Origin: Tamlana crocina
Lineage (GTDB): Bacteria; Bacteroidota; Bacteroidia; Flavobacteriales; Flavobacteriaceae
Assembly (NCBI GenBank): GCA_040429635.1
Contig: CP158972.1
Span: 777,918-841,917 of the forward strand
Direction of reading: 5' to 3'
Length of the DNA stretch: 64,000 nucleotides
This document shows, in pieces, positions 1 through 64,000 of the stretch; position 1 is the first letter of the stretch; the number at the start of each line of letters is the position of its first letter. The notes under the pieces were generated by a model that saw only the letters and a program-made list of their open reading frames with translations, made no database searches and was not told the DNA's origin. The position numbers were made by a program, and so were the translations under genes.

Positions 1-853
1 CAATTACTAGAATATCTGGTGTGACAAAATGTTCACTAGCGAACATTTTACCAGTTCTGCCAAAAGCTGTGTAAATTTCATCAAAAATCAAGAGAATATT
101 ATTTTGTTCACAAATGGCTTTTACTTGTTCCCAATAATACTTTGTTGGCACCGTAGAATTGTAAAATATGGGTTCAGTTATGAGTGCAGCGATATCGCTG
201 TTATTTTCAATTTGTATTTTTAACTGCCTTAAATACTCGTCGTCAATTTGTTGTTGGTTGCTCCAGTTCCAAGGGTTTCTGTAATAATCGGGTAATTCTA
301 AATGAATTGCCCCAGGCATCATGGGCCCTAATCCATCTTTAAAATGCTTGTCGGCACCAATTGAAACTGCTTGAAATCCTGCACCATGAAAAGTACCGTA
401 ATACGATAATGTTTTCCATTTGCCTGTATAATGCTTAGCTAACATTACTGCCATTTCAATAGCTTCCGATCCGCCAGGACAAAACAATACTTTGTTTAAT
501 CCTTTGGGAGTAACTTGAACTAATTTTTCCGCCAATAAAACAGCCGGTTCATTTGTAAACCGTCTTGGCGAAAACGACAATTTATTTTCAAACTGATTAA
601 CAACAGCTTCAAAAATTTTAGGATTGTTATAGCCAACAGTATGTACTCCATTACCGTGAAAATCTAAATACTTTTTGCCCTTTTCATCAAATAGGTAAGC
701 GCCTTCTGCTTTGCTTACCATATTGAAAACTGGAGAGGATAACGATTGGTGATAAAACACCTCAGAATCTCTTTGGATGACTTGATTTGCCCAATCAGAT
801 TTAGATATACTGTTTCCTAAATGTTTAATGTTTTCGCCTTGGTTTACACTCAT
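1..853 (-). CDS. Class III aminotransferase-fold PLP enzyme, partial (PbfA-like?)
   Basis: The gene starts at an ATG at 853 and runs off the left edge, leaving about 284 N-terminal residues. The translation shows the fold-type I class III pattern: a 'FDEKGKKYLDFHGNGVHTVG' segment, 'CPGGSEAIEMAV' for cofactor phosphate binding, 'TFHGAGFQAVSIGA', and 'LLIFDEIYTAFGRTGKMF', which holds the Asp that contacts the pyridine nitrogen. The Schiff-base lysine lies beyond the edge. The gene begins 4 nt after the stop of the phosphonatase-like gene. That context suggests the (R)-1-hydroxy-2-aminoethylphosphonate ammonia-lyase PbfA or a 2-aminoethylphosphonate transaminase feeding phosphonoacetaldehyde to the hydrolase. 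The family assignment is firm; the substrate is inferred from the neighbours only. Confidence 0.8.
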   Translation of the reverse strand, partial: MSVNQGENIKHLGNSISKSDWANQVIQRDSEVFYHQSLSSPVFNMVSKAEGAYLFDEKGKKYLDFHGNGVHTVGYNNPKIFEAVVNQFENKLSFSPRRFTNEPAVLLAEKLVQVTPKGLNKVLFCPGGSEAIEMAVMLAKHYTGKWKTLSYYGTFHGAGFQAVSIGADKHFKDGLGPMMPGAIHLELPDYYRNPWNWSNQQQIDDEYLRQLKIQIENNSDIAALITEPIFYNSTVPTKYYWEQVKAICEQNNILLIFDEIYTAFGRTGKMFASEHFVTPDILVI

Positions 854-857
854 GAAT

Positions 858-1538
858 TTAGATGTTTTTTAAAACTTGATTTAAATCTGCTAATGATTCT
901 AAAATAAAATCGCAATGAGCACTTTCTAGCTGATCTTTGGTCTGTGCGCCAGAAAGCACGCCGACTGTAATACCGCAATTGGCATTTTTCCCTTCTTGAA
1001 TGTCGACTGCCGAATCGCCTGCCTTTAAGACTTGTTTGGCGTCGTTAATGTTGAAAATTTCCATGGCTTTAAAAATCATATCAGGGTTTGGTCGCCCATC
1101 AATAACATCGTCTGCCGTAACTAATGCATCATAATGCATATCTAATTTCCAATTAATTTTGGTTAATAATTTATTGGCAACCAGTTTGTTGTATCCCGTG
1201 TTTAAAACTACTTTTATATTGTTTTTTCTTAACTTAAGTAGTACTTCTTCAACTCCTTTTATTGGTGCAACATCAAGTTCTCGGTATGCCTTATCCAGCA
1301 TAATTTTAAATTCGTTGAAAATAGTTTCTGAGTTTATTTCTTGGTCTAGCTCCAAAAATTTTAAAATATCCTTAATAGCTTGGTGTTTTTCCTTGCCGGC
1401 GCCTAATTTTAAAACCAAATTTAAACTTACGGCACTGGTATAATTGCCAATGGCTTTAAAAAGGGTTTTGTACACTACATTTTTCTCATTAATTGTTGTT
1501 CCGGCCATATCGAAAACAACCATTTTAATTGCTGTCAT
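858..1538 (-). CDS. Phosphonatase-like HAD hydrolase (PhnX-like)
   Basis: This 226-residue HAD-superfamily enzyme probably cleaves the C-P bond of phosphonoacetaldehyde to give acetaldehyde and phosphate. The nucleophile motif is DMAGT (Asp10), with Ala at the position that is a second Asp in ordinary HAD phosphatases; this Asp-x-Ala-Gly-Thr form marks the phosphonatase subgroup. A cap-domain segment LGAGKEKH (Lys49, His52) lines up with the Schiff-base lysine motif of classical PhnX. 'GRPNPDMI' and 'AGDSAVDIQEGKNA' supply the later HAD motifs. The protein is shorter than classical PhnX (about 265 residues), like the phosphonatase-like subfamily that travels with the FAD oxidoreductase encoded 8 nt upstream. 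Activity is inferred from motifs and operon partners. Confidence 0.82.
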   Translation of the reverse strand: MTAIKMVVFDMAGTTINEKNVVYKTLFKAIGNYTSAVSLNLVLKLGAGKEKHQAIKDILKFLELDQEINSETIFNEFKIMLDKAYRELDVAPIKGVEEVLLKLRKNNIKVVLNTGYNKLVANKLLTKINWKLDMHYDALVTADDVIDGRPNPDMIFKAMEIFNINDAKQVLKAGDSAVDIQEGKNANCGITVGVLSGAQTKDQLESAHCDFILESLADLNQVLKNI

Positions 1539-1546
1539 TATTATAA

Positions 1547-2707
1547 TTATTGGTTTAGTATTTTGTTTAAGCTTATTTCGGAAAACGCTGGACTACCCGT
1601 CATGCCTTTGCCGCCAATTCCGGTTACTATATGCGTGTTTTTATTTATCTGATATTCAAAAATGTCGCTATTCTTGCATTGCGAATACACGCCCACCCAA
1701 CGCGAATCTATTTTGTAAGTTGGTAAATCCATTATTTTTTTAGATTCTGCTATCATGAAATCGTCAATATCTTCATTTCGGTTAAAACCAACCAAATCGG
1801 CATTAATGGCATCTTGGTATTCATGAGAATCACCTAATACAACCGAACCATCGTTTACCTGTTTAAATAGTATGTGAATACCATATTCATTATGAAAATC
1901 GGCTTTATTTTCTTTGGCTTTTATGGTTTTAAATGAAGGGCATTCTGTAAAAGATTCATAACGCCTTATTGTCCAGCCCGTTAAAACTGATGGGGCCAAG
2001 GTGTAATTTTTTTGGGGTTTCGTGCGAAGCATTTGTAGTTTGCTTACTTCTAGATCACTTTTATTGAAAACCTCTGGGAACAAGGCCTTAAAGTCGCTAC
2101 CGTTACAAACAATTATTTTTGAAGCCGAAAAGATGTCGCCGTTAGAGGCATGCGCCACTGTTTTTCCGTTTGCTTCTTCAATATTAATTATGGTTGTATT
2201 AGGAAAAAACTCAAGCTGATGCCTGTTGATTAAAAAATTACGAACTCTATGAATCATTAAACTAGGATCAACATTCATTTCTTGCGGAAAAAACAAACCG
2301 CCTTTCACATAATTTTTGTTTAATCCGGTACACTTTTCTATGCACTGTGCAGCCGTTAATAAATGCGATTCATAATTATTGGTTTTATTAATTTGAGCTA
2401 GCTCTTCGATTAACTGAATTTCTTCTTGGTTTGATGCTAAATAGATACTGCCCGTTTGCTTTACCGTAACATCAACTTGACTACTGATTTCTTTATAGAT
2501 TTCTAAGCTTTTCCGGCCAATATTTTGCCATTTTAAGTTCATTCCTGATGGCACAACCTGCCCAAAATTTCTAACTGTTGCACCTTGGGGCCTAACGTTT
2601 TTTTCTATTAACGCTACGGTTAATCCTTTTTTTAGAGCATGGTATGCATGAAAGGTTCCTAAAATACCAGCTCCAATAATAACAAGGTCATATGTTTTAT
2701 TATTCAT
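1547..2707 (-). CDS. FAD-dependent amino-acid-oxidase-type oxidoreductase of phosphonate loci (TIGR03364-like)
   Basis: This 386-residue D-amino-acid-oxidase-type flavoprotein begins with a dinucleotide-binding motif, GAGILG (about residues 12-17), followed by 'VALIEKN'. A second FAD contact, 'ATVRNFGQVVPSG', lies near residue 43, and a C-terminal 'VTGIGGKGMTGSPAFSE' closes the FAD site. Members of this family sit beside phosphonatase-like genes. Related phosphonate-locus flavoenzymes oxidise 2-aminoethylphosphonate or its N-methyl derivative to phosphonoacetaldehyde, so that is the most likely role here. It is sandwiched in one operon, overlapping the upstream transporter gene by 8 nt and ending 8 nt before the hydrolase gene. 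The exact substrate is not readable from sequence. Confidence 0.8.
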   Translation of the reverse strand: MNNKTYDLVIIGAGILGTFHAYHALKKGLTVALIEKNVRPQGATVRNFGQVVPSGMNLKWQNIGRKSLEIYKEISSQVDVTVKQTGSIYLASNQEEIQLIEELAQINKTNNYESHLLTAAQCIEKCTGLNKNYVKGGLFFPQEMNVDPSLMIHRVRNFLINRHQLEFFPNTTIINIEEANGKTVAHASNGDIFSASKIIVCNGSDFKALFPEVFNKSDLEVSKLQMLRTKPQKNYTLAPSVLTGWTIRRYESFTECPSFKTIKAKENKADFHNEYGIHILFKQVNDGSVVLGDSHEYQDAINADLVGFNRNEDIDDFMIAESKKIMDLPTYKIDSRWVGVYSQCKNSDIFEYQINKNTHIVTGIGGKGMTGSPAFSEISLNKILNQ

Positions 2708-3974
2708 GTATTAAAATATTAGGTTGAACTATGGTTTTTTGTTTTTTATTATTGAAAAACACATAGGATATAATAGATATGCTTACTGCTAAAACGGCTA
2801 CTATTAAAATGAGGGAAGTGAAAAAATTTAAATATGAAATATTAGCCTTTACAAAGTTTTTATAAAACAAAATAATGACGCTTCCTAAATAACCGAAAGC
2901 ATCGGCGAGGTAAATTAAAAAGCCTACGTTACCTTTTATTTTAAAGGTCGCTATCATACGGTCGAAAAACAGACCTTGAAACGGAATGTAACAAATGTAC
3001 ATGCCAAAGCCAGAAATAATCATCCACAGTACAGGGGTTATAACCCCAAATTGAAAAAGAACGGTTGAAATCCCTATTAATAATCCACCAGCGCATAGTA
3101 CCAAATGATAACAAGCGAATGCTCTAAAATTTTTTGTAATTGAACCAATAGCAATCATAATTATTAACACTGAAACGGCTATTGGAATTTCTGAAAAAGA
3201 ATAGATAGCTGCGCTGTTGGAAAAACCTAATGAATCCCAAATTTCGCGGGCAAAATTATCTCTAAAGTCCCTAACTCCTGTTAAAAACACATAAAAAACA
3301 ACAATTAAGGTTAGTGGTAATGCAAATTCTTTATATAGTTTAGTGCGCTCTGCCTTGTTTAATGTAGCTCTTTTACACTTTGTTTGTTCGTCTTGGCTGC
3401 TCGGTTCAGGTAAACGATTTAACAAGAAGGCGAATAAAACTAACGGTATAATAAAGAGCAGTCCTGTAATGAATGGCATCCAAAATTCTGAAAAATGCCA
3501 AGAATCCATAACCAATTTGCCTATAGATTTTACGGCACCCGAAGAAACTATAAAACTAGAACATAGAATTACACCTAAAATTTCGGTGCTCTTTCTTCCT
3601 TCTAAATAAGAAAAAACAATACCCCAAATCATGCCTAAGGGAAGCCCATTTAAAAACAGAAAAATGATATTATAAGGGGCCGAAACCATAGCAAAACCTA
3701 AAAGAGCCAATTCGGCGAAAAGTATAAAGCTTACCAAGTATATAAATCGCTTGCTTTTTGGCATTTCGGCAATTAACTTAATACCTACAAATTTAGATAG
3801 GGTATAACCTAAAACCTGTCCTACAACGAGCCATATTTTATAGTCTATACCTAGGAAACTTAACTCTGAAAACGTGGCAACTGTAAACGGTTTTCTAAAG
3901 GCATACATGCAAAAATAAGCTCCAAACGCAGCAACTGATGCTTGTAAAATAAATTTTAAATTGTTCGATTTCAT
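2700..3974 (-). CDS. MFS-like transporter (DUF5690-type), probable phosphonate uptake
   Basis: This 424-residue polytopic inner-membrane protein has about 12 hydrophobic segments, arranged in two halves separated by a charged loop near residues 195-215. It resembles the DUF5690 group of MFS-like proteins in Bacteroidota. It is the first gene of the phosphonate operon and its 3' end overlaps the oxidoreductase gene by 8 nt, so uptake of an aminophosphonate or a related organophosphonate is the natural guess. The start at 3974 follows the terminator-like hairpin of the preceding phosphatase operon, so the promoter must lie in the roughly 20 nt after it, or transcription must read through. The substrate is inferred. 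Confidence 0.75.
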   Translation of the reverse strand: MKSNNLKFILQASVAAFGAYFCMYAFRKPFTVATFSELSFLGIDYKIWLVVGQVLGYTLSKFVGIKLIAEMPKSKRFIYLVSFILFAELALLGFAMVSAPYNIIFLFLNGLPLGMIWGIVFSYLEGRKSTEILGVILCSSFIVSSGAVKSIGKLVMDSWHFSEFWMPFITGLLFIIPLVLFAFLLNRLPEPSSQDEQTKCKRATLNKAERTKLYKEFALPLTLIVVFYVFLTGVRDFRDNFAREIWDSLGFSNSAAIYSFSEIPIAVSVLIIMIAIGSITKNFRAFACYHLVLCAGGLLIGISTVLFQFGVITPVLWMIISGFGMYICYIPFQGLFFDRMIATFKIKGNVGFLIYLADAFGYLGSVIILFYKNFVKANISYLNFFTSLILIVAVLAVSISIISYVFFNNKKQKTIVQPNILIHE

Positions 3975-3991
3975 AAATTGAAAAAGTATAA

Positions 3992-4014
3992 GCAGCCTTC
4001 AAAAAGAAAGCTGC
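3992..4014 (-). terminator. Terminator-like hairpin after the phosphatase operon
   Basis: On the minus strand GGCAGC and GGCTGC form a bulged stem extended by TTTC and GAA around a T-rich loop, followed by TTATACTTTTTC. It lies between the purple-acid-phosphatase-like gene and the phosphonate transporter and probably separates the two transcription units. The T-tract is imperfect, so read-through is possible. Confidence 0.55.
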
Positions 4015-4054
4015 CATACAACAAAAACTAACTCAAATAAAAAAACTCAAAAAC

Positions 4055-5674
4055 TTAATTTTGTTTTGTTTTAAAAGATTTTGTGATAGACCAATCGCTC
4101 CAGTTTAAGTATTGGTCGCGGTACCTTACACGCCAGTAATAGGTGGTATTTGGCTCTAAGCGCTCAAACCATTCATCGCTTAAATTGTCGTTTTTCTGAC
4201 GGTTTTCATCGTAATACCAGTTTTCAAACTGTTTCCAGCTTTCTATAATTTTTACGTCCTCTCCGGTTTCTTCATTTTTTTCAAAATTCTCGGATGTTGA
4301 GATTTGCCAATGAGACGCTGCATGAAATGCGCCAGCCCTATTTCCAATAAATGCTGAAGCTTTTAAACTGGTGCCAACATAGTTTACAGTTTCATTAATA
4401 GGGCTTAATGCTTTAGGGGCATTTGGTTTTTTTGTTAATTTCCAAACCGTAATGCTGTCAGAAACTTCGTTGTTTTTTATGCCGTCTTCAATATTGCCTC
4501 TACTAATACGCTTTAGAGTTAATTTAGGGTCGGTAGGATTGGGGTCTATAGACACCATAACAAACCCATACTCATCTTGGGTTACGGTAAACTCATCGTA
4601 ATCTCTACCTTCAAATTCTCCCCAATTATCAATAGCGCCACCAGCCGAAGCTACATTTACCCATAAATGCTTGTGGTCTCTTGATTGACCGCGTGAATAG
4701 CCATGTGTGTGCCCAAAAAAATGTAGGCTAGGTTTTCCCGAGGTTTCAGTAAAGGCTTCTAGCATTTTCACTATTTTTCCGCTAGGTTCTTCTTCTCCCG
4801 GGATCCAGAGCTCAGATTTATGCGGATGGTGTAATTGTGCAAAAACAAAATCGATATTATCGTTTTTTGCGGTTTCTTCCAATGTTGTTTTTAACCATTC
4901 AAATTGCTCCTTTAAATCGCGGTATCCGCTATTTGAATTCAATCCAATAATTCTAGTATTTCCATAATCTTTATACCACCAATGCTCGTGGTATGCAGGC
5001 GAACCGTTTTCTGGTAGCGTAAAATATTTAAAATAGAAATTAGAGTTACGTTCGTGGTTTCCTAAAACAGGATAAACAGGAACTTGGGAAAACAAGTTTG
5101 CCGATTGTTTGAAAAAATGGTCTTTCCATTGGTGATATTTTGCACCATTCTCAACTAAATCTCCAGGTATCATCACTAAAGCTAAATTTTCAGGTACGTT
5201 ACCTTCAAATTCATTTTCTAAATATTTAATAACGCCATCGTTAACCACTTCTTGGAACTTTTCTGGTTGCCTGTGGTCGTATTGCATATCGCTCATAGCA
5301 ACTAGGTTGAACGACTCTTTTTGATTGGCAAATGGAGGTGTTTTAAACTGGTAAATGTCCGATTTTAATTTTCCTGTTTTAACGCGGTAATAATAAATGG
5401 TAAAACGTTTTAAGCCGGTAAGTTCAACTTGGTGCAAAAAAGAATCGTCATAATTAACCTTAGTTGAAAATCCGCTAGTTTTTTGGCCTAATTTAGGGGT
5501 AAGACCCCATTCAACAGTACTTTTTTCGTTAGTATTGGTCTCCCAAAGCACTTTTATTGAGGATGGTTCTGCATCTTGTAAATAAGGTTGCACAAGAATT
5601 TCTGTGTGGTTTTGTGCAAATAATTTGACTTGGAAAAACACGACAACTAATAGTGCTATATGTAATTTTTTCAT
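4055..5674 (-). CDS. Secreted purple-acid-phosphatase-like metallophosphoesterase
   Basis: An upstream in-frame ATG exists at 5707, but I chose 5674: it gives a clean signal peptide (MKKLHIALLVVVFFQVKLFAQ) and starts 11 nt after the previous stop instead of overlapping it. After an N-terminal fibronectin-III-like domain typical of purple acid phosphatases comes a calcineurin-like phosphoesterase core with MSDMQYD, PGDLVENG, LGNHERN, QLHHPH and FFGHTHGYSR, which together supply the dinuclear metal ligands. The last 100 or so residues form another fibronectin-III-like domain ending in a Trp/Tyr-rich strand pattern. It is the last gene of the SusCD-phosphatase operon and should release phosphate from exported or outer-surface substrates. 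No lipobox or T9SS tail is visible. Confidence 0.85.
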   Translation of the reverse strand: MKKLHIALLVVVFFQVKLFAQNHTEILVQPYLQDAEPSSIKVLWETNTNEKSTVEWGLTPKLGQKTSGFSTKVNYDDSFLHQVELTGLKRFTIYYYRVKTGKLKSDIYQFKTPPFANQKESFNLVAMSDMQYDHRQPEKFQEVVNDGVIKYLENEFEGNVPENLALVMIPGDLVENGAKYHQWKDHFFKQSANLFSQVPVYPVLGNHERNSNFYFKYFTLPENGSPAYHEHWWYKDYGNTRIIGLNSNSGYRDLKEQFEWLKTTLEETAKNDNIDFVFAQLHHPHKSELWIPGEEEPSGKIVKMLEAFTETSGKPSLHFFGHTHGYSRGQSRDHKHLWVNVASAGGAIDNWGEFEGRDYDEFTVTQDEYGFVMVSIDPNPTDPKLTLKRISRGNIEDGIKNNEVSDSITVWKLTKKPNAPKALSPINETVNYVGTSLKASAFIGNRAGAFHAASHWQISTSENFEKNEETGEDVKIIESWKQFENWYYDENRQKNDNLSDEWFERLEPNTTYYWRVRYRDQYLNWSDWSITKSFKTKQN

Positions 5675-5684
5675 GGTTTTAAAA

Positions 5685-6947
5685 TTAACGTGATTTGTAT
5701 GGGCCAAAATGGGCTTTAATCTCTCGGTCTTCAGATTTATCGTTTAAAATGTAAATATTGTAATTGTCGCCTGCGTTAAAAACGCGTACTACAATATGCC
5801 CCTCTTGACTTTTATATTGATTTAATTTGCTTCCTAAAACATCTTTAGCTCCTTGTAGCATTACAGTAGAAAAGATATCGCGTTTGCCCGGGTATAAACT
5901 TTGTGATGTAATGCGACGAAGCACTTCTTCGCCTGGGTGATCTGCAGTCCAATTTTGCTGAATCCAAACACGTGGACGAACTGTACGTACATAAAATGAA
6001 TTTTGAGAATCTCGATTTCCGTGATGGTTTAACGTAGCCACATCTACAGCACCGATTACTGGAGCAACATGAGATTCTACAGTGTTTAATTTGGATTGGC
6101 CAAAAGTTCCAATTCCCGAAATATCGCCACCAGTGAAATAGTTGAACTTACCATAATCTATCCTAATGCAATTACTCAATGGGTTTTCTCCTGGATAGTC
6201 CCCTTTCTTAAATAGTTGGTACGTGTCTTCATTATCACCAGTCCAAATCTTACCATTTGATGCGATATTTACCACTGAAAACCCTGTGAATTTTTCAGGG
6301 TTGTTTTTCAGTTTAATTTGGTTTTTAGACCCTACTTTTAAAGTTTCGTTTTCTAATCCTTTTTTAGTTTGATAGTCGATAAATTGCCAATATGCTTTAA
6401 GGGTAGCAATCATGCGGTAAGGATCGTTTGCAAATTGAGGTAAGGTTTGAATGCTTTTATCTTTTAAATTTATAGGAAAATCAAAACCTCTATCGATTAA
6501 TTTTTTGACAGGCAATATGGTGCCAACTTCCATGATTCCGGTAAGTTGATACCCCCCTTTAGCCATGATTCTTGTAGAGTCGATTTCACCAAAATGATCA
6601 TCGTGATAATGGGTTATTAAAGCATAATCTAAAGAACTCCGACTTTGTTTTGGTGCAAATTGTTTGATGTAGTCTACAATCCATTGTGGTGCGGTTTTAG
6701 AATTGTTGGGTACTAATTTCGCATTTCTAGACGATGTTGTTCTTGGGTGTGTTTCAGACATGTCGCCAGCATCCACTAAAAGGGTTGTGGCATCGGGCAT
6801 AACAATATAAGCGGCATCGCCACGGCCGGTGTTTATGTGGTGAATATCTAAAAAACCCGGTTCCCATTTTGGAAAAACATTGTTTTGTGCATGTGTTTCA
6901 TGCCAAACAACCAAAAAGAAAAAAGTAGCTAAAAATGTTCTGAGCAT
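5685..6947 (-). CDS. Secreted metallo-beta-lactamase-fold hydrolase (ComEC-type domain)
   Basis: This 420-residue protein has a signal peptide ending near HAQ21. The metal-binding motif is THYHDDHFGE (His113, His115, Asp117, His118), and later histidine and aspartate clusters (FTGGDISG, LNHHGNRDS) complete a metallo-beta-lactamase fold most like the ComEC C-terminal or exo-nuclease-type domain. Such domains hydrolyse phosphodiesters or nucleic acids, so with its two phosphatase neighbours it could release phosphomonoesters that the others finish. It starts 5 nt after the stop of the alkaline-phosphatase-like gene, consistent with one transcript. The substrate is unknown. Confidence 0.8.
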   Translation of the reverse strand: MLRTFLATFFFLVVWHETHAQNNVFPKWEPGFLDIHHINTGRGDAAYIVMPDATTLLVDAGDMSETHPRTTSSRNAKLVPNNSKTAPQWIVDYIKQFAPKQSRSSLDYALITHYHDDHFGEIDSTRIMAKGGYQLTGIMEVGTILPVKKLIDRGFDFPINLKDKSIQTLPQFANDPYRMIATLKAYWQFIDYQTKKGLENETLKVGSKNQIKLKNNPEKFTGFSVVNIASNGKIWTGDNEDTYQLFKKGDYPGENPLSNCIRIDYGKFNYFTGGDISGIGTFGQSKLNTVESHVAPVIGAVDVATLNHHGNRDSQNSFYVRTVRPRVWIQQNWTADHPGEEVLRRITSQSLYPGKRDIFSTVMLQGAKDVLGSKLNQYKSQEGHIVVRVFNAGDNYNIYILNDKSEDREIKAHFGPYKSR

Positions 6948-6952
6948 AAACC

Positions 6953-8635
6953 TTAACTTTTGGTTCTGAATAGCCTGTTAATGGGAATAATTTGTTTCAA
7001 CGTATGCTCTCCTTCGTATTTAGCGTCTAAATGAAAACCGCCTCCGCCATTAAAAAATTCCACCCTAATTAAGTGCCTTCCCTTTTCAAGGTTTATGCTT
7101 CCGCTTTTTTCTAAAACGCCATGATCCCCATCGTTATCTGCAATTAATTGGTTGTTCACATAAAGCTTGCTGCCATCGTCACTGTTAACGAAAAAAGTAT
7201 ATTTTCCTTTTTTGTCTATTTCTAAGTAACTCTCGTAAACTACGGCTACTTGGTCTGTTTGTATATCATCAACAATAACCTCTTTATGGGAAAACTCGGT
7301 TGTATAACCTGTTACTACAGGTTGCAGTTTTGAAAAGTTTGGTAGTTTTTCCAATTTTTCGCCATAAAAGATTTGGTATTTTACAGGGTTTTCCTTGGTT
7401 TTAGGCGCTATTCTAAAATTGCCCAAAGCCACGGTGCTTTCAATTTTATTATTTTCAAAAACAGCGGCTTTAAGTATTCTAGTCTGCTTAAGGTAAAACG
7501 TGTCTTTATATATCTTGCTGTTTTCTAATGTAGGTAGTTCATTATCTATCGTGTAGCGGATAGTGCCCTTACTGTTAGGGTTTTGAATAACCACAGCAAC
7601 CGAATCGGCTTTAAAAACCCCTCCAGCGGCCTCGTAATACCCTGCGTTGGGTAATATTTTTGGGGCTACAGTACGTTTTACACGTTTATAAATTAACTCT
7701 GGTTTTGGGTTGCCAATAAAAGCTCCTTTTACAGGGCGACCTATCCAGGCTTGTGGTGTTTTTAGATTAAAGGCATAAGCAACATTAGCCGCATTATCAT
7801 ATTGATAAACCGTTTCTTCAATTTTGTAGCCTTTTTTTATTCCAGCACCGTACAAGATAAATGGCACTTCTACCTCAGCTAAACTTTCTCCTCCATGACC
7901 ATAACCTAATCCGCCATGATCGGCAGCCACTATAAACATAGTTTTATTGAAAATGCCTTTGCGTTTTGTGGCTTCAATTATTTCAGTAATCAAAGAATCT
8001 GCTTTTTCAACAGAAGCGTAATATTCTTCGCTACCATGTCCCATACTATGGCCTGCATGGTCAACGTGATCTAAGTGGATAAAAGCAAACTTTGGCGCAT
8101 AAGTTTCAATGTATTTTACAGCATCTTTAGTGGTGCCGTCTTCGTGGTCGCCATTTATGTCGAAGCTTACTTCACTTTTTTCGAATAATCTTCCAAAGTC
8201 GTCCCAATCGTAAATGGCTCCTACGTTGCTCTCTGGTTCTTGATTTTTAAAAAGGGTAAAAATAGTAGGAAAGGTACCGTTATTGGTTTCAACAACAGGA
8301 GGCAAAACATGGTCGTGTTTTTTCCACCCGTTTGAAGTTATACCGTGTTGTTCGGTATCTGCGCCCATGAGCATGCTGGCCCAGTTTGGGCTAGAACTTG
8401 ATGGTAGCACACTTCTGGCGTGTAAGGTGGCAGCACCGTTTGCCATTATAGAATCTAGAGTAGGGGTTTTGGCTTTGACAATACCGTCTGGGCTCATGCC
8501 ATCTACACCTATTACAATTACATGTTCTATGCCTTTCGGTGAAACTGATTCTTTTTCCGGATTGAAAGTACAAGAGCATAGGGACAGTGCTGCCCCTATG
8601 ATTGTACCTGCTATTAATATTGTTTTATGTGTCAT
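6953..8635 (-). CDS. Alkaline-phosphatase-superfamily lipoprotein with PA14 domain
   Basis: This 560-residue predicted lipoprotein (lipid-anchor Cys near residue 22, LCSC) carries the type I phosphodiesterase/alkaline phosphatase core: VIGVDGM (metal ligand Asp45), a nucleophile region LPSSSSPNW in which Ser81 occupies the nucleophile position that is Thr in nucleotide pyrophosphatases, HLDHVDHAGH, AADHGG and YGHGG. Residues about 335-405 resemble a chitobiase C-terminal-like strand domain, and about 430-545 form a PA14 lectin-like domain (FFVNSDDGSKLYVN, then an Asp/Gly-rich loop). The PA14 domain suggests the substrate is a glycan-linked phosphate ester. The gene follows the SusD gene by 1 nt. 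Confidence 0.85.
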   Translation of the reverse strand: MTHKTILIAGTIIGAALSLCSCTFNPEKESVSPKGIEHVIVIGVDGMSPDGIVKAKTPTLDSIMANGAATLHARSVLPSSSSPNWASMLMGADTEQHGITSNGWKKHDHVLPPVVETNNGTFPTIFTLFKNQEPESNVGAIYDWDDFGRLFEKSEVSFDINGDHEDGTTKDAVKYIETYAPKFAFIHLDHVDHAGHSMGHGSEEYYASVEKADSLITEIIEATKRKGIFNKTMFIVAADHGGLGYGHGGESLAEVEVPFILYGAGIKKGYKIEETVYQYDNAANVAYAFNLKTPQAWIGRPVKGAFIGNPKPELIYKRVKRTVAPKILPNAGYYEAAGGVFKADSVAVVIQNPNSKGTIRYTIDNELPTLENSKIYKDTFYLKQTRILKAAVFENNKIESTVALGNFRIAPKTKENPVKYQIFYGEKLEKLPNFSKLQPVVTGYTTEFSHKEVIVDDIQTDQVAVVYESYLEIDKKGKYTFFVNSDDGSKLYVNNQLIADNDGDHGVLEKSGSINLEKGRHLIRVEFFNGGGGFHLDAKYEGEHTLKQIIPINRLFRTKS

Positions 8636-8636
8636 T

Positions 8637-10091
8637 TTAATTTTCCCACCAAACTTTAGTTGTTATTTCGTCTCCTCCAATTCTCGTTGCAGCTGCATTG
8701 TAGTTTTGTGCATTTAGAGCTTGCTCGTCACTTGGATATTCAAAACGGCTAGGGTATGTTGAATAAAAGGCATCTGGGCCAGGGGCAATTGTACTTGGAA
8801 AGCCCGTGCGCTTAAATTCAATAAATCCTTGGTAATCTGTGTAGAATAGCGAAATGTATTTTTGATTTAAAATAGTTTCTAAGCTGTTATTGTAAGCTAC
8901 ACCGGTTCGAGTTAAATAATCGGTAGGCATGGTAACGTCCCAATATTCAAAATTAGAAGTAACACCTTCGTTGTAAAGTGCTTCTGCGTTCGCATTAATC
9001 CAACCTCTTTGTGCAGCTTCAGATAGAATAAAATTAACTTCACCATGCAACATTAAACGTGCTTGATTGGCATTTGGCTGCAAATAAAAATATGAAATAT
9101 TGAATTTTGATAAGAAAGCATCTCCGCCCTTGTATTCGTAAGCTGGGCCATCTACAATACCATTTTGCATACCTTCAATTTCTGGCGTGCCATTTTCAAC
9201 CGAATTAGCCGTAGGGTCTGCAAAAAACTCTAATCTTGGATCATCAAAGTTTTTAAGAAGGCCTACAAAGTTTTCAGAAATGCGGTATTCATTATAAGAC
9301 CCTACTCTATAAACCGATTCTTCGGTCACTGGGTGCGCATCAGGATTGGCCCCTAAAAAGGTTAATGTAGCATTGTCGTTGTTAGACTCCATTATAGGGT
9401 ATAACGACATGTTGTTGAAAATTGTAGCAATCTCTGAAGCTGCTTTTGTTGCATTTACCTCACTTAATCGTAATGCTAACCTTAAACGTAATGAGTTTGC
9501 AAACTTTTGCCATTTACTTAAATCGCCATTAAAAACCAAATCTCCTTTTATGGCAAACTGGGCATTTCCTAAAATAGTGTTGGCCTCGTCTAAAAGCTGT
9601 AACAAGCCATTGTAGATATCTTCTTGTGTATCATAAACAGGAGTTACATTACCTTCGTTAGCCAAGTTAACTTCGCTAAAAGGCACATCTCCCCACATAT
9701 CGGTTAATAAACTAAACAACCAAGCCTGCATAACTTTTGATACGCCTTCGTAACTTGAGTTACCTTCGGTAACGGCTATTTCTTCTAGTACTTTGGCATC
9801 TCGAATAGCTAGGTAATATGTGTCCCATTGGCCAGATTGTGCTCCCCAATCGAATAAATCGAATGATGTAAACACGATTCTAGCTCCATATTGCCCCATT
9901 AAGTTGCCTTCACTCCATGATGCGCTCACTGCAGTACGTATAGAGTTTCTTTGAAGATTGGTTAGTAATAATTCTGGATTTTTATTGATGCTTAAAGCAA
10001 CATCAGGATTGTCGTTTGAAACATCGAACTTATCGCAACCAGTAAATAAAATACTTATTGCTAATACTGTTAAAAAAGCTGTTTTTTTCAT
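8637..10091 (-). CDS. SusD/RagB-family outer-membrane lipoprotein (SusD-like_2)
   Basis: This 484-residue surface lipoprotein has a signal peptide and lipobox ending at Cys19 (LFTGC), followed by the 'NPDVALSINKNPELLLTN' region typical of the SusD-like_2 group. SusD proteins cap the SusC channel and bind the ligand before import. The gene lies 22 nt downstream of its SusC partner and directly upstream of the secreted phosphatases, so the pair probably imports a phosphorylated oligomer or its breakdown product. No glycoside hydrolase is present in the operon, which distinguishes it from an ordinary polysaccharide utilisation locus. Confidence 0.93.
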   Translation of the reverse strand: MKKTAFLTVLAISILFTGCDKFDVSNDNPDVALSINKNPELLLTNLQRNSIRTAVSASWSEGNLMGQYGARIVFTSFDLFDWGAQSGQWDTYYLAIRDAKVLEEIAVTEGNSSYEGVSKVMQAWLFSLLTDMWGDVPFSEVNLANEGNVTPVYDTQEDIYNGLLQLLDEANTILGNAQFAIKGDLVFNGDLSKWQKFANSLRLRLALRLSEVNATKAASEIATIFNNMSLYPIMESNNDNATLTFLGANPDAHPVTEESVYRVGSYNEYRISENFVGLLKNFDDPRLEFFADPTANSVENGTPEIEGMQNGIVDGPAYEYKGGDAFLSKFNISYFYLQPNANQARLMLHGEVNFILSEAAQRGWINANAEALYNEGVTSNFEYWDVTMPTDYLTRTGVAYNNSLETILNQKYISLFYTDYQGFIEFKRTGFPSTIAPGPDAFYSTYPSRFEYPSDEQALNAQNYNAAATRIGGDEITTKVWWEN

Positions 10092-10113
10092 GATTTATAC
10101 TTTTTTATTTTAA

Positions 10114-13100
10114 TTAAAATCTAGCATCAACTGAAAAACCAATGCTTCTTGTTGTAGGTACCGTTGCATTTTCTACCCCGGGTACATACCTGCCACCTCC
10201 AAAGGATAATAATTCGGGGTCTCCGTGGTTAAAATCTTTTGCCCACAACCACAAGTTATTACCGATAACCGATAGAGACATAGAGCTTAAACTTAAGTTT
10301 TTAATGATTTTTGGTGGCATATTATAGGTTAATCTTGCTTCCCTTAATTTTATAAAAGTAGCATCATACATACCTTCTGTGTCATTACTTCTTCGGTAGC
10401 GGTTATTATGATAGGCGTTAGCGGCAACAATAGTTGTGTTTGGTGTATAACTGCCATCTTCAAGCTGCATAACACCCGCTCCAATAACACCATCTGTTCT
10501 ATTATTTCCATTGCTGTCAACATAACTTAAACCAGAATCGGCAATTCCAGGATGCGCGCCCCCAAACTCTGGAGCTCTACCCCAAAGTGTTTCTATAGTG
10601 TTGCCCGATGTAGCTGCGATTAAACGTGTTCTTGATAACAAATCGCCGCCTTGTCTCCAATCAAATAAAAAGCTTAAGTTGAAGTTTTTATACTTAATAG
10701 AGTTGTTCCAACCTAAAGTAAAATCTGGATTGAAATTCCCAACTTTTCTAAGTGTGTTATCCTGTTGTACTAAACCTTCATTGAAGATAACTTGACCATG
10801 ATAAGGGCTGTTTTCATCTTCAACAGTTCTCAAGCCTGTGCCCCACATATCTCCTAATGAGCCTCCCTTTTCTGCAACTAAAGAAATCCCGTTGCCGCCA
10901 TAAACATAGCGATCTACACCGTCTTGAAGCTCTAAAATTTCATTACGGTTTAATCCGAAATTAAACGTAGTGTCCCATCTTAAATCTTCATTTTTTATAG
11001 GTGTTACGTCCAGTAATATCTCGACACCATGATTTAAGATTTTACCCGCATTGATGATTCTAGATGTTTTACCTGAAGTTGTAGGTAATTCTATTCCTAA
11101 AATTTGGTTTTTAGAAATGGTATTGTAATAAGTGGCATCAAAAGTAACGCGGTTTCCAAAGAACTTTAAATCGGCTCCAACCTCAAAAGAAGTTTGAATT
11201 TCTGGCTTTAAATTGTAGTTAGGCAATTCGTTTGATGGACTTGCGGTTGGGTTGTTTCCAACGGGAGTTCCCAGAAGATAAGGGTCTGCCAACCTAAACG
11301 CACCCGTATCACTACCTACTTGCGCCCAGCCAGCTCTTAATTTTGCAAAAGACAACTTGCTGTTTCCATTGGCCTCTTTTAGTACTGCAGCGAACGATGC
11401 AGAAGGGTAAAAATACGAGTTATGTTGTGTTGGCAAGGTTGAAGACCAATCGTTCCTTGCTGTTAAATCTAAAAAATATTTATCGTCCCACTCTAAATGC
11501 GCAAAAGCATATAATGAGTTGATTTGTTTTTCTGGACGGTCTGAGCGTTGCACTAAAGCACCATCAGCATTGTAGAACGAATAAACTTCTGGTAATAATA
11601 ATTTGTTGGTCATTAGTGAGTTGTAATGGTTTTTCTGCACCATTCTGTTTCCACCAGCATTTATGTTTACACCTAGCTTTTCGTTAAACGTTTTATCGTA
11701 AGTTAATAAGAAATCTAAATTGGTTTCTTGGAAGTTAACTTTATCTTCACGGTATTGCCCATAAGGAAAGCGTTGAGTAGAGTACGCTCTTTTTATAAAA
11801 CGATATTCTGAAAAGAAGTCACGCCCGCCACGAACCATAAGCTTAATATCGTCTGTGAAATTATAAGTAGCAGAAAGGTTACCTATAACTCTATCTTTTG
11901 CTAGGCCATTGGTGTTTTCATACATCGTAAAATATGGGTTGTCATGATAATTATAGTTGTAGTTATATTGCTGAAAACCCTCTAAACCCTCTTGCCAATA
12001 GTTTCTTAGGCTTTTTACGTTAACCTGCTGTCCCCACCAGATGAATAAGTACATCACAGATTCTGTACCGTATCCATTAACGTGTCGGTTATCAGAGTCT
12101 GTGCGGATATAATTTACTTTTGAAGAAACTTTTAATCGTTTGCCAAGGTTATAATCCCCTGAAAAAGATATTGTGTTTCTCTGTAAATCTGTGTTAGGTA
12201 AAATACCTTTGTTGTCTAAATTGGTGTAGCCTACACGGTAATTCCCGTTTTCGTTAGAGCCATAAAACGATAAGCTGTTAGTAAAGGTTGTTCCTGTTTC
12301 TAAAAATTCTTCAACAGGATTGCCTCCATAAACAAAAGGTGTTGGTGTAATGGTGCCTCGCCTTGATAAATCTACGCCCGATGGCCCCAATATATAATCT
12401 AAACCATGCACATCTGCACCTCTTAAACCATTGGCTGTTGGTGAGTCGTGTTGGGCTATTAACTGTCCGTTCATTCTTGGTCCCCAAGACTCATCTACAC
12501 CATCATAAGTTCCGTTGCCATAACCATCAACAAATGAAAATTCAAAGTTTTTACCTTGGCCATAAACGTCTTGGTATTCAGGAACTTTTAAGGCATTCTC
12601 GAAAGTAACTTTAGAGCTTACAGAAACGCCAAATTTCTTGCCCTTTCCCGATTTGGTAGTGATAATAATAGCTCCGTTCGCGGCTCTAGAGCCGTAAAGA
12701 GCTGTTGCATTGGCTCCTTTAAGAACAGATACAGATTCTACATCTTCTGGGTTAACCTCGGCACCACCGTTGCCATAGTCAATATTCATGTTGCCTGCTC
12801 CTCCTAAAGTGTTGGTTCTAGTATCTGTAGTATTGTTAATAGGAATGCCATCTACAACAAAAAGAGGTTGGTTATCGCCCGCCATAGAAGAGTAGCCGCG
12901 AATTACAATTGATGAAGATTGTCCAGGGCCTGTTCCATTTGTTACAACCTGTACACCGGCAGTTTTTCCCGAAAGTGTACTAACAAAATTAGTACTGGTT
13001 GATTTTGATAATTCTTCCCCGTCTACTTGTTGAAATGCATAGCCAAGCGATTTTTCATCTCTGGTAATATTTAAAGCTGTAACAACAACTTCATCCAAAG

Positions 13101-13422
13101 ACTCTAGGTTTGGAAGTAATTTTACATGGCCTAAATCTTTACTCTCGTTATTACTTATGTTAAGATCTAATACTTTAGTTTGAAAACCAATTGAAGATAA
13201 TTCAATTTGTATGTCTCCTGTTTCAATTTTCGTAATATTGAATTTTCCGTCGAAGTCTGAAATGGTCCCTTTTGTTGTCCCTTTTACAATAACATTTACA
13301 CCTGAAACAGGTATGGAGGTCTCGTCTACCACCACGCCACGTATTTCTCCATTTTGAGAAATGGAAGAGGTAGAATAAAGAATACTAATTAGAACAATTA
13401 GTAGTTTGTAATGTGTTTTCAT
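10114..13422 (-). CDS. SusC/RagA-family TonB-linked outer-membrane transporter
   Basis: This 1102-residue protein has a signal peptide (cleavage near SSISQ), a carboxypeptidase-regulatory-like domain at about 25-110 (IRGVVVDETSIPVSGVNV), a TonB plug at about 115-235 (FVSTLSGKTAGVQVVTNG, QPLFVVDGIPI), the SusC signature VSVLKGANATALYGSRAANG and a long 22-strand barrel ending in a terminal aromatic residue (ARF). It forms an energy-driven import channel with the SusD protein. It is the first gene of a five-gene operon that continues with three secreted phosphatase- or nuclease-type enzymes. Phased GTTAA/AACAT half-sites lie about 100-135 nt upstream of the start codon. Confidence 0.95.
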   Translation of the reverse strand: MKTHYKLLIVLISILYSTSSISQNGEIRGVVVDETSIPVSGVNVIVKGTTKGTISDFDGKFNITKIETGDIQIELSSIGFQTKVLDLNISNNESKDLGHVKLLPNLESLDEVVVTALNITRDEKSLGYAFQQVDGEELSKSTSTNFVSTLSGKTAGVQVVTNGTGPGQSSSIVIRGYSSMAGDNQPLFVVDGIPINNTTDTRTNTLGGAGNMNIDYGNGGAEVNPEDVESVSVLKGANATALYGSRAANGAIIITTKSGKGKKFGVSVSSKVTFENALKVPEYQDVYGQGKNFEFSFVDGYGNGTYDGVDESWGPRMNGQLIAQHDSPTANGLRGADVHGLDYILGPSGVDLSRRGTITPTPFVYGGNPVEEFLETGTTFTNSLSFYGSNENGNYRVGYTNLDNKGILPNTDLQRNTISFSGDYNLGKRLKVSSKVNYIRTDSDNRHVNGYGTESVMYLFIWWGQQVNVKSLRNYWQEGLEGFQQYNYNYNYHDNPYFTMYENTNGLAKDRVIGNLSATYNFTDDIKLMVRGGRDFFSEYRFIKRAYSTQRFPYGQYREDKVNFQETNLDFLLTYDKTFNEKLGVNINAGGNRMVQKNHYNSLMTNKLLLPEVYSFYNADGALVQRSDRPEKQINSLYAFAHLEWDDKYFLDLTARNDWSSTLPTQHNSYFYPSASFAAVLKEANGNSKLSFAKLRAGWAQVGSDTGAFRLADPYLLGTPVGNNPTASPSNELPNYNLKPEIQTSFEVGADLKFFGNRVTFDATYYNTISKNQILGIELPTTSGKTSRIINAGKILNHGVEILLDVTPIKNEDLRWDTTFNFGLNRNEILELQDGVDRYVYGGNGISLVAEKGGSLGDMWGTGLRTVEDENSPYHGQVIFNEGLVQQDNTLRKVGNFNPDFTLGWNNSIKYKNFNLSFLFDWRQGGDLLSRTRLIAATSGNTIETLWGRAPEFGGAHPGIADSGLSYVDSNGNNRTDGVIGAGVMQLEDGSYTPNTTIVAANAYHNNRYRRSNDTEGMYDATFIKLREARLTYNMPPKIIKNLSLSSMSLSVIGNNLWLWAKDFNHGDPELLSFGGGRYVPGVENATVPTTRSIGFSVDARF

Positions 13423-13524
13423 TTAGAAATATTTTACATTAGTTAAAATTTACGCTGCAAAATAAATGTGTTATTTACTATTTGTAAACTTTGCAATGTT
13501 ATATTATAATCATGAAAACATATA

Positions 13525-13555
13525 TTAACAGTTAATTAAATGTTAACAATGTTAA
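13525..13555 (-). promoter_or_regulatory. Phased GTTAA/AACAT half-sites upstream of susC
   Basis: On the plus strand GTTAA begins at 13531 and 13542 (11 bp apart) and again at 13551 (9 bp), with a TTAACA at 13525. On the minus strand the first pair reads as two 7+4 units, TTAACAT-TTAA and TTAACTG-TTAA. The arrangement resembles the sites found at 58-62 kb next to phosphate genes. It sits about 100-135 nt upstream of the susC start. Function is inferred from periodicity and gene context only. Confidence 0.35.
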
Positions 13556-13604
13556 CGTTTTGCCATGCCGTTTTTAAAGTTGTCAATACTAATGGACTTA
13601 CTAT

Positions 13605-13800
13605 ATTGTAGTGGACATAAAGAAGGGGGAACTATCTTAACAGATTTTAAAATTTAAGATCTATGATAAAAAAGCGAGTTTACAGTGTAGAATTTAAAAG
13701 AAGAGGGGGGCTTAAACATAGCCTGTTTACAGATTTGCTAAAAAAGGGAGTTTTACCTTAGTCAACGGCATTATGGATCTACAAGAATAGCGAAGCAATG
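13605..13800 (+). pseudogene. Possible IS3-family OrfA remnant
   Basis: A short plus-strand reading frame from 13663 begins MIKKRVYSVEFKRR, matching the usual opening of IS3-family OrfA helix-turn-helix proteins. It loses similarity after about 15 residues and stops within about 35. It is preceded at 13608 by TGTAGTGGACA, which resembles an IS3-type terminal sequence starting with TG. No OrfB and no right end are visible. If real, this is a heavily degraded fragment; the match is short enough to be chance. Confidence 0.33.
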
Positions 13801-13910
13801 TAATGCGCGGTTTGCAGACAATTAATAAGTAGGTTATAGAGTATAAGCCTGATATATGAAATAGAAAGAGAATTTTACTAATTATAAAAAGAGTTAAAAA
13901 AACAAGTTAT

Positions 13911-15740
13911 TTATTCGCCATTATTCCCATTAAACTTACGTTCCAATTCGGCTTGAAATTCTTCCATAACGGGGCGTACGGTACTTTCGGGAAGGTCGGC
14001 TATTTTAATGTACATCAATCCGTCTACAGAGTTGTTAAATAGCGGATCCACATTAAAGGCTACCAGTTTGGCGTTTTGTTTTATGTATTTTTTAAGGAGT
14101 ACGGGCAGACGCAATGCTCCAGGCTCTATTTCGTCAATAATGCGGTCGAATTTATTTAAATCGGCTTCGGTTTCATCGAAAACAAAATCTTTGTCGGCAT
14201 CCTTAAGTTTTACCTTAAACTCTTTTTTTGGCCGTACATACTGTGCAATATAAGGGTCGTAGTAATGCGATTTCATAAACTCGATCATCAACGATTTAGA
14301 GAAGTTCGAAAACTGGTTGCTAATACTTACCCCGCCTATTAAGTAATTGTGCTCCGGATAACGTAGGGTAGTGTGTACAATGCCTTTCCAAAGTAAAAAC
14401 AGTGGCATGGGTTTTTGTTGGTATTCTTTAATAATGAAGGCGCGACCCATTTCAATGGATTCGCTCATCATTTTATATAATTCAGGCTCGAACCTAAAGA
14501 GGTCTTGCAGATAGAACCCGTTAATGCCAAAGCGTTCAAAAATTTGTGAGCCTAATCCCATGCGATAGGCACCTACCATAACATTTTTATCGTTGTCCCA
14601 TAAAAACATGTGGTGATAATATTCGTCAAAATGGTCTAGGTCTATGGCTTCGTTGGTGCCTTCGCCCACTTCCCGAAAGGTGATTTCGCGTAGTCTGCCA
14701 ATTTCACGTAATATGTTGGGCACTTTTTTAGCCTCGGCTAAAAACACTTCGTAGTTTTTGCTTTCTAATAACCTAGAGCCGTCCTGTCTTAGCATTTCAA
14801 CTTCTTGTGCCATCAACGCCGAATCGACGGGAGTAACAATGTTTTTTGGTGATTTTGAAGCTTTTAAGGTGGATGACAGGCCGTCTAGAATTTTCGATTT
14901 ATGCTCGAAGGCATTGGCCAACATATAGGTTTTGCGGCGTAAAAACTCTGAAAAATCTTTAAGATTGGCATGTTCATTTTGGTCTTCTACAGAAATGGGC
15001 CTGCCTATTCGCACTTTAATGGTGCGTCGTTTCTGTGTAAGCAATTCCGAAGGGAGTTTGGCTGTTCTAAACGTATCGTTAATTTTTGAAAGCTTGTAGA
15101 ACAACTTGCTGTTTTTTGCGTGGAAATAAATGGGCACTACGGGTACTTCAGCTTTTTTTGTCAATTTCATGGCGGCTTCTTCCCATGGGCGATCTACTAC
15201 TAATTTTCCATCACGATAGGTGGAAACTTCTCCGGCAGGGAAAATGCCCAACGGATGTCCTTCCCTTAAATGTAAAATAGAATTTTTAAAACCGGCAACA
15301 CTCGATTTTACGTCCTTTCGATCTTCAAAAGGATTTACCGGCATAATGAAAGGTTTTAAAGGTTCAATGCGATGCAGCAAAAAGTTGGCTATAATTTTAA
15401 AATCCTGGCGCTGTTCCAACATTAATTTTAACAACAAAATGCCATCTATCCCACCAAGTGGGTGGTTCGAAATGGTAATGTAGGCGCCATCTTTTGGCAA
15501 GCGTTTTAAATCCTCTTCGGGAATTTCAAACTTGATTTGGAAGTCGTCCAAAATGGCATTCAAAAAGTTCAAATCGTTATGATGCTTATTGCGGTTGTAT
15601 ATTTTGTTGAGGGTAGATATTTTAAGGAGTTTCATTAGCAGCCAGCCTATAAAAGTGCCAATAAATCCGTACTTATCCAGCTGGATGGCTTTAGCGACTT
15701 CTTTGGCAGATACTAAACCGGTATGATGTGGTTTGCTCAT
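13911..15740 (-). CDS. Bifunctional aminolipid acyltransferase (OlsF-like: PlsC-type + GNAT-type)
   Basis: This 609-residue fusion has an N-terminal lysophospholipid-acyltransferase domain (about 60-290) with a catalytic His/Asp motif NHPLGGIDG and an acceptor motif FPAGEVST. The C-terminal half (about 330-560) is an OlsB/hemolysin-type N-acyltransferase (FREVGEGTNEA, MVGAYRMG, EMGRAFI). In ornithine-lipid synthesis the C-terminal domain acylates the amino acid amine and the N-terminal domain adds the second acyl chain, giving a phosphorus-free membrane lipid. The spacing in the first motif is His-x5-Asp rather than the textbook x4. The gene follows aspartate kinase by 21 nt. Whether the head group is ornithine, lysine or glycine cannot be read from sequence. 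Confidence 0.82.
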   Translation of the reverse strand: MSKPHHTGLVSAKEVAKAIQLDKYGFIGTFIGWLLMKLLKISTLNKIYNRNKHHNDLNFLNAILDDFQIKFEIPEEDLKRLPKDGAYITISNHPLGGIDGILLLKLMLEQRQDFKIIANFLLHRIEPLKPFIMPVNPFEDRKDVKSSVAGFKNSILHLREGHPLGIFPAGEVSTYRDGKLVVDRPWEEAAMKLTKKAEVPVVPIYFHAKNSKLFYKLSKINDTFRTAKLPSELLTQKRRTIKVRIGRPISVEDQNEHANLKDFSEFLRRKTYMLANAFEHKSKILDGLSSTLKASKSPKNIVTPVDSALMAQEVEMLRQDGSRLLESKNYEVFLAEAKKVPNILREIGRLREITFREVGEGTNEAIDLDHFDEYYHHMFLWDNDKNVMVGAYRMGLGSQIFERFGINGFYLQDLFRFEPELYKMMSESIEMGRAFIIKEYQQKPMPLFLLWKGIVHTTLRYPEHNYLIGGVSISNQFSNFSKSLMIEFMKSHYYDPYIAQYVRPKKEFKVKLKDADKDFVFDETEADLNKFDRIIDEIEPGALRLPVLLKKYIKQNAKLVAFNVDPLFNNSVDGLMYIKIADLPESTVRPVMEEFQAELERKFNGNNGE

Positions 15741-15761
15741 GCTGTAAATGTACTAAATAGT

Positions 15762-17012
15762 TTATTGAGTTACTATCTGTATGGTTTCTGGTGTTAACTG
15801 TTTTAACAACACGGTTTTACCCGTTTCGATTTGGTTTATGGACGATTGGGTATAGTGCCGAATAGTGTAAAGCGACACATTTTCATGACAAGTTACTTTA
15901 AATTTTGCTTTTAATTGCCGTAAGAGTGCCTCTAATTTGTCGTAAATATTATCGATGCATACCGAAAAGCTGATGGCCGAATTTTGAATAACATCCACTT
16001 TCATTTTGAATTGGTGCAATAGGGAGAAAATTTCGCTGATATTGTCTTCCACAATGAATGAAAAATCTAATGAAGACAGTGAAATGAGAATTTGATTCTT
16101 TTTAAGAATAAAGCAAGGTACCTTAGGCTGCATGGTTGTGTTTTTTTCGATTACGGTACCTTTTTGCATGGGGTTTAAAAACGATTTAACATAAAGCGGT
16201 ATTTCCTTACGCTGCAAGGGTTGCAGGGTTTTAGGGTGGATTACCGAAGCGCCGTAAAAAGTAAGTTCGATAGCTTCGCGGTACGACATGTTACTGAGCA
16301 ACTGCGCATGGTTAAAATAACGTGGGTCGGCATTGAGCACACCGGGGACATCTTTCCAAATGGTAACGCTTTCTGCGTTTAGACAGTACGCAAAAATGGC
16401 TGCGGTATAGTCGCTGCCTTCTCGCCCAAGTGTTGTGGTAAAATTGTTATCGTCGCTGCCCAAAAAACCTTGTGTGATGTTTAAAACCGATTTATTGAAT
16501 TTTGAGGCGATAAGGTGCTGGGTACTGTTCCAATCTACTCGGGCTTGCCGATAATAGTTGTTGGTTTTTATTAGATTTCGGGCGTCTATCCATTGATTTT
16601 TTAGTCCGGCATTGTTCAGATACTCACTAACAATGGTAGTAGAAATAAGTTCGCCGTAGCTTACAATTTGGTCATAAACAAAATTATAATCGGGCGATTT
16701 GTTCACTTTTAATAAAGCGTCGAGTTCGTCAAAAAGTGCTGCCGTTTTTTTGAATGCTGGATGATTTTCGTCATCAAACAAATCCAATAGAATTCCATTG
16801 TGGTATTTTTTAACGTCCTGTAAGGTACTTTGCAATTCGGCTTTGTTTTCAAAATAATTTTGAACCACAAGTTCGAGGGCGTTGGTGGTTTTTCCCATGG
16901 CCGAAACCACCACCAAAGTATTTTTATACCCCACCAATTTTAAAACCTTTACCAGATTTTTTACGCCGTTGGCATCTTTTACCGAGGCTCCCCCAAATTT
17001 AAATACTTGCAT
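15762..17012 (-). CDS. lysC: Aspartate kinase
   Basis: This 416-residue monofunctional aspartokinase phosphorylates aspartate, the first step toward lysine, threonine and methionine. It opens with the amino-acid-kinase signature VFKFGGASVKD (residues 3-13), carries TTTLGREGSDYTAAIFA and WKDVPGVLNADPR in the catalytic core, and ends with about 130 residues of ACT-type regulatory sequence. The first ACT repeat is recognisable (ISLSSLDFSFIVEDN), so feedback regulation is likely. It starts 1 nt after the GNAT gene stop and is followed by the aminolipid acyltransferase, probably in one operon. Confidence 0.93.
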   Translation of the reverse strand: MQVFKFGGASVKDANGVKNLVKVLKLVGYKNTLVVVSAMGKTTNALELVVQNYFENKAELQSTLQDVKKYHNGILLDLFDDENHPAFKKTAALFDELDALLKVNKSPDYNFVYDQIVSYGELISTTIVSEYLNNAGLKNQWIDARNLIKTNNYYRQARVDWNSTQHLIASKFNKSVLNITQGFLGSDDNNFTTTLGREGSDYTAAIFAYCLNAESVTIWKDVPGVLNADPRYFNHAQLLSNMSYREAIELTFYGASVIHPKTLQPLQRKEIPLYVKSFLNPMQKGTVIEKNTTMQPKVPCFILKKNQILISLSSLDFSFIVEDNISEIFSLLHQFKMKVDVIQNSAISFSVCIDNIYDKLEALLRQLKAKFKVTCHENVSLYTIRHYTQSSINQIETGKTVLLKQLTPETIQIVTQ

Positions 17013-17013
17013 C

Positions 17014-17493
17014 TTATAGTTTTGAAACGTAATTTTTTATGCCTTCTTCAGTTAAATGGACTACATTCCAGTCGCGCAATACGTTGGCGCCTATTTTTTC
17101 ATAGAGTTCTATGGCAGGTGTGTTCCAGTCCAATACTTCCCAGTTAATACGCTTTACGCCCAAGCTGTGGCCGTATTTTATCACTTCGTCTAAAAGCGCC
17201 GTGCCTATTCCCGATCCGCGAGCGGTTTTGCTCACCACTAAATCTTCTAAGTGCAGGATTCGGCCTTTCCATGTGGAGTAGCGGTTATAAACCAATGCGA
17301 TGCCTTTTATTTTTTTATCGGCTTCGGCAACAAAGCAAGTAAAAGCCGGATTTGTTCCAAAACCATCGTTTTCCAAATCTTCAATGGTCACTTCAACAGC
17401 ATCGGGTTCTTTTTCAAAAACAGCAAGTTCGTGTATTAAATCGAGCACTTGCGGCATATCTTTTTTTGTAGATTTTCTTATTGTAAAATTCAT
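17014..17493 (-). CDS. GNAT-family N-acetyltransferase (diamine acetyltransferase-like)
   Basis: This 159-residue single-domain GNAT protein has the acetyl-CoA pyrophosphate-binding loop ARGSGIG preceded by the strand ILHLEDLVVSKT, and the motif WEVLDWNTPAIELYEKIGA near residue 120. The pattern is closest to spermidine/spermine or thialysine acetyltransferases. It is the first gene of a minus-strand operon with lysC and the OlsF-like gene and is divergent from fbp (115 nt between the starts). The substrate is unknown; a lysine- or diamine-like substrate would suit both the family and the neighbours, but that is inference. Confidence 0.85.
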   Translation of the reverse strand: MNFTIRKSTKKDMPQVLDLIHELAVFEKEPDAVEVTIEDLENDGFGTNPAFTCFVAEADKKIKGIALVYNRYSTWKGRILHLEDLVVSKTARGSGIGTALLDEVIKYGHSLGVKRINWEVLDWNTPAIELYEKIGANVLRDWNVVHLTEEGIKNYVSKL

Positions 17494-17608
17494 ATTCTTT
17501 AAAAATTACACCAAATATAGTTTAAAGTTAAATAATTAATTATTAGCTAACGAAAACGTTGTAGTTTGCTGAAAAAAACTGTTAATTTGTGTTAACAAAC
17601 AATCCATT

Positions 17609-18619
17609 ATGGCACATAAAAAACAAACTTTAGGTGAATTTATTATTGAAAACCAAGCTGCTTTTAAATACTCTTCTGGTGAGTTGTCCAGTTTACTAAA
17701 CTCCATTAGGCTGGCTGCAAAAGTAGTAAACCATGAAGTAAATAAAGCAGGACTAGTAGATATTATTGGGGCTGCTGGCGATACTAATATTCAGGGGGAA
17801 GACCAGCAAAAACTGGATGTTTATGCGAACGAAAAGTTTATCCAAACCCTTACCAAACGGAATATAGTTTGTGGTATTGCCAGCGAGGAGGAAGATGATT
17901 TTATTACCATTAATAGTCAAGATGAAAACCATGGCAATAAATATGTGGTTTTAATCGATCCTTTGGATGGGTCGTCAAACATTGATGTTAATGTGTCTGT
18001 GGGAACCATTTTTTCCATTTATAGACGAGTAACTCCTGTAGGGACCCCGGTGCAGCTTGAAGATTTCCTTCAGAAAGGAAGCGAACAGGTGGCTGCCGGT
18101 TATGTGGTTTATGGAACATCTACTATGCTTGTTTATACCACTGGTGCGGGTGTTAATGGTTTTACCTTAAACCCTGCGATTGGATCGTTTTATTTGTCGC
18201 ACCCCGATATGCAGTTTCCTGAAGATGGATATATTTATTCCGTAAACGAAGGGAATTATCTCGATTTTCCGCAAGGCATTAAAAATTATATTAAATACTG
18301 CCAAATGGAAGAAGGAGACAGACCATATACGTCGAGGTATATTGGTTCTTTGGTGTCGGATTTTCACCGAAACATGATAAAGGGAGGTATTTATTTGTAT
18401 CCGCAAGGTTCAAGAAATCCAAATGGAAAATTGCGTTTATTGTACGAATGTAACCCTATGGCTTTTTTAGCGGAACAAGCCAATGGTAAGGCTAGTGATG
18501 GTTTTACAAGAATTATGGATATAGATCCAACCGAATTACATCAGCGTGTACCTTTTGTTTGTGGAAGCAAAAACATGGTAGATAAGTGTGAGGAATTTAT
18601 GCGGAATGCACAGAAATAA
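17609..18619 (+). CDS. fbp: Class I fructose-1,6-bisphosphatase
   Basis: This 336-residue enzyme hydrolyses fructose 1,6-bisphosphate to fructose 6-phosphate in gluconeogenesis. It has the metal-binding motifs ASEEEDD and [19 protein letters not shown] and the substrate-binding region near [31 protein letters not shown] and [13 protein letters not shown]. The length matches the family. It is a single-gene unit on the plus strand, divergent from the GNAT-lysC operon, and ends just before a strong hairpin terminator. Confidence 0.97.
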
Positions 18620-18640
18620 AAATATCTAAATATTAACAAA

Positions 18641-18668
18641 AAAATGCGAGCTTTTTAGCTCGCATTTT
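18641..18668. terminator. Bidirectional terminator after fbp
   Basis: A 12-bp stem (AAAATGCGAGCT/AGCTCGCATTTT) with a TTTT loop is flanked by an A-tract and a T-tract, so it can act on both strands. It lies between the converging fbp and T9SS-protein genes. A 32-bp stretch here is identical to the terminator at 31393-31424. Confidence 0.9.
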
Positions 18669-18709
18669 TATTATCCCTCAATTTAGCAGACCCCCTGAGA
18701 ATAGCAATT

Positions 18710-19696
18710 TTACTTTTTAACTATTTTAAAAGAGGCTGTGCCCACATCAGTTTTTAGATTTAAGATATACAAACCACTTTTTAGGTGCTCAACGTTTAAA
18801 GTAGTTTTGTTTTCTGTACTTGAGTAAACTTTTTGGCCTAAGTTGTTGTAAATTACGGCTTTTAGAACATTAATGTTATCGGGTAGCCTCATGTTGAGTT
18901 GTGCGTTAAAAGGGTTAGGATGCAATAAAGTGGACTTTTTCAAGAAATCATCAATTCCTAAAGTGGCTATTTCATCAACCGTTGTGGTGATGGACCAATT
19001 GCTGTTTGAATCCTTCACCCGAACATAAATAACGTCTTCAAAACTGTAATTGCCCGTTGGATAGGGCACATTGAATGTATAAGTGCCATCCGCCTCGGGT
19101 TCAGTAATTTCAACAACAGTATTGTTGCCAAATTCCAAATCATCTCCAAAAAAGTATTCAATTTCTACAAGGTTGGTGTTTGGGTTTTGGTAAACCTCTA
19201 TATTTTTTCTAAAAGTATGACTCCAATTTCCGTAAGCATCCTTTACCCTACCATATAGTTTGTGGTAACCTAAAGGTGTGTTTGCTGCTATTTGTGCGGT
19301 GAAGGCTTGTTCAATATCATCCGTTTCAGGGTCAATGGTGAACGATGTCCCTGCGCCGTACTGGTAGTCTTCATCAATGAAATACTCGCCCATTACAATA
19401 TTGTTTTCAACAAAGGGCGCTACAATTTCGATATGTTTTCTGATGGTTTGGCTCCAATTTCCGTCGGCATCCTTTACCCGCATATAGAGTTTGTGATAAC
19501 CTACCGAAGTGCCAGAAGGAATATCTGCCAATACGGTTTCGGTAATGTCTATATCGGGCGATGCAATATCAAGTACCGTGTTCTGTCCAAATCCATTATC
19601 GGCATCCAAAAAATACTCAATTTGGGTAGCGTTGGATTGGGCACGGATACCTAGTGTTATAGCCAATACAATGGCTGTTAAAATAATCCGTTTCAT
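18710..19696 (-). CDS. T9SS-secreted protein with three internal repeats
   Basis: This 328-residue protein has a signal peptide (MKRIILTAIVLAITLGIRAQ) and a C-terminal type A sorting domain: LHPNPFNAQLNM, then VIYNNLGQKVYSS, LNVEHLKSGLYIL and a final KIVKK. Between them are three repeats of about 75 residues, each beginning IEYFLDADNGFG-like (IEYFLD, MGEYFIDED, IEYFFGDD) and containing a 'RVKDAdGNWSqT' core. Proteins of this repeat type are secreted and retained at the cell surface by T9SS. It lies 6 nt downstream of the next secreted protein gene. No enzymatic motif is visible. Confidence 0.85.
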   Translation of the reverse strand: MKRIILTAIVLAITLGIRAQSNATQIEYFLDADNGFGQNTVLDIASPDIDITETVLADIPSGTSVGYHKLYMRVKDADGNWSQTIRKHIEIVAPFVENNIVMGEYFIDEDYQYGAGTSFTIDPETDDIEQAFTAQIAANTPLGYHKLYGRVKDAYGNWSHTFRKNIEVYQNPNTNLVEIEYFFGDDLEFGNNTVVEITEPEADGTYTFNVPYPTGNYSFEDVIYVRVKDSNSNWSITTTVDEIATLGIDDFLKKSTLLHPNPFNAQLNMRLPDNINVLKAVIYNNLGQKVYSSTENKTTLNVEHLKSGLYILNLKTDVGTASFKIVKK

Positions 19697-19702
19697 GGCA
19701 AA

Positions 19703-20830
19703 TTAGTTATTGGTTCGAGCTTTAACAGTTACCGAAAGCCCGGTACCTGGTTCGGATACGCCTGTGGTAGTAACATCATAAGCTACGGGAATGGCACCTA
19801 AGCCAGACAAATTGTAGCGGTTGGTAAGCACCACACCACCAAATGCACCACGCTCGGCGCCATCGCTACCCGCTTGGTTGTAGCTGGAGCCCGATTGCAA
19901 TTGGTATAATCCATCGGTTGTGCCTTCTTCTACAAATAATAGCGCCATGCTGGGCACCCAAAGATTGCCCGGAGTACCATCGAACACATCTGAGTTTGAA
20001 ACTGTATTGTATTCTACGTTATTATTGGTGCCACTATTAATGTTTGCAGTAATACCAGCGGCTTTTAGAATATTGTTTTGGAAGGAACCTGTGTTGAACT
20101 CTAAATTTAATTCATTAGCTGGCCCATCGAAAACATTATTGTTGCATACCATAATAGTTCCGGTGCCCCATGCATTGTCTGTCCATAATAATTTTTTTTG
20201 GCAGATATTGTTGTTGAATACAATTTCTTGTGGAGGGATATAGGAACTACTTCCAGTATCGACTATAGCACTGGTATTGTATGTGTTTGGAAAAAAATTC
20301 TGAAGAATATAGATGTCAACCAGTTGGGTGTTTGGTCTTACGTAGCGGTCTATCCTACATCTTTTAACGGTAACCCCGTTTACGTTTACATATACAATTC
20401 CATCTACACTGCTTCCATCATATAATATATTCATCCCGATGAGTTGTGAAGATTCAGAACCAGCATCAAATGTAACACGTCCAATTTTAGCATCATAGGT
20501 GTTGTTTGAAACTTTAGGGTTTTCAGTTAAAAAGTAACCAGGGCCAATAATAACTAGCTCTTTTGTAATTGTGGCATCGGCATAAACAATAGTAGAACCT
20601 TCTACATGCAGTATGTCGCCATCATTTACATTAGGGTAAGCAACAGCTTCGTTAATTTCGCTAAATACGGGAAAGCTAGGTGTACCCCCATAATTTTCGC
20701 CAAAGTTTGTGGTGCCATCGTAGTTGGATTGGTTGTTTACACGCCAGGTAGTTTGGGCGTACAGCATCGAGGTCAATAATAGGACGGTACATAATACGGC
20801 CATGTTTGAGAGTAATTGTTTTGTTTTCAT
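19703..20830 (-). CDS. Secreted protein, possible parallel beta-helix, unknown function
   Basis: This 375-residue protein has a signal peptide ending near LYAQ. The body is rich in Asn, Gly, Val and Ile, with spaced strands such as DGDILHVEGSTIVYADATI and VYVNVNGVTVKRCRIDRYV, as in right-handed parallel beta-helix proteins. There is no visible polysaccharide-lyase catalytic motif and no convincing T9SS tail at the C-terminus (ends VKARTNN). The T9SS repeat protein gene starts 6 nt after its stop, so the two are probably co-transcribed. I do not recognise a named family. Confidence 0.7.
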   Translation of the reverse strand: MKTKQLLSNMAVLCTVLLLTSMLYAQTTWRVNNQSNYDGTTNFGENYGGTPSFPVFSEINEAVAYPNVNDGDILHVEGSTIVYADATITKELVIIGPGYFLTENPKVSNNTYDAKIGRVTFDAGSESSQLIGMNILYDGSSVDGIVYVNVNGVTVKRCRIDRYVRPNTQLVDIYILQNFFPNTYNTSAIVDTGSSSYIPPQEIVFNNNICQKKLLWTDNAWGTGTIMVCNNNVFDGPANELNLEFNTGSFQNNILKAAGITANINSGTNNNVEYNTVSNSDVFDGTPGNLWVPSMALLFVEEGTTDGLYQLQSGSSYNQAGSDGAERGAFGGVVLTNRYNLSGLGAIPVAYDVTTTGVSEPGTGLSVTVKARTNN

Positions 20831-20922
20831 TTCTTAGAATTTTAAAGGATTAATTAATAGCAATGTTTTCATGTTTTTTGGAACGTAATAGCAATCGTAA
20901 AAAAGTGATTTTTGAAAAGTAA

Positions 20923-21456
20923 CTACAACTCAATTATTGAAGTAATTGAAAACTTTCCATTGGTTATTGAAATTTTCCTGTCAGGGTCGTCCTCATGTAC
21001 TGCCTCAGCACTAAAAGTCCCTGAAGCAGATTCTCCATCAAAATAAGTAAGTGTTATTGAAGCAGAACCAACATAAGGTCGAGCTATGTAGTTTTCATCT
21101 AATTCGTTTGCAGCAGTGATGCCAATTTCGGTAGTAAGGCCTGGTATTTTATCCTCTTCATCAACATCATCAATTAAATTATAGGTTTTCCCTTCTGCAG
21201 GCTTGTAAATTCCTATGCTAACAAATTTTCCACCATCAATTGATATACCGGAAATGGTAAGTATATTATATCCATAAGATGCTCCTGTTAAGGTTGAAGA
21301 TGATGTAAATGAAGTACCGTCTAAATTGCACGTTACATAATCGCCATCTGGTAATGAGGTTGTTGAATCACTAGAGCAAGACAATAAAATCATTCCAATA
21401 ACGCTTAGCAACATGAAATTTATTAATGTAACAGATTTATAGATTCTTTTTTTCAT
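20923..21456 (-). CDS. Small secreted lipoprotein, unknown function
   Basis: This 177-residue protein has an N-terminal hydrophobic segment ending in the lipobox ILLSC (Cys27). The mature part begins with a low-complexity Ser/Thr linker and continues as a beta-rich domain (DYVTCNLDGTSFTSSS, ISITNGKFSITSI). Its general plan, a short secreted beta-domain that ends in 'nGkF', resembles that of the protein encoded immediately upstream (21470-22012), and the two genes lie 13 nt apart. They may be distant paralogues. I do not recognise the family. Confidence 0.7.
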   Translation of the reverse strand: MKKRIYKSVTLINFMLLSVIGMILLSCSSDSTTSLPDGDYVTCNLDGTSFTSSSTLTGASYGYNILTISGISIDGGKFVSIGIYKPAEGKTYNLIDDVDEEDKIPGLTTEIGITAANELDENYIARPYVGSASITLTYFDGESASGTFSAEAVHEDDPDRKISITNGKFSITSIIEL

Positions 21457-21469
21457 AATTTAATATGGG

Positions 21470-22012
21470 TTATTTATATTCTTTTAAGTTCTTATAGGAT
21501 ACATTCGTAAAAACACCATCAGTAATTTTATATGTGTTAACGCCGTCTGAGGCGGTAAACCGAAACTCTCCGGAAACGAGTTTGTTTACTTTATCAATAG
21601 ATGTGATTTTTAGATAAGAATCTTCAGTAGATTCTGTGCTAGCTTCTTTTTCATTATCATTCTGTACTTCAAAATAATGGCCAGTAGGAAAGTCTTCCCC
21701 TGTATTATTTTTTGAGTCCCATACGGTATTTGGCCCCACGGTGTTAAACGATTTCTCGTCCATTATTGAAACAAGAATACTTTTGGCAACATTATCTATA
21801 ACAGTACCTCCGTTAATGCTTAGTTGAAAGAACATGGGCGTTTTTACCAATACCGCAAAAATCTGGCTAAAGCCATCTTCTGGTGTTGGTACAAAATCAC
21901 TGCCGTTTATCTTGGCAGAGAATTGTGCTGCACCATTTTGGGCATAAATGCTTGAATAGTTAAAAGCGAATAAAAAACATACAATGAAGGCTATTTTTGA
22001 AAAAGTTTTCAT
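21470..22012 (-). CDS. Small secreted protein, unknown function
   Basis: I chose the ATG at 22012 over an in-frame ATG at 22045 because it gives a signal peptide directly (MKTFSKIAFIVCFLFAFNYS) and begins 4 nt after the stop of the LRR gene instead of overlapping it. The mature protein of about 160 residues has a beta-rich pattern: AAQFSAKINGSDFVPTPEDG near the start and GEFRFTASDGVNTYKITDG at the end. That layout parallels the next gene, suggesting a related fold. No catalytic residues are apparent. Confidence 0.7.
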   Translation of the reverse strand: MKTFSKIAFIVCFLFAFNYSSIYAQNGAAQFSAKINGSDFVPTPEDGFSQIFAVLVKTPMFFQLSINGGTVIDNVAKSILVSIMDEKSFNTVGPNTVWDSKNNTGEDFPTGHYFEVQNDNEKEASTESTEDSYLKITSIDKVNKLVSGEFRFTASDGVNTYKITDGVFTNVSYKNLKEYK

Positions 22013-22016
22013 GGTT

Positions 22017-24152
22017 CTAGTTTTTAATGATTTTTTTGATGACATTTCCCAAATTTGAATTAATATTCAAAAAGTACATTCCGTCTTGAAAATGGGAAAT
22101 GTCAATGGTATTATTGCCTCCATGCAAAACCCCTTTTACTAAAACTTGACCGTTAATATTTGTTAATTTGTATAAAGCTTTTTGAAGCGTATTGATGTGA
22201 ATTTTATCTTTTGTTGGATTAGGGTATAAAGTAGTTACTGTTTGGTCGTTTTCTTCTGCAATAGTTAAGGTTGAGGCCTCATAGCTCACCTTAAAATCAT
22301 CCACATACAATTTATCTTGCCCAACGGTGTTAAAGTGCCTTACAATGATACCAATATTTTTTCCTGCAAAAGATATGGGTATAGCGGCTGTAATATCTTT
22401 CGCTGTTCCAGAACCACCTACCGTTAAGGTTTCTTCGTGTATTTTAGTGTTGAACGACTGTCCTAAGGCTTCATCAAAAACATAAACGGCAAAGTGCTCT
22501 GCAGGGCGATCACTACTGGAAGCCTCTACATTTATTTTAAATGAAATGGATGTTGCATTGTTGGGAATGGTAATGGCTCCGGTTGGTGTAATAAGTAAAT
22601 TGTCTGGGGTTAATGCACCGGCAATATCATCATAAGATTTAGAAAAGAAACTTGTATCTGTTATAAGGCCTTTTCCTGCAACATTGCCGTTTTCTGTTTC
22701 CCAAGTAAAGGAATCGCCATCATTATTTGTGGCTGAAAAGTTTGCATAGTCACTAGAATCGGAAGACCATACAATGCCACAATCTTCGCTAAAACTTGTA
22801 TGGGCATCTATGTTTGTCCAGTTTGTAGAAGAATAGGATGGGTCATCTACTTGGATGCAAGTTAGGTTTGGATTGTCTGTTGTGTTAAAATAAAAACCTC
22901 CTGTGATTAAAGTATTATTACCATTTTTGATGTTTAAATATGTTAGCTGGTTCTCATTGCATTCTATTGCTTCCAATTTTAAATGACTTGATAGGTCTAA
23001 GTAGCCTAATTGGTTATTGCCACAGCTTAACCATGTTAACTGCAAATTATTACTAACATCTAAGCTAGTTAATCGGTTATCAAAGCACCAAAGTATATCT
23101 ATCAAAGTATTTTGATTTATGTCTAAATTAGTCAATAGATTTGCTCCACAATTTAAATCGTCCAGAAGTGTATTATTACTAACATCTAAAGTGTTTAATT
23201 GATTAAATTGACATTGTAATCTTTCTAAAAGAGTATTATTGCTAATATTTATTGTAGAAATTTGATTGACGGCAAATAAAAGTTCTCTTAAATTAGTGTG
23301 AGCATCAACATTTAAGGAGGTTAGTTGGTTGTCTTGGCAGCTTAAGATCTCTAATAGGGTATTATTGCTAATATCTAAAGATGTTAGTCCATTGCTGTCA
23401 ATCCATAATGTTTTTAATAACGTATTATTGTTTACGTTTATATTTTGAATAGAGTTTTGACCACATGTTAATTCTTCTAATAGAGTATTGTTACTAACGT
23501 CTAAACTAGTTAAGTTATTCGAGCCGCAAGAAAGTTTTTTTAATTGAAATTTATCACTAATATCTAAGCTTGAAATTTGATTGAAATAGCAATCTAAATT
23601 TGTAAGATTAGGGTTGTTGCTTATGTCTAATGTTGCTATTTGGTTAGCACTAACAGACAAGGTTTCTAATAAATTGTTATTGCTAATATCTATGGATGTT
23701 AATTGACTGCCACTAATTTGAAAATCTTTTAACAAGGTGTTATTTGTTAAATTAATACTTTGTATTGAATTGTTGTTAGCATTTACTTCTTCTAAAACGG
23801 TGCTATTGTTAATATTTAATGAGGATAAATTATTAGAATAACAAAGCAATTTCTTTAATTGTAAGTTATTGCTAAAATTTAAGCTTGTAAGATTATTTCC
23901 TTGACACCTTAATTCAGTTAAAGCAGTAAAAGCTTCTATTCCTGTAAGGTCACTAATATTTCTGTATGATATATTTAAATATGTAACACCAGAAATATCA
24001 GATGTAAAAACCTTACCATTAATAGCTCCATCGCTATCAATGCCCAAATCGATTAACGCTTGTTCAAAATTGACATCGGGTATGGCGGTGGTTTGGGAAA
24101 ATCCTAAATAAGAAATTGTGAACAATATAAATGAGAGTAATTTTATTTTCAT
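22017..24152 (-). CDS. T9SS-secreted leucine-rich-repeat protein
   Basis: This 711-residue protein has a signal peptide (MKIKLLSFILFTISYLGFSQ) and then about 18 LRR units of 20-22 residues spanning roughly residues 50-400, with the recurring core LTSLDISNNTLLE.L.C..N. Residues about 430-620 form a jellyroll 'cleaved adhesin/choice-of-anchor' type domain (FTWETENGN, AVYVFDE, IIVRHFN, DKLYVDDFKVSYE). The last 80 residues are a T9SS type A sorting tail (TLYPNPTKDKIHIN, then ISHFQDGMYFLNI). The LRR part should be a surface-exposed binding scaffold. The near-identical repeats also show at DNA level between about 22950 and 23950, where unequal recombination could change repeat number. Confidence 0.9.
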   Translation of the reverse strand: MKIKLLSFILFTISYLGFSQTTAIPDVNFEQALIDLGIDSDGAINGKVFTSDISGVTYLNISYRNISDLTGIEAFTALTELRCQGNNLTSLNFSNNLQLKKLLCYSNNLSSLNINNSTVLEEVNANNNSIQSINLTNNTLLKDFQISGSQLTSIDISNNNLLETLSVSANQIATLDISNNPNLTNLDCYFNQISSLDISDKFQLKKLSCGSNNLTSLDVSNNTLLEELTCGQNSIQNINVNNNTLLKTLWIDSNGLTSLDISNNTLLEILSCQDNQLTSLNVDAHTNLRELLFAVNQISTINISNNTLLERLQCQFNQLNTLDVSNNTLLDDLNCGANLLTNLDINQNTLIDILWCFDNRLTSLDVSNNLQLTWLSCGNNQLGYLDLSSHLKLEAIECNENQLTYLNIKNGNNTLITGGFYFNTTDNPNLTCIQVDDPSYSSTNWTNIDAHTSFSEDCGIVWSSDSSDYANFSATNNDGDSFTWETENGNVAGKGLITDTSFFSKSYDDIAGALTPDNLLITPTGAITIPNNATSISFKINVEASSSDRPAEHFAVYVFDEALGQSFNTKIHEETLTVGGSGTAKDITAAIPISFAGKNIGIIVRHFNTVGQDKLYVDDFKVSYEASTLTIAEENDQTVTTLYPNPTKDKIHINTLQKALYKLTNINGQVLVKGVLHGGNNTIDISHFQDGMYFLNINSNLGNVIKKIIKN

Positions 24153-24198
24153 AGTATTATATTCTTGTTGATAATAGCATCAAGGAAGGGGGGCGTAA

Positions 24199-25143
24199 TT
24201 AATACCACCCCCTAATATTATATGTGTTAGGCTGCTGGTTATTGCCATAAGCAACCCCAACATCTCTGGCAGCTTGTATTCTAGATTTTTCAACATCTAA
24301 AACTTTTAGTGCGTAGTTCCAATTTCTGTCGCTTAATTCTTTTACTCTATCTGATATTTTAGAGAACAACGATTTAACTTGATTGAAACAAGGTGCGGTG
24401 GGTTCAACCGTTGCCAAAAGTGCAGCCGCTTCGTTAGCGGCATTAATATCTTGGTTGGCGGCCCAAATACCACTGGCTTCCGATAGTTTAACTTTGCAAT
24501 CAAATTCAATAGCTTTGTCGTAATAGGTAGCAAGCTTGGTTTTTATTTTATCAAAACATGTGCTAACTTCAGGAACGCTTGATAATAAGGCTAGAGCTCC
24601 TTCATAGTTGTTTTGTGAAGCTAATGCATCAGCTTGCTTAATAACTAAGTTGCAATTGTTGTTAAAGTATTCAATAATACGTTCTTTGCTTCTTGTTACT
24701 AAATCTTGTAATGCTTGGTTTTTAGGTTTTATTTGATTTATTGCTGCCATATAGGCTTTGTTTTCATTGGTGCCAACGCCTTTAACCATTATGGATTCAC
24801 TTGTATATAGTGTACCCTCAATACCATCACCAACATAAAGTGTAACCTCTAGGTTTAAGGCGATTTTTGGAGGGGCTGTAGGCAAAACATCTTTGCTAAT
24901 CACAGTAATATTCGGTGTAATGATAAACCGTGAGTCATAACCACCTTGAGCAATGCCATTTTTTGTAATGATTTGGTTTAATTTGTTTGAAAGCATACTT
25001 TTAGCATAAGTAGGAACACTTTCTGTTTGATTAGGAATGTAAGATCCTAAAAAAATACCATCGTAATTAACATTATTTTGTGCTGCCAATGTTAGCGAGG
25101 CAATGAGTACGAAACTGGATATTATTTTTTTCATTTCTTTCAT
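24199..25143 (-). CDS. Secreted protein of the four-gene set (unknown; tail gene)
   Basis: This 314-residue protein starts MKEMKK (an ATG three codons in would also work) with a signal peptide ending near LTLAAQ. The first half, about residues 25-150, alternates strands and helices (DSRFIITPNITVISKDV, PPKIALNLEVTLYVGDG, ESIMVKGVGTNENKAYMAAI), reminiscent of CsgG/LpoB-type lipoprotein domains. The second half is helical with repeated Cys-containing segments (NNCNLVIKQADALASQNNYE, EVSTCFDKIK, TAPCFNQVKSL) that look like TPR-like helix pairs. It lies 10 nt downstream of the DUF6175-like gene. I do not recognise a named family. Confidence 0.65.
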   Translation of the reverse strand: MKEMKKIISSFVLIASLTLAAQNNVNYDGIFLGSYIPNQTESVPTYAKSMLSNKLNQIITKNGIAQGGYDSRFIITPNITVISKDVLPTAPPKIALNLEVTLYVGDGIEGTLYTSESIMVKGVGTNENKAYMAAINQIKPKNQALQDLVTRSKERIIEYFNNNCNLVIKQADALASQNNYEGALALLSSVPEVSTCFDKIKTKLATYYDKAIEFDCKVKLSEASGIWAANQDINAANEAAALLATVEPTAPCFNQVKSLFSKISDRVKELSDRNWNYALKVLDVEKSRIQAARDVGVAYGNNQQPNTYNIRGWY

Positions 25144-25153
25144 TTTTTAAAAT

Positions 25154-26110
25154 TTATTTACCACCAAGAATTATGGTGGCTCTTCCCAGTCCTTTCATGA
25201 CCAATTTGTTTGGGATGTTATATGGAGCACTTTTTAAATATTTACTAAGCTCATATACAAAACGGCGTGCATCTAAGGCTCTACCTTGTTCATTTTCCAA
25301 TGGAATTCTAACTTGTTCAAACAATGCCATGTTTTCGGTCATGTCTGTCGTGCTAAAACGCCCTTTTACAGCGTTGTCTGCTAGCCAATCTTCAATAGCA
25401 AAACCAAGGACTTCACCACCATATTCCGTATCTAAATCGCCATCCCAATCATTCCATTTTTGAATGCGGACAATAATTTCCCTACCATTTTCAAACATAT
25501 CATCAAAATGTGCTTGTAAACGTTCGGTAAATTTATCCATGTGGGCCAAAACTGCTTCAGACAGCAATACTGGTAATTCGGCTGAAAAAGAAGGTGCCCC
25601 CGTGCCAGCAGCAGTAGCAATTTGTTTATCGGTATAGGCATCTAAACCCTGAAGGTTAAACGTAATGGATTTTTTAGGGCCAGTTTGGTTTACTGTCCAA
25701 GTAAGTTGCATGATAATATCTGCTTTAGCCGCTTTTTTCAATGCATCTATAGGGCTTTCGGCTACACCACTGCCCGAATCGCTAGAGGAACGTAAATTGT
25801 CTTCAGCCGAATTGGATTTTAGTGTTTTAATGGCCGATTCCATATTTTTTAGTGGAAAGCCCCTGTCTGCCATCATACCATTTATTTGGCTAATAACTAA
25901 AAGTACGTCGGTATCTTGTTGGAATGCTTTTTGATAATCAGGTATTTGAACCAAAGTGCCTTGGTCATCAAAATTCATGACGTAACCATTTTTTATACAC
26001 CAAGCATCACTTGGAACCACCATAATTGTTGGTTTTTTGGCTTGGCTAAATGTTATTGCACTTATTAAAAATAGGCAATAGGTAATGTGTAAGTGTATCT
26101 GTTTTTTCAT
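25154..26110 (-). CDS. Secreted DUF6175-like protein
   Basis: This 318-residue protein has a signal peptide (ending near ITFSQ) and opens with KKPTIMVVPSDAWC, a pattern I associate with DUF6175 of Bacteroidota. It continues with a helix-rich segment (DRGFPLKNMESAIKTL), a Ser-rich loop near residues 100-115, a strand-rich part (ADIIMQLTWTVNQTGP) and a C-terminal region ending VMKGLGRATIILGGK. The order 'conserved strand, helix, then paired strands' recalls CsgG-like outer-membrane assembly proteins, but no family motif proves this. It is the third gene of four closely spaced secreted-protein genes. Confidence 0.65.
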   Translation of the reverse strand: MKKQIHLHITYCLFLISAITFSQAKKPTIMVVPSDAWCIKNGYVMNFDDQGTLVQIPDYQKAFQQDTDVLLVISQINGMMADRGFPLKNMESAIKTLKSNSAEDNLRSSSDSGSGVAESPIDALKKAAKADIIMQLTWTVNQTGPKKSITFNLQGLDAYTDKQIATAAGTGAPSFSAELPVLLSEAVLAHMDKFTERLQAHFDDMFENGREIIVRIQKWNDWDGDLDTEYGGEVLGFAIEDWLADNAVKGRFSTTDMTENMALFEQVRIPLENEQGRALDARRFVYELSKYLKSAPYNIPNKLVMKGLGRATIILGGK

Positions 26111-26127
26111 AAGTTGTGTATTAATAA

Positions 26128-26655
26128 TTAAAATCCGGATGCTAAACCTCTTATAATGCCTTCTTCTTCCAATCGTTTTCTTAACATATCGGTTTGGACA
26201 TTAACTACGGCGCCAATTTTGTATTCACGTTTGCTTACTTTCAATCGATCGCCAGCAGCTATTCTACCGTCTGTAGCTGCAGACACGTATTTAAGGTAAT
26301 CGCCGCCATCGGCAAAAAAAGCATCAAAGAATTCAGCATGTTCAGCTGCGGTTTTAGCAGATTTTAGTAAAGGGCTAAAGGAAGTGCATCCTTGTCCGCC
26401 ACCTGCAAATCCCTTAAAAATGATACCATGTACGGCATTTTTCATGGCATGCGAAATGGCATGTTTTGGATTTTTGGAATAAGACCATACTTTTACAAGT
26501 TTGGACCCTAGTTTTGCAATGCCTTCGCACTCGATATCATAACGAAAAATTTCGGTGTCTTTGTTGGCTTTTTCATTTTTCCATTGGGCGTTTGCACTTA
26601 CCCCAATTACCAAGAAGGCAATTATAATAAATAGTGGTTTTGTTTTTTGTATCAT
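26128..26655 (-). CDS. Small secreted protein of the four-gene set, unknown
   Basis: This 175-residue protein has a signal peptide ending at SANAQ. The mature part of about 150 residues contains a single strongly patterned region, FRYDIECEGIAKLGSKLVKVWSYS, and a Gly-rich loop FKGFAGGGQGCTSFSPL, and finishes with a basic amphipathic helix. Two cysteines (in IECEG and GGQGCTS) could form a disulfide. The gene sits 19 nt after the first gene of the set and 17 nt before the DUF6175-like gene. I do not recognise the family. Confidence 0.65.
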   Translation of the reverse strand: MIQKTKPLFIIIAFLVIGVSANAQWKNEKANKDTEIFRYDIECEGIAKLGSKLVKVWSYSKNPKHAISHAMKNAVHGIIFKGFAGGGQGCTSFSPLLKSAKTAAEHAEFFDAFFADGGDYLKYVSAATDGRIAAGDRLKVSKREYKIGAVVNVQTDMLRKRLEEEGIIRGLASGF

Positions 26656-26674
26656 GTTGTTTTAGTATTTAAGG

Positions 26675-27973
26675 TTAATTAATTTGTCTGATTAGCATAC
26701 CCGGAAAATATTTGTTTTTTCCTCCACTGAAGGTAGTGTATTCCAATTCTGAAGGATTTTCTTCGTCGGCATTAAAGCGGTTATCCCATATGAGTTCCTT
26801 TTCAACTTTTATAACGCCTAAGCGTTCGTATTCAATAACTCCATTTTCATTGAGTACTTGTTCCAAAACTTCATATTTATCGCCTTTTTCCAAGCCTTCT
26901 TTGAGGCCAATTTTTGCTGCCAAAGGATCTGTACTGATCAATGGCGTTTTTGTTCTAAAGACTTCAAATTCCCTTTGCAGTTTGGCAATAACGTTGTCAA
27001 CCGCTCTAACCGTTGCAATACTTATTAAATCTTCGTTGCTTTTTTTGGTATAAACGGTGCTTTGTACATCGGCCCAAGAAGTGGCCTTGCCAACATATTC
27101 AAACTTGAATAGGTCGGTTTCGTCAAAAGCATTTTTCTTTTCGGTGTCAATGGCACTATCTTCCGTCCAGTAGCTATTGTAAAATATCCCAGCGATGTCA
27201 TCGTTCCAAACCAGCTTGTACAAATAAGCTTGGGTTTTGATGATGTAACCTTTTCCGGCAACTTCAACGCCTGCCGAGGTTGCGTCAGACACCGTTGCCA
27301 CATCGTTTTTCCCAAGAATTGAAGCTACATCTGAAACGCTGCCCAAAATGCCTTTGGCTTGGTCGGCAATTTCTTCTTTGTTGGTGTACTTAAAATTGTT
27401 GACCACCACAAAGGTGTTTTTTATTAGTGCTTCGCCTGCATCGGCTAACATCGCCGAACCGCGTTCACTATTGTTGGCAATTTTCACATCCAAATCGGTG
27501 GCGTTATAAAAGCCTCTTTCGGCAATTAAATCCATGTTAAAGCCACCGTTTTCACTTCTGTTGAACCATTTGGAAACCATGTTTTTAGCAATATTTTTAC
27601 TGTTTAAATAATTTAATATGGCCAAATGTTGGGTGTCATCAGAACTACTATTGTTAGATTTTAAGGAAACTTTAGATAGTAGCCCTTTCTTTTTGGGTTG
27701 TTCGCTGGCTTTTGGTTTTGTATAAACCAGGGTCGTATCGTTTTTAGGAATTAGCCTAGTAAATACCCTGTGGTTGTTGAACTTGTCGGGCAAGGGTGCA
27801 TTAACAAAAACGTCTTGTATGGTATTGGCATATTCCTGTTGTGGATCGCTAATCATGAGGGTGTGCAACGAACTACGTTTATATTTTACATCAGTGTTTT
27901 GTTGTTGGGCGCTTGTAGATAGTGAAAACAAAAAAAGCAGCGAAAAAAAAACATTCTTAAAAAAAAGTTTCAT
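26675..27973 (-). CDS. Secreted protein leading the four-gene set, unknown
   Basis: This 432-residue protein has a signal peptide (ending near STSAQ). A basic, Ser-rich linker near residues 90-115 (SEQPKKKGLLSKVSLKSNNS) separates a short N-terminal domain from a larger one that contains DLIAERGFYNATDLDVKIA, VVVNNFKYTNKEE and a glycine-rich helix with a hydrophobic face (near residues 205-250). The C-terminal 90 residues are beta-rich and end in a Gly/Lys loop. Genes follow at 19, 17 and 10 nt spacing, implying one transcript. I cannot assign a function. Confidence 0.65.
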   Translation of the reverse strand: MKLFFKNVFFSLLFLFSLSTSAQQQNTDVKYKRSSLHTLMISDPQQEYANTIQDVFVNAPLPDKFNNHRVFTRLIPKNDTTLVYTKPKASEQPKKKGLLSKVSLKSNNSSSDDTQHLAILNYLNSKNIAKNMVSKWFNRSENGGFNMDLIAERGFYNATDLDVKIANNSERGSAMLADAGEALIKNTFVVVNNFKYTNKEEIADQAKGILGSVSDVASILGKNDVATVSDATSAGVEVAGKGYIIKTQAYLYKLVWNDDIAGIFYNSYWTEDSAIDTEKKNAFDETDLFKFEYVGKATSWADVQSTVYTKKSNEDLISIATVRAVDNVIAKLQREFEVFRTKTPLISTDPLAAKIGLKEGLEKGDKYEVLEQVLNENGVIEYERLGVIKVEKELIWDNRFNADEENPSELEYTTFSGGKNKYFPGMLIRQIN

Positions 27974-28594
27974 GTTGAGAGTGTGTATGAATTAATAATA
28001 ATACCGCAAGGCTTTCGGGAAGGCTATGGATTGATTTGTTTAAATGCTGTTAAGATTGAGGGTAACTGTTTTGTTTTTCATTGTTTTAAGATTTTAAAGG
28101 GTCAATTAATAGTTGTGTTTTTAAATTATCGATTAGTCTTCAAATTAGGAAGTATTAGCTAAAGGCTGTTTAAAATGATTTCTACTCTATTTATGCTTTC
28201 AGTTCAGAGTATATTTTTTCTTGATACTGGTAGTAGCTATCTTAAACAAGTACTTTTTGCACAAACCAATAAATTCTGCCAGAAATAGACCTAATGCTTT
28301 TGTGTGTAGTTTCTTCCTATAGATATAGTGCTTTTTGAGAGAGAGAAAGGGTGTTGAATATTTATAATAAAAGGAACAAATAAAAAATTGTTAATACTTT
28401 TTTGAGATAAAGATTTCATTGTGGTTGAGATTAATTAATAGCGTTTTAAAAATAATACCGTAGCTATTAATAGAATACCTAAATTTATTATTTGGCAACT
28501 TCCAGTTATTATTTGCGTATTTTTATGATGTGTGAATAGTATATTTTTTATATTGTTTATATATTTGGTTTAGCAACAGTATTTTAATCCTCTT
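27974..28594. other. 621-nt intergenic region between divergent units
   Basis: This AT-rich region contains no open frame with coding character. It must hold the promoters of the secreted four-gene set (minus) and of the histidine kinase gene (plus). Near 28090-28122 a stretch matches one at 20838-20871 in most of 32 positions (TTTTAAAGG, AATTAATAG and TGTTTT blocks in the same order and spacing). Both stretches are upstream of minus-strand secreted-protein genes. Confidence 0.5.
28560..28567 (+). promoter_or_regulatory. Candidate -7 element (TATATTTG) of the histidine kinase gene
   Basis: TATATTTG matches the Bacteroidota -7 consensus TAnnTTTG exactly and lies 27 nt before the start codon. 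I found no TTG at the expected 19-20 nt upstream, so only the -7 part is supported. Confidence 0.5.
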
Positions 28595-30649
28595 ATGTTT
28601 AGAAAAATAAGCTGCTTGTGTTTTTTGATAAGTGCCGTTCTGTTAGCTCAACAAAGAGACATCGACTCGATCGAAAACCAATTGTTAAACACGAAGTTGG
28701 CAGATTCTACTAGATTGAATTTGTTAACAGATTTAGGGTATTATTACTATTCCATTAATGCTAAAAAAGGGTTGAAAGTTTTAGATCAAGCTCTTTTGCT
28801 AGCCAAAAGTTTAAAAGACATAGATAAAGAGGCAAGAGCATACCAATACAAGGGGCATAATTACTCAACAATTGGTAATGATTCCATGGCATTAGCCATG
28901 TATGATAAGGCAGGTGAAATTTACAAAGCTGCCAATAATTACAATAAACAGGCAAGACTCATTTACAATAAGGGGCTCATATATTTCAATAAAAGCAATT
29001 ATGTAAAGGCTAATAGGTGTAATATTGAAGCTTTTGAAGCATTTAAACAAGCAAATGATAGTGTGTTGATGGCAAAAATGCTTAATAGTATAGGTATAAA
29101 TTATATGTATTTGTCTGACTATCCATCGTCTTTATCAAAATATTTAGACGCACTCGCCATTTATAGAGATTTAAAAGACACACTTAGTCTAGATTATGCT
29201 AATACCACCCAAAACCTTGGAATTTTATATACTAAGTTAAAAACATATAAAAAGGCATTAGTATACCATGAAAAAGCTTCGAAAATTTACGAAACTTTAG
29301 ATTATAAATACGGTTTAGCCAATAGTTACAACAACATTGGTAACATTTATGATTATTTAAAACAGCAACAAAAAGCCATTGATAATTACAGAAAATCATA
29401 TGGTATAATGCAAAAAAGTGACAATAAATTAGGAATGGCCAATGCCTTGACCAATATAGGCATTGTAAACGTTGGCTTTAAAAAACATAACGAAGCGCTA
29501 AACAATTTCAATAAAGCCAAAGCGCTTTATGAAACCCTTGGCAATACCAATAATTTAGCCATAGTTCATGAATACATTGGCGAAAGTTACTTGAACATAA
29601 GCAGTTTACATAAAGCAAAAAATCATTATCAAAAGGCTTATAGTTTGGCTGAAAAATCAAAAAGCATATCATTGCAAGTATCAGCTTTAGAAGGTTTAAC
29701 AGAAGTAAACAAGCAGTTAAAAGACTATAAAAGCGCATATAATTATATTAATGAAGCTATAATATTAAAAGACAGTTTTAATTCTATTGAAAAGAAAGAA
29801 GAATTAGTAAGGCTTGAAGAAAAATATAAGTACCAAAATGAAAAAAATATATTAGAGAATAATCATATACAAGAGCAGTTGCTTTTTGCAAATGAGTTAG
29901 AGAGACAAAAAATTATAAAAACAACATATTTAGCAGGTGGTAGCATTGCGTTATGTTTTGTAATTGGATTAATGGTTTTTTATAAGAAAAAACGAGAAGC
30001 CGATTTTAACACCAAAGTTGCCACAACCGAATTAAAAGCGCTACGAGCACAAATGAACCCACATTTCATTTTCAATACGTTAAATTCTATCAATAATTAT
30101 ATTGTTAGTAATAAGGTTGATGATGCTTCAAATTATCTTACTAAATTTTCTAAACTCATGAGACAAACACTAGAGGTGTCTATGTATGAAAATATTACTA
30201 TTGAAGAAGATGTAAAGCTGTTAGAAAATTATTTAGATATTGAAAAAAAACGCATTCCCAACGGATTTAATTATGAAATTAAAATTGATGATGGCATTGA
30301 TAAAAGTAACGTTTTAGTACCGTCAATGATTATGCAACCGTTTGTTGAAAATAGTATTTGGCACGGTGTATCAAAACTTAACGGTGCTGGTGTAATTACT
30401 ATTCAAGTTAAAAAATTGAACAACCAACAGCTGTGTTATAGTGTAGAAGATAACGGCGTGGGAATAACACCTGCAAACAAAAAGAATACGGCGCACAAAT
30501 CATTGGGTATTAAAATTACAAACGATAGAATTGCAGTTTTAAACAAAACCAAAAATATAAACGCACAAATTAAAATTATTAATAAAAGTCTAGGTACAAG
30601 AGTTGAAGTAATATTGCCTTTTCAGTTAGCATATTTAAATGATGATTAA
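28595..30649 (+). CDS. TPR-containing sensor histidine kinase (LytS/His_kinase type)
   Basis: This 684-residue sensor kinase has an N-terminal signal sequence, about ten TPR-like helix pairs (residues about 30-430, for example YGLANSYNNIGNIYDYLKQQ), a transmembrane helix near 447-463, and a cytoplasmic His_kinase domain with the phospho-acceptor motif QMNPHFIFNTLNSINNYI. An HATPase domain follows with VPSMIMQPFVENSIWHG and VEDNGVGI. It probably senses an envelope signal and phosphorylates the LytTR regulator whose gene overlaps it by 11 nt. Such TPR-kinase/LytTR pairs are common in Bacteroidota; the inducing signal is unknown. Confidence 0.92.
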   Translation: MFRKISCLCFLISAVLLAQQRDIDSIENQLLNTKLADSTRLNLLTDLGYYYYSINAKKGLKVLDQALLLAKSLKDIDKEARAYQYKGHNYSTIGNDSMALAMYDKAGEIYKAANNYNKQARLIYNKGLIYFNKSNYVKANRCNIEAFEAFKQANDSVLMAKMLNSIGINYMYLSDYPSSLSKYLDALAIYRDLKDTLSLDYANTTQNLGILYTKLKTYKKALVYHEKASKIYETLDYKYGLANSYNNIGNIYDYLKQQQKAIDNYRKSYGIMQKSDNKLGMANALTNIGIVNVGFKKHNEALNNFNKAKALYETLGNTNNLAIVHEYIGESYLNISSLHKAKNHYQKAYSLAEKSKSISLQVSALEGLTEVNKQLKDYKSAYNYINEAIILKDSFNSIEKKEELVRLEEKYKYQNEKNILENNHIQEQLLFANELERQKIIKTTYLAGGSIALCFVIGLMVFYKKKREADFNTKVATTELKALRAQMNPHFIFNTLNSINNYIVSNKVDDASNYLTKFSKLMRQTLEVSMYENITIEEDVKLLENYLDIEKKRIPNGFNYEIKIDDGIDKSNVLVPSMIMQPFVENSIWHGVSKLNGAGVITIQVKKLNNQQLCYSVEDNGVGITPANKKNTAHKSLGIKITNDRIAVLNKTKNINAQIKIINKSLGTRVEVILPFQLAYLNDD

Positions 30650-31388
30650 TACATTAATTATAGATGATGAGCAGCATTGTATTGATGCTTTGCTAAAATT
30701 AACCAGTAAATACAGTGATGTTTTTAATGTTGTAAAAACATGCACAAACGTTAAAAATGCGGTTGAAACAACAAATGCGCTAAACCCAGATTTAGTTTTT
30801 TTAGATGTTGAAATTAACAACCAAACGGGGTTTGAGTATTTACAAAAAGTAAGGCATTTAAATTTTATGGTTGTTTTTACCACGGCTTACAGTAAATACG
30901 CTGTAAAAGCATTTAAGTTTGCTGCGCTACATTATTTATTAAAACCTATTGATTTTGATGATTTTGATGAGGTTGTAAATAGGCTGAAATCTCAAAAATC
31001 TACTGACGATGTAAATAAAAAAATAGACACATTACTCTATAATTTAAAAGAAGACCCAGCCAAAAAACGTATAAGCATAAACACTGCTAATGAATGTGTG
31101 GTTTTAGATGTTTCAAATATTATTTATTGTGAAGCTAAAGTAAATTATACTGACATTTACATTGAAAACGGAAAGAAAATTACAAGTTCAAAAACCTTAA
31201 AGCGTTTCGAAGAAATGCTAAAAGAAAGTGGTTTTTACAGGGTAAGTCAATCGTGTTTGGTAAACCTAAGTCACGTTAAAAAATACACAAAAACAAAACC
31301 GCCATACGCTGTAATGAGTAATGCTGAAAAAGTTAAAGTGTCGTTAAGCAGTAAAGAAGGGTTTTTAAAACAGTTGATTAATTTATAG
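30639..31388 (+). CDS. LytTR-family response regulator
   Basis: This 249-residue protein has an N-terminal receiver domain (LIIDDEQH with the acidic pair, phospho-acceptor Asp56 in VFLDVEI, Thr in VFTTAYSKYA, Lys in LLKPIDFDDF) and a C-terminal LytTR DNA-binding domain (about 145-245: IYCEAKVNYTDIYIENGK, YRVSQSCLVNLSHVKKYT). Its start overlaps the kinase gene, so the two are translationally coupled. The likely targets are unknown; LytTR proteins bind direct repeats. It converges with gltD across a strong bidirectional terminator. Confidence 0.94.
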   Translation: MMINTLIIDDEQHCIDALLKLTSKYSDVFNVVKTCTNVKNAVETTNALNPDLVFLDVEINNQTGFEYLQKVRHLNFMVVFTTAYSKYAVKAFKFAALHYLLKPIDFDDFDEVVNRLKSQKSTDDVNKKIDTLLYNLKEDPAKKRISINTANECVVLDVSNIIYCEAKVNYTDIYIENGKKITSSKTLKRFEEMLKESGFYRVSQSCLVNLSHVKKYTKTKPPYAVMSNAEKVKVSLSSKEGFLKQLINL

Positions 31389-31395
31389 GCATAAA

Positions 31396-31423
31396 AAAAT
31401 GCGAGCTTTTTAGCTCGCATTTT
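31396..31423. terminator. Bidirectional terminator between the LytTR gene and gltD
   Basis: A 12-bp stem with TTTT loop is flanked by an A-tract and a T-tract. A 32-bp core, including both tracts, is identical to the terminator at 18638-18669. Confidence 0.9.
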
Positions 31424-31452
31424 TTATGAATGATATGTATATGTTTCGGTTT

Positions 31453-32916
31453 TTATAAAGCAACCAAATCGCCTGTTATATCTTTAGAAGGCAAGTCTGA
31501 TTTACCCATCAAGAAAATATCTACTTGACGCGCGGCCTCACGACCTTCGGAAATAGCCCATACAATTAACGACTGCCCGCGGCGCATATCACCGGCAGTA
31601 AAGATGTTAGGGATATTGGTTTGGTACTTTCCGTATTCCGCCTTATAGTTTGAACGGGCATCTTTTTCAATACCTAATTTATCAGCTAAAGTGCTTTCTG
31701 GCCCTGTAAAACCTAATGCCAATAACGCTAAATCGCATGGCCAAGTTTTTTCAGTACCCGGTACTTCAATTAATTGAGGACGCTCACCCGGAACCATTTT
31801 CCACTCTACGTTAACCGTTTTCAGCGCGGTTAATTTGTTGTTTTCGTCCGTAATGAACTCTTTGGTGTTAATCAACCAGTTACGCTCAACACCTTCTTCG
31901 TGAGAAGACGATGTTTTAAGCTGCAATGGCCAAAATGGCCAAGGCGTAGTTGGCGAACGGTGCCCTGGTGGTTTCGGCATAATTTCGAAATTCACTACCG
32001 ATTTGGCGCCGTGACGGTTCGAGGTTCCAACACAGTCAGATCCCGTATCACCACCACCAATAACAATAACGTTTTTGTCAGTTGCCATCACTTGGTTTTC
32101 CACTTTTTTACCAAACAATACTTTGGTTTGTTGGGTTAAGAAATCCATAGCTTGTACCACACCATCGGCATCAATACCTGGGGTTGGTAAGCTACGTCTT
32201 TCTGTGGCACCACCACAAAGCACAACGGCATCAAAAGCCTTAAGTTCTTTGGTGTCGTAATTAACGCCAACGTTAACATTGGTTTTAAAGGTGATACCTT
32301 CGGCTTCCAAAATAGCTAAACGACGGTCTATGATTTCCTTTTCCATTTTAAAGTTAGGAATACCGTAGCGTAAAAGCCCACCGATTTCGTCATCTCTTTC
32401 GAAAACGGTTACGGTGTGTCCGGCACGATTGAGTTGTTGTGCGGCAGCCAATCCAGCAGGACCAGATCCAACAACGGCGATGGTTTTTCCTGTTCTGGTT
32501 TTTGGTGGCTGAGGTTTTATCCAACCTTCCGCGAAAGCGCGCTCAACGATTTGTTTTTCGATATTTTCGATGGATACGGGGTCTTCAATAATACCCAATA
32601 CACATGATTTTTCGCATGGCGCAGGGCACAATCTCCCAGTAAACTCCGGGAAGTTGTTAGTAGCGTGCAATAACCAAGAGGCTTTTTGCCACTCGCCTTG
32701 GTGTACCATGTGGTTAAAATCTGGTATTAAATTACCTAGTGGGCAACCACTATGGCAAAAAGGAATACCGCAATCCATACAACGAGAGCCTTGTTTGGTA
32801 ATCTCTTCTTCGCTTAATGGAACTGTAAATTCTTTATAATGTTTTACCCTATCTTGAACAGGGGTGTATTGTTCATCTTGTCTGTCAAATTCTTTAAATC
32901 CGGTTACTTTTCCCAT
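31453..32916 (-). CDS. gltD: Glutamate synthase small (beta) subunit
   Basis: This 487-residue flavoprotein passes electrons from NADPH to the large subunit of glutamate synthase. The N-terminal cysteine clusters (RCMDCGIPFCHSGCPLGN and CPAPCEKSC) bind the iron-sulfur clusters, and GSGPAGLAAAQQL (FAD) and GGGDTGSDCVG (NADPH) are the two dinucleotide-binding motifs. The C-terminus carries IFTAGDMRRGQSLIVWAISEG. It lies 4 nt downstream of gltB in a two-gene operon. Length and motifs are normal for the family. Confidence 0.97.
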   Translation of the reverse strand: MGKVTGFKEFDRQDEQYTPVQDRVKHYKEFTVPLSEEEITKQGSRCMDCGIPFCHSGCPLGNLIPDFNHMVHQGEWQKASWLLHATNNFPEFTGRLCPAPCEKSCVLGIIEDPVSIENIEKQIVERAFAEGWIKPQPPKTRTGKTIAVVGSGPAGLAAAQQLNRAGHTVTVFERDDEIGGLLRYGIPNFKMEKEIIDRRLAILEAEGITFKTNVNVGVNYDTKELKAFDAVVLCGGATERRSLPTPGIDADGVVQAMDFLTQQTKVLFGKKVENQVMATDKNVIVIGGGDTGSDCVGTSNRHGAKSVVNFEIMPKPPGHRSPTTPWPFWPLQLKTSSSHEEGVERNWLINTKEFITDENNKLTALKTVNVEWKMVPGERPQLIEVPGTEKTWPCDLALLALGFTGPESTLADKLGIEKDARSNYKAEYGKYQTNIPNIFTAGDMRRGQSLIVWAISEGREAARQVDIFLMGKSDLPSKDITGDLVAL

Positions 32917-32920
32917 GACA

Positions 32921-35900
32921 CTATGCTGTTGTTAATTCTTCTACCATTTGTTCTTCTGTCTCTAAACGCTTAAGGGCACGCTTGTATTCTATTGGCATTA
33001 CTTTTACAAAGTTGCCTAAGCTGTTGTCCCAATCTTCCAATAGCGCTTTTCCTCTGTTACTGTTTGTGTACAGTACGTGCTTTTCAATAAGCCCTTTTAA
33101 TTCTGCTGCATCTTCAGTAGAAATATCTTCAAATTCAATAGTTTCGGTATTACATAAACCGTTAACAAATTTGTTTTCAGGATCGTAAACGTAAGCGATA
33201 CCGCCACTCATACCTGCGGCGAAGTTTCTTCCAGTTTTACCAAGAACAACCACTCTACCACCAGTCATGTATTCGCAACAATGGTCTCCAACGCCTTCAA
33301 CAACGGTGTGTGCACCAGAGTTTCTCACGGCGAAACGTTCTCCTGCAATACCGTTTATATAGGCCTGACCTTGAACGGCTCCGAATAAACAAACGTTACC
33401 AACAATGATGTTGTTTTCAGCAATAAAGTCGGCCGTCGCCGGTTTTTTAACAATCAGTTTGGCTCCAGAAAGTCCTTTACCTAAATAATCGTTAGTGTTT
33501 CCGTCAACAGTAAAGGTTAAACCGTGGGCTCCAAAAGCACCAAAACTTTGTCCGGCAGAACCAGTGAAATTGATGTTCAATGTATCTTCAGGTAAACCTA
33601 AGTGGCCGTATATTTTCGAAATTTCATTACTTACAATAGCACCAACGGTACGGTTAATGTTCTTGATTTTGTAATTCAAATTCGTTTTTTCCTTTCTATA
33701 TAAAGCTCTGTGCGAATCTTTTAGGATAGTGAAATCCAAAACGTTTTCAAGATTGTGGTCTTGAGCTTCAGTATTTCTCACTGGCATTTGGCTGTAAGCT
33801 TGCGGCCTGTGTAGGATGCTCGATAAATCCAATCCTTTCGCCTTGTAATGTTTGATGGCTTTATTGGCATTGATTTTATGCGTTTGCCCAACCATTTCGG
33901 CCAAAGTTCTGAATCCTAATTGAGCCATAATCGCTCTTAATTCTTCCGCTACATAGTAGAAGAAGTTAATAACGTGCTCTGGTGTGCCTTTAAAGTTTTT
34001 ACGCAATTCTTTATCTTGAGTTGCGATACCTACAGGGCAAGTATTTAAATGACATTTACGCATCATAATACAGCCAGAAGCTACTAATGGAGCAGTAGCA
34101 AAACCAAACTCTTCAGCACCTAATAAAGCGGCAATGGCAACGTCGCGACCAGTTTTTAACTGACCATCACATTCTACAACAATACGGCTACGTAAGTTGT
34201 TTAGTACCAAGGTTTGTTGTGCTTCAGAAAGTCCAAGTTCCCATGGCAAACCAGCGTGCTTTAATGATGTTAAAGGTGAAGCTCCCGTACCACCATCGTA
34301 ACCAGAAATTAAAACCACGTCGGCTTTCGCTTTGGCCACACCGGCAGCAATGGTTCCTACACCAACTTCCGATACTAGTTTTACGTTAACACGGGCTTCG
34401 CGATTGGCATTTTTCAAATCGAAAATCAACTGCGCCAAATCCTCAATAGAATAAATATCGTGATGCGGTGGTGGTGAAATTAAACCTACAAACGGGGTGG
34501 AGTTACGTGCAGCGGCAATCCATGGCAATACTTTTTCGCCTGGAAGCTGTCCGCCTTCACCTGGTTTTGCACCCTGTGCCATTTTGATTTGAATTTCCTT
34601 AGCATTGGTCAAGTAGTGAGACGTTACACCAAAACGACCTGAAGCTACCTGCTTGATGGCAGAGTTTCGGCTATCGCCGTTCATGTCTTTTTGGAAACGT
34701 TTTCTGTCTTCACCACCTTCACCTGAATTGGATTTTCCTCCAATACGGTTCATGGCAATGGCCAAGTTTTCGTGCGCTTCCCTTGAAATAGATCCGTAAG
34801 ACATTGCACCCGTTTTGAAGCGCTTTACAATCTCCGTCCAAGGTTCTACTTCCTCGATTGGAATAGGGTCTAGGTTATCGAACTCAAATAAACCACGGAT
34901 GGTCATTAAGTTTTCAGACTGTTCATTGATGGCTTTGGCATAAACATCGTAGCTGTTTTGGTCGCTTAAGCGTACCGCCTGTTGTAATTTTGCAACCGTT
35001 GTGGGGTTGAACAAATGGCGCTCGCCGTTACGTCTCCATCGGTAATCGCCACCAATGTTTAAACCTAGTTTTTTATCAATTAAATTATCTGGATACGCTT
35101 GTTTGTAGCGTTCGTTAATTTCTTTTTCAATTTCGTATAGCCCGATACCTTCAATTCTTGAAGCGGTATATGGGAAGTATTTTTCAACAAATGCAGAGTT
35201 GAAACCAACGATTTCGAAAATTTGAGAACCTCGGTACGAGTGTAATGTTGAGATTCCAATCTTGTTCATGATTTTCAACAGCCCTTTACCAATGGCTTTG
35301 TTGAAGTTTTCAACGGCTTTGTCTTCATTCAAGTTTTCAATGAAACCTTCCTTTACCTGCATTCTGATGATTTCGTTCACCATGTACGGGTTGATGGCAC
35401 TAGCACCATAGCCGAACAAGGTAGCAAAGTGGTGAGGCTCGCGAGGCTCGGCCGACTCTACAATAATATCGAAATACGAACGCTTGCGTAAACGGTTCAT
35501 TTGGTGGTTTACATAAGAACATGCCAATAACGATGGTATTGGAGCAAAATCCTTATTAACCCCTCTGTCTGAAAGAATAATAATGTTTGTACCTCTTTCA
35601 AGTGCTTTTGTAACCTGAACGATGATGTTTTCCAAAGCATCTTCCAGTCCATTTAATCCTTGCGCTTTAGGGTAAAGGATGTGGATGGTTTCAGCCTTAA
35701 AGCTGTCGATGGAAATGGTTCTGATTTTTTCTAAATCGGCATTTGAAATGACCGGATTTTGAATTCTTAATTTTCTACATTGTCTTTCGGTAATGCTGAA
35801 AATGTTACGGTCTTTACCTAAATTCAAACTAATGTCGGTTACAATTTCCTCACGTATACCGTCCAACGGCGGGTTGGTAACTTGGGCGAATAATTGCTTG

Positions 35901-37444
35901 AAGTAGTTTGAGATAAGTTGAGGTCTGTCTGATAATACAGCCAACGGCGTGTCGATTCCCATTGAACCTAAAGCCTCTTTTCCGGCAACGGCCATAGGGG
36001 TGATGACTTCCTGAATATCTTCAAACGTATAGTTGAATAAACGCTGACGTGTTTTTATATCGATAGTTTCGATTGGGCAAGTTTCGTTGGTATAAGGGAC
36101 GTCCCTTAAATGTAAACGGGTTTTGTCCAACCATGCTTTGTATGGTCTTTCAGAAACTATTTTTGTTTTTATTTCTTCGTCGTTGATAATGCGGCCTTCG
36201 TTCATGTCTACCAAGAACATTTTTCCTGGCTCCAATCTTCCGTGGCTCTCCACATCGGCGGGGTCAACGTTTACCACACCAATTTCAGAAGACATGATTA
36301 ATTTTCCGCTTTTTGTAACGGTGTATCTTGATGGTCTTAAACCGTTTCTGTCCAAGAGGGCGCCAATGTAATCGCCATCAGTAAATGGCACGGATGCAGG
36401 GCCATCCCAAGGCTCCATGATGCAGGCATTGTATTCGTAAAACGCCTTTTTGTCTTCGCTCATGGTTTTGTGTTTTTCCCATGCTTCAGGAATCATCATC
36501 ATCATGATTTCGGGTAGCGAACGCCCTGTGTGGGTTAATAATTCTACCACCATATCCATAGAGGCAGAATCTGATTTTCCTGGCAAAATGATAGGGAACA
36601 GTTTTTCGATTTGCGGACCGAAAACATCACTTTTCATGATTTCTTCGCGAACACGCATACGGCTTACGTTACCTCTTAAGGTGTTTATTTCACCATTTTG
36701 GCACATAAAACGGAAAGGCTGTGCCAGTTCCCAAGTAGGCATGGTATTGGTTGAGAAACGCTGGTGTACCAATGCCAAACGAGTTACTAAATCTATTTGC
36801 TGTAAATCGGTATAATATGGGCCAATATCCTCTGGCATGATTATACCTTTGTAAATTAAGGTTGTTGTTGATAAACTTGGTAGGTAGAAATATGAACTTT
36901 CTGAAATTTTGGAGTTCATGATTTCGTGCTCCGTTATTTTGCGGGCAGCATATAATTTGGCTTTAAATGTGGCCTCGTCAATAGCTTCGGTTTTGCCGAT
37001 AAATATTTGCTCGATATTGGGTTCTGATGCCTTGGCAATTTCACCCAATTGGCTAGAATCCACGGGCACTTTTCTCCACCCTAAAATAGAAAGGCCTTGG
37101 GCTTTTATTTCTTTTTCAAAAACGTTTTTGCAAAAGGTGTATTGGTTGGTGTTTTTTGGTAAAAATACCATACCAACTGCATACTCTCTTTGCTCGGGTA
37201 ATTCGAAATCGCAAACCCGTTTAAAATAGTCGTGAGGGATATCAATAAGCAAACCAGCACCATCACCAGTTTTTCCATCGGCACTTACACCCCCTCGGTG
37301 CTCTAATTTTACCAGAATCTCCAAAGCATCGTGGATGATTTGATTTGTTTTCTCTCCTTTAAGATTACAAATAAAACCAGCACCACAATTGGCGTGTTCG
37401 TATTCGGGTAAATAAAGTCCTTGTTTCGTCAGCATAATCAACAA
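32921..37444 (-). CDS. gltB: Glutamate synthase large (alpha) subunit
   Basis: This 1507-residue enzyme makes two glutamates from glutamine and 2-oxoglutarate. The nascent chain has a short propeptide; processing before Cys20 (HANCGAGFI) would expose the N-terminal nucleophile of the glutaminase domain. The central and FMN domains follow, with the synthase region around [20 protein letters not shown] and [13 protein letters not shown], the 3Fe-4S cysteines in [20 protein letters not shown], and a C-terminal GXGXG beta-helix domain ([20 protein letters not shown]). An ATG at 37435 is an alternative start. A consensus promoter lies 30-59 nt upstream. Confidence 0.97.
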
Positions 37445-37473
37445 TTATTGGTTTTAAAACTTGAGTTGAAACG

Positions 37474-37503
37474 TAAAGATACTCACTAGTTTTCGAACCG
37501 CAA
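37474..37503 (-). promoter_or_regulatory. gltBD promoter, TTG-N19-TATCTTTA
   Basis: On the minus strand TTG (37503-37501) is followed by exactly 19 nt and TATCTTTA (37481-37474). This fits the Bacteroidota sigma-ABfr-type pattern TTG-N19-TAnnTTTG with one mismatch in the last base. It is 30 nt from the gltB start codon. Confidence 0.65.
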
Positions 37504-37749
37504 TAAGGTGTGTTTCATTATTTCGATTTTAGGAGCGAACCTCAATTAAAAATAATTATATATCAATATTACATCGCTTTTTTAATAAATATTCAAACAG
37601 CATTTTTTGAGTGATAAATATAGATATGCTAATTAAAGTCAACGAAAAGTTGTTTAAATAAAAAAAACTGCATCAAAAATTTGAAAATACTGACAATAAT
37701 TCAATTGAATGTATTGTTAAAAAACTAAAAAAATAAGTTTTTTGGGTGA

Positions 37750-37825
37750 TACCCCTAAAAAAATAGGGGGTAATTTAAAATATTGATAAAAATGAATTAA
37801 TAAGCCCTGTTTTTTTCGGGGGGTA
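37750..37825. promoter_or_regulatory. Two tandem C-run/G-run inverted repeats, candidate nitrogen operator
   Basis: Copy one reads TACCCC (37750-37755), an A-rich spacer, then GGGGTA (37767-37772). Copy two is CCC (37805-37807), a T-rich spacer, then GGGGGGTA (37818-37825). The GGGGTA ends are 53 bp apart, close to five helical turns, and each is followed by a TAAAATATT-like stretch. The site lies between the two nitrogen operons and just upstream of the porin promoter. A regulator is not known. Confidence 0.4.
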
Positions 37826-37893
37826 AAATATTTTATGATAGTTTTACATCGTTCTTAAGGAAAAATTAACAAAAAGAATTAGTAACTAATAAA

Positions 37894-38922
37894 ATGAAAA
37901 CAATTATGAAAAAATTTATTACACTTTCAATGTTCTTTCTAGCATCATGTAGTTTATTTGCACAAGAGGAAGGGAGTAAACTTTCTATCACGGGTAGTGT
38001 TGATGCTTATTATCAAACTTATTTAACAGCTCCAGATAATGCAGGTGCAACATTCGGTACTGCTTTTGCTGGCAAATCTGGGTTTGCATTGGGTATGGGT
38101 AATATTATTGCTACTTATGAAGGAGATAAAGTAGGAGGGGTTTTAGATTTAGTAACTGGGCCAAGAGGTGCAGGGGCTACTTTTAATACCGATATCGTTG
38201 ATGGAATAGTAAACCAAGCTTATGTTTACTGGAATGTATCAGAAGGTACTACCTTAACTTTTGGTAGATGGAATACGTTCTTGGGCTATGAGGTTATTGC
38301 TCCAGCAGCAAACTTTAACTACAGCTGCTCTTATTTATTTTCAAGCGGACCATTCTCTCATATGGGTTTAAAAGCAGATTTTGCTTTGTCTGATGATGTT
38401 AGTTTGATGTTGGCGGTTACTAACCCATGGGATACTAATGATATTTCAATGACTGGAGAGTATGCTCTTGGTGCTCAGTTGGGTGCTTATGGTCAGTACT
38501 TGAATTTATATTATGACAGCGGTAATAATGGTGGTTTAGGTTTTGAAATCGACTATACAGGTGGTTTCGATTTATCTGATGCTTTCTACTTAGGTGTAAA
38601 TGCTGCTTATAATGATAATGATGGGGCTGGTTTCTACGGTGCTGCTCTATATCCTCAATTAGCAACTTCTGATAGCTTCTCAATTGGTTTAAGAGGTGAG
38701 TACTTTGCTTTACATGGTGACGGTGATGATTTGCCATCTGTATTCGCTACCACTTTAACCGGAAGCTATACTGTTGAAAACTTAATCATCAAGCCAGAGG
38801 TTAGATTGGATGCTTTAACAAACCAAGATGACGGAATGTTTTATGGAAACTTTGTTGATAGCGACGGAGCTCCTACCGATAGCTTAGCTGCCTTTACTTT
38901 GGCTGCTATAATAACATTCTAA
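37894..38922 (+). CDS. Outer-membrane beta-barrel porin of the ammonium cluster
   Basis: This 342-residue protein has a signal peptide (MKKFITLSMFFLASCSLFAQ after an optional four-residue extension) and alternating hydrophobic strands throughout, ending in the strand LAAFTLAAIITF with a terminal Phe, the outer-membrane insertion signal. It resembles the putative OmpL-like/Bbp2 porins of Bacteroidota. Sequence such as AYVYWNVSEGTTLTFGRWNT fits barrel strands. It is the first gene of the cluster before the first amt, so it may admit nitrogenous solutes or serve as a porin induced with nitrogen limitation. An attenuator-like hairpin separates it from amt. Confidence 0.8.
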   Translation: MKTIMKKFITLSMFFLASCSLFAQEEGSKLSITGSVDAYYQTYLTAPDNAGATFGTAFAGKSGFALGMGNIIATYEGDKVGGVLDLVTGPRGAGATFNTDIVDGIVNQAYVYWNVSEGTTLTFGRWNTFLGYEVIAPAANFNYSCSYLFSSGPFSHMGLKADFALSDDVSLMLAVTNPWDTNDISMTGEYALGAQLGAYGQYLNLYYDSGNNGGLGFEIDYTGGFDLSDAFYLGVNAAYNDNDGAGFYGAALYPQLATSDSFSIGLRGEYFALHGDGDDLPSVFATTLTGSYTVENLIIKPEVRLDALTNQDDGMFYGNFVDSDGAPTDSLAAFTLAAIITF

Positions 38923-38952
38923 TATGTAAAAACATATAACATAAAAACAGGC

Positions 38953-38987
38953 AAAGCAAGTTCTGTTTTAAATAAAGAACTTGCTTT
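38953..38987 (+). terminator. Hairpin between the porin and amt genes
   Basis: A perfect 12-bp stem AAAGCAAGTTCT/AGAACTTGCTTT encloses an 11-nt AT-rich loop. It is followed only by GTTATC, so the T-tract is weak. It could act as a partial terminator or an mRNA-stabilising stem that makes porin transcript exceed amt transcript. Confidence 0.55.
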
Positions 38988-39022
38988 GTTATCAAATTAA
39001 CTAACCCTAAAAATTATTTATT

Positions 39023-40309
39023 ATGTCAATATTAAATATGCCCCTTATAATGCAAGACACCGCCGCTATTGAAGGCGACATGGGAATGCTTTGGATGCTA
39101 ATCTCTGGTATTTTGGTATTCTTTATGCAAGCAGGATTCTTTCTAGTGGAGTCTGGAATGACAGATTCTAAAAACGCTGTAAACATTGCCATGAAGAATT
39201 TCCTGGATATTGCAGTAGGTTCGTTGGCGTTCTGGTTCATCGGATATTCTTTAATGTACGGTGCCGATGCTGGGGGAGGATTCTTCCATTGGGGTGGTTT
39301 TATATTCTCTCAAGGCGCAGCCGATTTGTTCTTCCAAACGGTATTTGCCGCTACGGCAGCTACGATTGTTTCGGGAGCTATTGCCGGAAGAACAAAATAT
39401 ACAACGTACGCTATTTTCAGTTTAATATTAACGGCCTTTATCTACCCAATTGCTGGTGGATGGGAATGGAACGGCGGATGGTTGAATAATACCGACGGTA
39501 TTATGCCAGCCGAGTTTATCGATTTTGCAGGGTCTTCTATTGTTCACTCCGTTGGAGGTTGGGCAGCTCTTGTTGCTGCTTGGATGGTAGGGCCAAGAAT
39601 TGGTAAGTTCCTTAACGGGAAGCCAATCGAAATGCACGGTCACAACCAAATGTATGCTACTTTAGGTGTATTTATCCTTTGGTTGGGATGGTTCGGTTTC
39701 AACGGTGGTTCTCAATTAGCTTGGGGTGGCGATGATGCTACTGGAGCTTCACAAGTAGTGCTTGTAACAAACTTAGCTGCGGCCGCTGGTGCTTTAAGTG
39801 GTTTGTTCTTGACTTGGATCAAAAATGGTAAACCAAACTTAAGTATGACTTTAAATGGTGCGCTTGCTGGTTTGGTAAGTATTACTGCGGGTTGTGGTAA
39901 CATGACCGAAGGTGGTGCTGTGTTGGCCGGACTAGTAGGTGGTATTCTTGTAGTGTACTCTATAGGTTTTGTTGAGAAAACATTAAAAATTGATGACGCT
40001 GTTGGTGCCATTTCTGTACACGGTGTTGCCGGGGCCTGGGGAACTTTAGTTATTGGTCTTTGGGGTGTTGACGGTGATGCTGGTATTGGTTTATTCAACG
40101 GTGGTGGCGCTGCTCAATTAGGAGCACAAGCCATTGGTGTTGTTGCCTATGCGGTTTGGGCCATTGGATTGTCTTTTATATTCCTATATATAATGAAGGT
40201 AACAGTAGGCTTAAGAGTTTCTGAAAAAGAAGAAATAGCTGGTCTTGACTGGTCAGAGCATGGTTCTATTGCTTACCCGGGTAAGAGACAAAGAGAAATT
40301 GAGGAATAA
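39023..40309 (+). CDS. amt: Ammonium transporter (first copy)
   Basis: This 428-residue Amt/Mep/Rh channel protein has about 11 transmembrane segments after an N-terminal Met-rich leader. The twin pore histidines are present in DFAGSSIVHSVGGW and SVHGVAGAWG, and the phenylalanine-gate region FFQTVFAATAATIVSGAIA is typical. The cytoplasmic tail (VSEKEEIAGLDWSEHG) is the segment that P-II docking affects. The P-II gene follows 147 nt downstream. It takes up ammonium for the glutamate synthase system encoded across the divergent region. Confidence 0.97.
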   Translation: MSILNMPLIMQDTAAIEGDMGMLWMLISGILVFFMQAGFFLVESGMTDSKNAVNIAMKNFLDIAVGSLAFWFIGYSLMYGADAGGGFFHWGGFIFSQGAADLFFQTVFAATAATIVSGAIAGRTKYTTYAIFSLILTAFIYPIAGGWEWNGGWLNNTDGIMPAEFIDFAGSSIVHSVGGWAALVAAWMVGPRIGKFLNGKPIEMHGHNQMYATLGVFILWLGWFGFNGGSQLAWGGDDATGASQVVLVTNLAAAAGALSGLFLTWIKNGKPNLSMTLNGALAGLVSITAGCGNMTEGGAVLAGLVGGILVVYSIGFVEKTLKIDDAVGAISVHGVAGAWGTLVIGLWGVDGDAGIGLFNGGGAAQLGAQAIGVVAYAVWAIGLSFIFLYIMKVTVGLRVSEKEEIAGLDWSEHGSIAYPGKRQREIEE

Positions 40310-40338
40310 TAAGTTTAAAAATAACATCATGTTTAAAG

Positions 40339-40365
40339 AGTGCCTTTGTTACAAGGGCACTTTTT
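40339..40365 (+). terminator. Terminator after the first amt
   Basis: AGTGCC and GGCACT with an inner TTGT/ACAA pairing form a stem followed by TTTTT. It lies between amt and the P-II gene, so the P-II gene may depend on read-through or on its own promoter. Confidence 0.75.
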
Positions 40366-40456
40366 AAACATTTATAAAAATGCAATTTAGGGTTTTAAGG
40401 AGAATGTAATTATTTTCTATTTTTAAGAAAACTAAAACCAAATAAGATAATGAATT

Positions 40457-40795
40457 ATGAAAAAAATTGAAGCAATTATTAGAAAATCAAAATACAGTGT
40501 GGTGAAAGAAGCCTTGCACGAAGTAGGTGTGAACTTCTTTTCTTATTGGGACGTAACCGGTCTTGGTAATGAAAAAGAAGGTCATGTTTACAGAGGTGTA
40601 TCTTACAGCACAAGCGATATTCAACGTAGATACTTATCTATTGTGGTAAATGATGATTTTGCAGAAAAAACCATTCAAACCATAATCAGTTCTGCCGGAA
40701 CAGGTGAAGTAGGTGATGGAAAAATTTTCGTTTCTGATGTTGACGAATGTTACAGAATACGAACAGGTGAAAAAGGCGGAGAAACTTTAAAATAA
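40457..40795 (+). CDS. P-II family nitrogen regulator (first copy)
   Basis: This 112-residue trimer-forming signal protein has the C-terminal signature TGEVGDGKIFVSDV and YRIRTGEKG for nucleotide binding. The T-loop tyrosine equivalent to the uridylylated Tyr51 of E. coli is present (Tyr50 in YRGVSYSTS), but the loop is one residue shorter. The usual Gln39 ligand of 2-oxoglutarate is Glu here (GLGNEKEGH), and the Lys58 position holds Arg. It should bind Amt to shut ammonium entry, perhaps with altered effector sensing. It is 81% or so identical by eye to the copy at 42189. Confidence 0.93.
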   Translation: MKKIEAIIRKSKYSVVKEALHEVGVNFFSYWDVTGLGNEKEGHVYRGVSYSTSDIQRRYLSIVVNDDFAEKTIQTIISSAGTGEVGDGKIFVSDVDECYRIRTGEKGGETLK

Positions 40796-40828
40796 CAAAA
40801 ACAAAAAATATTACATAAAACAATTATA

Positions 40829-42058
40829 ATGGAAGGATTATTTACAGCAAACAACGTATGGATGATGATCTGTACGGCACTAGTTTTCTTTATGCATACA
40901 GGTTTTGCATTTTTAGAAATTGGATTGACTAGACAAAAAAATACGATTAACATATTATTTAAAAACATATTTATTATAACCGTTGGCTTACTGCTTTACT
41001 ACATCGCTGGTTTCAATTTAATGTACCCAGGTTTTGAAGAAGGCGCAGCAGGTATATTTGATTTTGCAGGATTTGGTATTGCAGCTCCTGAAAATGGAAT
41101 GACGCCAGAGTACGCTGATGGCGGTTATACTTGGTGGACCGATTTCCTTTTCCAAGGTATGTTTGCCGCAACGGCCGCAACTATTGTTTCGGGTGCTGTG
41201 GCAGAGCGTATTAAAATTGGGCCATTTATGGTGTTTACCGTATTGTATGTTGGAATTATTTACCCAATTGCCGGGTCTTGGAAATGGGGTGGCGGATTTT
41301 TAGATCAATTAGGTTTTTACGATTTCGCTGGTTCTACTTTGGTGCATTCAGTTGGTGGATGGGCTGCTTTGGTGGCGGTTTGGTTACTTGGTGCCAGAAT
41401 TGGTAAATTCAAGAACGGAAAAGCTCAGGCCATTCCAGGTCACAGTATTCCAATGGCTACTGCCGGTGTATTGATCTTATGGTTAGGCTGGTTTGGATTT
41501 AACGGAGGTTCTGTACTTTCTGCTGATCCAGAATTAACTTCATTAACTTTGGTAACAACTTGCTTAGCTGCTGCTGCCGGTGGTGTGGTTGCTGCTTTCG
41601 TATCATTTATTAAGTACAAAAACTTAGATCTAACCATGTTCCTAAACGGTATTTTAGGTGGATTGGTTGGTATTACTGCTGGCGCAGATGTAATGACTCC
41701 AGAAAGCGCCATTATTATTGGTGCTATTGCTGGTGCGCTTATTGTATTTGCAGTTAGCTTTATCGATGCTATTAAATTGGATGACCCTGTTGGTGCTATT
41801 GCAGTGCACTTGGTGTGCGGTATTTGGGGTACGTTGGCTGTTGGTATTTTCTCAACTAACCCAGACCACACATTTTTGGCGCAATTAACGGGTGTAGCTT
41901 GTTATGCGGCCATTTGTTTAGTGTCATCTTTCCTTATTTTCTTTGTAATGAAGAAAACGGTTGGAATTAGAGTTTCTGAAAAAGAAGAATTGGAAGGTTT
42001 GGATGCCCACGAGCACGGTATGGATGCTTATCCAGATTTCCGATTGAACGAACATTAA
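40829..42058 (+). CDS. amt: Ammonium transporter (second copy)
   Basis: This 409-residue Amt protein starts MEGLFTANNVWMMI, so its first helix begins almost at the N-terminus, unlike the first copy. Pore histidines are in DFAGSTLVHSVGGW and AVHLVCGIWG, and FLFQGMFAATAATIVSGAVAERI forms the gate region. The tail ends EELEGLDAHEHGMDAYP. Sequence differences from the first copy are extensive, so this is an old duplication or a separately acquired paralogue rather than a recent one. It lies 33 nt after the first P-II gene. Confidence 0.96.
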   Translation: MEGLFTANNVWMMICTALVFFMHTGFAFLEIGLTRQKNTINILFKNIFIITVGLLLYYIAGFNLMYPGFEEGAAGIFDFAGFGIAAPENGMTPEYADGGYTWWTDFLFQGMFAATAATIVSGAVAERIKIGPFMVFTVLYVGIIYPIAGSWKWGGGFLDQLGFYDFAGSTLVHSVGGWAALVAVWLLGARIGKFKNGKAQAIPGHSIPMATAGVLILWLGWFGFNGGSVLSADPELTSLTLVTTCLAAAAGGVVAAFVSFIKYKNLDLTMFLNGILGGLVGITAGADVMTPESAIIIGAIAGALIVFAVSFIDAIKLDDPVGAIAVHLVCGIWGTLAVGIFSTNPDHTFLAQLTGVACYAAICLVSSFLIFFVMKKTVGIRVSEKEELEGLDAHEHGMDAYPDFRLNEH

Positions 42059-42083
42059 TATTCAATTAAGTTTAATTAGAATT

Positions 42084-42118
42084 AAGGATGTCTTTTTTTA
42101 AAGGCATCCTTTTTTTTG
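42084..42118 (+). terminator. Terminator after the second amt
   Basis: AAGGATG and CATCCTT form a stem around a T-rich loop, followed by a run of T residues. It lies between the second amt and the second P-II gene, repeating the layout after the first amt. Confidence 0.8.
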
Positions 42119-42188
42119 TTATATTTATTAGGTGTTTGCAAGAGTAAACTTAACTTAAAAATATCTGATAAAGACAAAGCGATACAGC

Positions 42189-42527
42189 ATGAAAAAAATT
42201 GAAGCAATTATAAGGAAATCGAAGTTTAATGTGGTAAAAGAAGCCTTGCACGATGTGGGCGTTAACTTTTTCTCCTACTGGGACGTTACAGGTTTGGGTA
42301 ATGAAAAAATAGGCCATGTTTACCGTGGTATTTCTTATAGTACTAGCGATATACAAAGACGGTATCTTTCCATTGTGGTAAACGATGATTTTGTAGAACC
42401 GGCCATCAATGCCATTTTAAAGTCGGCCTCAACGGGCGAAGTGGGTGATGGTAAAATTTTTGTGTCGAGTGTCGAGGAAGCCTACAGAATCCGCACCGGA
42501 AGAAAAGGCGGGGAGACGCTTAACTAA
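42189..42527 (+). CDS. P-II family nitrogen regulator (second copy)
   Basis: This 112-residue P-II protein is closely similar to the first copy along its whole length, including the shortened T-loop (YRGISYSTSDIQRRY), Glu in place of Gln39 and Arg in place of Lys58. Differences cluster in residues 70-90 and in the T-loop flank (NEKIGH against NEKEGH). The paralogues may serve the two different Amt proteins or form heterotrimers. Gene order amt, PII, amt, PII suggests a tandem duplication of the pair. Confidence 0.93.
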   Translation: MKKIEAIIRKSKFNVVKEALHDVGVNFFSYWDVTGLGNEKIGHVYRGISYSTSDIQRRYLSIVVNDDFVEPAINAILKSASTGEVGDGKIFVSSVEEAYRIRTGRKGGETLN

Positions 42528-42567
42528 TTAGAATTTTAACAAAAACAAAGGCACCTTCACAAAACAC

Positions 42568-42594
42568 AAAAACCCTTGTAAACATGAGGGTTTT
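42568..42594 (+). terminator. Terminator of the amt/P-II cluster
   Basis: AAAACCCT and AGGGTTTT form an 8-bp stem around TGTAAACATG, followed by GTTGT. It ends the cluster about 40 nt after the last stop. Confidence 0.7.
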
Positions 42595-42663
42595 GTTGTA
42601 TATAGAGGTATAAATAACCCCCGAAAACGGCCAAAAAGGGTCGAAAACGGGGTTTTCAGTTTC

Positions 42664-43463
42664 TATTAAAATGGAAATACAAAGAATTTCTGGCCTACAA
42701 GGTCGTCTTTCCCTTTTTTCCCCAGTGAAGATTATGCCCTTTTCTACGCGCGCTTTTTAGAGGGCAATCTCGGAAAAATCCATCAAGCGATTCCTTGGGA
42801 TGATTTAGTTTTACAATTTAAGGTCAAAGAACAAAAATTGGGCAACAGCATGTTGTTCGGTCCACGCGGTCGTTTAGCCCCAATGTTTTTAAAACACTAT
42901 GCAGGCTGTTCGGGCAGGAAGCTCATGGAACAGATTTTGAGTCTCAATTACAAAAACATAACAATATTGATTTTACTGCCCAATATTACCGCAGAGTAGT
43001 CACTGTAAAACAAGTGTACGAGCAACAAAGCAGCTATTTTAAAACAGGCCAAAAGATAAAAGACCGCATTGTAAGCATATCCAAAGATTACCTGCGCCCT
43101 ATAGTAAGAGGTAAAGAAACAAAACCCGTGGAGTTTGGAGCCAAGGTCAATAAATTACAGATATACGGCACCAACAAGAACCGAAGTTTTGTAACCAAGC
43201 ACCAGATAAAGACCGATTTTAAGCGCAAGGGAAAATTACCGAAAGACCACCAAGGTGGAAACAGGCTAAAAGCAGCCATAACAAAAGAAAGAGCTTCACG
43301 ATTAGAAGGTAGTTTTGGTAAAGAAAAGGAACATTGCCACCTCAAAGAAATCAAGGCGAAAACAAAACCAAATGAAATGTTATGGGTCTTCTTTGGCATA
43401 CATACTGCCAATGCCTTAGAAATGGGAAGGCGAATGCAAAACGCCCCAAAGCAAGTCGCTTAA
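42664..43463 (+). pseudogene. Degraded IS1182-family transposase
   Basis: Conceptual translation in two frames matches IS1182/DUF772-type transposases. The N-terminal part (about 42670-43005) includes FPSEDYALFYARFLEGNLGK, GPRGRLAPMFLKHYAGCSGR, then a stop at the TAG at 42998-43000. After a frameshift the C-terminal part continues (about 42940-43463) with DRIVSISKDYLRPIVRGKET and EGSFGKEKEHCHLKEIKA. Between VEFGAKVNKLQI and YGTNKNRSF a central piece that should hold roughly a hundred residues, including catalytic acidic residues, is missing. The element is therefore frameshifted and internally deleted. I could not define terminal inverted repeats. Confidence 0.85.
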
Positions 43464-43727
43464 AAAAAAGTGATTTCCATTAATGGGGAACGTGCACCGT
43501 GACGTTAAAAAAACACATGCCTTTTGTGTATTTAATTTTCTTTTTTATCGCTAGCCAAAGGAAAACTGTCAAAGGGAAGTATTGAAAACAAAAAATAGCA
43601 CCAAAATATAATTAATGATACTATTTTCTGAATGTGCCAATATAGAGGCCTAAAAGTATGGCCAGTTTTATTGTCAGTTGTGCTTTGCGTCTTCCACTTT
43701 TCGTGACAAACTTTACCGCAGCAGAGC

Positions 43728-44246
43728 TTAAGGCTTTTCAATAGTGCGGTTATCAAACTCCATTTTTTTGTTCATTTGGAGGTTTAAGTTCGAAAAGGCA
43801 ACCAAAAATTCCTTTGTATTTTTTAATAGTTCGTCTTTTGTTGTGGTCGATAAGTTGTAAAGACTTTCCAATTGGTGGAATTTAGTATCTAAAACCAGTA
43901 TCCTGGCCAAAACCGATTCGGTGTTTAAACCATTGGGCAGGGTTTGCCTTAAATTTTTAAAAAGACCTTTTTGGGTTTCTTTGCTGGTTTCAAAAAAACT
44001 TAAATCGCCCAATTTTATGTTGCTTATAAGCTCTTGTAATTGTGTGTATTCCCCCGAGTTTTTCATCAAATTTTTGGCTTGCTCGTCCAAAATATAATCG
44101 GTGTATTTCAGTTTGGCCAGATCCTGCTCGGTCAGGTTTTGGTTTTCGCTTGTTTCGGTGTCGTCCGTGCTGGGTTGTTCCTGTGCGTCTTTGCACGATG
44201 AAAGGAAAACTAAGCAGGCCAAAAAGAATAAAAGATTAGTGCGCAT
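43728..44246 (-). CDS. Small lipoprotein, unknown function
   Basis: This 172-residue protein has a signal peptide with lipobox VFLSSC (Cys18), then an acidic low-complexity stretch (about 20-45, rich in Asp, Glu, Thr and Gln) and a wholly helical region to the end, with KNSGEYTQLQELISNIKLGD and LYNLSTTTKDELLKNTKEFL. The gene stands alone between the IS remnant and a divergent promoter region shared with the threonine dehydrogenase gene. I do not recognise a family. Confidence 0.65.
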   Translation of the reverse strand: MRTNLLFFLACLVFLSSCKDAQEQPSTDDTETSENQNLTEQDLAKLKYTDYILDEQAKNLMKNSGEYTQLQELISNIKLGDLSFFETSKETQKGLFKNLRQTLPNGLNTESVLARILVLDTKFHQLESLYNLSTTTKDELLKNTKEFLVAFSNLNLQMNKKMEFDNRTIEKP

Positions 44247-44316
44247 ACTTTAATTGATAAAGGTTGATTGCAAATATATCAATACTTGAATTTTATGGAC
44301 TAAGCAAAGATTCAAA

Positions 44317-44353
44317 TTGATAATATTCATTTTTAAAAATAGAATATTATCAA
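44317..44353. promoter_or_regulatory. Palindrome in the tdh/lipoprotein divergent region
   Basis: Perfect 12-bp arms TTGATAATATTC and GAATATTATCAA flank a 13-nt AT-rich centre. The site lies 71 nt from the lipoprotein start and 46 nt from the threonine dehydrogenase start. The position suits an operator for a dimeric regulator; there is no T-tract or gene end to suggest a terminator. The regulator is unknown. Confidence 0.5.
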
Positions 44354-44398
44354 TAAAAACTTGTTATTTTTGAAGTATCTTTAACAAACTTATTTTTA

Positions 44399-45355
44399 AT
44401 GGGCTCTAAAATATTGATAATTGGTGCGTGCGGACAAATAGGTTCTGAGTTAACTTTTGCTTTAAGGCATATTTATGGCGAGGACAATGTGATTGCCAGC
44501 GATATAAGTTACAGCAATTTGGATGTGGTTAATTCCGGGATTTTTGAAATTGTTGATGCCCAAGATTATGCCAGCGTAAAAACCTGTGTTGAAAAATTCA
44601 ATATCGATACCGTTTATTTAATGGCCGCATTATTAAGTGCCACGGGAGAAAAATACCCAATGAAAGCATGGGATTTGAATATGACTTCGCTGTTCAATGT
44701 GCTGAATTTGGCACGGGATAAATTTATTAAAAAAGTGTTTTGGCCATCCAGCATTGCGGTTTTTGGTTCCACAACGCCCGTAAATTACACGCCTCAATAC
44801 ACTATAATGGAGCCTAGTACCGTTTATGGAATAACCAAACAGGTGGGAGAACGGTGGTGTGAATACTATTATAATAAATATGGTGTCGATGTGCGCAGTT
44901 TACGTTACCCGGGCATTATCAGTTGGAAAACACTGCCCGGAGGAGGAACTACCGATTATGCTGTTGAGATTTATCATAAAGCCATAAAAGAAAGGGCTTA
45001 CGAATGTTTTTTAAAGGAAGATACCGAACTGCCCATGATGTTTATGGACGATGCCATTAAAGCAACTATTGATATTATGCGGGCGGAGGCCGAAGATGTA
45101 AAAATCCGATCGTCGTACAATTTGGCGGCTATTAGTTTTACACCCAAAACCATTGCCGAATCGATAAAAAAACGCATCCCAGAATTTAAAATCAGTTATA
45201 AGCCCGACTACCGGCAAGATATCGCTGAAAGTTGGCCAAAACATATCAACGATTCGTATGCGCGGCAGGACTGGAAATGGAAACATCAATTCGGTTTGGA
45301 AGACATCACCGAAGAAATGCTATTCCAATTAAAGAAAAGTATGAAGACGTTTTAA
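44399..45355 (+). CDS. tdh: L-threonine 3-dehydrogenase, extended SDR type
   Basis: This 318-residue enzyme converts threonine and NAD to 2-amino-3-oxobutyrate. The Rossmann glycine motif is GACGQIG (residues 9-15), and the catalytic pair is Tyr143/Lys147 in VYGITKQVGERW with a serine in FWPSSIAVFG. 'SLRYPGIISWKTLPGGGTTD' is characteristic of the SDR-type threonine dehydrogenases described from Flavobacterium frigidimaris and animals, which differ from the zinc-dependent E. coli enzyme. It is a single-gene unit with a palindromic site upstream. Length is normal. Confidence 0.9.
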   Translation: MGSKILIIGACGQIGSELTFALRHIYGEDNVIASDISYSNLDVVNSGIFEIVDAQDYASVKTCVEKFNIDTVYLMAALLSATGEKYPMKAWDLNMTSLFNVLNLARDKFIKKVFWPSSIAVFGSTTPVNYTPQYTIMEPSTVYGITKQVGERWCEYYYNKYGVDVRSLRYPGIISWKTLPGGGTTDYAVEIYHKAIKERAYECFLKEDTELPMMFMDDAIKATIDIMRAEAEDVKIRSSYNLAAISFTPKTIAESIKKRIPEFKISYKPDYRQDIAESWPKHINDSYARQDWKWKHQFGLEDITEEMLFQLKKSMKTF

Positions 45356-45394
45356 ACAAAACGGATTGATAGAAAATTCATCAATCAATATTTG

Positions 45395-45402
45395 TATATT
45401 TG
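45395..45402 (+). promoter_or_regulatory. Candidate -7 element (TATATTTG) of the HupE/UreJ-like gene
   Basis: An exact TAnnTTTG match lies 30 nt before the second in-frame ATG (45425). Transcription would begin around 45409, leaving too little leader for the first ATG at 45413, which supports the downstream start. Confidence 0.5.
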
Positions 45403-45424
45403 GCAACCCTAAATGTTAAAAATT

Positions 45425-46015
45425 ATGCTCGAAAATTTTTGGTTTAACGTAGAATATGGCATTAATCACGTTCTGGATATTAATGCTTACGACCATGTTT
45501 TGTTTCTTATCGTTTTAACCGTTCCATATCTTTTTAGAGACTGGAAAAGAGTGCTGTTGCTGGTGACCATGTTTACCTTGGGGCATACCTTGTCTTTGGT
45601 TTTAGCGGCCTATGGCGTGGTGAGTGTGGATGCTGCGATGGTTGAATTTTTAATCCCTATTACCATTATGGTGGTGGCACTGTTTAATGTATTCACGTCC
45701 GGAAAAGGGGCGCAGCGCGAAAAAGTAGGAGTGCTGTTTTTGTCAACCTTGCTTTTTGGGCTTATCCATGGTTTGGGTTTTGCACGTGAGTTTAGAATGC
45801 TTTTGGGCGATAGCGACAACAAACTGGTGATGTTGTTGGAATTTGCTTTAGGTATTGAACTTGCACAAGTCATTATCGTGTTTATCGTGCTGTTTTTGGG
45901 CTATATTGTGCAGACCATTTTTAGGTTTAACAAACGCGATTGGATTATGGTTATTTCTGCCATCGTAGTCGGGTTGGTCATTCCCATGATTTTGAATAGT
46001 GATTTTTTGTCGTAA
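45425..46015 (+). CDS. HupE/UreJ-family membrane protein
   Basis: I place the start at 45425 because a candidate promoter leaves almost no leader for the ATG four codons upstream. The protein of about 196 residues has five or six membrane segments and the family's His/Asp pattern: GINHVLDINAYDHVLFLIVL, FTLGHTLSLVLA and FGLIHGLGFAREFR. HupE and UreJ relatives are nickel or metal permeases linked to hydrogenase or urease, but no such genes are visible here, and in Bacteroidota these proteins usually stand alone. The substrate is unknown. Confidence 0.8.
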   Translation: MLENFWFNVEYGINHVLDINAYDHVLFLIVLTVPYLFRDWKRVLLLVTMFTLGHTLSLVLAAYGVVSVDAAMVEFLIPITIMVVALFNVFTSGKGAQREKVGVLFLSTLLFGLIHGLGFAREFRMLLGDSDNKLVMLLEFALGIELAQVIIVFIVLFLGYIVQTIFRFNKRDWIMVISAIVVGLVIPMILNSDFLS

Positions 46016-46107
46016 ACCCAAAATTCTCTTAAATTTTCTAAAAACTTTAACGCCCGCACGTTGCAATTAAAATGTTTTGCAACTATATTCGTTATGCTAT
46101 TTGCGTT

Positions 46108-46134
46108 AAGGATAGTAGCGGCATCCTTTTTTTG
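46108..46134 (+). terminator. Terminator-like hairpin after the HupE/UreJ-like gene
   Basis: AAGGAT and ATCCTT pair across a GTAGCGGC-type loop, followed by TTTTTTT. It lies about 90 nt after the HupE/UreJ-like stop. Confidence 0.65.
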
Positions 46135-46225
46135 TGCTTAGCCTATGAGTTTGTGGTTAAGATGCGCTATGATTTATAAACAAAGCAAGATGGGATACTT
46201 AAACAAGTTTAGCATAAGAAAGATA

Positions 46226-46282
46226 TAGCGAATAGCCTGACCCCGATAGCCTTGGGTTTTTTAGCAAGGGCGGGGCAACGCC
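46226..46282. repeat. Possible REP-like GC-rich structured element
   Basis: In an AT-rich gap, a GC-rich block pairs CCCCG with CGGGG and, inside it, CCTTG with CAAGG around a T6A loop, preceded by ATAGCGAATAGCCTGA and followed by CAACGCC. I recall similar blocks recurring between genes in other flavobacteria, but only one copy is visible in this window, so its dispersed nature is inference. Confidence 0.4.
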
Positions 46283-46301
46283 ATAATTTTAAAACAGATT
46301 A

Positions 46302-46733
46302 ATGCCAGACAGAAAACAGTTAAAGTACGATAAAGCGTATTTGAGAATGGCCCAAGAGTGGGGCAAGCTGTCGTACTGCAAGCGCAAGCAGGTTGGTGCG
46401 ATTATTGTAAAGGATAGAATGATTATATCGGACGGGTACAACGGTACACCTTCCGGATTTGAAAACTTTTGTGAGGACGAAGAAGGTTATACCAAATGGT
46501 ATGTGCTGCATGCCGAGGCCAATGCTATTACAAAAGTGGCATCGTCCACGCAATCCTGCAAAGGCGCCACGCTTTACATCACTTTGTCGCCATGCAAAGA
46601 GTGCAGTAAATTGATACACCAAGCCGGAATTGTAAAAGTGGTGTACCATCAAGCTTATAAAGATGATTCTGGGCTTAGGTTTCTTGAAAAGGCCGGCGTA
46701 GAACTTAAATTGATAGAGGATTTAGAAGATTAA
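46302..46733 (+). CDS. Deoxycytidylate (dCMP) deaminase family protein
   Basis: This 143-residue zinc deaminase has the motifs HAEANAI and PCKEC, which provide the zinc ligands and catalytic glutamate, and the family-specific GAIIVKDRMIISDGYNGTPSG near the N-terminus. It most likely converts dCMP to dUMP for thymidylate synthesis; ComEB-type proteins share this signature. Its TAA overlaps by one base the ATG of the S41 protease gene, so the two are translated together. Confidence 0.9.
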   Translation: MPDRKQLKYDKAYLRMAQEWGKLSYCKRKQVGAIIVKDRMIISDGYNGTPSGFENFCEDEEGYTKWYVLHAEANAITKVASSTQSCKGATLYITLSPCKECSKLIHQAGIVKVVYHQAYKDDSGLRFLEKAGVELKLIEDLED

Positions 46734-48325
46734 TGTTGTTTCAAAAAAAATACATGCCATTGGTTTTGGGCGTTGCTATTGCTGCGGGCATCTTTATTGG
46801 GGGAAAACTGGATTTTAACGATTCGCGCGATAAGCTGTTTTCAACCAATAGCAAAAAGGACAAGCTCAACCGATTAATCGATTATATTGAATACGATTAC
46901 GTTGACGATATCAATACCGATAGTATTGTTGATGTTACCGTAAACGGTATTTTGGAAAATTTAGACCCGCATTCGGTGTATATTCCAAAGGAGGATATGC
47001 AGCGTGTGGCCGAAGAGATGAAAGGCGATTTTGTGGGTATTGGCGTGAGTTTTTATACCTACAGAGATACCATTGCTGTTATTCGGGCTATTGAAAATGG
47101 GCCAAGTGATAAGGTTGGCATTCAGGGTGGTGACCGGATTTTATTGGCAGATGGCGATACGCTATATGGAAACAAGTTGAACGATGGCGATATTATAAAT
47201 AAACTAAAGGGCGAGATAAACTCTAAAGTGAAGTTAACGGTGTACCGGCGTGGTGAGCCAGAACTTTTGGTGTTTACCGTAAAGCGCGGAAAAATACCTA
47301 TCAAAAGTGTTGATGCGGCTTATATGTTGACCGATAAGTTGGGGTATATAAAAGTTAATCGTTTTGCTGAATCAACCTATAAGGAATTTAAAGCGGGTCT
47401 GGATAAGCTGGAGGATTTGGGGTCCACTCAAATTGCCATAGACTTGAGAGGTAACCCCGGCGGATTCTTGAGTATAGCCGAAAAAATAGTCGATGAATTT
47501 TTGGAGGACGATAAATTAATCCTGTTCACAAAAAACAAACGTGGAGATATCGATAAAAGTTTTGCCACGAGCAAAGGCGATTTTGAAAACGGGAAAGTGT
47601 ATGTGCTGATTGACGAAAACTCAGCTTCGGCCAGTGAAATTGTGGCGGGCGCTTTGCAGGATAACGATAAAGGCACTATTGTGGGCAGGCGTTCGTACGG
47701 AAAAGGTTTGGTGCAGCGCGAAATGGATTTGGGAGATGGCAGTGCCGTGCGATTAACCGTTTCGCGGTATTACACGCCAACAGGACGCTCCATTCAGCGT
47801 CCGTACGACCATGGTAACAAAGATTATTATGACGAGTATTTCGAACGTTTGGATAGTGGAGAATTGTTAGATCCCGAAAAAATTCAAGTGGACGATTCGT
47901 TAAAATTTACTACTCCTGCGGGAAAAGTGGTTTATGGTGGCGGTGGTATTATTCCAGATGTATTTGTGCCGCTCGATAAAAGCATGCAAAACGAAACACT
48001 TTCTTTTTTACTGCGCCGCGGGTTCTTCGGGAATTTTGTTTTTGAAGAGCTGGAACAGGATAGGCATAAGTACGATGGTATTTCGAGACAGGATTTTGTT
48101 GATGAATATGAAGTGGGCGACGATTTGGTGTTTGCCTTTCAGGATTATTTAAATCTGCGTTCCGATTCGAAAGTCACTTTTGTGGCCTATCACGATGAGG
48201 TAAAACAATACATAAAAGCGACTTTGGCCGACCAACTTTTTGGCAACGGTGCTTTTAATGAAGTGTACAACCAGCGTGACATTATGGTTGAAGAGGTGAT
48301 AAAGCTTAGTGAGGAGAATAAATAA
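46733..48325 (+). CDS. S41-family C-terminal processing peptidase (CtpA-like)
   Basis: This 530-residue periplasmic protease has an N-terminal membrane anchor (VLGVAIAAGIFIGG), a leading helical domain with NLDPHSVYIP, a PDZ domain (about 100-180, GIGVSFYTY, NGPSDKVGIQGGDRIL) and the S41 catalytic core with the serine in DENSASASEIVAGALQD and the lysine in RRSYGKGLVQ. It probably trims or degrades envelope proteins. The C-terminal 120 residues are an uncharacterised extension usual in Bacteroidota homologues. It overlaps the dCMP deaminase gene by one base. Confidence 0.92.
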   Translation: MLFQKKYMPLVLGVAIAAGIFIGGKLDFNDSRDKLFSTNSKKDKLNRLIDYIEYDYVDDINTDSIVDVTVNGILENLDPHSVYIPKEDMQRVAEEMKGDFVGIGVSFYTYRDTIAVIRAIENGPSDKVGIQGGDRILLADGDTLYGNKLNDGDIINKLKGEINSKVKLTVYRRGEPELLVFTVKRGKIPIKSVDAAYMLTDKLGYIKVNRFAESTYKEFKAGLDKLEDLGSTQIAIDLRGNPGGFLSIAEKIVDEFLEDDKLILFTKNKRGDIDKSFATSKGDFENGKVYVLIDENSASASEIVAGALQDNDKGTIVGRRSYGKGLVQREMDLGDGSAVRLTVSRYYTPTGRSIQRPYDHGNKDYYDEYFERLDSGELLDPEKIQVDDSLKFTTPAGKVVYGGGGIIPDVFVPLDKSMQNETLSFLLRRGFFGNFVFEELEQDRHKYDGISRQDFVDEYEVGDDLVFAFQDYLNLRSDSKVTFVAYHDEVKQYIKATLADQLFGNGAFNEVYNQRDIMVEEVIKLSEENK

Positions 48326-48352
48326 AGTTTGGCCTAATTTGGGCAACCGAAA

Positions 48353-48982
48353 ATGATAGCATTTCTACATACATCAAAAAATCTTATTGAACGTTTTGAA
48401 AACTTAGTTAGAAAGTTTAATAAAGATATTGATATCAATCACTTTGTAAATGAGAACTTGTTGAAAAATGCCTTGGAAAATGATGAAACTGATAGTATTT
48501 CGTTTAAAAAAGAGGTTGATGAAATAAGAAAATACAAGCCTAATCTAGTAGTTTGTACCTGCTCTACTTACGGAGAATTATCAGAAGAAAACGGGGTTTT
48601 AAGAATTGATGAGCCAATAGTGCGGCACATAGTTGGGAATTATGGCAGGGTCGGGTTGGTTTATACGGCAAATTCAACAAAGACAGTAAGTGCAAATCTA
48701 ATTGTAAAATTAGCTGCTGAACTCAATAAAAATGTAGAAATTATTTATTGCGATTGTTCTTCTTACTGGTCTCATTTCGAGAGCAAAGATTTGGTGGCGT
48801 ATGAAAAGGGAATTGCTGAAAAAATAAAATCTATCGTCCCAAAAGTAGACGTTGTGTTTTTGGCTCAGGCTTCTATGGAAGGTGCTAAAACGTACTTGGA
48901 TGATATTGGCATAGAGGTGTTCTCAAGTCCTGAATTCGGAATTCAAGAGTTTTTGTGGAAGGCAGATTTAGGGTATAAATAG
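48353..48982 (+). CDS. Asp/Glu racemase-superfamily-like protein
   Basis: This 209-residue protein has the alpha/beta layout and first catalytic loop of the aspartate/glutamate/hydantoin racemase superfamily (VVCTCSTYGE, Cys70 in the position of the first catalytic cysteine). The second loop reads FLAQASMEG, without the second cysteine needed by true racemases, so a one-cysteine reaction such as decarboxylation or isomerisation, or no catalysis, is more likely. It starts 27 nt after the protease gene. The superfamily is a moderate-confidence call; the function is unknown. Confidence 0.7.
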   Translation: MIAFLHTSKNLIERFENLVRKFNKDIDINHFVNENLLKNALENDETDSISFKKEVDEIRKYKPNLVVCTCSTYGELSEENGVLRIDEPIVRHIVGNYGRVGLVYTANSTKTVSANLIVKLAAELNKNVEIIYCDCSSYWSHFESKDLVAYEKGIAEKIKSIVPKVDVVFLAQASMEGAKTYLDDIGIEVFSSPEFGIQEFLWKADLGYK

Positions 48983-49054
48983 CCTTGTTTTTTTTCGAAT
49001 GCAAATCATGGAAAAATACTAGAGGTTATAGGAAAGAAATGATAAGGAGAGAAT

Positions 49055-49666
49055 TTAAACCTCAATTTTATCATGCACTTTAGTGTGCTTTCCATTGTTC
49101 CAAAGTGTTAAAATATCAGTTGCAACATGCGAGCCGCTGCCCGAACAAATGGCAAACTGGCTGCGCCAACCGGCCAAAGACCCTGCTACATAAAGATTTT
49201 CTTCAATTAGATGGTCGGTGTTTTTAAGCCAAATACGGTCTTTTTCAATAGCGGCACGGGGGTGTGGGGCAACAAACTCTTCCAATCCTGTGATGTTCAT
49301 TAAATTGGTGTAACCTACGGCAACCACAACTATTTTGGACTGGTACGTGTTTTTGTTGGTGATCACAGTGAAGTCGCCCGATGCTGTTTTGGAAATTCCC
49401 AATACTTTTTCTTTGTCAATTTGCTCAACATGTGGGTAGAGTTCATTAAGCTGGGCTATGCCATCGTTTAAAACAGAAGCACCGGTGGTGCCCGGTTTTA
49501 AACCGAGAACATTGTTGAACAGTGCGGTTTGCAAATGCGATGTTTTTTGGTGAATAACAATGCCAATGCGTTTATCTTTTGCGAATGATTTGTGCTGTGC
49601 AGAGCCTAAAACCAGAGCACACGACATGCCAGCGGCGCCTCCGCCTATAATTAGAACGTCGAACAT
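49055..49666 (-). CDS. Short FAD-binding (thioredoxin-reductase-like) protein lacking the NADPH domain
   Basis: An upstream ATG at 49696 would overlap the preceding gene, so I use 49666, which lies just after that gene's stop. The protein of about 203 residues has the FAD motif FDVLIIGGGAAGMSCALVLG and the C-terminal FAD segment NLYVAGSLAGWRSQFAICSG. Thioredoxin-reductase-like proteins are normally about 300 residues because an NADPH domain is inserted between these parts; here only a short linker is present. There is no redox CxxC motif. The reading frame is intact, so it looks like a genuine compact flavoprotein. Confidence 0.8.
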   Translation of the reverse strand: MFDVLIIGGGAAGMSCALVLGSAQHKSFAKDKRIGIVIHQKTSHLQTALFNNVLGLKPGTTGASVLNDGIAQLNELYPHVEQIDKEKVLGISKTASGDFTVITNKNTYQSKIVVVAVGYTNLMNITGLEEFVAPHPRAAIEKDRIWLKNTDHLIEENLYVAGSLAGWRSQFAICSGSGSHVATDILTLWNNGKHTKVHDKIEV

Positions 49667-49667
49667 A

Positions 49668-49871
49668 TTATTTGCGTTTTTTAACTTGGTCTTCAATGCG
49701 CTTCGAGGTCCGTAAAATAGCCATCATCAAAATAACGCAAAGCCCAGCAACAATGGTGATTAACGCTACGGTGCTTTCGCCTTCAAACGGGGCGTTGAAA
49801 TTGACTTTGGTTACATTGAAAATAATCAAGCCCAAGGCAATAACACTAAGAATTATGGATAGGATTTTCAT
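49668..49871 (-). CDS. Small two-helix membrane protein, unknown
   Basis: This 67-residue protein consists of two predicted membrane helices (MKILSIILSVIALGLIIFNV and TIVAGLCVILMMAIL) with a short polar loop and a strongly basic C-terminus (SKRIEDQVKKRK). It sits between the MarC and flavoprotein genes, 12 nt and 1 nt away, so the three genes are probably one operon. I do not recognise a family. Confidence 0.7.
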   Translation of the reverse strand: MKILSIILSVIALGLIIFNVTKVNFNAPFEGESTVALITIVAGLCVILMMAILRTSKRIEDQVKKRK

Positions 49872-49883
49872 AAGTTGGATTGT

Positions 49884-50471
49884 TTAAACAACATCAAAAA
49901 GAGCTTTAATGTTATGGGTGAACAATTTTACGGCGATGGCCAATAGCACTACACCAAACACTTTTCGGATGATGTTGATGCCATTTTGGCCAATAAGGCG
50001 TTCAATTTTTGCTGATGTTTTTAAAACTATAAAAATAATAATAACATTTATTATAACGGCAACAATAATGTTTTCGGTTCTAAATTCCGCCCTGAGCGAA
50101 AGTAATGTAGTCAAACTTCCGGGGCCCGCAATAAGTGGGAATGCCAACGGAAAAACCGCTGTGGTTTTAGAGTCGTGTTCTTCTTGTTTGTAAAGGGTGA
50201 TGCCCAGAATCATTTCCAATGCAATAAAAAATAAGATGAAAGCACCGGCAACGGCAAACGAATTCACATCGATGCCAATAAGGTTCAGGATGCTTTTTCC
50301 TAAAAACAGGAAAACAATTAAAATAACTCCGGCTACTATGGATGCTTTTTCGCTATGAATATGGCCAGCTTTTTTTCGTAAATCGATAACAATGGGGATG
50401 TTGCCCACAATATCAATAACTGCAAAAAGGACCATAAATGCTGTAAAAATTTCTTTAAAATTAAGTTCCAT
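49884..50471 (-). CDS. MarC-family integral membrane protein
   Basis: I chose the ATG at 50471 rather than one eight codons upstream because the family usually begins a few residues before the first helix. The protein of about 195 residues has six membrane segments and the family patterns LFAVIDIVGNIPIVIDLRKKAGH, FAVAGAFILFFIALEMILG and FPLAFPLIAGPGSLTTLL. MarC proteins have been suggested to be amino acid or metabolite exporters, but the transported solute is not established. It is the first gene of a likely three-gene operon, divergent from the DUF3109 gene. Confidence 0.88.
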   Translation of the reverse strand: MELNFKEIFTAFMVLFAVIDIVGNIPIVIDLRKKAGHIHSEKASIVAGVILIVFLFLGKSILNLIGIDVNSFAVAGAFILFFIALEMILGITLYKQEEHDSKTTAVFPLAFPLIAGPGSLTTLLSLRAEFRTENIIVAVIINVIIIFIVLKTSAKIERLIGQNGINIIRKVFGVVLLAIAVKLFTHNIKALFDVV

Positions 50472-50545
50472 AACGTGGCTTTTATTTTTGTGCAAAAGTA
50501 TAGGATTATGCTAAATTTATATGCCGATAAACGCTAAAGTTTAGT

Positions 50546-50553
50546 TATTTTTG
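50546..50553 (+). promoter_or_regulatory. Candidate -7 element (TATTTTTG) of the DUF3109 gene
   Basis: TATTTTTG is an exact TAnnTTTG match and is followed by CAC, 23 nt before the start codon. I found no TTG at the expected upstream distance. Confidence 0.5.
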
Positions 50554-50575
50554 CACGCTCGAAGAATTATACGTT

Positions 50576-51139
50576 ATGTTCCAGTTAGGTAAAACCATCG
50601 TTTCGGAAGATATTATTGAAAAAGACTTTTTGTGCAACCTATCGGCGTGCAAAGGGGCTTGTTGTGTTGATGGTGATGCCGGAGCGCCGCTCGATGCCGA
50701 TGAGGTTAAGATTTTAAACGACATCTACCCGAAAGTAAAACCTTTTCTGCGAGCGGAAGGTATAGCCGCCATTGAAGCCCAGGGAACTTCCATTACAACC
50801 GAAGATGGCGATTTGGAAACACCGCTCATTAACGGAGCCGATTGTGCCTATGTGATTTTCGACGATAAAAATACTGCACTTTGTGGTATTGAAGAAGCCT
50901 ATAACCAAGGTGAAGTCAAATGGAAAAAACCAGTGTCCTGCCATTTGTACCCGGTAAGAGTTCAAGATTATAGCGAATTTTCGGCTGTAAATTATCACAA
51001 ATGGCAAATTTGCGACGATGCCTGTGCCCTTGGAAAAGAACTTCAAGTGCCTATCTACAAATTCGTAAAAGAAGCCCTCATAAGGAAATTTGGAGAGGAC
51101 TGGTACGCCGAGTTGGAAAAGGTTGCCGAAACTTTTTAA
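50576..51139 (+). CDS. DUF3109-family cysteine-rich protein
   Basis: This 187-residue cytoplasmic protein has a metal- or iron-sulfur-binding cysteine pattern: FLCNLSACKGACCVDGDAG near the start, then GADCAYVIFDDKNTALCGIE, VSCHLYPVRVQ and WQICDDACALGKE. These eight or more cysteines resemble the CxxC-rich zinc/iron-sulfur family represented by YkgJ. The family is widespread and nearly always single-copy in Bacteroidota, but its role is unknown. It is a single-gene unit. Confidence 0.88.
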   Translation: MFQLGKTIVSEDIIEKDFLCNLSACKGACCVDGDAGAPLDADEVKILNDIYPKVKPFLRAEGIAAIEAQGTSITTEDGDLETPLINGADCAYVIFDDKNTALCGIEEAYNQGEVKWKKPVSCHLYPVRVQDYSEFSAVNYHKWQICDDACALGKELQVPIYKFVKEALIRKFGEDWYAELEKVAETF

Positions 51140-51587
51140 CAACCCGAAAAATAACTGTGCAAAACATGGTTTAAACCAGTGTTTTAGCGGTAAAATCATT
51201 AAATTTTTTTGTAAACTTTTCGAAAATCTAAAAAACATAAACTATTGATTGTTAGTTTGTTGGTTGTTTTTTGTTGTCAACTTTTTTGTTTTTTACGTTT
51301 TGCGCGTTGTTAAAAACTTGTTGAAAAGGTTTTTGGTTTCGTTCAAAAATGTATTGATCATTTTGCAATCTTTGTTGTACTCAATTCAGAGGTAAAATTC
51401 AATTTTTTTAGCTTGTTAATAAACTTGTTAAAAATGTGTTTTACGGTTGTCTAAAACATGTTTTACAATTTGCAAACTTTGTTGGAAGCCAGGTGTTAAA
51501 ATATTTCAACAGGGAGTGATGCGTTTAGTGAATGTTTTAGAAGAAAAAAAGCAGTTTTTATTAAAGATTTAACCAAAACCAAATATA
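51140..51587. promoter_or_regulatory. 448-nt leader region of the ribonucleotide reductase genes with direct repeats
   Basis: There is no gene here. Two related stretches, TTGTTAAAAACTTGTTGAAA at 51307 and TTGTTAATAAACTTGTTAAA at 51413, carry the same TTGTTaA-n-ACTTGTT core. TGTTTTAC occurs at 51437 and 51459, 22 bp apart. Classical NrdR boxes are not visible. The repeats probably regulate nrdBA or form mRNA structure; both are inference. Confidence 0.45.
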
Positions 51588-52862
51588 ATGGAGATAACGC
51601 ACATCATAAAACGAGACTACGAAACCACACCTTTCGTGTTGGAAAAAATCACGAACGCGATTGAAAAAGCCATGCTTTCTGTAGGGCACGGTACAAGAGA
51701 AGACGCCGAATCTATTTCGAGCAAAGTATTCGAATCACTTTTGGCTAGAAAAGCTGTTGATGCCAGATACGTGCCAACGGTGGAGCAGGTGCAGGATATT
51801 GTGGAGGATAAATTGATGGGAAGTGCGTTCCATGATGCTGCTAAGGCTTATATTCTTTATCGTGATGAGCAGGCCAGAAAGCGCCAGACCAATATTTTCG
51901 AAAAGCGTATCAACTTAAAACCTTACGAGTATCCTGATTTATACGAATACGTAAACGCCATTAGGCACTCGTACTGGATTCACAGTGAGTTTAACTTTAC
52001 TAGCGATGTTCAGGATTTTAAAACTGGATTAACGCCAACCGAAAAATCAGTCATAAAAAATACTATGTTGGCCATTTCGCAAATCGAGGTGGCGGTAAAA
52101 ACGTTTTGGGGCGATATCTATCAAAAAATGCCAAAGCCAGAAATTGGTTCGGTAGGGGCAACTTTTGCCGAAAGTGAGGTGCGCCATCATGATGCTTATT
52201 CGCATTTGTTGGAAATTTTGGGATTGAATGCAGAATTCAAAAGCTTGAAAAAGAAACCGGTAATTATGCGCCGTGTGCATTACTTGGAAACCGCGCTTAA
52301 AAATTCCAAAAGCGAAAATATACAGGATTATGCCGAGTCGGTATTATTGTTTTCTTTGTTCATTGAGCACGTATCGTTGTTTTCGCAGTTTTTAATCATC
52401 ATGGCTTTCAACAAGCACAAAAATATGCTGAAAGGTATTTCGAATGTGGTTGAGGCGACTTCAAAAGAAGAGCAAATTCACGGTGATTTCGGGATAGATG
52501 TAATCAAAATCATCAAAAAGGAAAACCCAAAATGGTTTGGTGAAGAGTACGATGAGAAAATTCAAAAAATATGTAAAGAGGCCTTTAATGCCGAAAGCGA
52601 TATTGTGGATTGGATTTTTGAGGATGGCGAATTGGATTTTCTTCCGAAGGATGTGGTTAATGAATTCATTAAAAACCGTTTCAACAATTCATTGGAAAGC
52701 ATCGGCATAGGAAAAGTATTTGAAGTAGATGAAAAACTATTGGCTGAAACCGAATGGTTTGATGATGAAATAATTGGCACCAAGCACGGCGATTTCTTTG
52801 TGAAGCGCTCTATCAACTATAGTAAAAGAACAAAAAGTATAACCAGCGACGACTTATTCTAA
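51588..52862 (+). CDS. nrdB: Ribonucleotide reductase class I beta subunit with N-terminal ATP-cone
   Basis: This 424-residue radical-generating subunit has an ATP-cone at residues 1-98 (IIKRDYETTPFVLEKITNAI, then KLMGSAFHDAAKAYILYRDE). Metal ligands visible in the ferritin-like domain are Glu167, Glu197, His200 and the ExxH in KEEQIHGDFG; Tyr204 occupies the place of E. coli Tyr122. A beta subunit with an ATP-cone was described in Leeuwenhoekiella blandensis, and the Flavobacterium johnsoniae homologue uses a dimanganese (class Id) cofactor, so a similar enzyme is likely here. It starts after a long repeat-bearing leader and precedes nrdA by 51 nt. Confidence 0.93.
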   Translation: MEITHIIKRDYETTPFVLEKITNAIEKAMLSVGHGTREDAESISSKVFESLLARKAVDARYVPTVEQVQDIVEDKLMGSAFHDAAKAYILYRDEQARKRQTNIFEKRINLKPYEYPDLYEYVNAIRHSYWIHSEFNFTSDVQDFKTGLTPTEKSVIKNTMLAISQIEVAVKTFWGDIYQKMPKPEIGSVGATFAESEVRHHDAYSHLLEILGLNAEFKSLKKKPVIMRRVHYLETALKNSKSENIQDYAESVLLFSLFIEHVSLFSQFLIIMAFNKHKNMLKGISNVVEATSKEEQIHGDFGIDVIKIIKKENPKWFGEEYDEKIQKICKEAFNAESDIVDWIFEDGELDFLPKDVVNEFIKNRFNNSLESIGIGKVFEVDEKLLAETEWFDDEIIGTKHGDFFVKRSINYSKRTKSITSDDLF

Positions 52863-52913
52863 ACAAGACCGAATAATTAGCCTAACACTAACCCGATACA
52901 AGAATCTTAAAAC

Positions 52914-54704
52914 ATGAAAGTAAACACGCACCTCCAGGACGAAACTACCGAGCAACAATCAAACTACGACCAACTTTTAAATGCCAGAAAAGAGCAGATT
53001 AAAAGCGCAACCCGACAAGAATCGGAGCCAGAATTTAAATGGTTAACCGAAAACAGCCGTAAATTTTTGGAATCAGGTTATTTAACCGAAGGCACTACAC
53101 CAGAAGGCCGAATTAGGGAAATTGCCGAGCGCGCGGAATCTATTTTGAAGATTGATGGTTATGCCGATAAATTTTACAAATATATGGCCGAAGGGTTTTT
53201 CTCGTTGGCTTCGCCAGTGTGGTCTAACTTTGGAAAAAAGCGCGGTCTTCCAATTAGCTGTTTCGGTTCGAATATTGCCGACGATATGGGGAATATTCTT
53301 TATACGCAATCTGAAGTGGGTATGATGTCTAAATTAGGAGGTGGTACTTCGGGGTATTTTGGAAACTTGAGACACAGAGGAGCGCCAGTAAAAAACAACG
53401 GAGTATCGTCTGGTGCGGTGCATATTATGCAGCTTTTTGAAAAAATGGTAGATGTGGTTAGCCAAGGTTCGGTGCGTAGAGGGCGTTTTTCACCGTATTT
53501 GCCTGTTGAGCATCCCGATATTAAAGAATTTTTGGAAATTGGTACGGAGGGGAATTCCATCCAGGAGCTTACCCATGGTGTAACGGTTACCGATAAATGG
53601 ATGCAGGAAATGATTGATGGAGATGTGGAAAAGCGTTCCATTTGGGCTAAAGTGATCCAAAGAAGAGGTGAGATAGGTTATCCTTATATTTTCTTTAAAG
53701 ACCATGCCAACAACCAAGCGGCTGATGTTTATCAAGATAAAAAACACCAGATTGTAGCGAGTAACCTATGTACGGAAATCATGTTGCCATCCAACGAAAA
53801 CTGGTCGTTTGTATGCGTGTTGTCGTCTATCAACTTATTGCACTACGATAAGTGGAAAGATACCGATGCCGTTGAAACGATGGTGTATTTCTTGGATGCC
53901 GTAATCACCGAATTTGTTGAAAAGTTGGAAGAATTCAGAGATTCTGAGGATTTGGACGACAGACAAACATTTATGTTCATGGAGCGTGCCTATAATTTTG
54001 CAAAAGAAAACAGAGCATTAGGTTTGGGCGCCTTGGGCTGGCACTCGCTACTGCAATCTAAAATGTTGTCGTTTGATAGCGCTGAAGCCTTCAACTTGAA
54101 CAGTGAAATCTTTAAATTGATTGAGGAGAAATCATATAAAGCTTCAGAAGAATTGGCCAAACTATACGGAGAACCAGAAGTATTGAAAGGTTATGGCAGA
54201 CGTAACGCTACCTTGAATGCCATTGCACCAACAACGTCGTCAGCCTTTATTTTAGGGCAAGTATCGCAGGGTATCGAGCCTATTTGGTCTAATATTTACG
54301 TGAAGGATATTGCCAAGATTAAAACCACAATAAAGAACCCATATTTAGAGGCACTTTTAGAGGAAAAAGGTCAAAATACCGCAGAGGTATGGCGTAGTAT
54401 CCGCGATTACGATGGGTCGGTTCAGCATTTAGATTTCTTAACGGAAGAGGAACGCGATGTGTTTAAAACCTATTCTGAAATTGACCAATTGACTATTGTA
54501 TATCAAGCGGCAAACAGACAAAACCATATTGACCAAGGGCAGTCAGTTAACATTATTGTTCATCCAGATATGCCTGTAAAGGACATCAACAAGATATATG
54601 TTACTGCTTGGAAACTGGGGCTTAAATCGCTGTACTACCAACACAGTATGAATGCGGCACAAAAGTTTAAGCAGAAAAAGGAATGTGCTAGTTGCGAAGG
54701 CTAA
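52914..54704 (+). CDS. nrdA: Ribonucleotide reductase class I alpha subunit (no ATP-cone)
   Basis: This 596-residue catalytic subunit lacks an ATP-cone, consistent with that regulatory module being on the beta subunit. Features are the barrel motif NLCTEIMLPS (active-site Cys near residue 285), the free-radical region NENRALGLGALGWHSLL, and the C-terminal electron-transfer pair Cys591/Cys594 in KKECASCEG, which passes reducing equivalents from thioredoxin. 'RRGRFSPYLPVEHPDI' and 'GVSSGAVHIMQLFEKM' are typical of this group. It ends before a strong palindromic terminator. Confidence 0.95.
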   Translation: MKVNTHLQDETTEQQSNYDQLLNARKEQIKSATRQESEPEFKWLTENSRKFLESGYLTEGTTPEGRIREIAERAESILKIDGYADKFYKYMAEGFFSLASPVWSNFGKKRGLPISCFGSNIADDMGNILYTQSEVGMMSKLGGGTSGYFGNLRHRGAPVKNNGVSSGAVHIMQLFEKMVDVVSQGSVRRGRFSPYLPVEHPDIKEFLEIGTEGNSIQELTHGVTVTDKWMQEMIDGDVEKRSIWAKVIQRRGEIGYPYIFFKDHANNQAADVYQDKKHQIVASNLCTEIMLPSNENWSFVCVLSSINLLHYDKWKDTDAVETMVYFLDAVITEFVEKLEEFRDSEDLDDRQTFMFMERAYNFAKENRALGLGALGWHSLLQSKMLSFDSAEAFNLNSEIFKLIEEKSYKASEELAKLYGEPEVLKGYGRRNATLNAIAPTTSSAFILGQVSQGIEPIWSNIYVKDIAKIKTTIKNPYLEALLEEKGQNTAEVWRSIRDYDGSVQHLDFLTEEERDVFKTYSEIDQLTIVYQAANRQNHIDQGQSVNIIVHPDMPVKDINKIYVTAWKLGLKSLYYQHSMNAAQKFKQKKECASCEG

Positions 54705-54734
54705 ACTTCCAATAGTACTCAAAATCGCTATAAC

Positions 54735-54764
54735 AAAAAAGCACCCGAATTCGGGTGCTTTTTT
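54735..54764. terminator. Bidirectional terminator between nrdA and ppnP
   Basis: A fully palindromic hairpin, GCACCCGAATTCGGGTGC, is flanked by six A and six T residues and serves the converging nrdA and ppnP genes. Confidence 0.9.
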
Positions 54765-54786
54765 TATTGCAATAATTTTTAGTCAA

Positions 54787-55071
54787 TTATTTGTATTGAC
54801 ACAAATAAGAGGTTTGCCCAGAAACTTTAACCTGAAATTTTTCATTGGCTTCAATTTGGTAGGCCTCGCCAGCTTTGTATGTTTTCCACTCGGTTTCACC
54901 TGGCAATAGCACGGTCATTTCACCTTCTACAACATTCATGGTTTCGTGTTTAGAAGTACTGAATTCGTAAGTGCCAGCGTTCATTACCCCTAGGGTAGAT
55001 TGCCCTGTTTTGCTGGTGTATCCTAAAGATTTAACGTTGCCGTCAAAATATTCGTTTGCTGAAATCATCAT
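54787..55071 (-). CDS. ppnP: Pyrimidine/purine nucleoside phosphorylase (DUF1255)
   Basis: This 94-residue small cupin-type protein splits nucleosides with phosphate to give a free base and ribose 1-phosphate. The family pattern is visible: NEYFDGNVKSLGYTSKTG, GVMNAGTYEFST, ETMNVVEGEMTVLLPGE and the C-terminal YLCQYK. An ATG one codon inside the frame is equally possible. It is a single-gene unit, converging with nrdA. Length is normal for the family. Confidence 0.93.
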   Translation of the reverse strand: MMISANEYFDGNVKSLGYTSKTGQSTLGVMNAGTYEFSTSKHETMNVVEGEMTVLLPGETEWKTYKAGEAYQIEANEKFQVKVSGQTSYLCQYK

Positions 55072-55158
55072 TTAAATTTTAAAATTTCTTCAAAAATACT
55101 AAACTCATCGTAGAACAAAGAATGATAGGCCATAATCTGATTTAATACCAAAAAAAAT

Positions 55159-55182
55159 CTCCAAGAGTGAGGGCTCTTGGAG
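55159..55182 (-). terminator. Terminator of the OmpA-family lipoprotein gene
   Basis: A perfect 9-bp stem CTCCAAGAG/CTCTTGGAG encloses a 6-nt loop; on the minus strand it is followed by ATTTTTTTT. It lies about 55 nt after the lipoprotein stop. Confidence 0.85.
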
Positions 55183-55238
55183 GTTTTATGTTGTTTCACA
55201 TCTTTTTTAGAATGTTCAACGGATAGTTAAACTAATAT

Positions 55239-56105
55239 TTAGTCTAATATATTTTCAGAAATAGCGGTGTCGTTTTCAGCCATCAAAGCAAAAAACTTAT
55301 CGATATTTGGAAGGATTATAATTCTTGTTCTTCTGTTTTTTGCACGGTCTTCAGCGTTATCGTTACTCGCAATAGGCTGGTAGCTGCTTCTTCCCGAAGC
55401 GATTAATTTTTCAGGAGCTACGTTATATTCGTCTTGTAATTTACGTACAACAGAGGTGGCTCTTAATACGCTCAAATCCCAGTTGTCTGCGATGTTTACG
55501 GTGCTAATGGTTCTGGCATCGGTGTGACCTTCAACCATAACGTCTAAGCTAGGCTCGGAGTTGATAACGTCGGCTAATTTCTTTAAAACCTTATCGGCTT
55601 TAGAGCTTAATCTGTAGCTTGCCGTATTGAACAGCATGTTATCAGCAATAGAAATCATCACAACAGTTTCGTTAATATCTACGGCAAAGTCTTCGTCTTC
55701 ATCAATGTTACTTGTTTTAATGGTTTTTTCAAGGTTGTATGCCACAGCCAAATTCATAGAGTCTTTTAAAGTTTTGGCTTGGCTAAGTTTTGCAGGATCA
55801 ACATTTTTTAATGTTTTACGCATGCCCTCTTTAGTCTTGTTGGAAATTACTGTGCCGTTTTCTGCTGCTTCTAATTTGGAATCGCTCTCTTCTTTTAAAG
55901 ACATGATTTTGCTGTTGTAGGCCTCAACGCGTTCCTGAATTTTATCGAATTTGGCTTCTAAGTCTTCTTTGGCTACTCTCGTTTTTTGCAGTTCGCTTTT
56001 AATTTCGCCATTTTCTTGTTGTAATGCCAAGTATTTTTTCTTTGATACGCACGATACGGTAAAAATGGCTATTAAAAGTAATACAGATATTTTCTTCATA
56101 ATCAT
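55239..56105 (-). CDS. OmpA-family peptidoglycan-associated lipoprotein
   Basis: This 288-residue protein has a signal peptide with lipobox FTVSC (Cys19; a start two codons in is also possible), then a coiled-coil region (about 25-80, rich in Glu, Lys and Gln), and a C-terminal OmpA/MotB domain (about 150-280) with VMVEGHTDARTIS and AKNRRTRIIIL that binds peptidoglycan. The coiled coil and OmpA domain together suggest a spacer that tethers the outer membrane to the wall. It is a single-gene unit with its own terminator. Confidence 0.9.
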   Translation of the reverse strand: MIMKKISVLLLIAIFTVSCVSKKKYLALQQENGEIKSELQKTRVAKEDLEAKFDKIQERVEAYNSKIMSLKEESDSKLEAAENGTVISNKTKEGMRKTLKNVDPAKLSQAKTLKDSMNLAVAYNLEKTIKTSNIDEDEDFAVDINETVVMISIADNMLFNTASYRLSSKADKVLKKLADVINSEPSLDVMVEGHTDARTISTVNIADNWDLSVLRATSVVRKLQDEYNVAPEKLIASGRSSYQPIASNDNAEDRAKNRRTRIIILPNIDKFFALMAENDTAISENILD

Positions 56106-56203
56106 TAATAATATTGTTTCCCATATTTACGAGATTAAAGCCAATATAGATTACGAAGCCAGTCTTTTTTTGTTAAAAATCTGAAAGCCAATATAAAAAA
56201 AGC

Positions 56204-56242
56204 CACAACATGTATTGGCTATAAGCGCCATAACATGTTGTG
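56204..56242 (-). terminator. Terminator of the PiT transporter gene
   Basis: CACAACATGT and ACATGTTGTG form a 10-bp stem, partly extended inside by GGC/GCC. On the minus strand it is followed by GGCTTTTTTT. It lies about 30 nt after the transporter stop. Confidence 0.85.
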
Positions 56243-56271
56243 ACTTATTGTGTTTAACAGATGAAGGAAGC

Positions 56272-58590
56272 TTATTCTTCCTTCTCCAATTCTTTTAAAG
56301 TGCCATTCCCGGCAATAGACTCTACAATTTCAATGGTTGCAGGTTTTACCGAAGCATTATGAGAATTGTGATACTCTTCCAATAGATTCATAGTGGCAAC
56401 CAATAAGTCTTTAGTTTCAGATAGCAATCCGAAGTACAGCGTAGTGTTTTTTGGGCTCGATTCTTCTTTTCTGGTGCGCTCTACCTGCTTTTGTATTTTT
56501 TCAGACAGAATTTGGAATAATTTGTCTTTAGAACTTAAAATGTCTCCGATTTTATCAAAAGAACGGGAATCGAAAACCGATTTGGTATCGTTGAACAATT
56601 TCTCAACAGATTCATCAACTTCTTTAAGTTCTTTAATTTGGTTGAATTTAAGTTTTTTGTGATTGTTATTTACGTGTTTGAAGCTTACTTTGGAAATGTA
56701 CTCTAAAGATTGAGTCATGTCCTGTAGGTAGCCCAAAATATTGATGTAAAAATCACTGGCGCCCACACTCGATTCATCCAGATTTTTGATGAAATAGAAT
56801 ATGTTGTCTCTTAAACTATCAACTTCAAGCGATAATTTGTCGATTTGTTTTTTATTCTTTTTAAGTGAAGATAAGTCCTGTTTCGCCAATCCCTGTATGG
56901 CGTTCGAGTAAATTTTGTTACCTCGTTTTACCACATTAGCAATGTTGGCAGCACTTTCGTGGATAACACCTTGTACAGAACTGCTTTCGGTATTTTTAAG
57001 TCGGTCTTCACTTTTGCCTTCAACCGATTTTCTTTTATGTGCTAAAAAGTTTCTAACTAACAGCGCTACAGTAAGTAAAAGAAGGATAGGCGTCATTACA
57101 TGAGGTTCCCAGTTGATTAAAAACACCACAATCCCAGAAGCGATAAAAGCCCCAAAGGCAGTACCAAACCAGCCGCCAATAACATTTAACACGCCAGCCA
57201 CTCTATAAACGGCGCTCTCGGCACCCCAAGCCCTATCGGCCAACGATGTACCCATGGCTACCATAAAGGTTACGTAGGTAGTTGAAAGTGGTAATTTCAT
57301 AGCCGTTGCAATAGATATTAATACACCAGCAACCATTAAGTTTACTGAAGCCCTAATCATATCGAATGCAGGAGCATCCATGCTTTGGTCCTTGGTTAAT
57401 GTAGTGTTTGGTTTTTGGAAATTGGTGTCAATCTTTGCTTGCATGGATGCCGGGATGATAAATCTCAATCCATCCGAAATAGACGAGGTCGCTTTAACAA
57501 TACTTCTTGAAAGCATGTTAGGCTTAAATTTTTCGTGTGTATCGCCTTGTCTTGATAAGCTAATTTCAGTTTCTGCAACGGTTTTTGCTTTTTTGGAAAA
57601 CCAAAGTGTCGCCACCATTACGCCTCCAGAAATGAAAAGTAAAAAGGGCTCGGCTGGCATCTTTTTGCCCAAAATGCCCATAGCGAATTCAGAGGCACCT
57701 GTTCCAGAACCTACCCAAGCTTCGTAACTGTGGTATGCGGCCATGGGTACACCAATAAAGTTTACCAAGTCGTTCCCTGAAAAAGCCAATGCCAATCCAA
57801 ACGTACCAACCGCAATAACGATGATTAAAATGCTCTTTTTAGCTATTTTTTGGAAAGCAAACGAGAGCAGGGTAAAGAGAACAAAACTGCCTAAAATGAT
57901 ATACATTTCATTGCCTTCAATCACTCCTTTTAAATTATCATAATAAGGTGTGCCCTTTAAGCCTTTCATAAAGATGAAATACAGTATGGCCGTTAATGCC
58001 ACGCCACCGAAGAAAGCACCAAAGTTTTTGATTTTTTCTTCAAAATGAAAGGTGAAAATAAGTCGCGATACCCACTGAACCAAGGCGCCGATACTAAAAG
58101 CTATAACTACCGATAGTAATATACCACTTATAATTTCTATGGCTTTTTCGGTATTAATGTAATTGCCCAAATCGGCCAGGGTTTCAGAATCCGAAGCCGT
58201 GATTTTTATTGCAGCCATAATCACCGCAGCACCCAATAAATTGAATACGATGGATACTGTGGTTGAGGTGGGCAATCCAATAGTGTTAAAGAAATCGAGC
58301 AAGAGTATGTCTGTAATCATTACAGCCATAAAAATGAGCATGATTTCATGGAAGTTGAACATGGCCGGCACAAAAATACCTTTTCGGGCTACTTCCATAA
58401 GTCCGCTGGAAAAAACGGCTCCAATAAAAATACCCAAACTGGCCACAATCATAATGGTGCGCATGGAAATGGCTTTCGATCCAATGGCAGAATTAAGAAA
58501 GTTAATGGCGTCGTTACTTACTCCAACAACAAGATCAACTACAGCTAAAATAGCGATAGCTATAAGCATGTATAAGTAAATGTGTTCCAT
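56272..58590 (-). CDS. PiT-family inorganic phosphate transporter with C-terminal PhoU/DUF47-like domain
   Basis: I use the ATG at 58590 (MEHIYLYMLIAIAILAVVD) rather than the one eleven codons upstream, since it directly precedes the first helix. The protein of about 772 residues has the PiT signatures GVSNDAINFLNSAIGSKA and AFSGNDLVNFIGVPMA and about ten membrane segments to roughly residue 530. The last 230 residues are helical and resemble the PhoU-like DUF47 domain, which elsewhere is a separate regulator of PiT. It imports phosphate by symport. Phased half-sites lie upstream at 58642-58657, and the O/P porin gene precedes it. Confidence 0.9.
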   Translation of the reverse strand: MEHIYLYMLIAIAILAVVDLVVGVSNDAINFLNSAIGSKAISMRTIMIVASLGIFIGAVFSSGLMEVARKGIFVPAMFNFHEIMLIFMAVMITDILLLDFFNTIGLPTSTTVSIVFNLLGAAVIMAAIKITASDSETLADLGNYINTEKAIEIISGILLSVVIAFSIGALVQWVSRLIFTFHFEEKIKNFGAFFGGVALTAILYFIFMKGLKGTPYYDNLKGVIEGNEMYIILGSFVLFTLLSFAFQKIAKKSILIIVIAVGTFGLALAFSGNDLVNFIGVPMAAYHSYEAWVGSGTGASEFAMGILGKKMPAEPFLLFISGGVMVATLWFSKKAKTVAETEISLSRQGDTHEKFKPNMLSRSIVKATSSISDGLRFIIPASMQAKIDTNFQKPNTTLTKDQSMDAPAFDMIRASVNLMVAGVLISIATAMKLPLSTTYVTFMVAMGTSLADRAWGAESAVYRVAGVLNVIGGWFGTAFGAFIASGIVVFLINWEPHVMTPILLLLTVALLVRNFLAHKRKSVEGKSEDRLKNTESSSVQGVIHESAANIANVVKRGNKIYSNAIQGLAKQDLSSLKKNKKQIDKLSLEVDSLRDNIFYFIKNLDESSVGASDFYINILGYLQDMTQSLEYISKVSFKHVNNNHKKLKFNQIKELKEVDESVEKLFNDTKSVFDSRSFDKIGDILSSKDKLFQILSEKIQKQVERTRKEESSPKNTTLYFGLLSETKDLLVATMNLLEEYHNSHNASVKPATIEIVESIAGNGTLKELEKEE

Positions 58591-58641
58591 AGGTTTCAAT
58601 TGTAAAAGGACTGCAAATATCATGACAATATATGGTTATTA

Positions 58642-58657
58642 TGTTACGTAATTGTTA
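58642..58657 (-). promoter_or_regulatory. Phased TGTTA half-sites upstream of the PiT gene
   Basis: TGTTA occurs at 58642 and 58653 on the plus strand, exactly 11 bp apart (TAACA on the gene strand). A candidate -7 element, GATATTTG followed by CAG, lies 18 nt further toward the gene (58621-58614). The repeat spacing matches PhoB-type boxes. Confidence 0.4.
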
Positions 58658-58667
58658 TTTTAATTGG

Positions 58668-59867
58668 TTAAAAATGGATGTCGAATCCTAACCTGAACAA
58701 AATGTTATCTTTAGTTCTGTTAACGGTTGTATAACTTAAATCGGATTGTACTTTTAGTTTGTGCCCAACTATAAATTTGTTCACGCCAAAAGTGTATTGT
58801 TTGGTTGGCAAAGTATTGGTAACAGACTTGTAATTCAAAGTGGTGAAACGCCCAACAAACTCATAATTGCATTTAAGTAAGTATCCCGCTTGTAAATTCA
58901 GGGCATTACCCACCAAAACGATATCGCCCGTTTCGGAGTTGTCTGCATTTACGGCAACAGGGTTATCGGCTGTACGGTTGGCATATTCGCCCATAAATGA
59001 AAATCTGTTGTACTTAAACATGGCATCGGCAAAAAAGGTGGTGATGTCGGTTTCGTAAAGCGAACCATCATCCCTGAACATGTAATTGCCTAAAACGCTT
59101 CGGGTTTTTACGGCATCCTGATTGAGGTCGTAAGTGAAGCCCAGCATTAGTTTAGGGCTGGCTTCCCGCTTTAAATCAGAACCTGTGTAATCTCCTTTAG
59201 ATTGAAACGTTCCAAAAGGTAAAAGTTCAAGCCGGGCTGTGTATTGCAAACCGCCTTGGTTGCCTTCCGTAATATTGCGTCCTTCCCCTTGCGATACTGC
59301 GATTTTTTCACGCATTAAGAAATTGCCGCCTAATTTTGATTTATGTCGCAATTGTATGCCCATATCGCGGTCTAGGGTAAAACGCCTGTTTAATAATGAT
59401 CGGTTGATTAACTGTAGGTTGCCAGACGAAATTACACGCTCTACGTTGCCGGGAAGTTTGGTTTGTCCGGCCCAAAGTTCGAGGTTTTTGGCAAAGTTCC
59501 ACATAATAACGGCGTCTAAAATATAACGCGGTGCGTTACGGGTAAACTGGTTTGCTCCAGAAATGTCTCTGTTAGAAAGTCCCAACTCCAATTTGTACCT
59601 TAGTTTAGGGCTATAGGCAAAACCATCGAATTTTAATCGGGCACGACGGACTGAAAAATCATATTCGGGGCTACCATAGTTATTGCCGTTATAATTCCAT
59701 TGGGAATTGTAGCGAACCTGAAAACGGGGAGCGAATTTTATACTGAAAGAACTATCTTTTGCAACAAAATTGATTAATCCTTTTCCAAAAGAAGTCTCAC
59801 TGATTTCTTGAGAATGTGCAGCTAGTACTAGGCCAAACGCTAGCGCGATGGCAAATTTAATTTTCAT
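58668..59867 (-). CDS. O/P-type phosphate-selective porin-like outer-membrane protein
   Basis: The chosen start, ATG 59867, gives a signal peptide MKIKFAIALAFGLVLAAHSQ; an upstream ATG nine codons earlier is less likely. The protein of about 399 residues is a beta-barrel of the OprO/OprP family with FAPRFQVRYNSQW and YDFSVRRARLKFDGFAYSPK near the start and ends in the insertion signal FRLGFDIHF. It is followed 77 nt later by the PiT transporter gene, so the pair makes a phosphate path across both membranes. Paired 11-bp half-sites sit 40-57 nt upstream. Confidence 0.9.
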   Translation of the reverse strand: MKIKFAIALAFGLVLAAHSQEISETSFGKGLINFVAKDSSFSIKFAPRFQVRYNSQWNYNGNNYGSPEYDFSVRRARLKFDGFAYSPKLRYKLELGLSNRDISGANQFTRNAPRYILDAVIMWNFAKNLELWAGQTKLPGNVERVISSGNLQLINRSLLNRRFTLDRDMGIQLRHKSKLGGNFLMREKIAVSQGEGRNITEGNQGGLQYTARLELLPFGTFQSKGDYTGSDLKREASPKLMLGFTYDLNQDAVKTRSVLGNYMFRDDGSLYETDITTFFADAMFKYNRFSFMGEYANRTADNPVAVNADNSETGDIVLVGNALNLQAGYLLKCNYEFVGRFTTLNYKSVTNTLPTKQYTFGVNKFIVGHKLKVQSDLSYTTVNRTKDNILFRLGFDIHF

Positions 59868-59907
59868 TGTACGTATTAGTTTTTGTCGCTGCAAAGAACC
59901 AATCCTA

Positions 59908-59923
59908 ATGTTATCTAAATGTT
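59908..59923 (-). promoter_or_regulatory. Phased ATGTT half-sites upstream of the O/P porin
   Basis: ATGTT occurs at 59908 and 59919 on the plus strand, 11 bp apart; on the gene strand they read as two TAACATT blocks with a 4-nt spacer. A TTTGCAG, candidate -7 end, lies just downstream at 59895-59889. It resembles a PhoB box by spacing only. Confidence 0.45.
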
Positions 59924-59953
59924 ACCAAACGATTAACATTAAAACAATAAAAA

Positions 59954-59976
59954 GACTGCCTTGGCCAAAGGCAGTC
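59954..59976 (-). terminator. Terminator-like hairpin upstream of the O/P porin
   Basis: GACTGCC and GGCAGTC, with an inner TTGG/CCAA pairing, form a strong stem. On the minus strand it is followed by TTTTTATTG. It does not follow an annotated minus-strand gene, so it may end an unannotated short transcript or attenuate the porin transcript. Confidence 0.7.
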
Positions 59977-60162
59977 TCATTAGAAATCATGATAATGTAG
60001 TCGACAAAAACTAATAGATTATATGAAATACTAATTAAATTGTCTCAAGACTGTGCAAATATCAAGGTTTAAGTTCATTGTAATGTAACGCAAATATTAA
60101 TTTAATATTAATAATGATGTTTTTTTAAATATTCAATTCATTGAAAAACAAATGATTACAAG

Positions 60163-60206
60163 TTTAATGTTAATTTAATGTTATGTAAATGTTGTTTAAA
60201 TGTTAT
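60163..60206. promoter_or_regulatory. Four 11-bp-phased ATGTT half-sites
   Basis: ATGTT occurs at 60167, 60178, 60189 and 60200, each exactly 11 bp from the next, with T/A-rich flanks of near-constant sequence. The last unit ends 8-10 nt before the -7 element of the MORN gene, the position a PhoB box occupies relative to -10 in E. coli. The orientation could also serve the opposite strand. Confidence 0.55.
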
Positions 60207-60222
60207 CAATTTTGTAACTTTG
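60192..60222 (+). promoter_or_regulatory. Promoter of the MORN gene, TTG-N20-TAACTTTG
   Basis: TTG at 60192-60194 is followed by 20 nt and an exact -7 match TAACTTTG (60215-60222), 29 nt before the start codon. The -33 element lies inside the phased half-site array. Confidence 0.7.
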
Positions 60223-60250
60223 ATTTAATAATGTTAAAAACCCCATAATT

Positions 60251-60607
60251 ATGAAGAAGTTTATTTTATGTTTTGCCTTTTTAATTACTGTGGTTTCTTT
60301 TGCTCAAAAAGAACAAAAGAGAGATTTAAAGTTTAACAAAGACACCAATTTAATTGAAGTAACTTACTATCATGACAATGGAGTGGTGAGCCAAACCGGT
60401 TTTTACACTACAGATGGTAAACTTCAAGGGGAGTGGTTAAGCTTTAGCGCAGAAGGCAAAAAAACAGTTTCTGGTAATTATGATAATGGTAAAAAAGTCG
60501 GCAAGTGGTTTTATTACACTAATGAAACCGTAAAAGAAGTAGATTACAATGAAAATGTAATCGCTAGTTTGAAGGAAACAGACGTTAAGGACGATAAAGG
60601 CCTATAA
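60251..60607 (+). CDS. Small secreted MORN-repeat protein
   Basis: This 118-residue protein has a signal peptide (MKKFILCFAFLITVVSFAQ). The mature 99 residues contain about three MORN_2-type units: TYYHDNGVVSQTGFYTTDGK, GEWLSFSAEGKKTVSGNYDN and GKWFYYTNETVKEVDYNENV. Such proteins are sometimes called YwqK-family 'antitoxins' or mislabelled as nucleotide adenylyltransferases, but there is no evidence for either here. It is preceded by the four-unit phased array and a consensus promoter, so strong, regulated expression is likely. Its role in the phosphate block is unknown. Confidence 0.85.
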   Translation: MKKFILCFAFLITVVSFAQKEQKRDLKFNKDTNLIEVTYYHDNGVVSQTGFYTTDGKLQGEWLSFSAEGKKTVSGNYDNGKKVGKWFYYTNETVKEVDYNENVIASLKETDVKDDKGL

Positions 60608-60630
60608 AAACTAAGCAAACTACAAATAGA

Positions 60631-60656
60631 AAAAGCATCCCATTTGGGATGCTTTT
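60631..60656. terminator. Bidirectional terminator between the MORN and beta-helix lipoprotein genes
   Basis: AAAAGCATCCC and GGGATGCTTTT form an 11-bp stem around ATTT with a T-tract on both strands. The two genes converge on it. Confidence 0.9.
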
Positions 60657-60690
60657 TTTATTTCATCTTAACCTTGAAAAGTGTTGGTTA

Positions 60691-61890
60691 CTAGTTAAGC
60701 ATGGTAACTACAAAACTTTGTCCGGCCCAAGTAAAGGCTGATACGTCTGCACCAACGCCAGCTTTAAAACTTATGGTGTTGTTGGCGGTAATTGTAATAC
60801 CATCAGTGATTGATGTTACTGATCCTGTAATGTCTCCTCCTACATTATCGTCACCAACGTTTCCTTGAGCAACAGCATTAGTAATTGTTAAAGTACCGTT
60901 GCCTTTGTCGTCTTTTGTGTCTATCCTGTTTCCAAAAGAAGCATTGCCGTATGCCGCGAACAATATGTTACTGATTACGGCTTGTGTGCCACGTCTAATT
61001 TCAGCACCACCTTTTAAAGGTATATCTGGGTTAAGGTTTAAAATGGTAACATTTTTTAAGGTAGGTGTTGATATAGGGGCAGCAGTAGGGTCAGAACTGT
61101 TGCTGTCTCCTTCAATACCTCGTGGGTCATCAGTGGCAGCATCAAAGCCATCGTTACGAACACCAAAAGCGTTTGTAATTGTACCAGTATAACCTTCTGT
61201 CCAGTCGAACATATCGTCTGCAATGTTAGCACAGTAAACATTGGTTACATTTACGCTGCCTCCAAAAAATTCAATGCCATCGTCATTTCCGTCGCTTACA
61301 ACAATGTTATTTACAATAGTGCCATTTCCAACACCAAAGAAAGATATACCATTAAACTCTTGTTCGCCATTAATTTTAGCGCCAGTATATTGAGCGATTA
61401 CGTAGCTTAGCTCGCCAGAGCTGTCTGTGTCTTCATTGCCACCATAAAGTAATCCGGCAACCTCAGATTGAACGTCAGTTCCTTTATTACTTTTTGCTTT
61501 ACCAGCTAGCACAATACCACCCCAATCTCCTGCTTTTGGAGATGCAGCATCAGAGGTGAATCTAATAGGGTTGGCTGCTGTACCTTTGGCAATTAATTTC
61601 GCTCCTCTTTCAACAGCTAAAAACACATCGGTTCTTCCGCTTTTTGCCTTAATTACTGTACCAGGCTCTATGGTTAAGGTAGCTCCTTCTTTTACAGTTA
61701 AAGAACTGGTTAAGTTGTATTCTACAGAAGCTAATAATGTGGCATCTTCAGTAATCTCTCCTTTTAATTCATTTCCAGTAATCGGGCCACCGCCGTTTCC
61801 TGGGTCAATAGTTCTGTTGTCATCATCACTTGAGCAAGAAAAAATAGAGATAGCAACGGCTACTATTAATAAGTTTTTTAATGTTTTCAT
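60691..61890 (-). CDS. Secreted beta-helix-like lipoprotein downstream of the TonB receptor
   Basis: This 399-residue lipoprotein has a lipobox ISIFSC (Cys19), a Ser/Asp-rich linker, then a beta-helix-like body: VKEGATLTIEPGTVIKAKSG, GAKLIAKGTAANPIRFTSDA, a Gly-rich KAGDWGGIVLAGKA segment and VSDGNDDGIEFFGGSVNVTN. It is rich in Asn and Asp with no obvious catalytic residues. In Bacteroidota this family is commonly paired with a TonB-dependent receptor, as here (174 nt separate the genes). Phased half-sites at 62000-62015 suggest common control with phosphate genes; binding of a phosphorus compound is only a guess. Confidence 0.75.
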   Translation of the reverse strand: MKTLKNLLIVAVAISIFSCSSDDDNRTIDPGNGGGPITGNELKGEITEDATLLASVEYNLTSSLTVKEGATLTIEPGTVIKAKSGRTDVFLAVERGAKLIAKGTAANPIRFTSDAASPKAGDWGGIVLAGKAKSNKGTDVQSEVAGLLYGGNEDTDSSGELSYVIAQYTGAKINGEQEFNGISFFGVGNGTIVNNIVVSDGNDDGIEFFGGSVNVTNVYCANIADDMFDWTEGYTGTITNAFGVRNDGFDAATDDPRGIEGDSNSSDPTAAPISTPTLKNVTILNLNPDIPLKGGAEIRRGTQAVISNILFAAYGNASFGNRIDTKDDKGNGTLTITNAVAQGNVGDDNVGGDITGSVTSITDGITITANNTISFKAGVGADVSAFTWAGQSFVVTMLN

Positions 61891-61999
61891 TTTGTTTTTT
61901 TTAATTTTAAATTCTTGTTTTTATTGTTCTGCAAAAAAAGAAATTAGATTTAAACTTAGTTTGAAGCCAATATTAGTATTAGGTTAAGAAAATTTACTT

Positions 62000-62015
62000 A
62001 TGTTAACTTAATGTT
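62000..62015 (-). promoter_or_regulatory. Phased ATGTT half-sites upstream of the beta-helix lipoprotein
   Basis: ATGTT occurs at 62000 and 62011, 11 bp apart; on the gene strand these are AACAT blocks. They lie about 110-125 nt before the start codon, further than at the other sites. A TTTGCAG at 61935-61929 is the nearest -7 candidate. Confidence 0.35.
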
Positions 62016-62064
62016 TATAGTCTTGTGGGTTTCTTTTTGTTGACTGTCAATATTGTGTTCTTTG

Positions 62065-64000
62065 TTACAAATCATAAGAGATGCCAACTGAAAAGGAGGT
62101 GCCTCTTTTGTAGGTATTCATTGTTAGTTTTTCCGGGATATCCCTGTATCTGTCAAAGCTAGGGTTCAATATGTTTTTTACATTAAATTTTGCTCCTAAA
62201 TTCTTGTTGAATTTGTGGCTAAATACAAAGTCTAAAAGCGGAACTCCTTTTTCAATAATGTTTTCCTTAAAGTTTGTGCCAATACTGTACACTTTGTCGC
62301 TTTGGTAGTTGAATACTAAAGTTGAAACGGTTTCTTTATCGTTTAACTCAAATCTGTATGAAACATCTGCGTTAACAGTAAAGGGAGCAGCGCCTTCTAA
62401 TTGAGAGCTATCTCCGGTGTAGTTGAACAAGGTGTTGGCTGTGTTAAACTCCAGTTTGGTGCTCATCAAAGTAGCGTTACCTCCAAGGGAAAGGGTTTGG
62501 GATTTTTCACTATCTGTATCTTCGATAGAGATAATATCCAGTTTGCCTTCTAATTCCAATCCAAAAACAGTAGCGTCACCAGAATTGTCAAAGGTGAAGT
62601 CTCTTTCGATTGCAGAGTTTCTTTCTAATCGGTTAATGGAGTTTTGAATTAATTTCCCGAAAACACCTATGGAAAAAAGCTCACTCTTGTTTGGGAACAA
62701 CTCGAATTTAAGTTCGCCGTTATAGTTGTCTGACGGCATCAAAGCTGGGTTACCACTTTCTTGATAGTTGATGCCTTCGTAAGTAAATGGGGCAATTTCC
62801 TTAAACTGAGGGTAAGTGTACGTTACGCTACCAGAGGCTCTTAAGTTGATTTTGTCGTTAAGCTGATATTTCAGGTTAAGAGTAGGTAAAACGTATTGTT
62901 TGTCCAAAGTAATCTGGCTGTTGTTTGTGAACCCAGGGAAACTAATGTTGGTGTCCCATTCTACGTCCATTTTTACATCTTCTGCACGTACGCCAAAATT
63001 GGCAGTAAGCTTTTCGTTGAATTTATAAACCGCATCAATATAAACGGCATGTGTAGTTTTTTTGGCATCGTATAATTGCGGAAGATAAGTTTCGGCATCG
63101 TCGCTGTTCCTACCTCTTGATGTCTCTATGCCAAATACACCATTGTCCAAATTGGTTTGGTTGAATGTGGCGTCTAAGTTTTCTACATCTACAAACGTAT
63201 TCCTTGGGTTAGAGAAGTTATGGTCAAAGTAAATACCGTCAAATTTTCTATCGGTAATATTCCCATTATATCCCAATGTAATTTTGCCTTTATTTTCAAA
63301 ACGGTCGCCAAGGTATTTCACAATATTTAAGTTTCCTGCGATACTATTTTCAAATAAGTTGCCGTAAAACCTACTGTTGTCCCTAACCGCATTTTGGGAA
63401 ATTCTGGTTCTGTTGGTGTCGTTATTTATAATTAAAGTGTTTTTTCTTCTATCCGGTTCGTCATTATAAATGGCATTATAACTTACTGAGGCGTTGGCGT
63501 CAAAAGACTCTCCTAGTTTGTGTTCTGATAATAACTGGTTAACGAAAAGCTTATTTTGAACTTCAGTTTGCAATATTACGTTCACTAATCTATTGTCTTC
63601 AGCATCTCTACCAATGTCATTTGTTGTTCCAACAAAATCTTCAATTTTTTGGGTGTTGGAGTGTACAAATAAATGGTTGTAGCTCAGTTTGTGGCTGTTA
63701 TTGATTTTGTAAACCAAATTGCCCATTAACATCTTGGAGGCATTGTAATCATAAGTTTTTGTATCAAAAATAGACCCCACATTTAATGAGCCATCTTCAT
63801 TAATATCAACTATGGCATCAGATTGCCCTTCACGATAAGCATATTTATTATCAAAAGACCCCACAAGGAATATGCTAATGTTGCTTTCGTCAGATAATGT
63901 TATTTTTTTTCCGTAGTTCAATGAAACGCCCAATGTTGGATTGGCTTTGCCTGAATTAGGGGAATAGCTGTTGTCAAAATTGTAATTAGACAAACTTCGT
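62065..64000 (-). CDS. TonB-dependent receptor, partial (C-terminal part)
   Basis: About 644 residues of barrel sequence are present and the reading frame continues to the right edge without a start codon; the MSNYNF that a gene finder may offer is an internal TTG, not a start. The visible part contains repeated barrel strands (VYIDAVYKFNEKLTANFGVR, INLRASGSVTYTYPQFKEIA, ELKFELFPNKSELFSIGVFG) and ends in the outer-membrane signal FSVGISYDL. It resembles receptors with an N-terminal carboxypeptidase-regulatory domain, which would be encoded outside the window. It is upstream of the beta-helix lipoprotein gene, probably in one unit. The ligand is unknown. Confidence 0.9.
   Translation of the reverse strand, partial: RSLSNYNFDNSYSPNSGKANPTLGVSLNYGKKITLSDESNISIFLVGSFDNKYAYREGQSDAIVDINEDGSLNVGSIFDTKTYDYNASKMLMGNLVYKINNSHKLSYNHLFVHSNTQKIEDFVGTTNDIGRDAEDNRLVNVILQTEVQNKLFVNQLLSEHKLGESFDANASVSYNAIYNDEPDRRKNTLIINNDTNRTRISQNAVRDNSRFYGNLFENSIAGNLNIVKYLGDRFENKGKITLGYNGNITDRKFDGIYFDHNFSNPRNTFVDVENLDATFNQTNLDNGVFGIETSRGRNSDDAETYLPQLYDAKKTTHAVYIDAVYKFNEKLTANFGVRAEDVKMDVEWDTNISFPGFTNNSQITLDKQYVLPTLNLKYQLNDKINLRASGSVTYTYPQFKEIAPFTYEGINYQESGNPALMPSDNYNGELKFELFPNKSELFSIGVFGKLIQNSINRLERNSAIERDFTFDNSGDATVFGLELEGKLDIISIEDTDSEKSQTLSLGGNATLMSTKLEFNTANTLFNYTGDSSQLEGAAPFTVNADVSYRFELNDKETVSTLVFNYQSDKVYSIGTNFKENIIEKGVPLLDFVFSHKFNKNLGAKFNVKNILNPSFDRYRDIPEKLTMNTYKRGTSFSVGISYDL

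Follow-up and report, generated by a model that had tools for sequence, protein, structure and literature searches.

Conserved 11-bp repeats of putative PhoB type and a candidate small RNA at phosphate-uptake genes of Tamlana crocina

The PhoP box of B. subtilis, which belongs to another phylum, consists of TTAACA repeats whose half-site and period are near-identical to those reported here. PHO boxes recognized by PhoB or PhoP, with CTGTCAT in E. coli and GTTCACC in S. coelicolor, are direct repeats of 11-nt units, and the regulator often acts on its own operon (PMC4415409). Compared with the boxes described in that paper, the sites of our study share the 11-nt direct repeats before phosphate genes and a box before the regulator gene; they differ in the half-site TTAACAT, in units standing in both orientations relative to the genes, and in a genome exhibiting no match to a PhoU domain or to the PstS model TIGR02136. 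The published PhoP motif of Riemerella anatipestifer has the top letters TTTAACA, in agreement with the half-site here, and this PhoP, which may not be the orthologue of our regulator, binds before its own operon; a word search of the main text of that paper returned none of the terms 'direct repeat', 'porin' and 'inorganic phosphate transporter' (PMC9603813). Furthermore, TGTTAN-N5-TGTTAN, as found here, fits the consensus TGTWAH-N5-TGTWAH of the Gram-positive regulator WalR/YycF (PMC5405149). The original prediction inferred a Bacteroidota-specific Pho box. The half-site is not confined to this finding: since TTAACAT agrees with the Riemerella motif it is not new, and the WalR/YycF consensus is alike, too (PMC9603813, PMC5405149).

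The stretch of DNA analysed, referred to as the window, comprises 64,000 nt. Its organism belongs to the same order of bacteria as R. anatipestifer, and the promoters of the boxes use Bacteroidota -7 elements (consensus TAnnTTTG), unlike the PHO boxes in E. coli and S. coelicolor. The genes and sites concerned are:

56272-58590, - strand: PiT-type phosphate transporter (PHO4; Pfam PF01384, E 1.5e-28)
58614-58621, - strand: -7-like element GATATTTG of the PiT gene (sequence reading)
58642-58657, - strand: two TAACA units, 11 bp apart, upstream of PiT (sequence reading)
58668-59867, - strand: Porin_O_P phosphate-type porin, ATG at 59867 (Pfam PF07396, E 2.7e-11)
59892-59899, - strand: -7-like element GTTCTTTG of the porin gene, two letters off TAnnTTTG (sequence reading)
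59908-59924, - strand: two TAACAT units upstream of the porin gene (sequence reading)
60167-60205, + strand: four-unit ATGTT array upstream of the MORN gene (sequence reading)
60215-60222, + strand: -7 element TAACTTTG of the MORN gene (sequence reading)
60251-60607, + strand: small secreted MORN-repeat-like protein (PF07661, 20.4 bits, under the cut-off of 29.6)
60691-61890, - strand: lipoprotein, called 'beta-helix' in the original prediction (open reading frame)
62000-62015, - strand: AACAT pair upstream of the lipoprotein gene (sequence reading)
G000:C1:3684385-3685062, - strand: PhoB-like response regulator of 226 aa, beside a PhoR-like kinase (profile scores)

All half-sites proposed beforehand are present, namely ATGTT at 60167, 60178, 60189 and 60200, at 59908 and 59919 and at 62000 and 62011, as well as TGTTA at 58642 and 58653, each exactly 11 bp from its neighbour. 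The -7 element expected right after the four-unit array is in place, too, with TAACTTTG starting 10 nt past the last ATGTT. The letters had been given correctly for the + strand, but the PiT, porin and lipoprotein genes lie on the - strand. In gene sense, the unit thus reads TAACA(T) for these three and TGTTA for MORN and, elsewhere, for the regulator gene, with the consensus TTAACAT / ATGTTAA every 11 bp.

Sequence comparison of related loci documents that both the arrays and their promoter geometry are conserved. An exact TAACA pair at 11 bp was found upstream of PiT in 61 of 74 loci (dinucleotide shuffles, mean 0.42), with 36 nt from the first unit to the -7 element in 59 of the 61; the shorter TAAC pair occurs in 73 of the 74. 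Of 73 porin loci, 63 have an AACAT pair at this spacing upstream of the gene, compared to 0.11 on average in shuffles, and here the first unit stands 25 nt from the -7 element in 51 of the 63. Upstream of MORN, 57 of 80 loci exhibit an exact TGTTA pair at 11 bp (shuffles, mean 0.36), 48 of them with a distance of 47 nt between first unit and -7 element. Four TGTTA units at 11 bp, counted with at most 4 mismatches in 20 letters and at most 2 per unit, precede MORN in 74 of 80 loci, compared to at most 2 of 80 at the other spacings from 8 to 14; permitting 3 mismatches per unit, the array is present in all 80. For the regulator gene, an exact TGTTA pair at 11 bp was detected in 24 of 30 loci (the best 30 of 192 genomes with a match; shuffles, mean 0.14), and its distance to the -7 element is not fixed, the commonest value occurring in 11 of the 24. 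The same units at other spacings between 6 and 22 were seen in at most 5 loci, except for the double period of 22 upstream of MORN, and control genes of the same loci had no pair (OmpA 0/28, cupin 0/19). The period of these direct repeats is that of PHO boxes.

The pair upstream of the lipoprotein gene makes a weak Pho box, as the AACAT pair at 11 bp is found in 4 of 70 loci (L046, L048, L049 and L074). These four carry close lipoprotein orthologues of 82-86% identity; the L052 orthologue, of 85% identity, has no AACAT pair. The lipoprotein itself matched no Pfam family at E 0.001 and no NCBIfam family.

Sites of PhoB type, i.e. 11-bp direct repeats, are the best reading of the repeats. A PhoB-like regulator would bind the TTAACAT/ATGTTAA arrays just upstream of the Bacteroidota -7 elements and, most likely when phosphate is scarce, switch its own gene and those of PiT, MORN and the OprP-type porin; both the binding and the phosphate response are what we infer. 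Judged from sequence, it is probable that such a regulator controls phosphate genes through the arrays and that an sRNA, described below, limits the porin. Among the four OmpR-type regulators of the genome, only the 226-aa protein scores best with PhoB models, although its scores of 222.6 and 209.2 bits with two PhoB equivalog models are below the cut-offs (296.2 and 270, respectively). In seven genomes without the regulator (no match at E 1e-60), which are also more divergent, the exact PiT box occurs in 1 and a relaxed one in 2, compared to 61 of 74 PiT loci not sorted by regulator presence (P 0.0005); the three of them that are at least 90% complete have no PiT box.

It is possible, though less probable, that the protein is a broader envelope or redox regulator of the WalR/ArcA/PhoP-like kind, with the phosphate genes being part of its targets. 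The units match the WalR/YycF consensus TGT(A/T)A(A/T/C)-N5-TGT(A/T)A(A/T/C) (PMC5405149), and for Riemerella PhoP 583 DAP-seq peaks, an ArcA-like motif, direct targets that are mostly membrane proteins and a role in aerotolerance were described (PMC9603813). The regulator is matched in 192 of 199 family genomes, and some pairs of the own genome precede genes without an evident phosphate role, which we labelled TonB-receptor-like, cytochrome-like and others. Against such a role, the PhoB score of the regulator exceeds that with the YycF model (191.5 bits, cut-off 340), which argues against a WalR identity, and the ArcA model was not among the best 25 listed. The conserved targets are mostly phosphate-uptake and plcP-like genes, too, though those were the genes examined. 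Phosphate depletion of F. johnsoniae induces phoB, a TonB receptor, lipoproteins and PlcP, and not phoR (PMC8115612). The OprP gene beside phoBR, which may not be the orthologue of our porin, was not induced either (log2 -1.3, P 0.25; PMC8115612); this fits a broader regulator, and because of it the reading as PhoB sites is only partly supported.

At further phosphate genes, the prediction of PhoB-type sites was borne out in part. Putative Pho boxes have been reported at plcP clusters (PMC4796936), and we detected TAAC pairs upstream of 13 of 26 plcP-like genes, those with a located start among 30 loci (the other 4 were left out). Of 9 porin-pst loci (L155-L163), 5 have box-related pairs upstream, and in L160, a sixth such locus, an exact pair stands upstream of pstS. 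A scan of all 14 PstS matches for exact pairs yielded 11-bp pairs in 5. Inspected by eye, 7 of 12 pst loci have a porin-like open reading frame upstream of pstS (Pfam-checked in one). Across the phylum, exact pairs were present at 4 of 29 pstS loci (f12 1/1, f23 3/3, f17 0/20, f13 0/5), these being the best 29 of 191 genomes with a match. The PhoX-family loci did not follow, with an exact 11-bp pair in 0 of 30; a single-mismatch pair occurs in 6 of them, and 4 have less than 50 nt upstream. An exact three-unit TGTTA search of 110 family genomes yielded 20 places and the reversed control 10, with 5 of these in one genome; the search was not used as support. The arrays provide a testable Pho-box definition for the Flavobacteriaceae that is tied to named genes, in a family where most genomes are without a PstS match (12 of 149 have one).

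Between the porin gene and the MORN array lies an unannotated sRNA-like gene that the original prediction did not contain:

59874-59888, - strand: predicted target of the sRNA, CGACAAAAACTAATA, in the leader of the porin mRNA, 6 nt from the ATG (complementarity)
59949-60051, - strand: candidate gene of an sRNA, some 103 nt long between its inferred ends (covariance model, 129.5 bits in the window)
59952-59978, - strand: intrinsic terminator hairpin of the candidate sRNA (1 found vs 0.2 expected in shuffles; compensatory changes)
60002-60016, - strand: 15-nt stretch TATTAGTTTTTGTCG of the candidate sRNA that matches the porin leader in antisense without mismatch (complementarity)
60056-60063, - strand: -7-like element GATATTTG of the candidate sRNA, letters identical to those of PiT (consensus only)
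60084-60110, - strand: degenerate three-unit 11-bp array upstream of the sRNA, TAATA, TAATA and TTACA in sRNA sense (conservation)

MicF, OmrA and RyhB are trans-acting base-pairing sRNAs of outer-membrane proteins, with a terminator, a conserved seed and pairing beside the start codon. The candidate resembles this kind in being small and intergenic, with a terminator, a conserved seed and pairing near a start codon; it differs in having no Rfam match, in its predicted targets (a Na/Pi cotransporter of one relative besides the phosphate porin) and in its place next to the main target, downstream of an 11-bp array. It carries features of an sRNA gene: an own -7-like promoter element (by consensus), a conserved structure and an intrinsic terminator. 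The covariance model has matches in 79 of 80 named loci, including 42 whose sequences had gone into the model's own alignment; matches in L301, L304 and L306 are weak (E 0.02 to 0.1). Compensatory changes were found at 5 of 24 predicted pairs (43 sequences), and the fold has a z of -3.95. Upstream, TGTAA-11-YATTA-11-YATTA is present in 64 of 80 loci and the YATTA pair in 78 of 80. None of the 4 Rfam matches at E <=1 over 58500-62200 covers the candidate, and at the gathering threshold it had no match in 4 loci. A coding gene was considered and rejected, as a conserved reading frame was not seen (by eye).

Equipped with a degenerate array and a -7-like element of its own, the gene would yield a small RNA whose predicted hairpin loop exposes UUUGUC and pairs with the porin leader up to 6 nt before the ATG. 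The pairing would most likely mask the ribosome-binding stretch and limit porin synthesis; we infer both that the sRNA is expressed and in which direction it acts, repression being our guess, held with moderate confidence. Complementarity to this leader has been kept in evolution: over 81 loci, all 15 pairs are present in 40 and 14 in 22, i.e. at least 14 in 62 of 81 (L302, without sRNA, and L308, with the porin gone, had been set aside beforehand). At leader positions 1-11, 23 substitutions keep the pairing and 3 break it, and at positions 12-15, 6 keep and 35 break it. This tally covers 72 loci, with 9 length variants set aside; it counts loci rather than independent events, and transitions are frequent in any case. 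In nine loci an extra A in the leader bulges the duplex, and in L306 leader and sRNA are altered together. Among 49 open reading frames of the window, the porin gives the best duplex with the sRNA (-27.0 vs -19.1). In L068, a Na/Pi cotransporter gene (PF02690, E 5.8e-60) has a 17-nt sRNA match upstream of its start, with a duplex of -37.6 kcal/mol, the best of 8 starts in this single locus; the list of further targets excluded porin-like open reading frames and sRNA copies. A 16-nt match in L165, separated from a pstS-like start by about 80 nt and a hairpin, was not counted as a target.

Two complementary segments about 113 nt apart on the same strand could also form a cis element, with a read-through RNA folding on itself and controlling porin transcription or translation without a free sRNA. 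This is unlikely, as the segments are separated by a conserved terminator and by the array and -7-like element that belong to the porin gene. The separate cotransporter gene of L068 with the same target fits action in trans, and the sRNA is also conserved in L087 and L112, where the 12 kb examined contain no porin match or target. It is likely that the Flavobacteriaceae possess an sRNA family, absent from Rfam, that stems from a PhoB-type array and pairs by its loop with leaders of the OprP-type porin and the Na/Pi cotransporter, which would add a post-transcriptional arm to phosphate uptake. With a conserved candidate sRNA and a named target, control of phosphate uptake at the transcriptional and the RNA level can be put to test.

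In the window, ATGTT-11-ATGTT was seen 6 times compared to 0.55 expected (0 of 100 shuffles attain 6), 5 of the 6 belonging to the sites described, and TGTTA-11-TGTTA 3 times compared to 0.36. An excess at 11 bp in the whole genome, which had been proposed as a check, is real yet modest: TGTTA-11-TGTTA occurs 28 times vs 14 for the reversed-pattern control, and with 317 TGTTA pairs at all spacings from 6 to 25, each of the others averages about 15 (Poisson P about 0.002). The strong part is the conservation. That the repeats arose by chance in AT-rich spacers is very improbable in spite of this modest excess of about 2-fold, as one spacing is kept in dozens of loci with shuffle means below 0.5 and the four-unit array reaches 74 of 80 vs at most 2; chance is ruled out where the repeats precede MORN, the porin, PiT and the regulator, and possible for isolated pairs elsewhere. 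Of the 28 pairs, simple ORF calling places 7 within an open reading frame and 21 outside, 1 of the latter overlapping an assumed start.

The half-sites (TTAACAT/ATGTTAA) on which the original prediction of Pho-type boxes was built are all found in the window where it had placed them, with a spacing of exactly 11 bp by direct reading. ATGTT pairs at this spacing occur six times in the window (0.55 expected), five of them within the feature under study. A genome-wide excess at 11 bp, which had been proposed as a check, is real yet small, since the whole genome contains 28 such TGTTA pairs versus 14 for the reversed pattern and about 15 for each other spacing. Among the 100 forward-strand matches listed, spacing 11 occurs 11 times, followed by spacings 12 and 22 with 9 each. 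The genome's two exact three-unit TGTTA arrays (G000:C1:394727-394765 and 395437-395463) are, by eye, alike outside the units, too. Genes nearby would, by our own tentative labels, encode a secreted protein of 199 aa, a regulator of the AraC type and perhaps part of a transposase.

Relevant genes of the window and their family assignment
PiT transporter, PF01384
Porin, Porin_O_P (PF07396)
MORN protein, MORN_2 match under its cut-off
Lipoprotein, without Pfam family
TonB-dependent receptor, from the Pfam search

With the MORN protein as query, 80 named loci were collected from relatives, mostly titled as Flavobacteriaceae genera, e.g. Aestuariibaculum, Mariniflexile, Tamlana and Winogradskyella. 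A PiT match was present in 74 and a porin match in 73 of these loci. In the upstream regions of PiT, porin and MORN the commonest spacing was 11 bp. The TAACA pair precedes PiT in 61 of 74 loci (shuffles 0.42), or 73 of 74 with the relaxed core TAAC, and the AACAT pair precedes the porin in 63 of 73 (shuffles 0.11). For MORN, TGTTA pairs were found in 57 (shuffles 0.36) and ATGTT pairs in 64 of the 80 loci. The complete four-unit MORN array is present in 74/80 loci, compared to at most 2/80 at spacings 8-14, when a total of 4 mismatches over the 20 positions, with no more than 2 in any unit, is tolerated; if each unit may have 3, it is present in 80/80 (at most 8 at other spacings). Control genes of the same loci showed no 11-bp pair of any of the four units (OmpA 0/28, cupin 0/19). 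Most positions of the spacers vary more than the half-sites do. The distances to the -7 elements, initially described as varying, do differ between genes, but resolve into three near-fixed classes, because the distance is almost constant within each of PiT, porin and MORN. An AACAT pair precedes the lipoprotein in only 4 of 70 loci, every one with a close orthologue. The 138-aa gene beyond the TonB receptor is preceded by a TAACA pair at 11 bp in 26/63 loci. In the own genome this pair (G000:C1:843624) separates the 138-aa gene from one that we labelled dGTPase-like. The MORN leader (60224-60253, TAATGTTAAAAACCCCATAATTATG) seems by eye to be conserved in many relatives.

As a motif the box is not new, since TTTAACA, the most conserved letters of the DAP-seq motif reported for Riemerella anatipestifer PhoP, is the same half-site as in the Tamlana crocina boxes; PhoP was also found there to bind ahead of the operon that encodes it (PMC9603813). 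Our additions are the 11-bp arrays, the promoter geometry and the phosphate targets. A pair upstream of a gene we labelled cytochrome-c-like (G000:C1:479326) is reminiscent of the cytochrome targets of Riemerella PhoP.

The genome encodes four OmpR-type regulators. One adjoins a PhoR-like kinase and has PhoB models as top scorers, but below the PhoB cut-offs; the top models of the remaining three are KdpE, CtrA and RprY. This PhoB-like regulator is matched in 192/199 family genomes (E 1e-60), and its own promoter carries a pair in 24 of the best 30 of these 192. Among the seven genomes without a match, the PiT box was found in exact form in one and in relaxed form in two. The two box-positive genomes are 82% and 73% complete, and the three that are at least 90% complete have no PiT box. 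The difference from the 61/74 loci (P 0.0005) is only suggestive of a link between regulator and box, because the seven genomes are also more distant, and the 74 loci were taken irrespective of whether the regulator is present.

A degenerate array (TGTAA, TATTA, TATTA at 60084, 60095 and 60106) is kept as a triple in 64/80 loci. Checking it led to a second, leftward unit, a candidate sRNA gene between the MORN and porin arrays:

60063-60056, leftward: -7-like element GATATTTG
60051-59949, leftward (ends inferred): sRNA body of about 103 nt with 5' hairpin and near-invariant core
59978-59952, leftward: terminator

Of 74 porin-bearing sequences, 69 match the 17-nt core perfectly and five differ from it at a single position. 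The window's copy of the sRNA folds with -25.9 kcal/mol (z -3.95; 1/200 shuffles equally good). Of 24 predicted pairs, 5 show compensatory changes; these lie in the terminator and the 5' hairpin. These pairs were scored on the 43 sequences (window plus 42 of the 80 named loci) used for the covariance model R1. R1 detects one copy in 79/80 named loci (E <=0.01, at least 63 bits), 37 of them outside its alignment; L074 has no match at this threshold. All 25 matches from a set of 67 sources, some weak, fall in porin, pst-porin or PiT/MORN loci, and 76 loci of the regulator, plcP, phylum pstS and PhoX groups gave none. Neither a second copy in the own DNA searched (window plus 28 pieces, a minor part of the genome) nor an Rfam model matching the sRNA in the window or relatives' loci was detected.

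Nucleotides 60016-60002 of the sRNA are the exact reverse complement, over 15 nt, of the porin leader CGACAAAAACTAATA at 59888-59874, 6 nt ahead of the ATG at 59867; the sRNA's target sequence is CGACAAAAACTA. All 15 pairs are kept in 40 of 81 loci, 14 in 22 and 10-13 in 19, nine of which represent a length variant. At positions 1-11, 23 leader substitutions left pairing intact, 22 of them through wobble, and three disrupted it; at positions 12-15, 6 preserved and 35 disrupted it. One relative (L306) has ..CAAAGA in its leader, with a matching change in the sRNA; in another (L302) the leader has diverged and no sRNA was found. Both sRNA and leader are kept in two loci with another Porin_O_P member (L055, L056). 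Two others (L087, L112) kept the sRNA, with no porin match or target site within the 12-kb stretch. In L068 the 17-nt target is found in the leader of a Na/Pi cotransporter, with 9 nt between its end and the start; 0.0008 such matches are expected by base composition across all DNA fetched, and this is a single case from a post hoc search. In L165 (2424-2409, minus strand) the target is matched over 16 nt ahead of a pstS-like gene, with a hairpin following the match.

Under phosphate shortage the regulator would most likely bind the arrays and activate PiT, porin and MORN, while the sRNA most likely limits translation of the porin and, in one relative, of the Na/Pi cotransporter, as a feed-forward or braking arm. 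Binding, expression and direction of effect are predictions from established sequence, conservation and complementarity; we regard the whole reading as quite probable. Published data on phosphate-depleted F. johnsoniae show induction of phoB, PlcP, lipoproteins and a TonB receptor, and none for OprP (log2 -1.3, P 0.25) or phoR (PMC8115612). The OprP result lowered our confidence slightly. For B. fragilis, PhoB is reported to bind the pstC promoter, and a permease resembling PiT is listed as sharing the pattern of the pst genes (PMC3547664).

The own genome has no TIGR02136 PstS match and no PhoU-domain match, so PiT, together with other importers, may be what the cell relies on to take up phosphate. 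PstS was found in 12/149 family genomes. Immediately ahead of pstS, 7 of 12 inspected pst loci have an ORF that begins like the window porin (by eye; Pfam check in one). A box precedes the first gene in 5/9 porin-pst loci and pstS in one more (L160). Counting against the phosphate link, none of 30 PhoX family loci has an exact 11-bp pair. The gene for a plcP-like metallophosphatase (PF12850) is preceded by TAAC pairs at 11 bp in 13/26 loci (other spacings at most 2) and by the exact TAACA pair in 7/26. In published work phosphate starvation induced plcP in the tested isolates, which included one flavobacterium (PMC4796936). In the own genome, an array lies about 100 bp upstream of the plcP-like gene (G000:C1:2478089).
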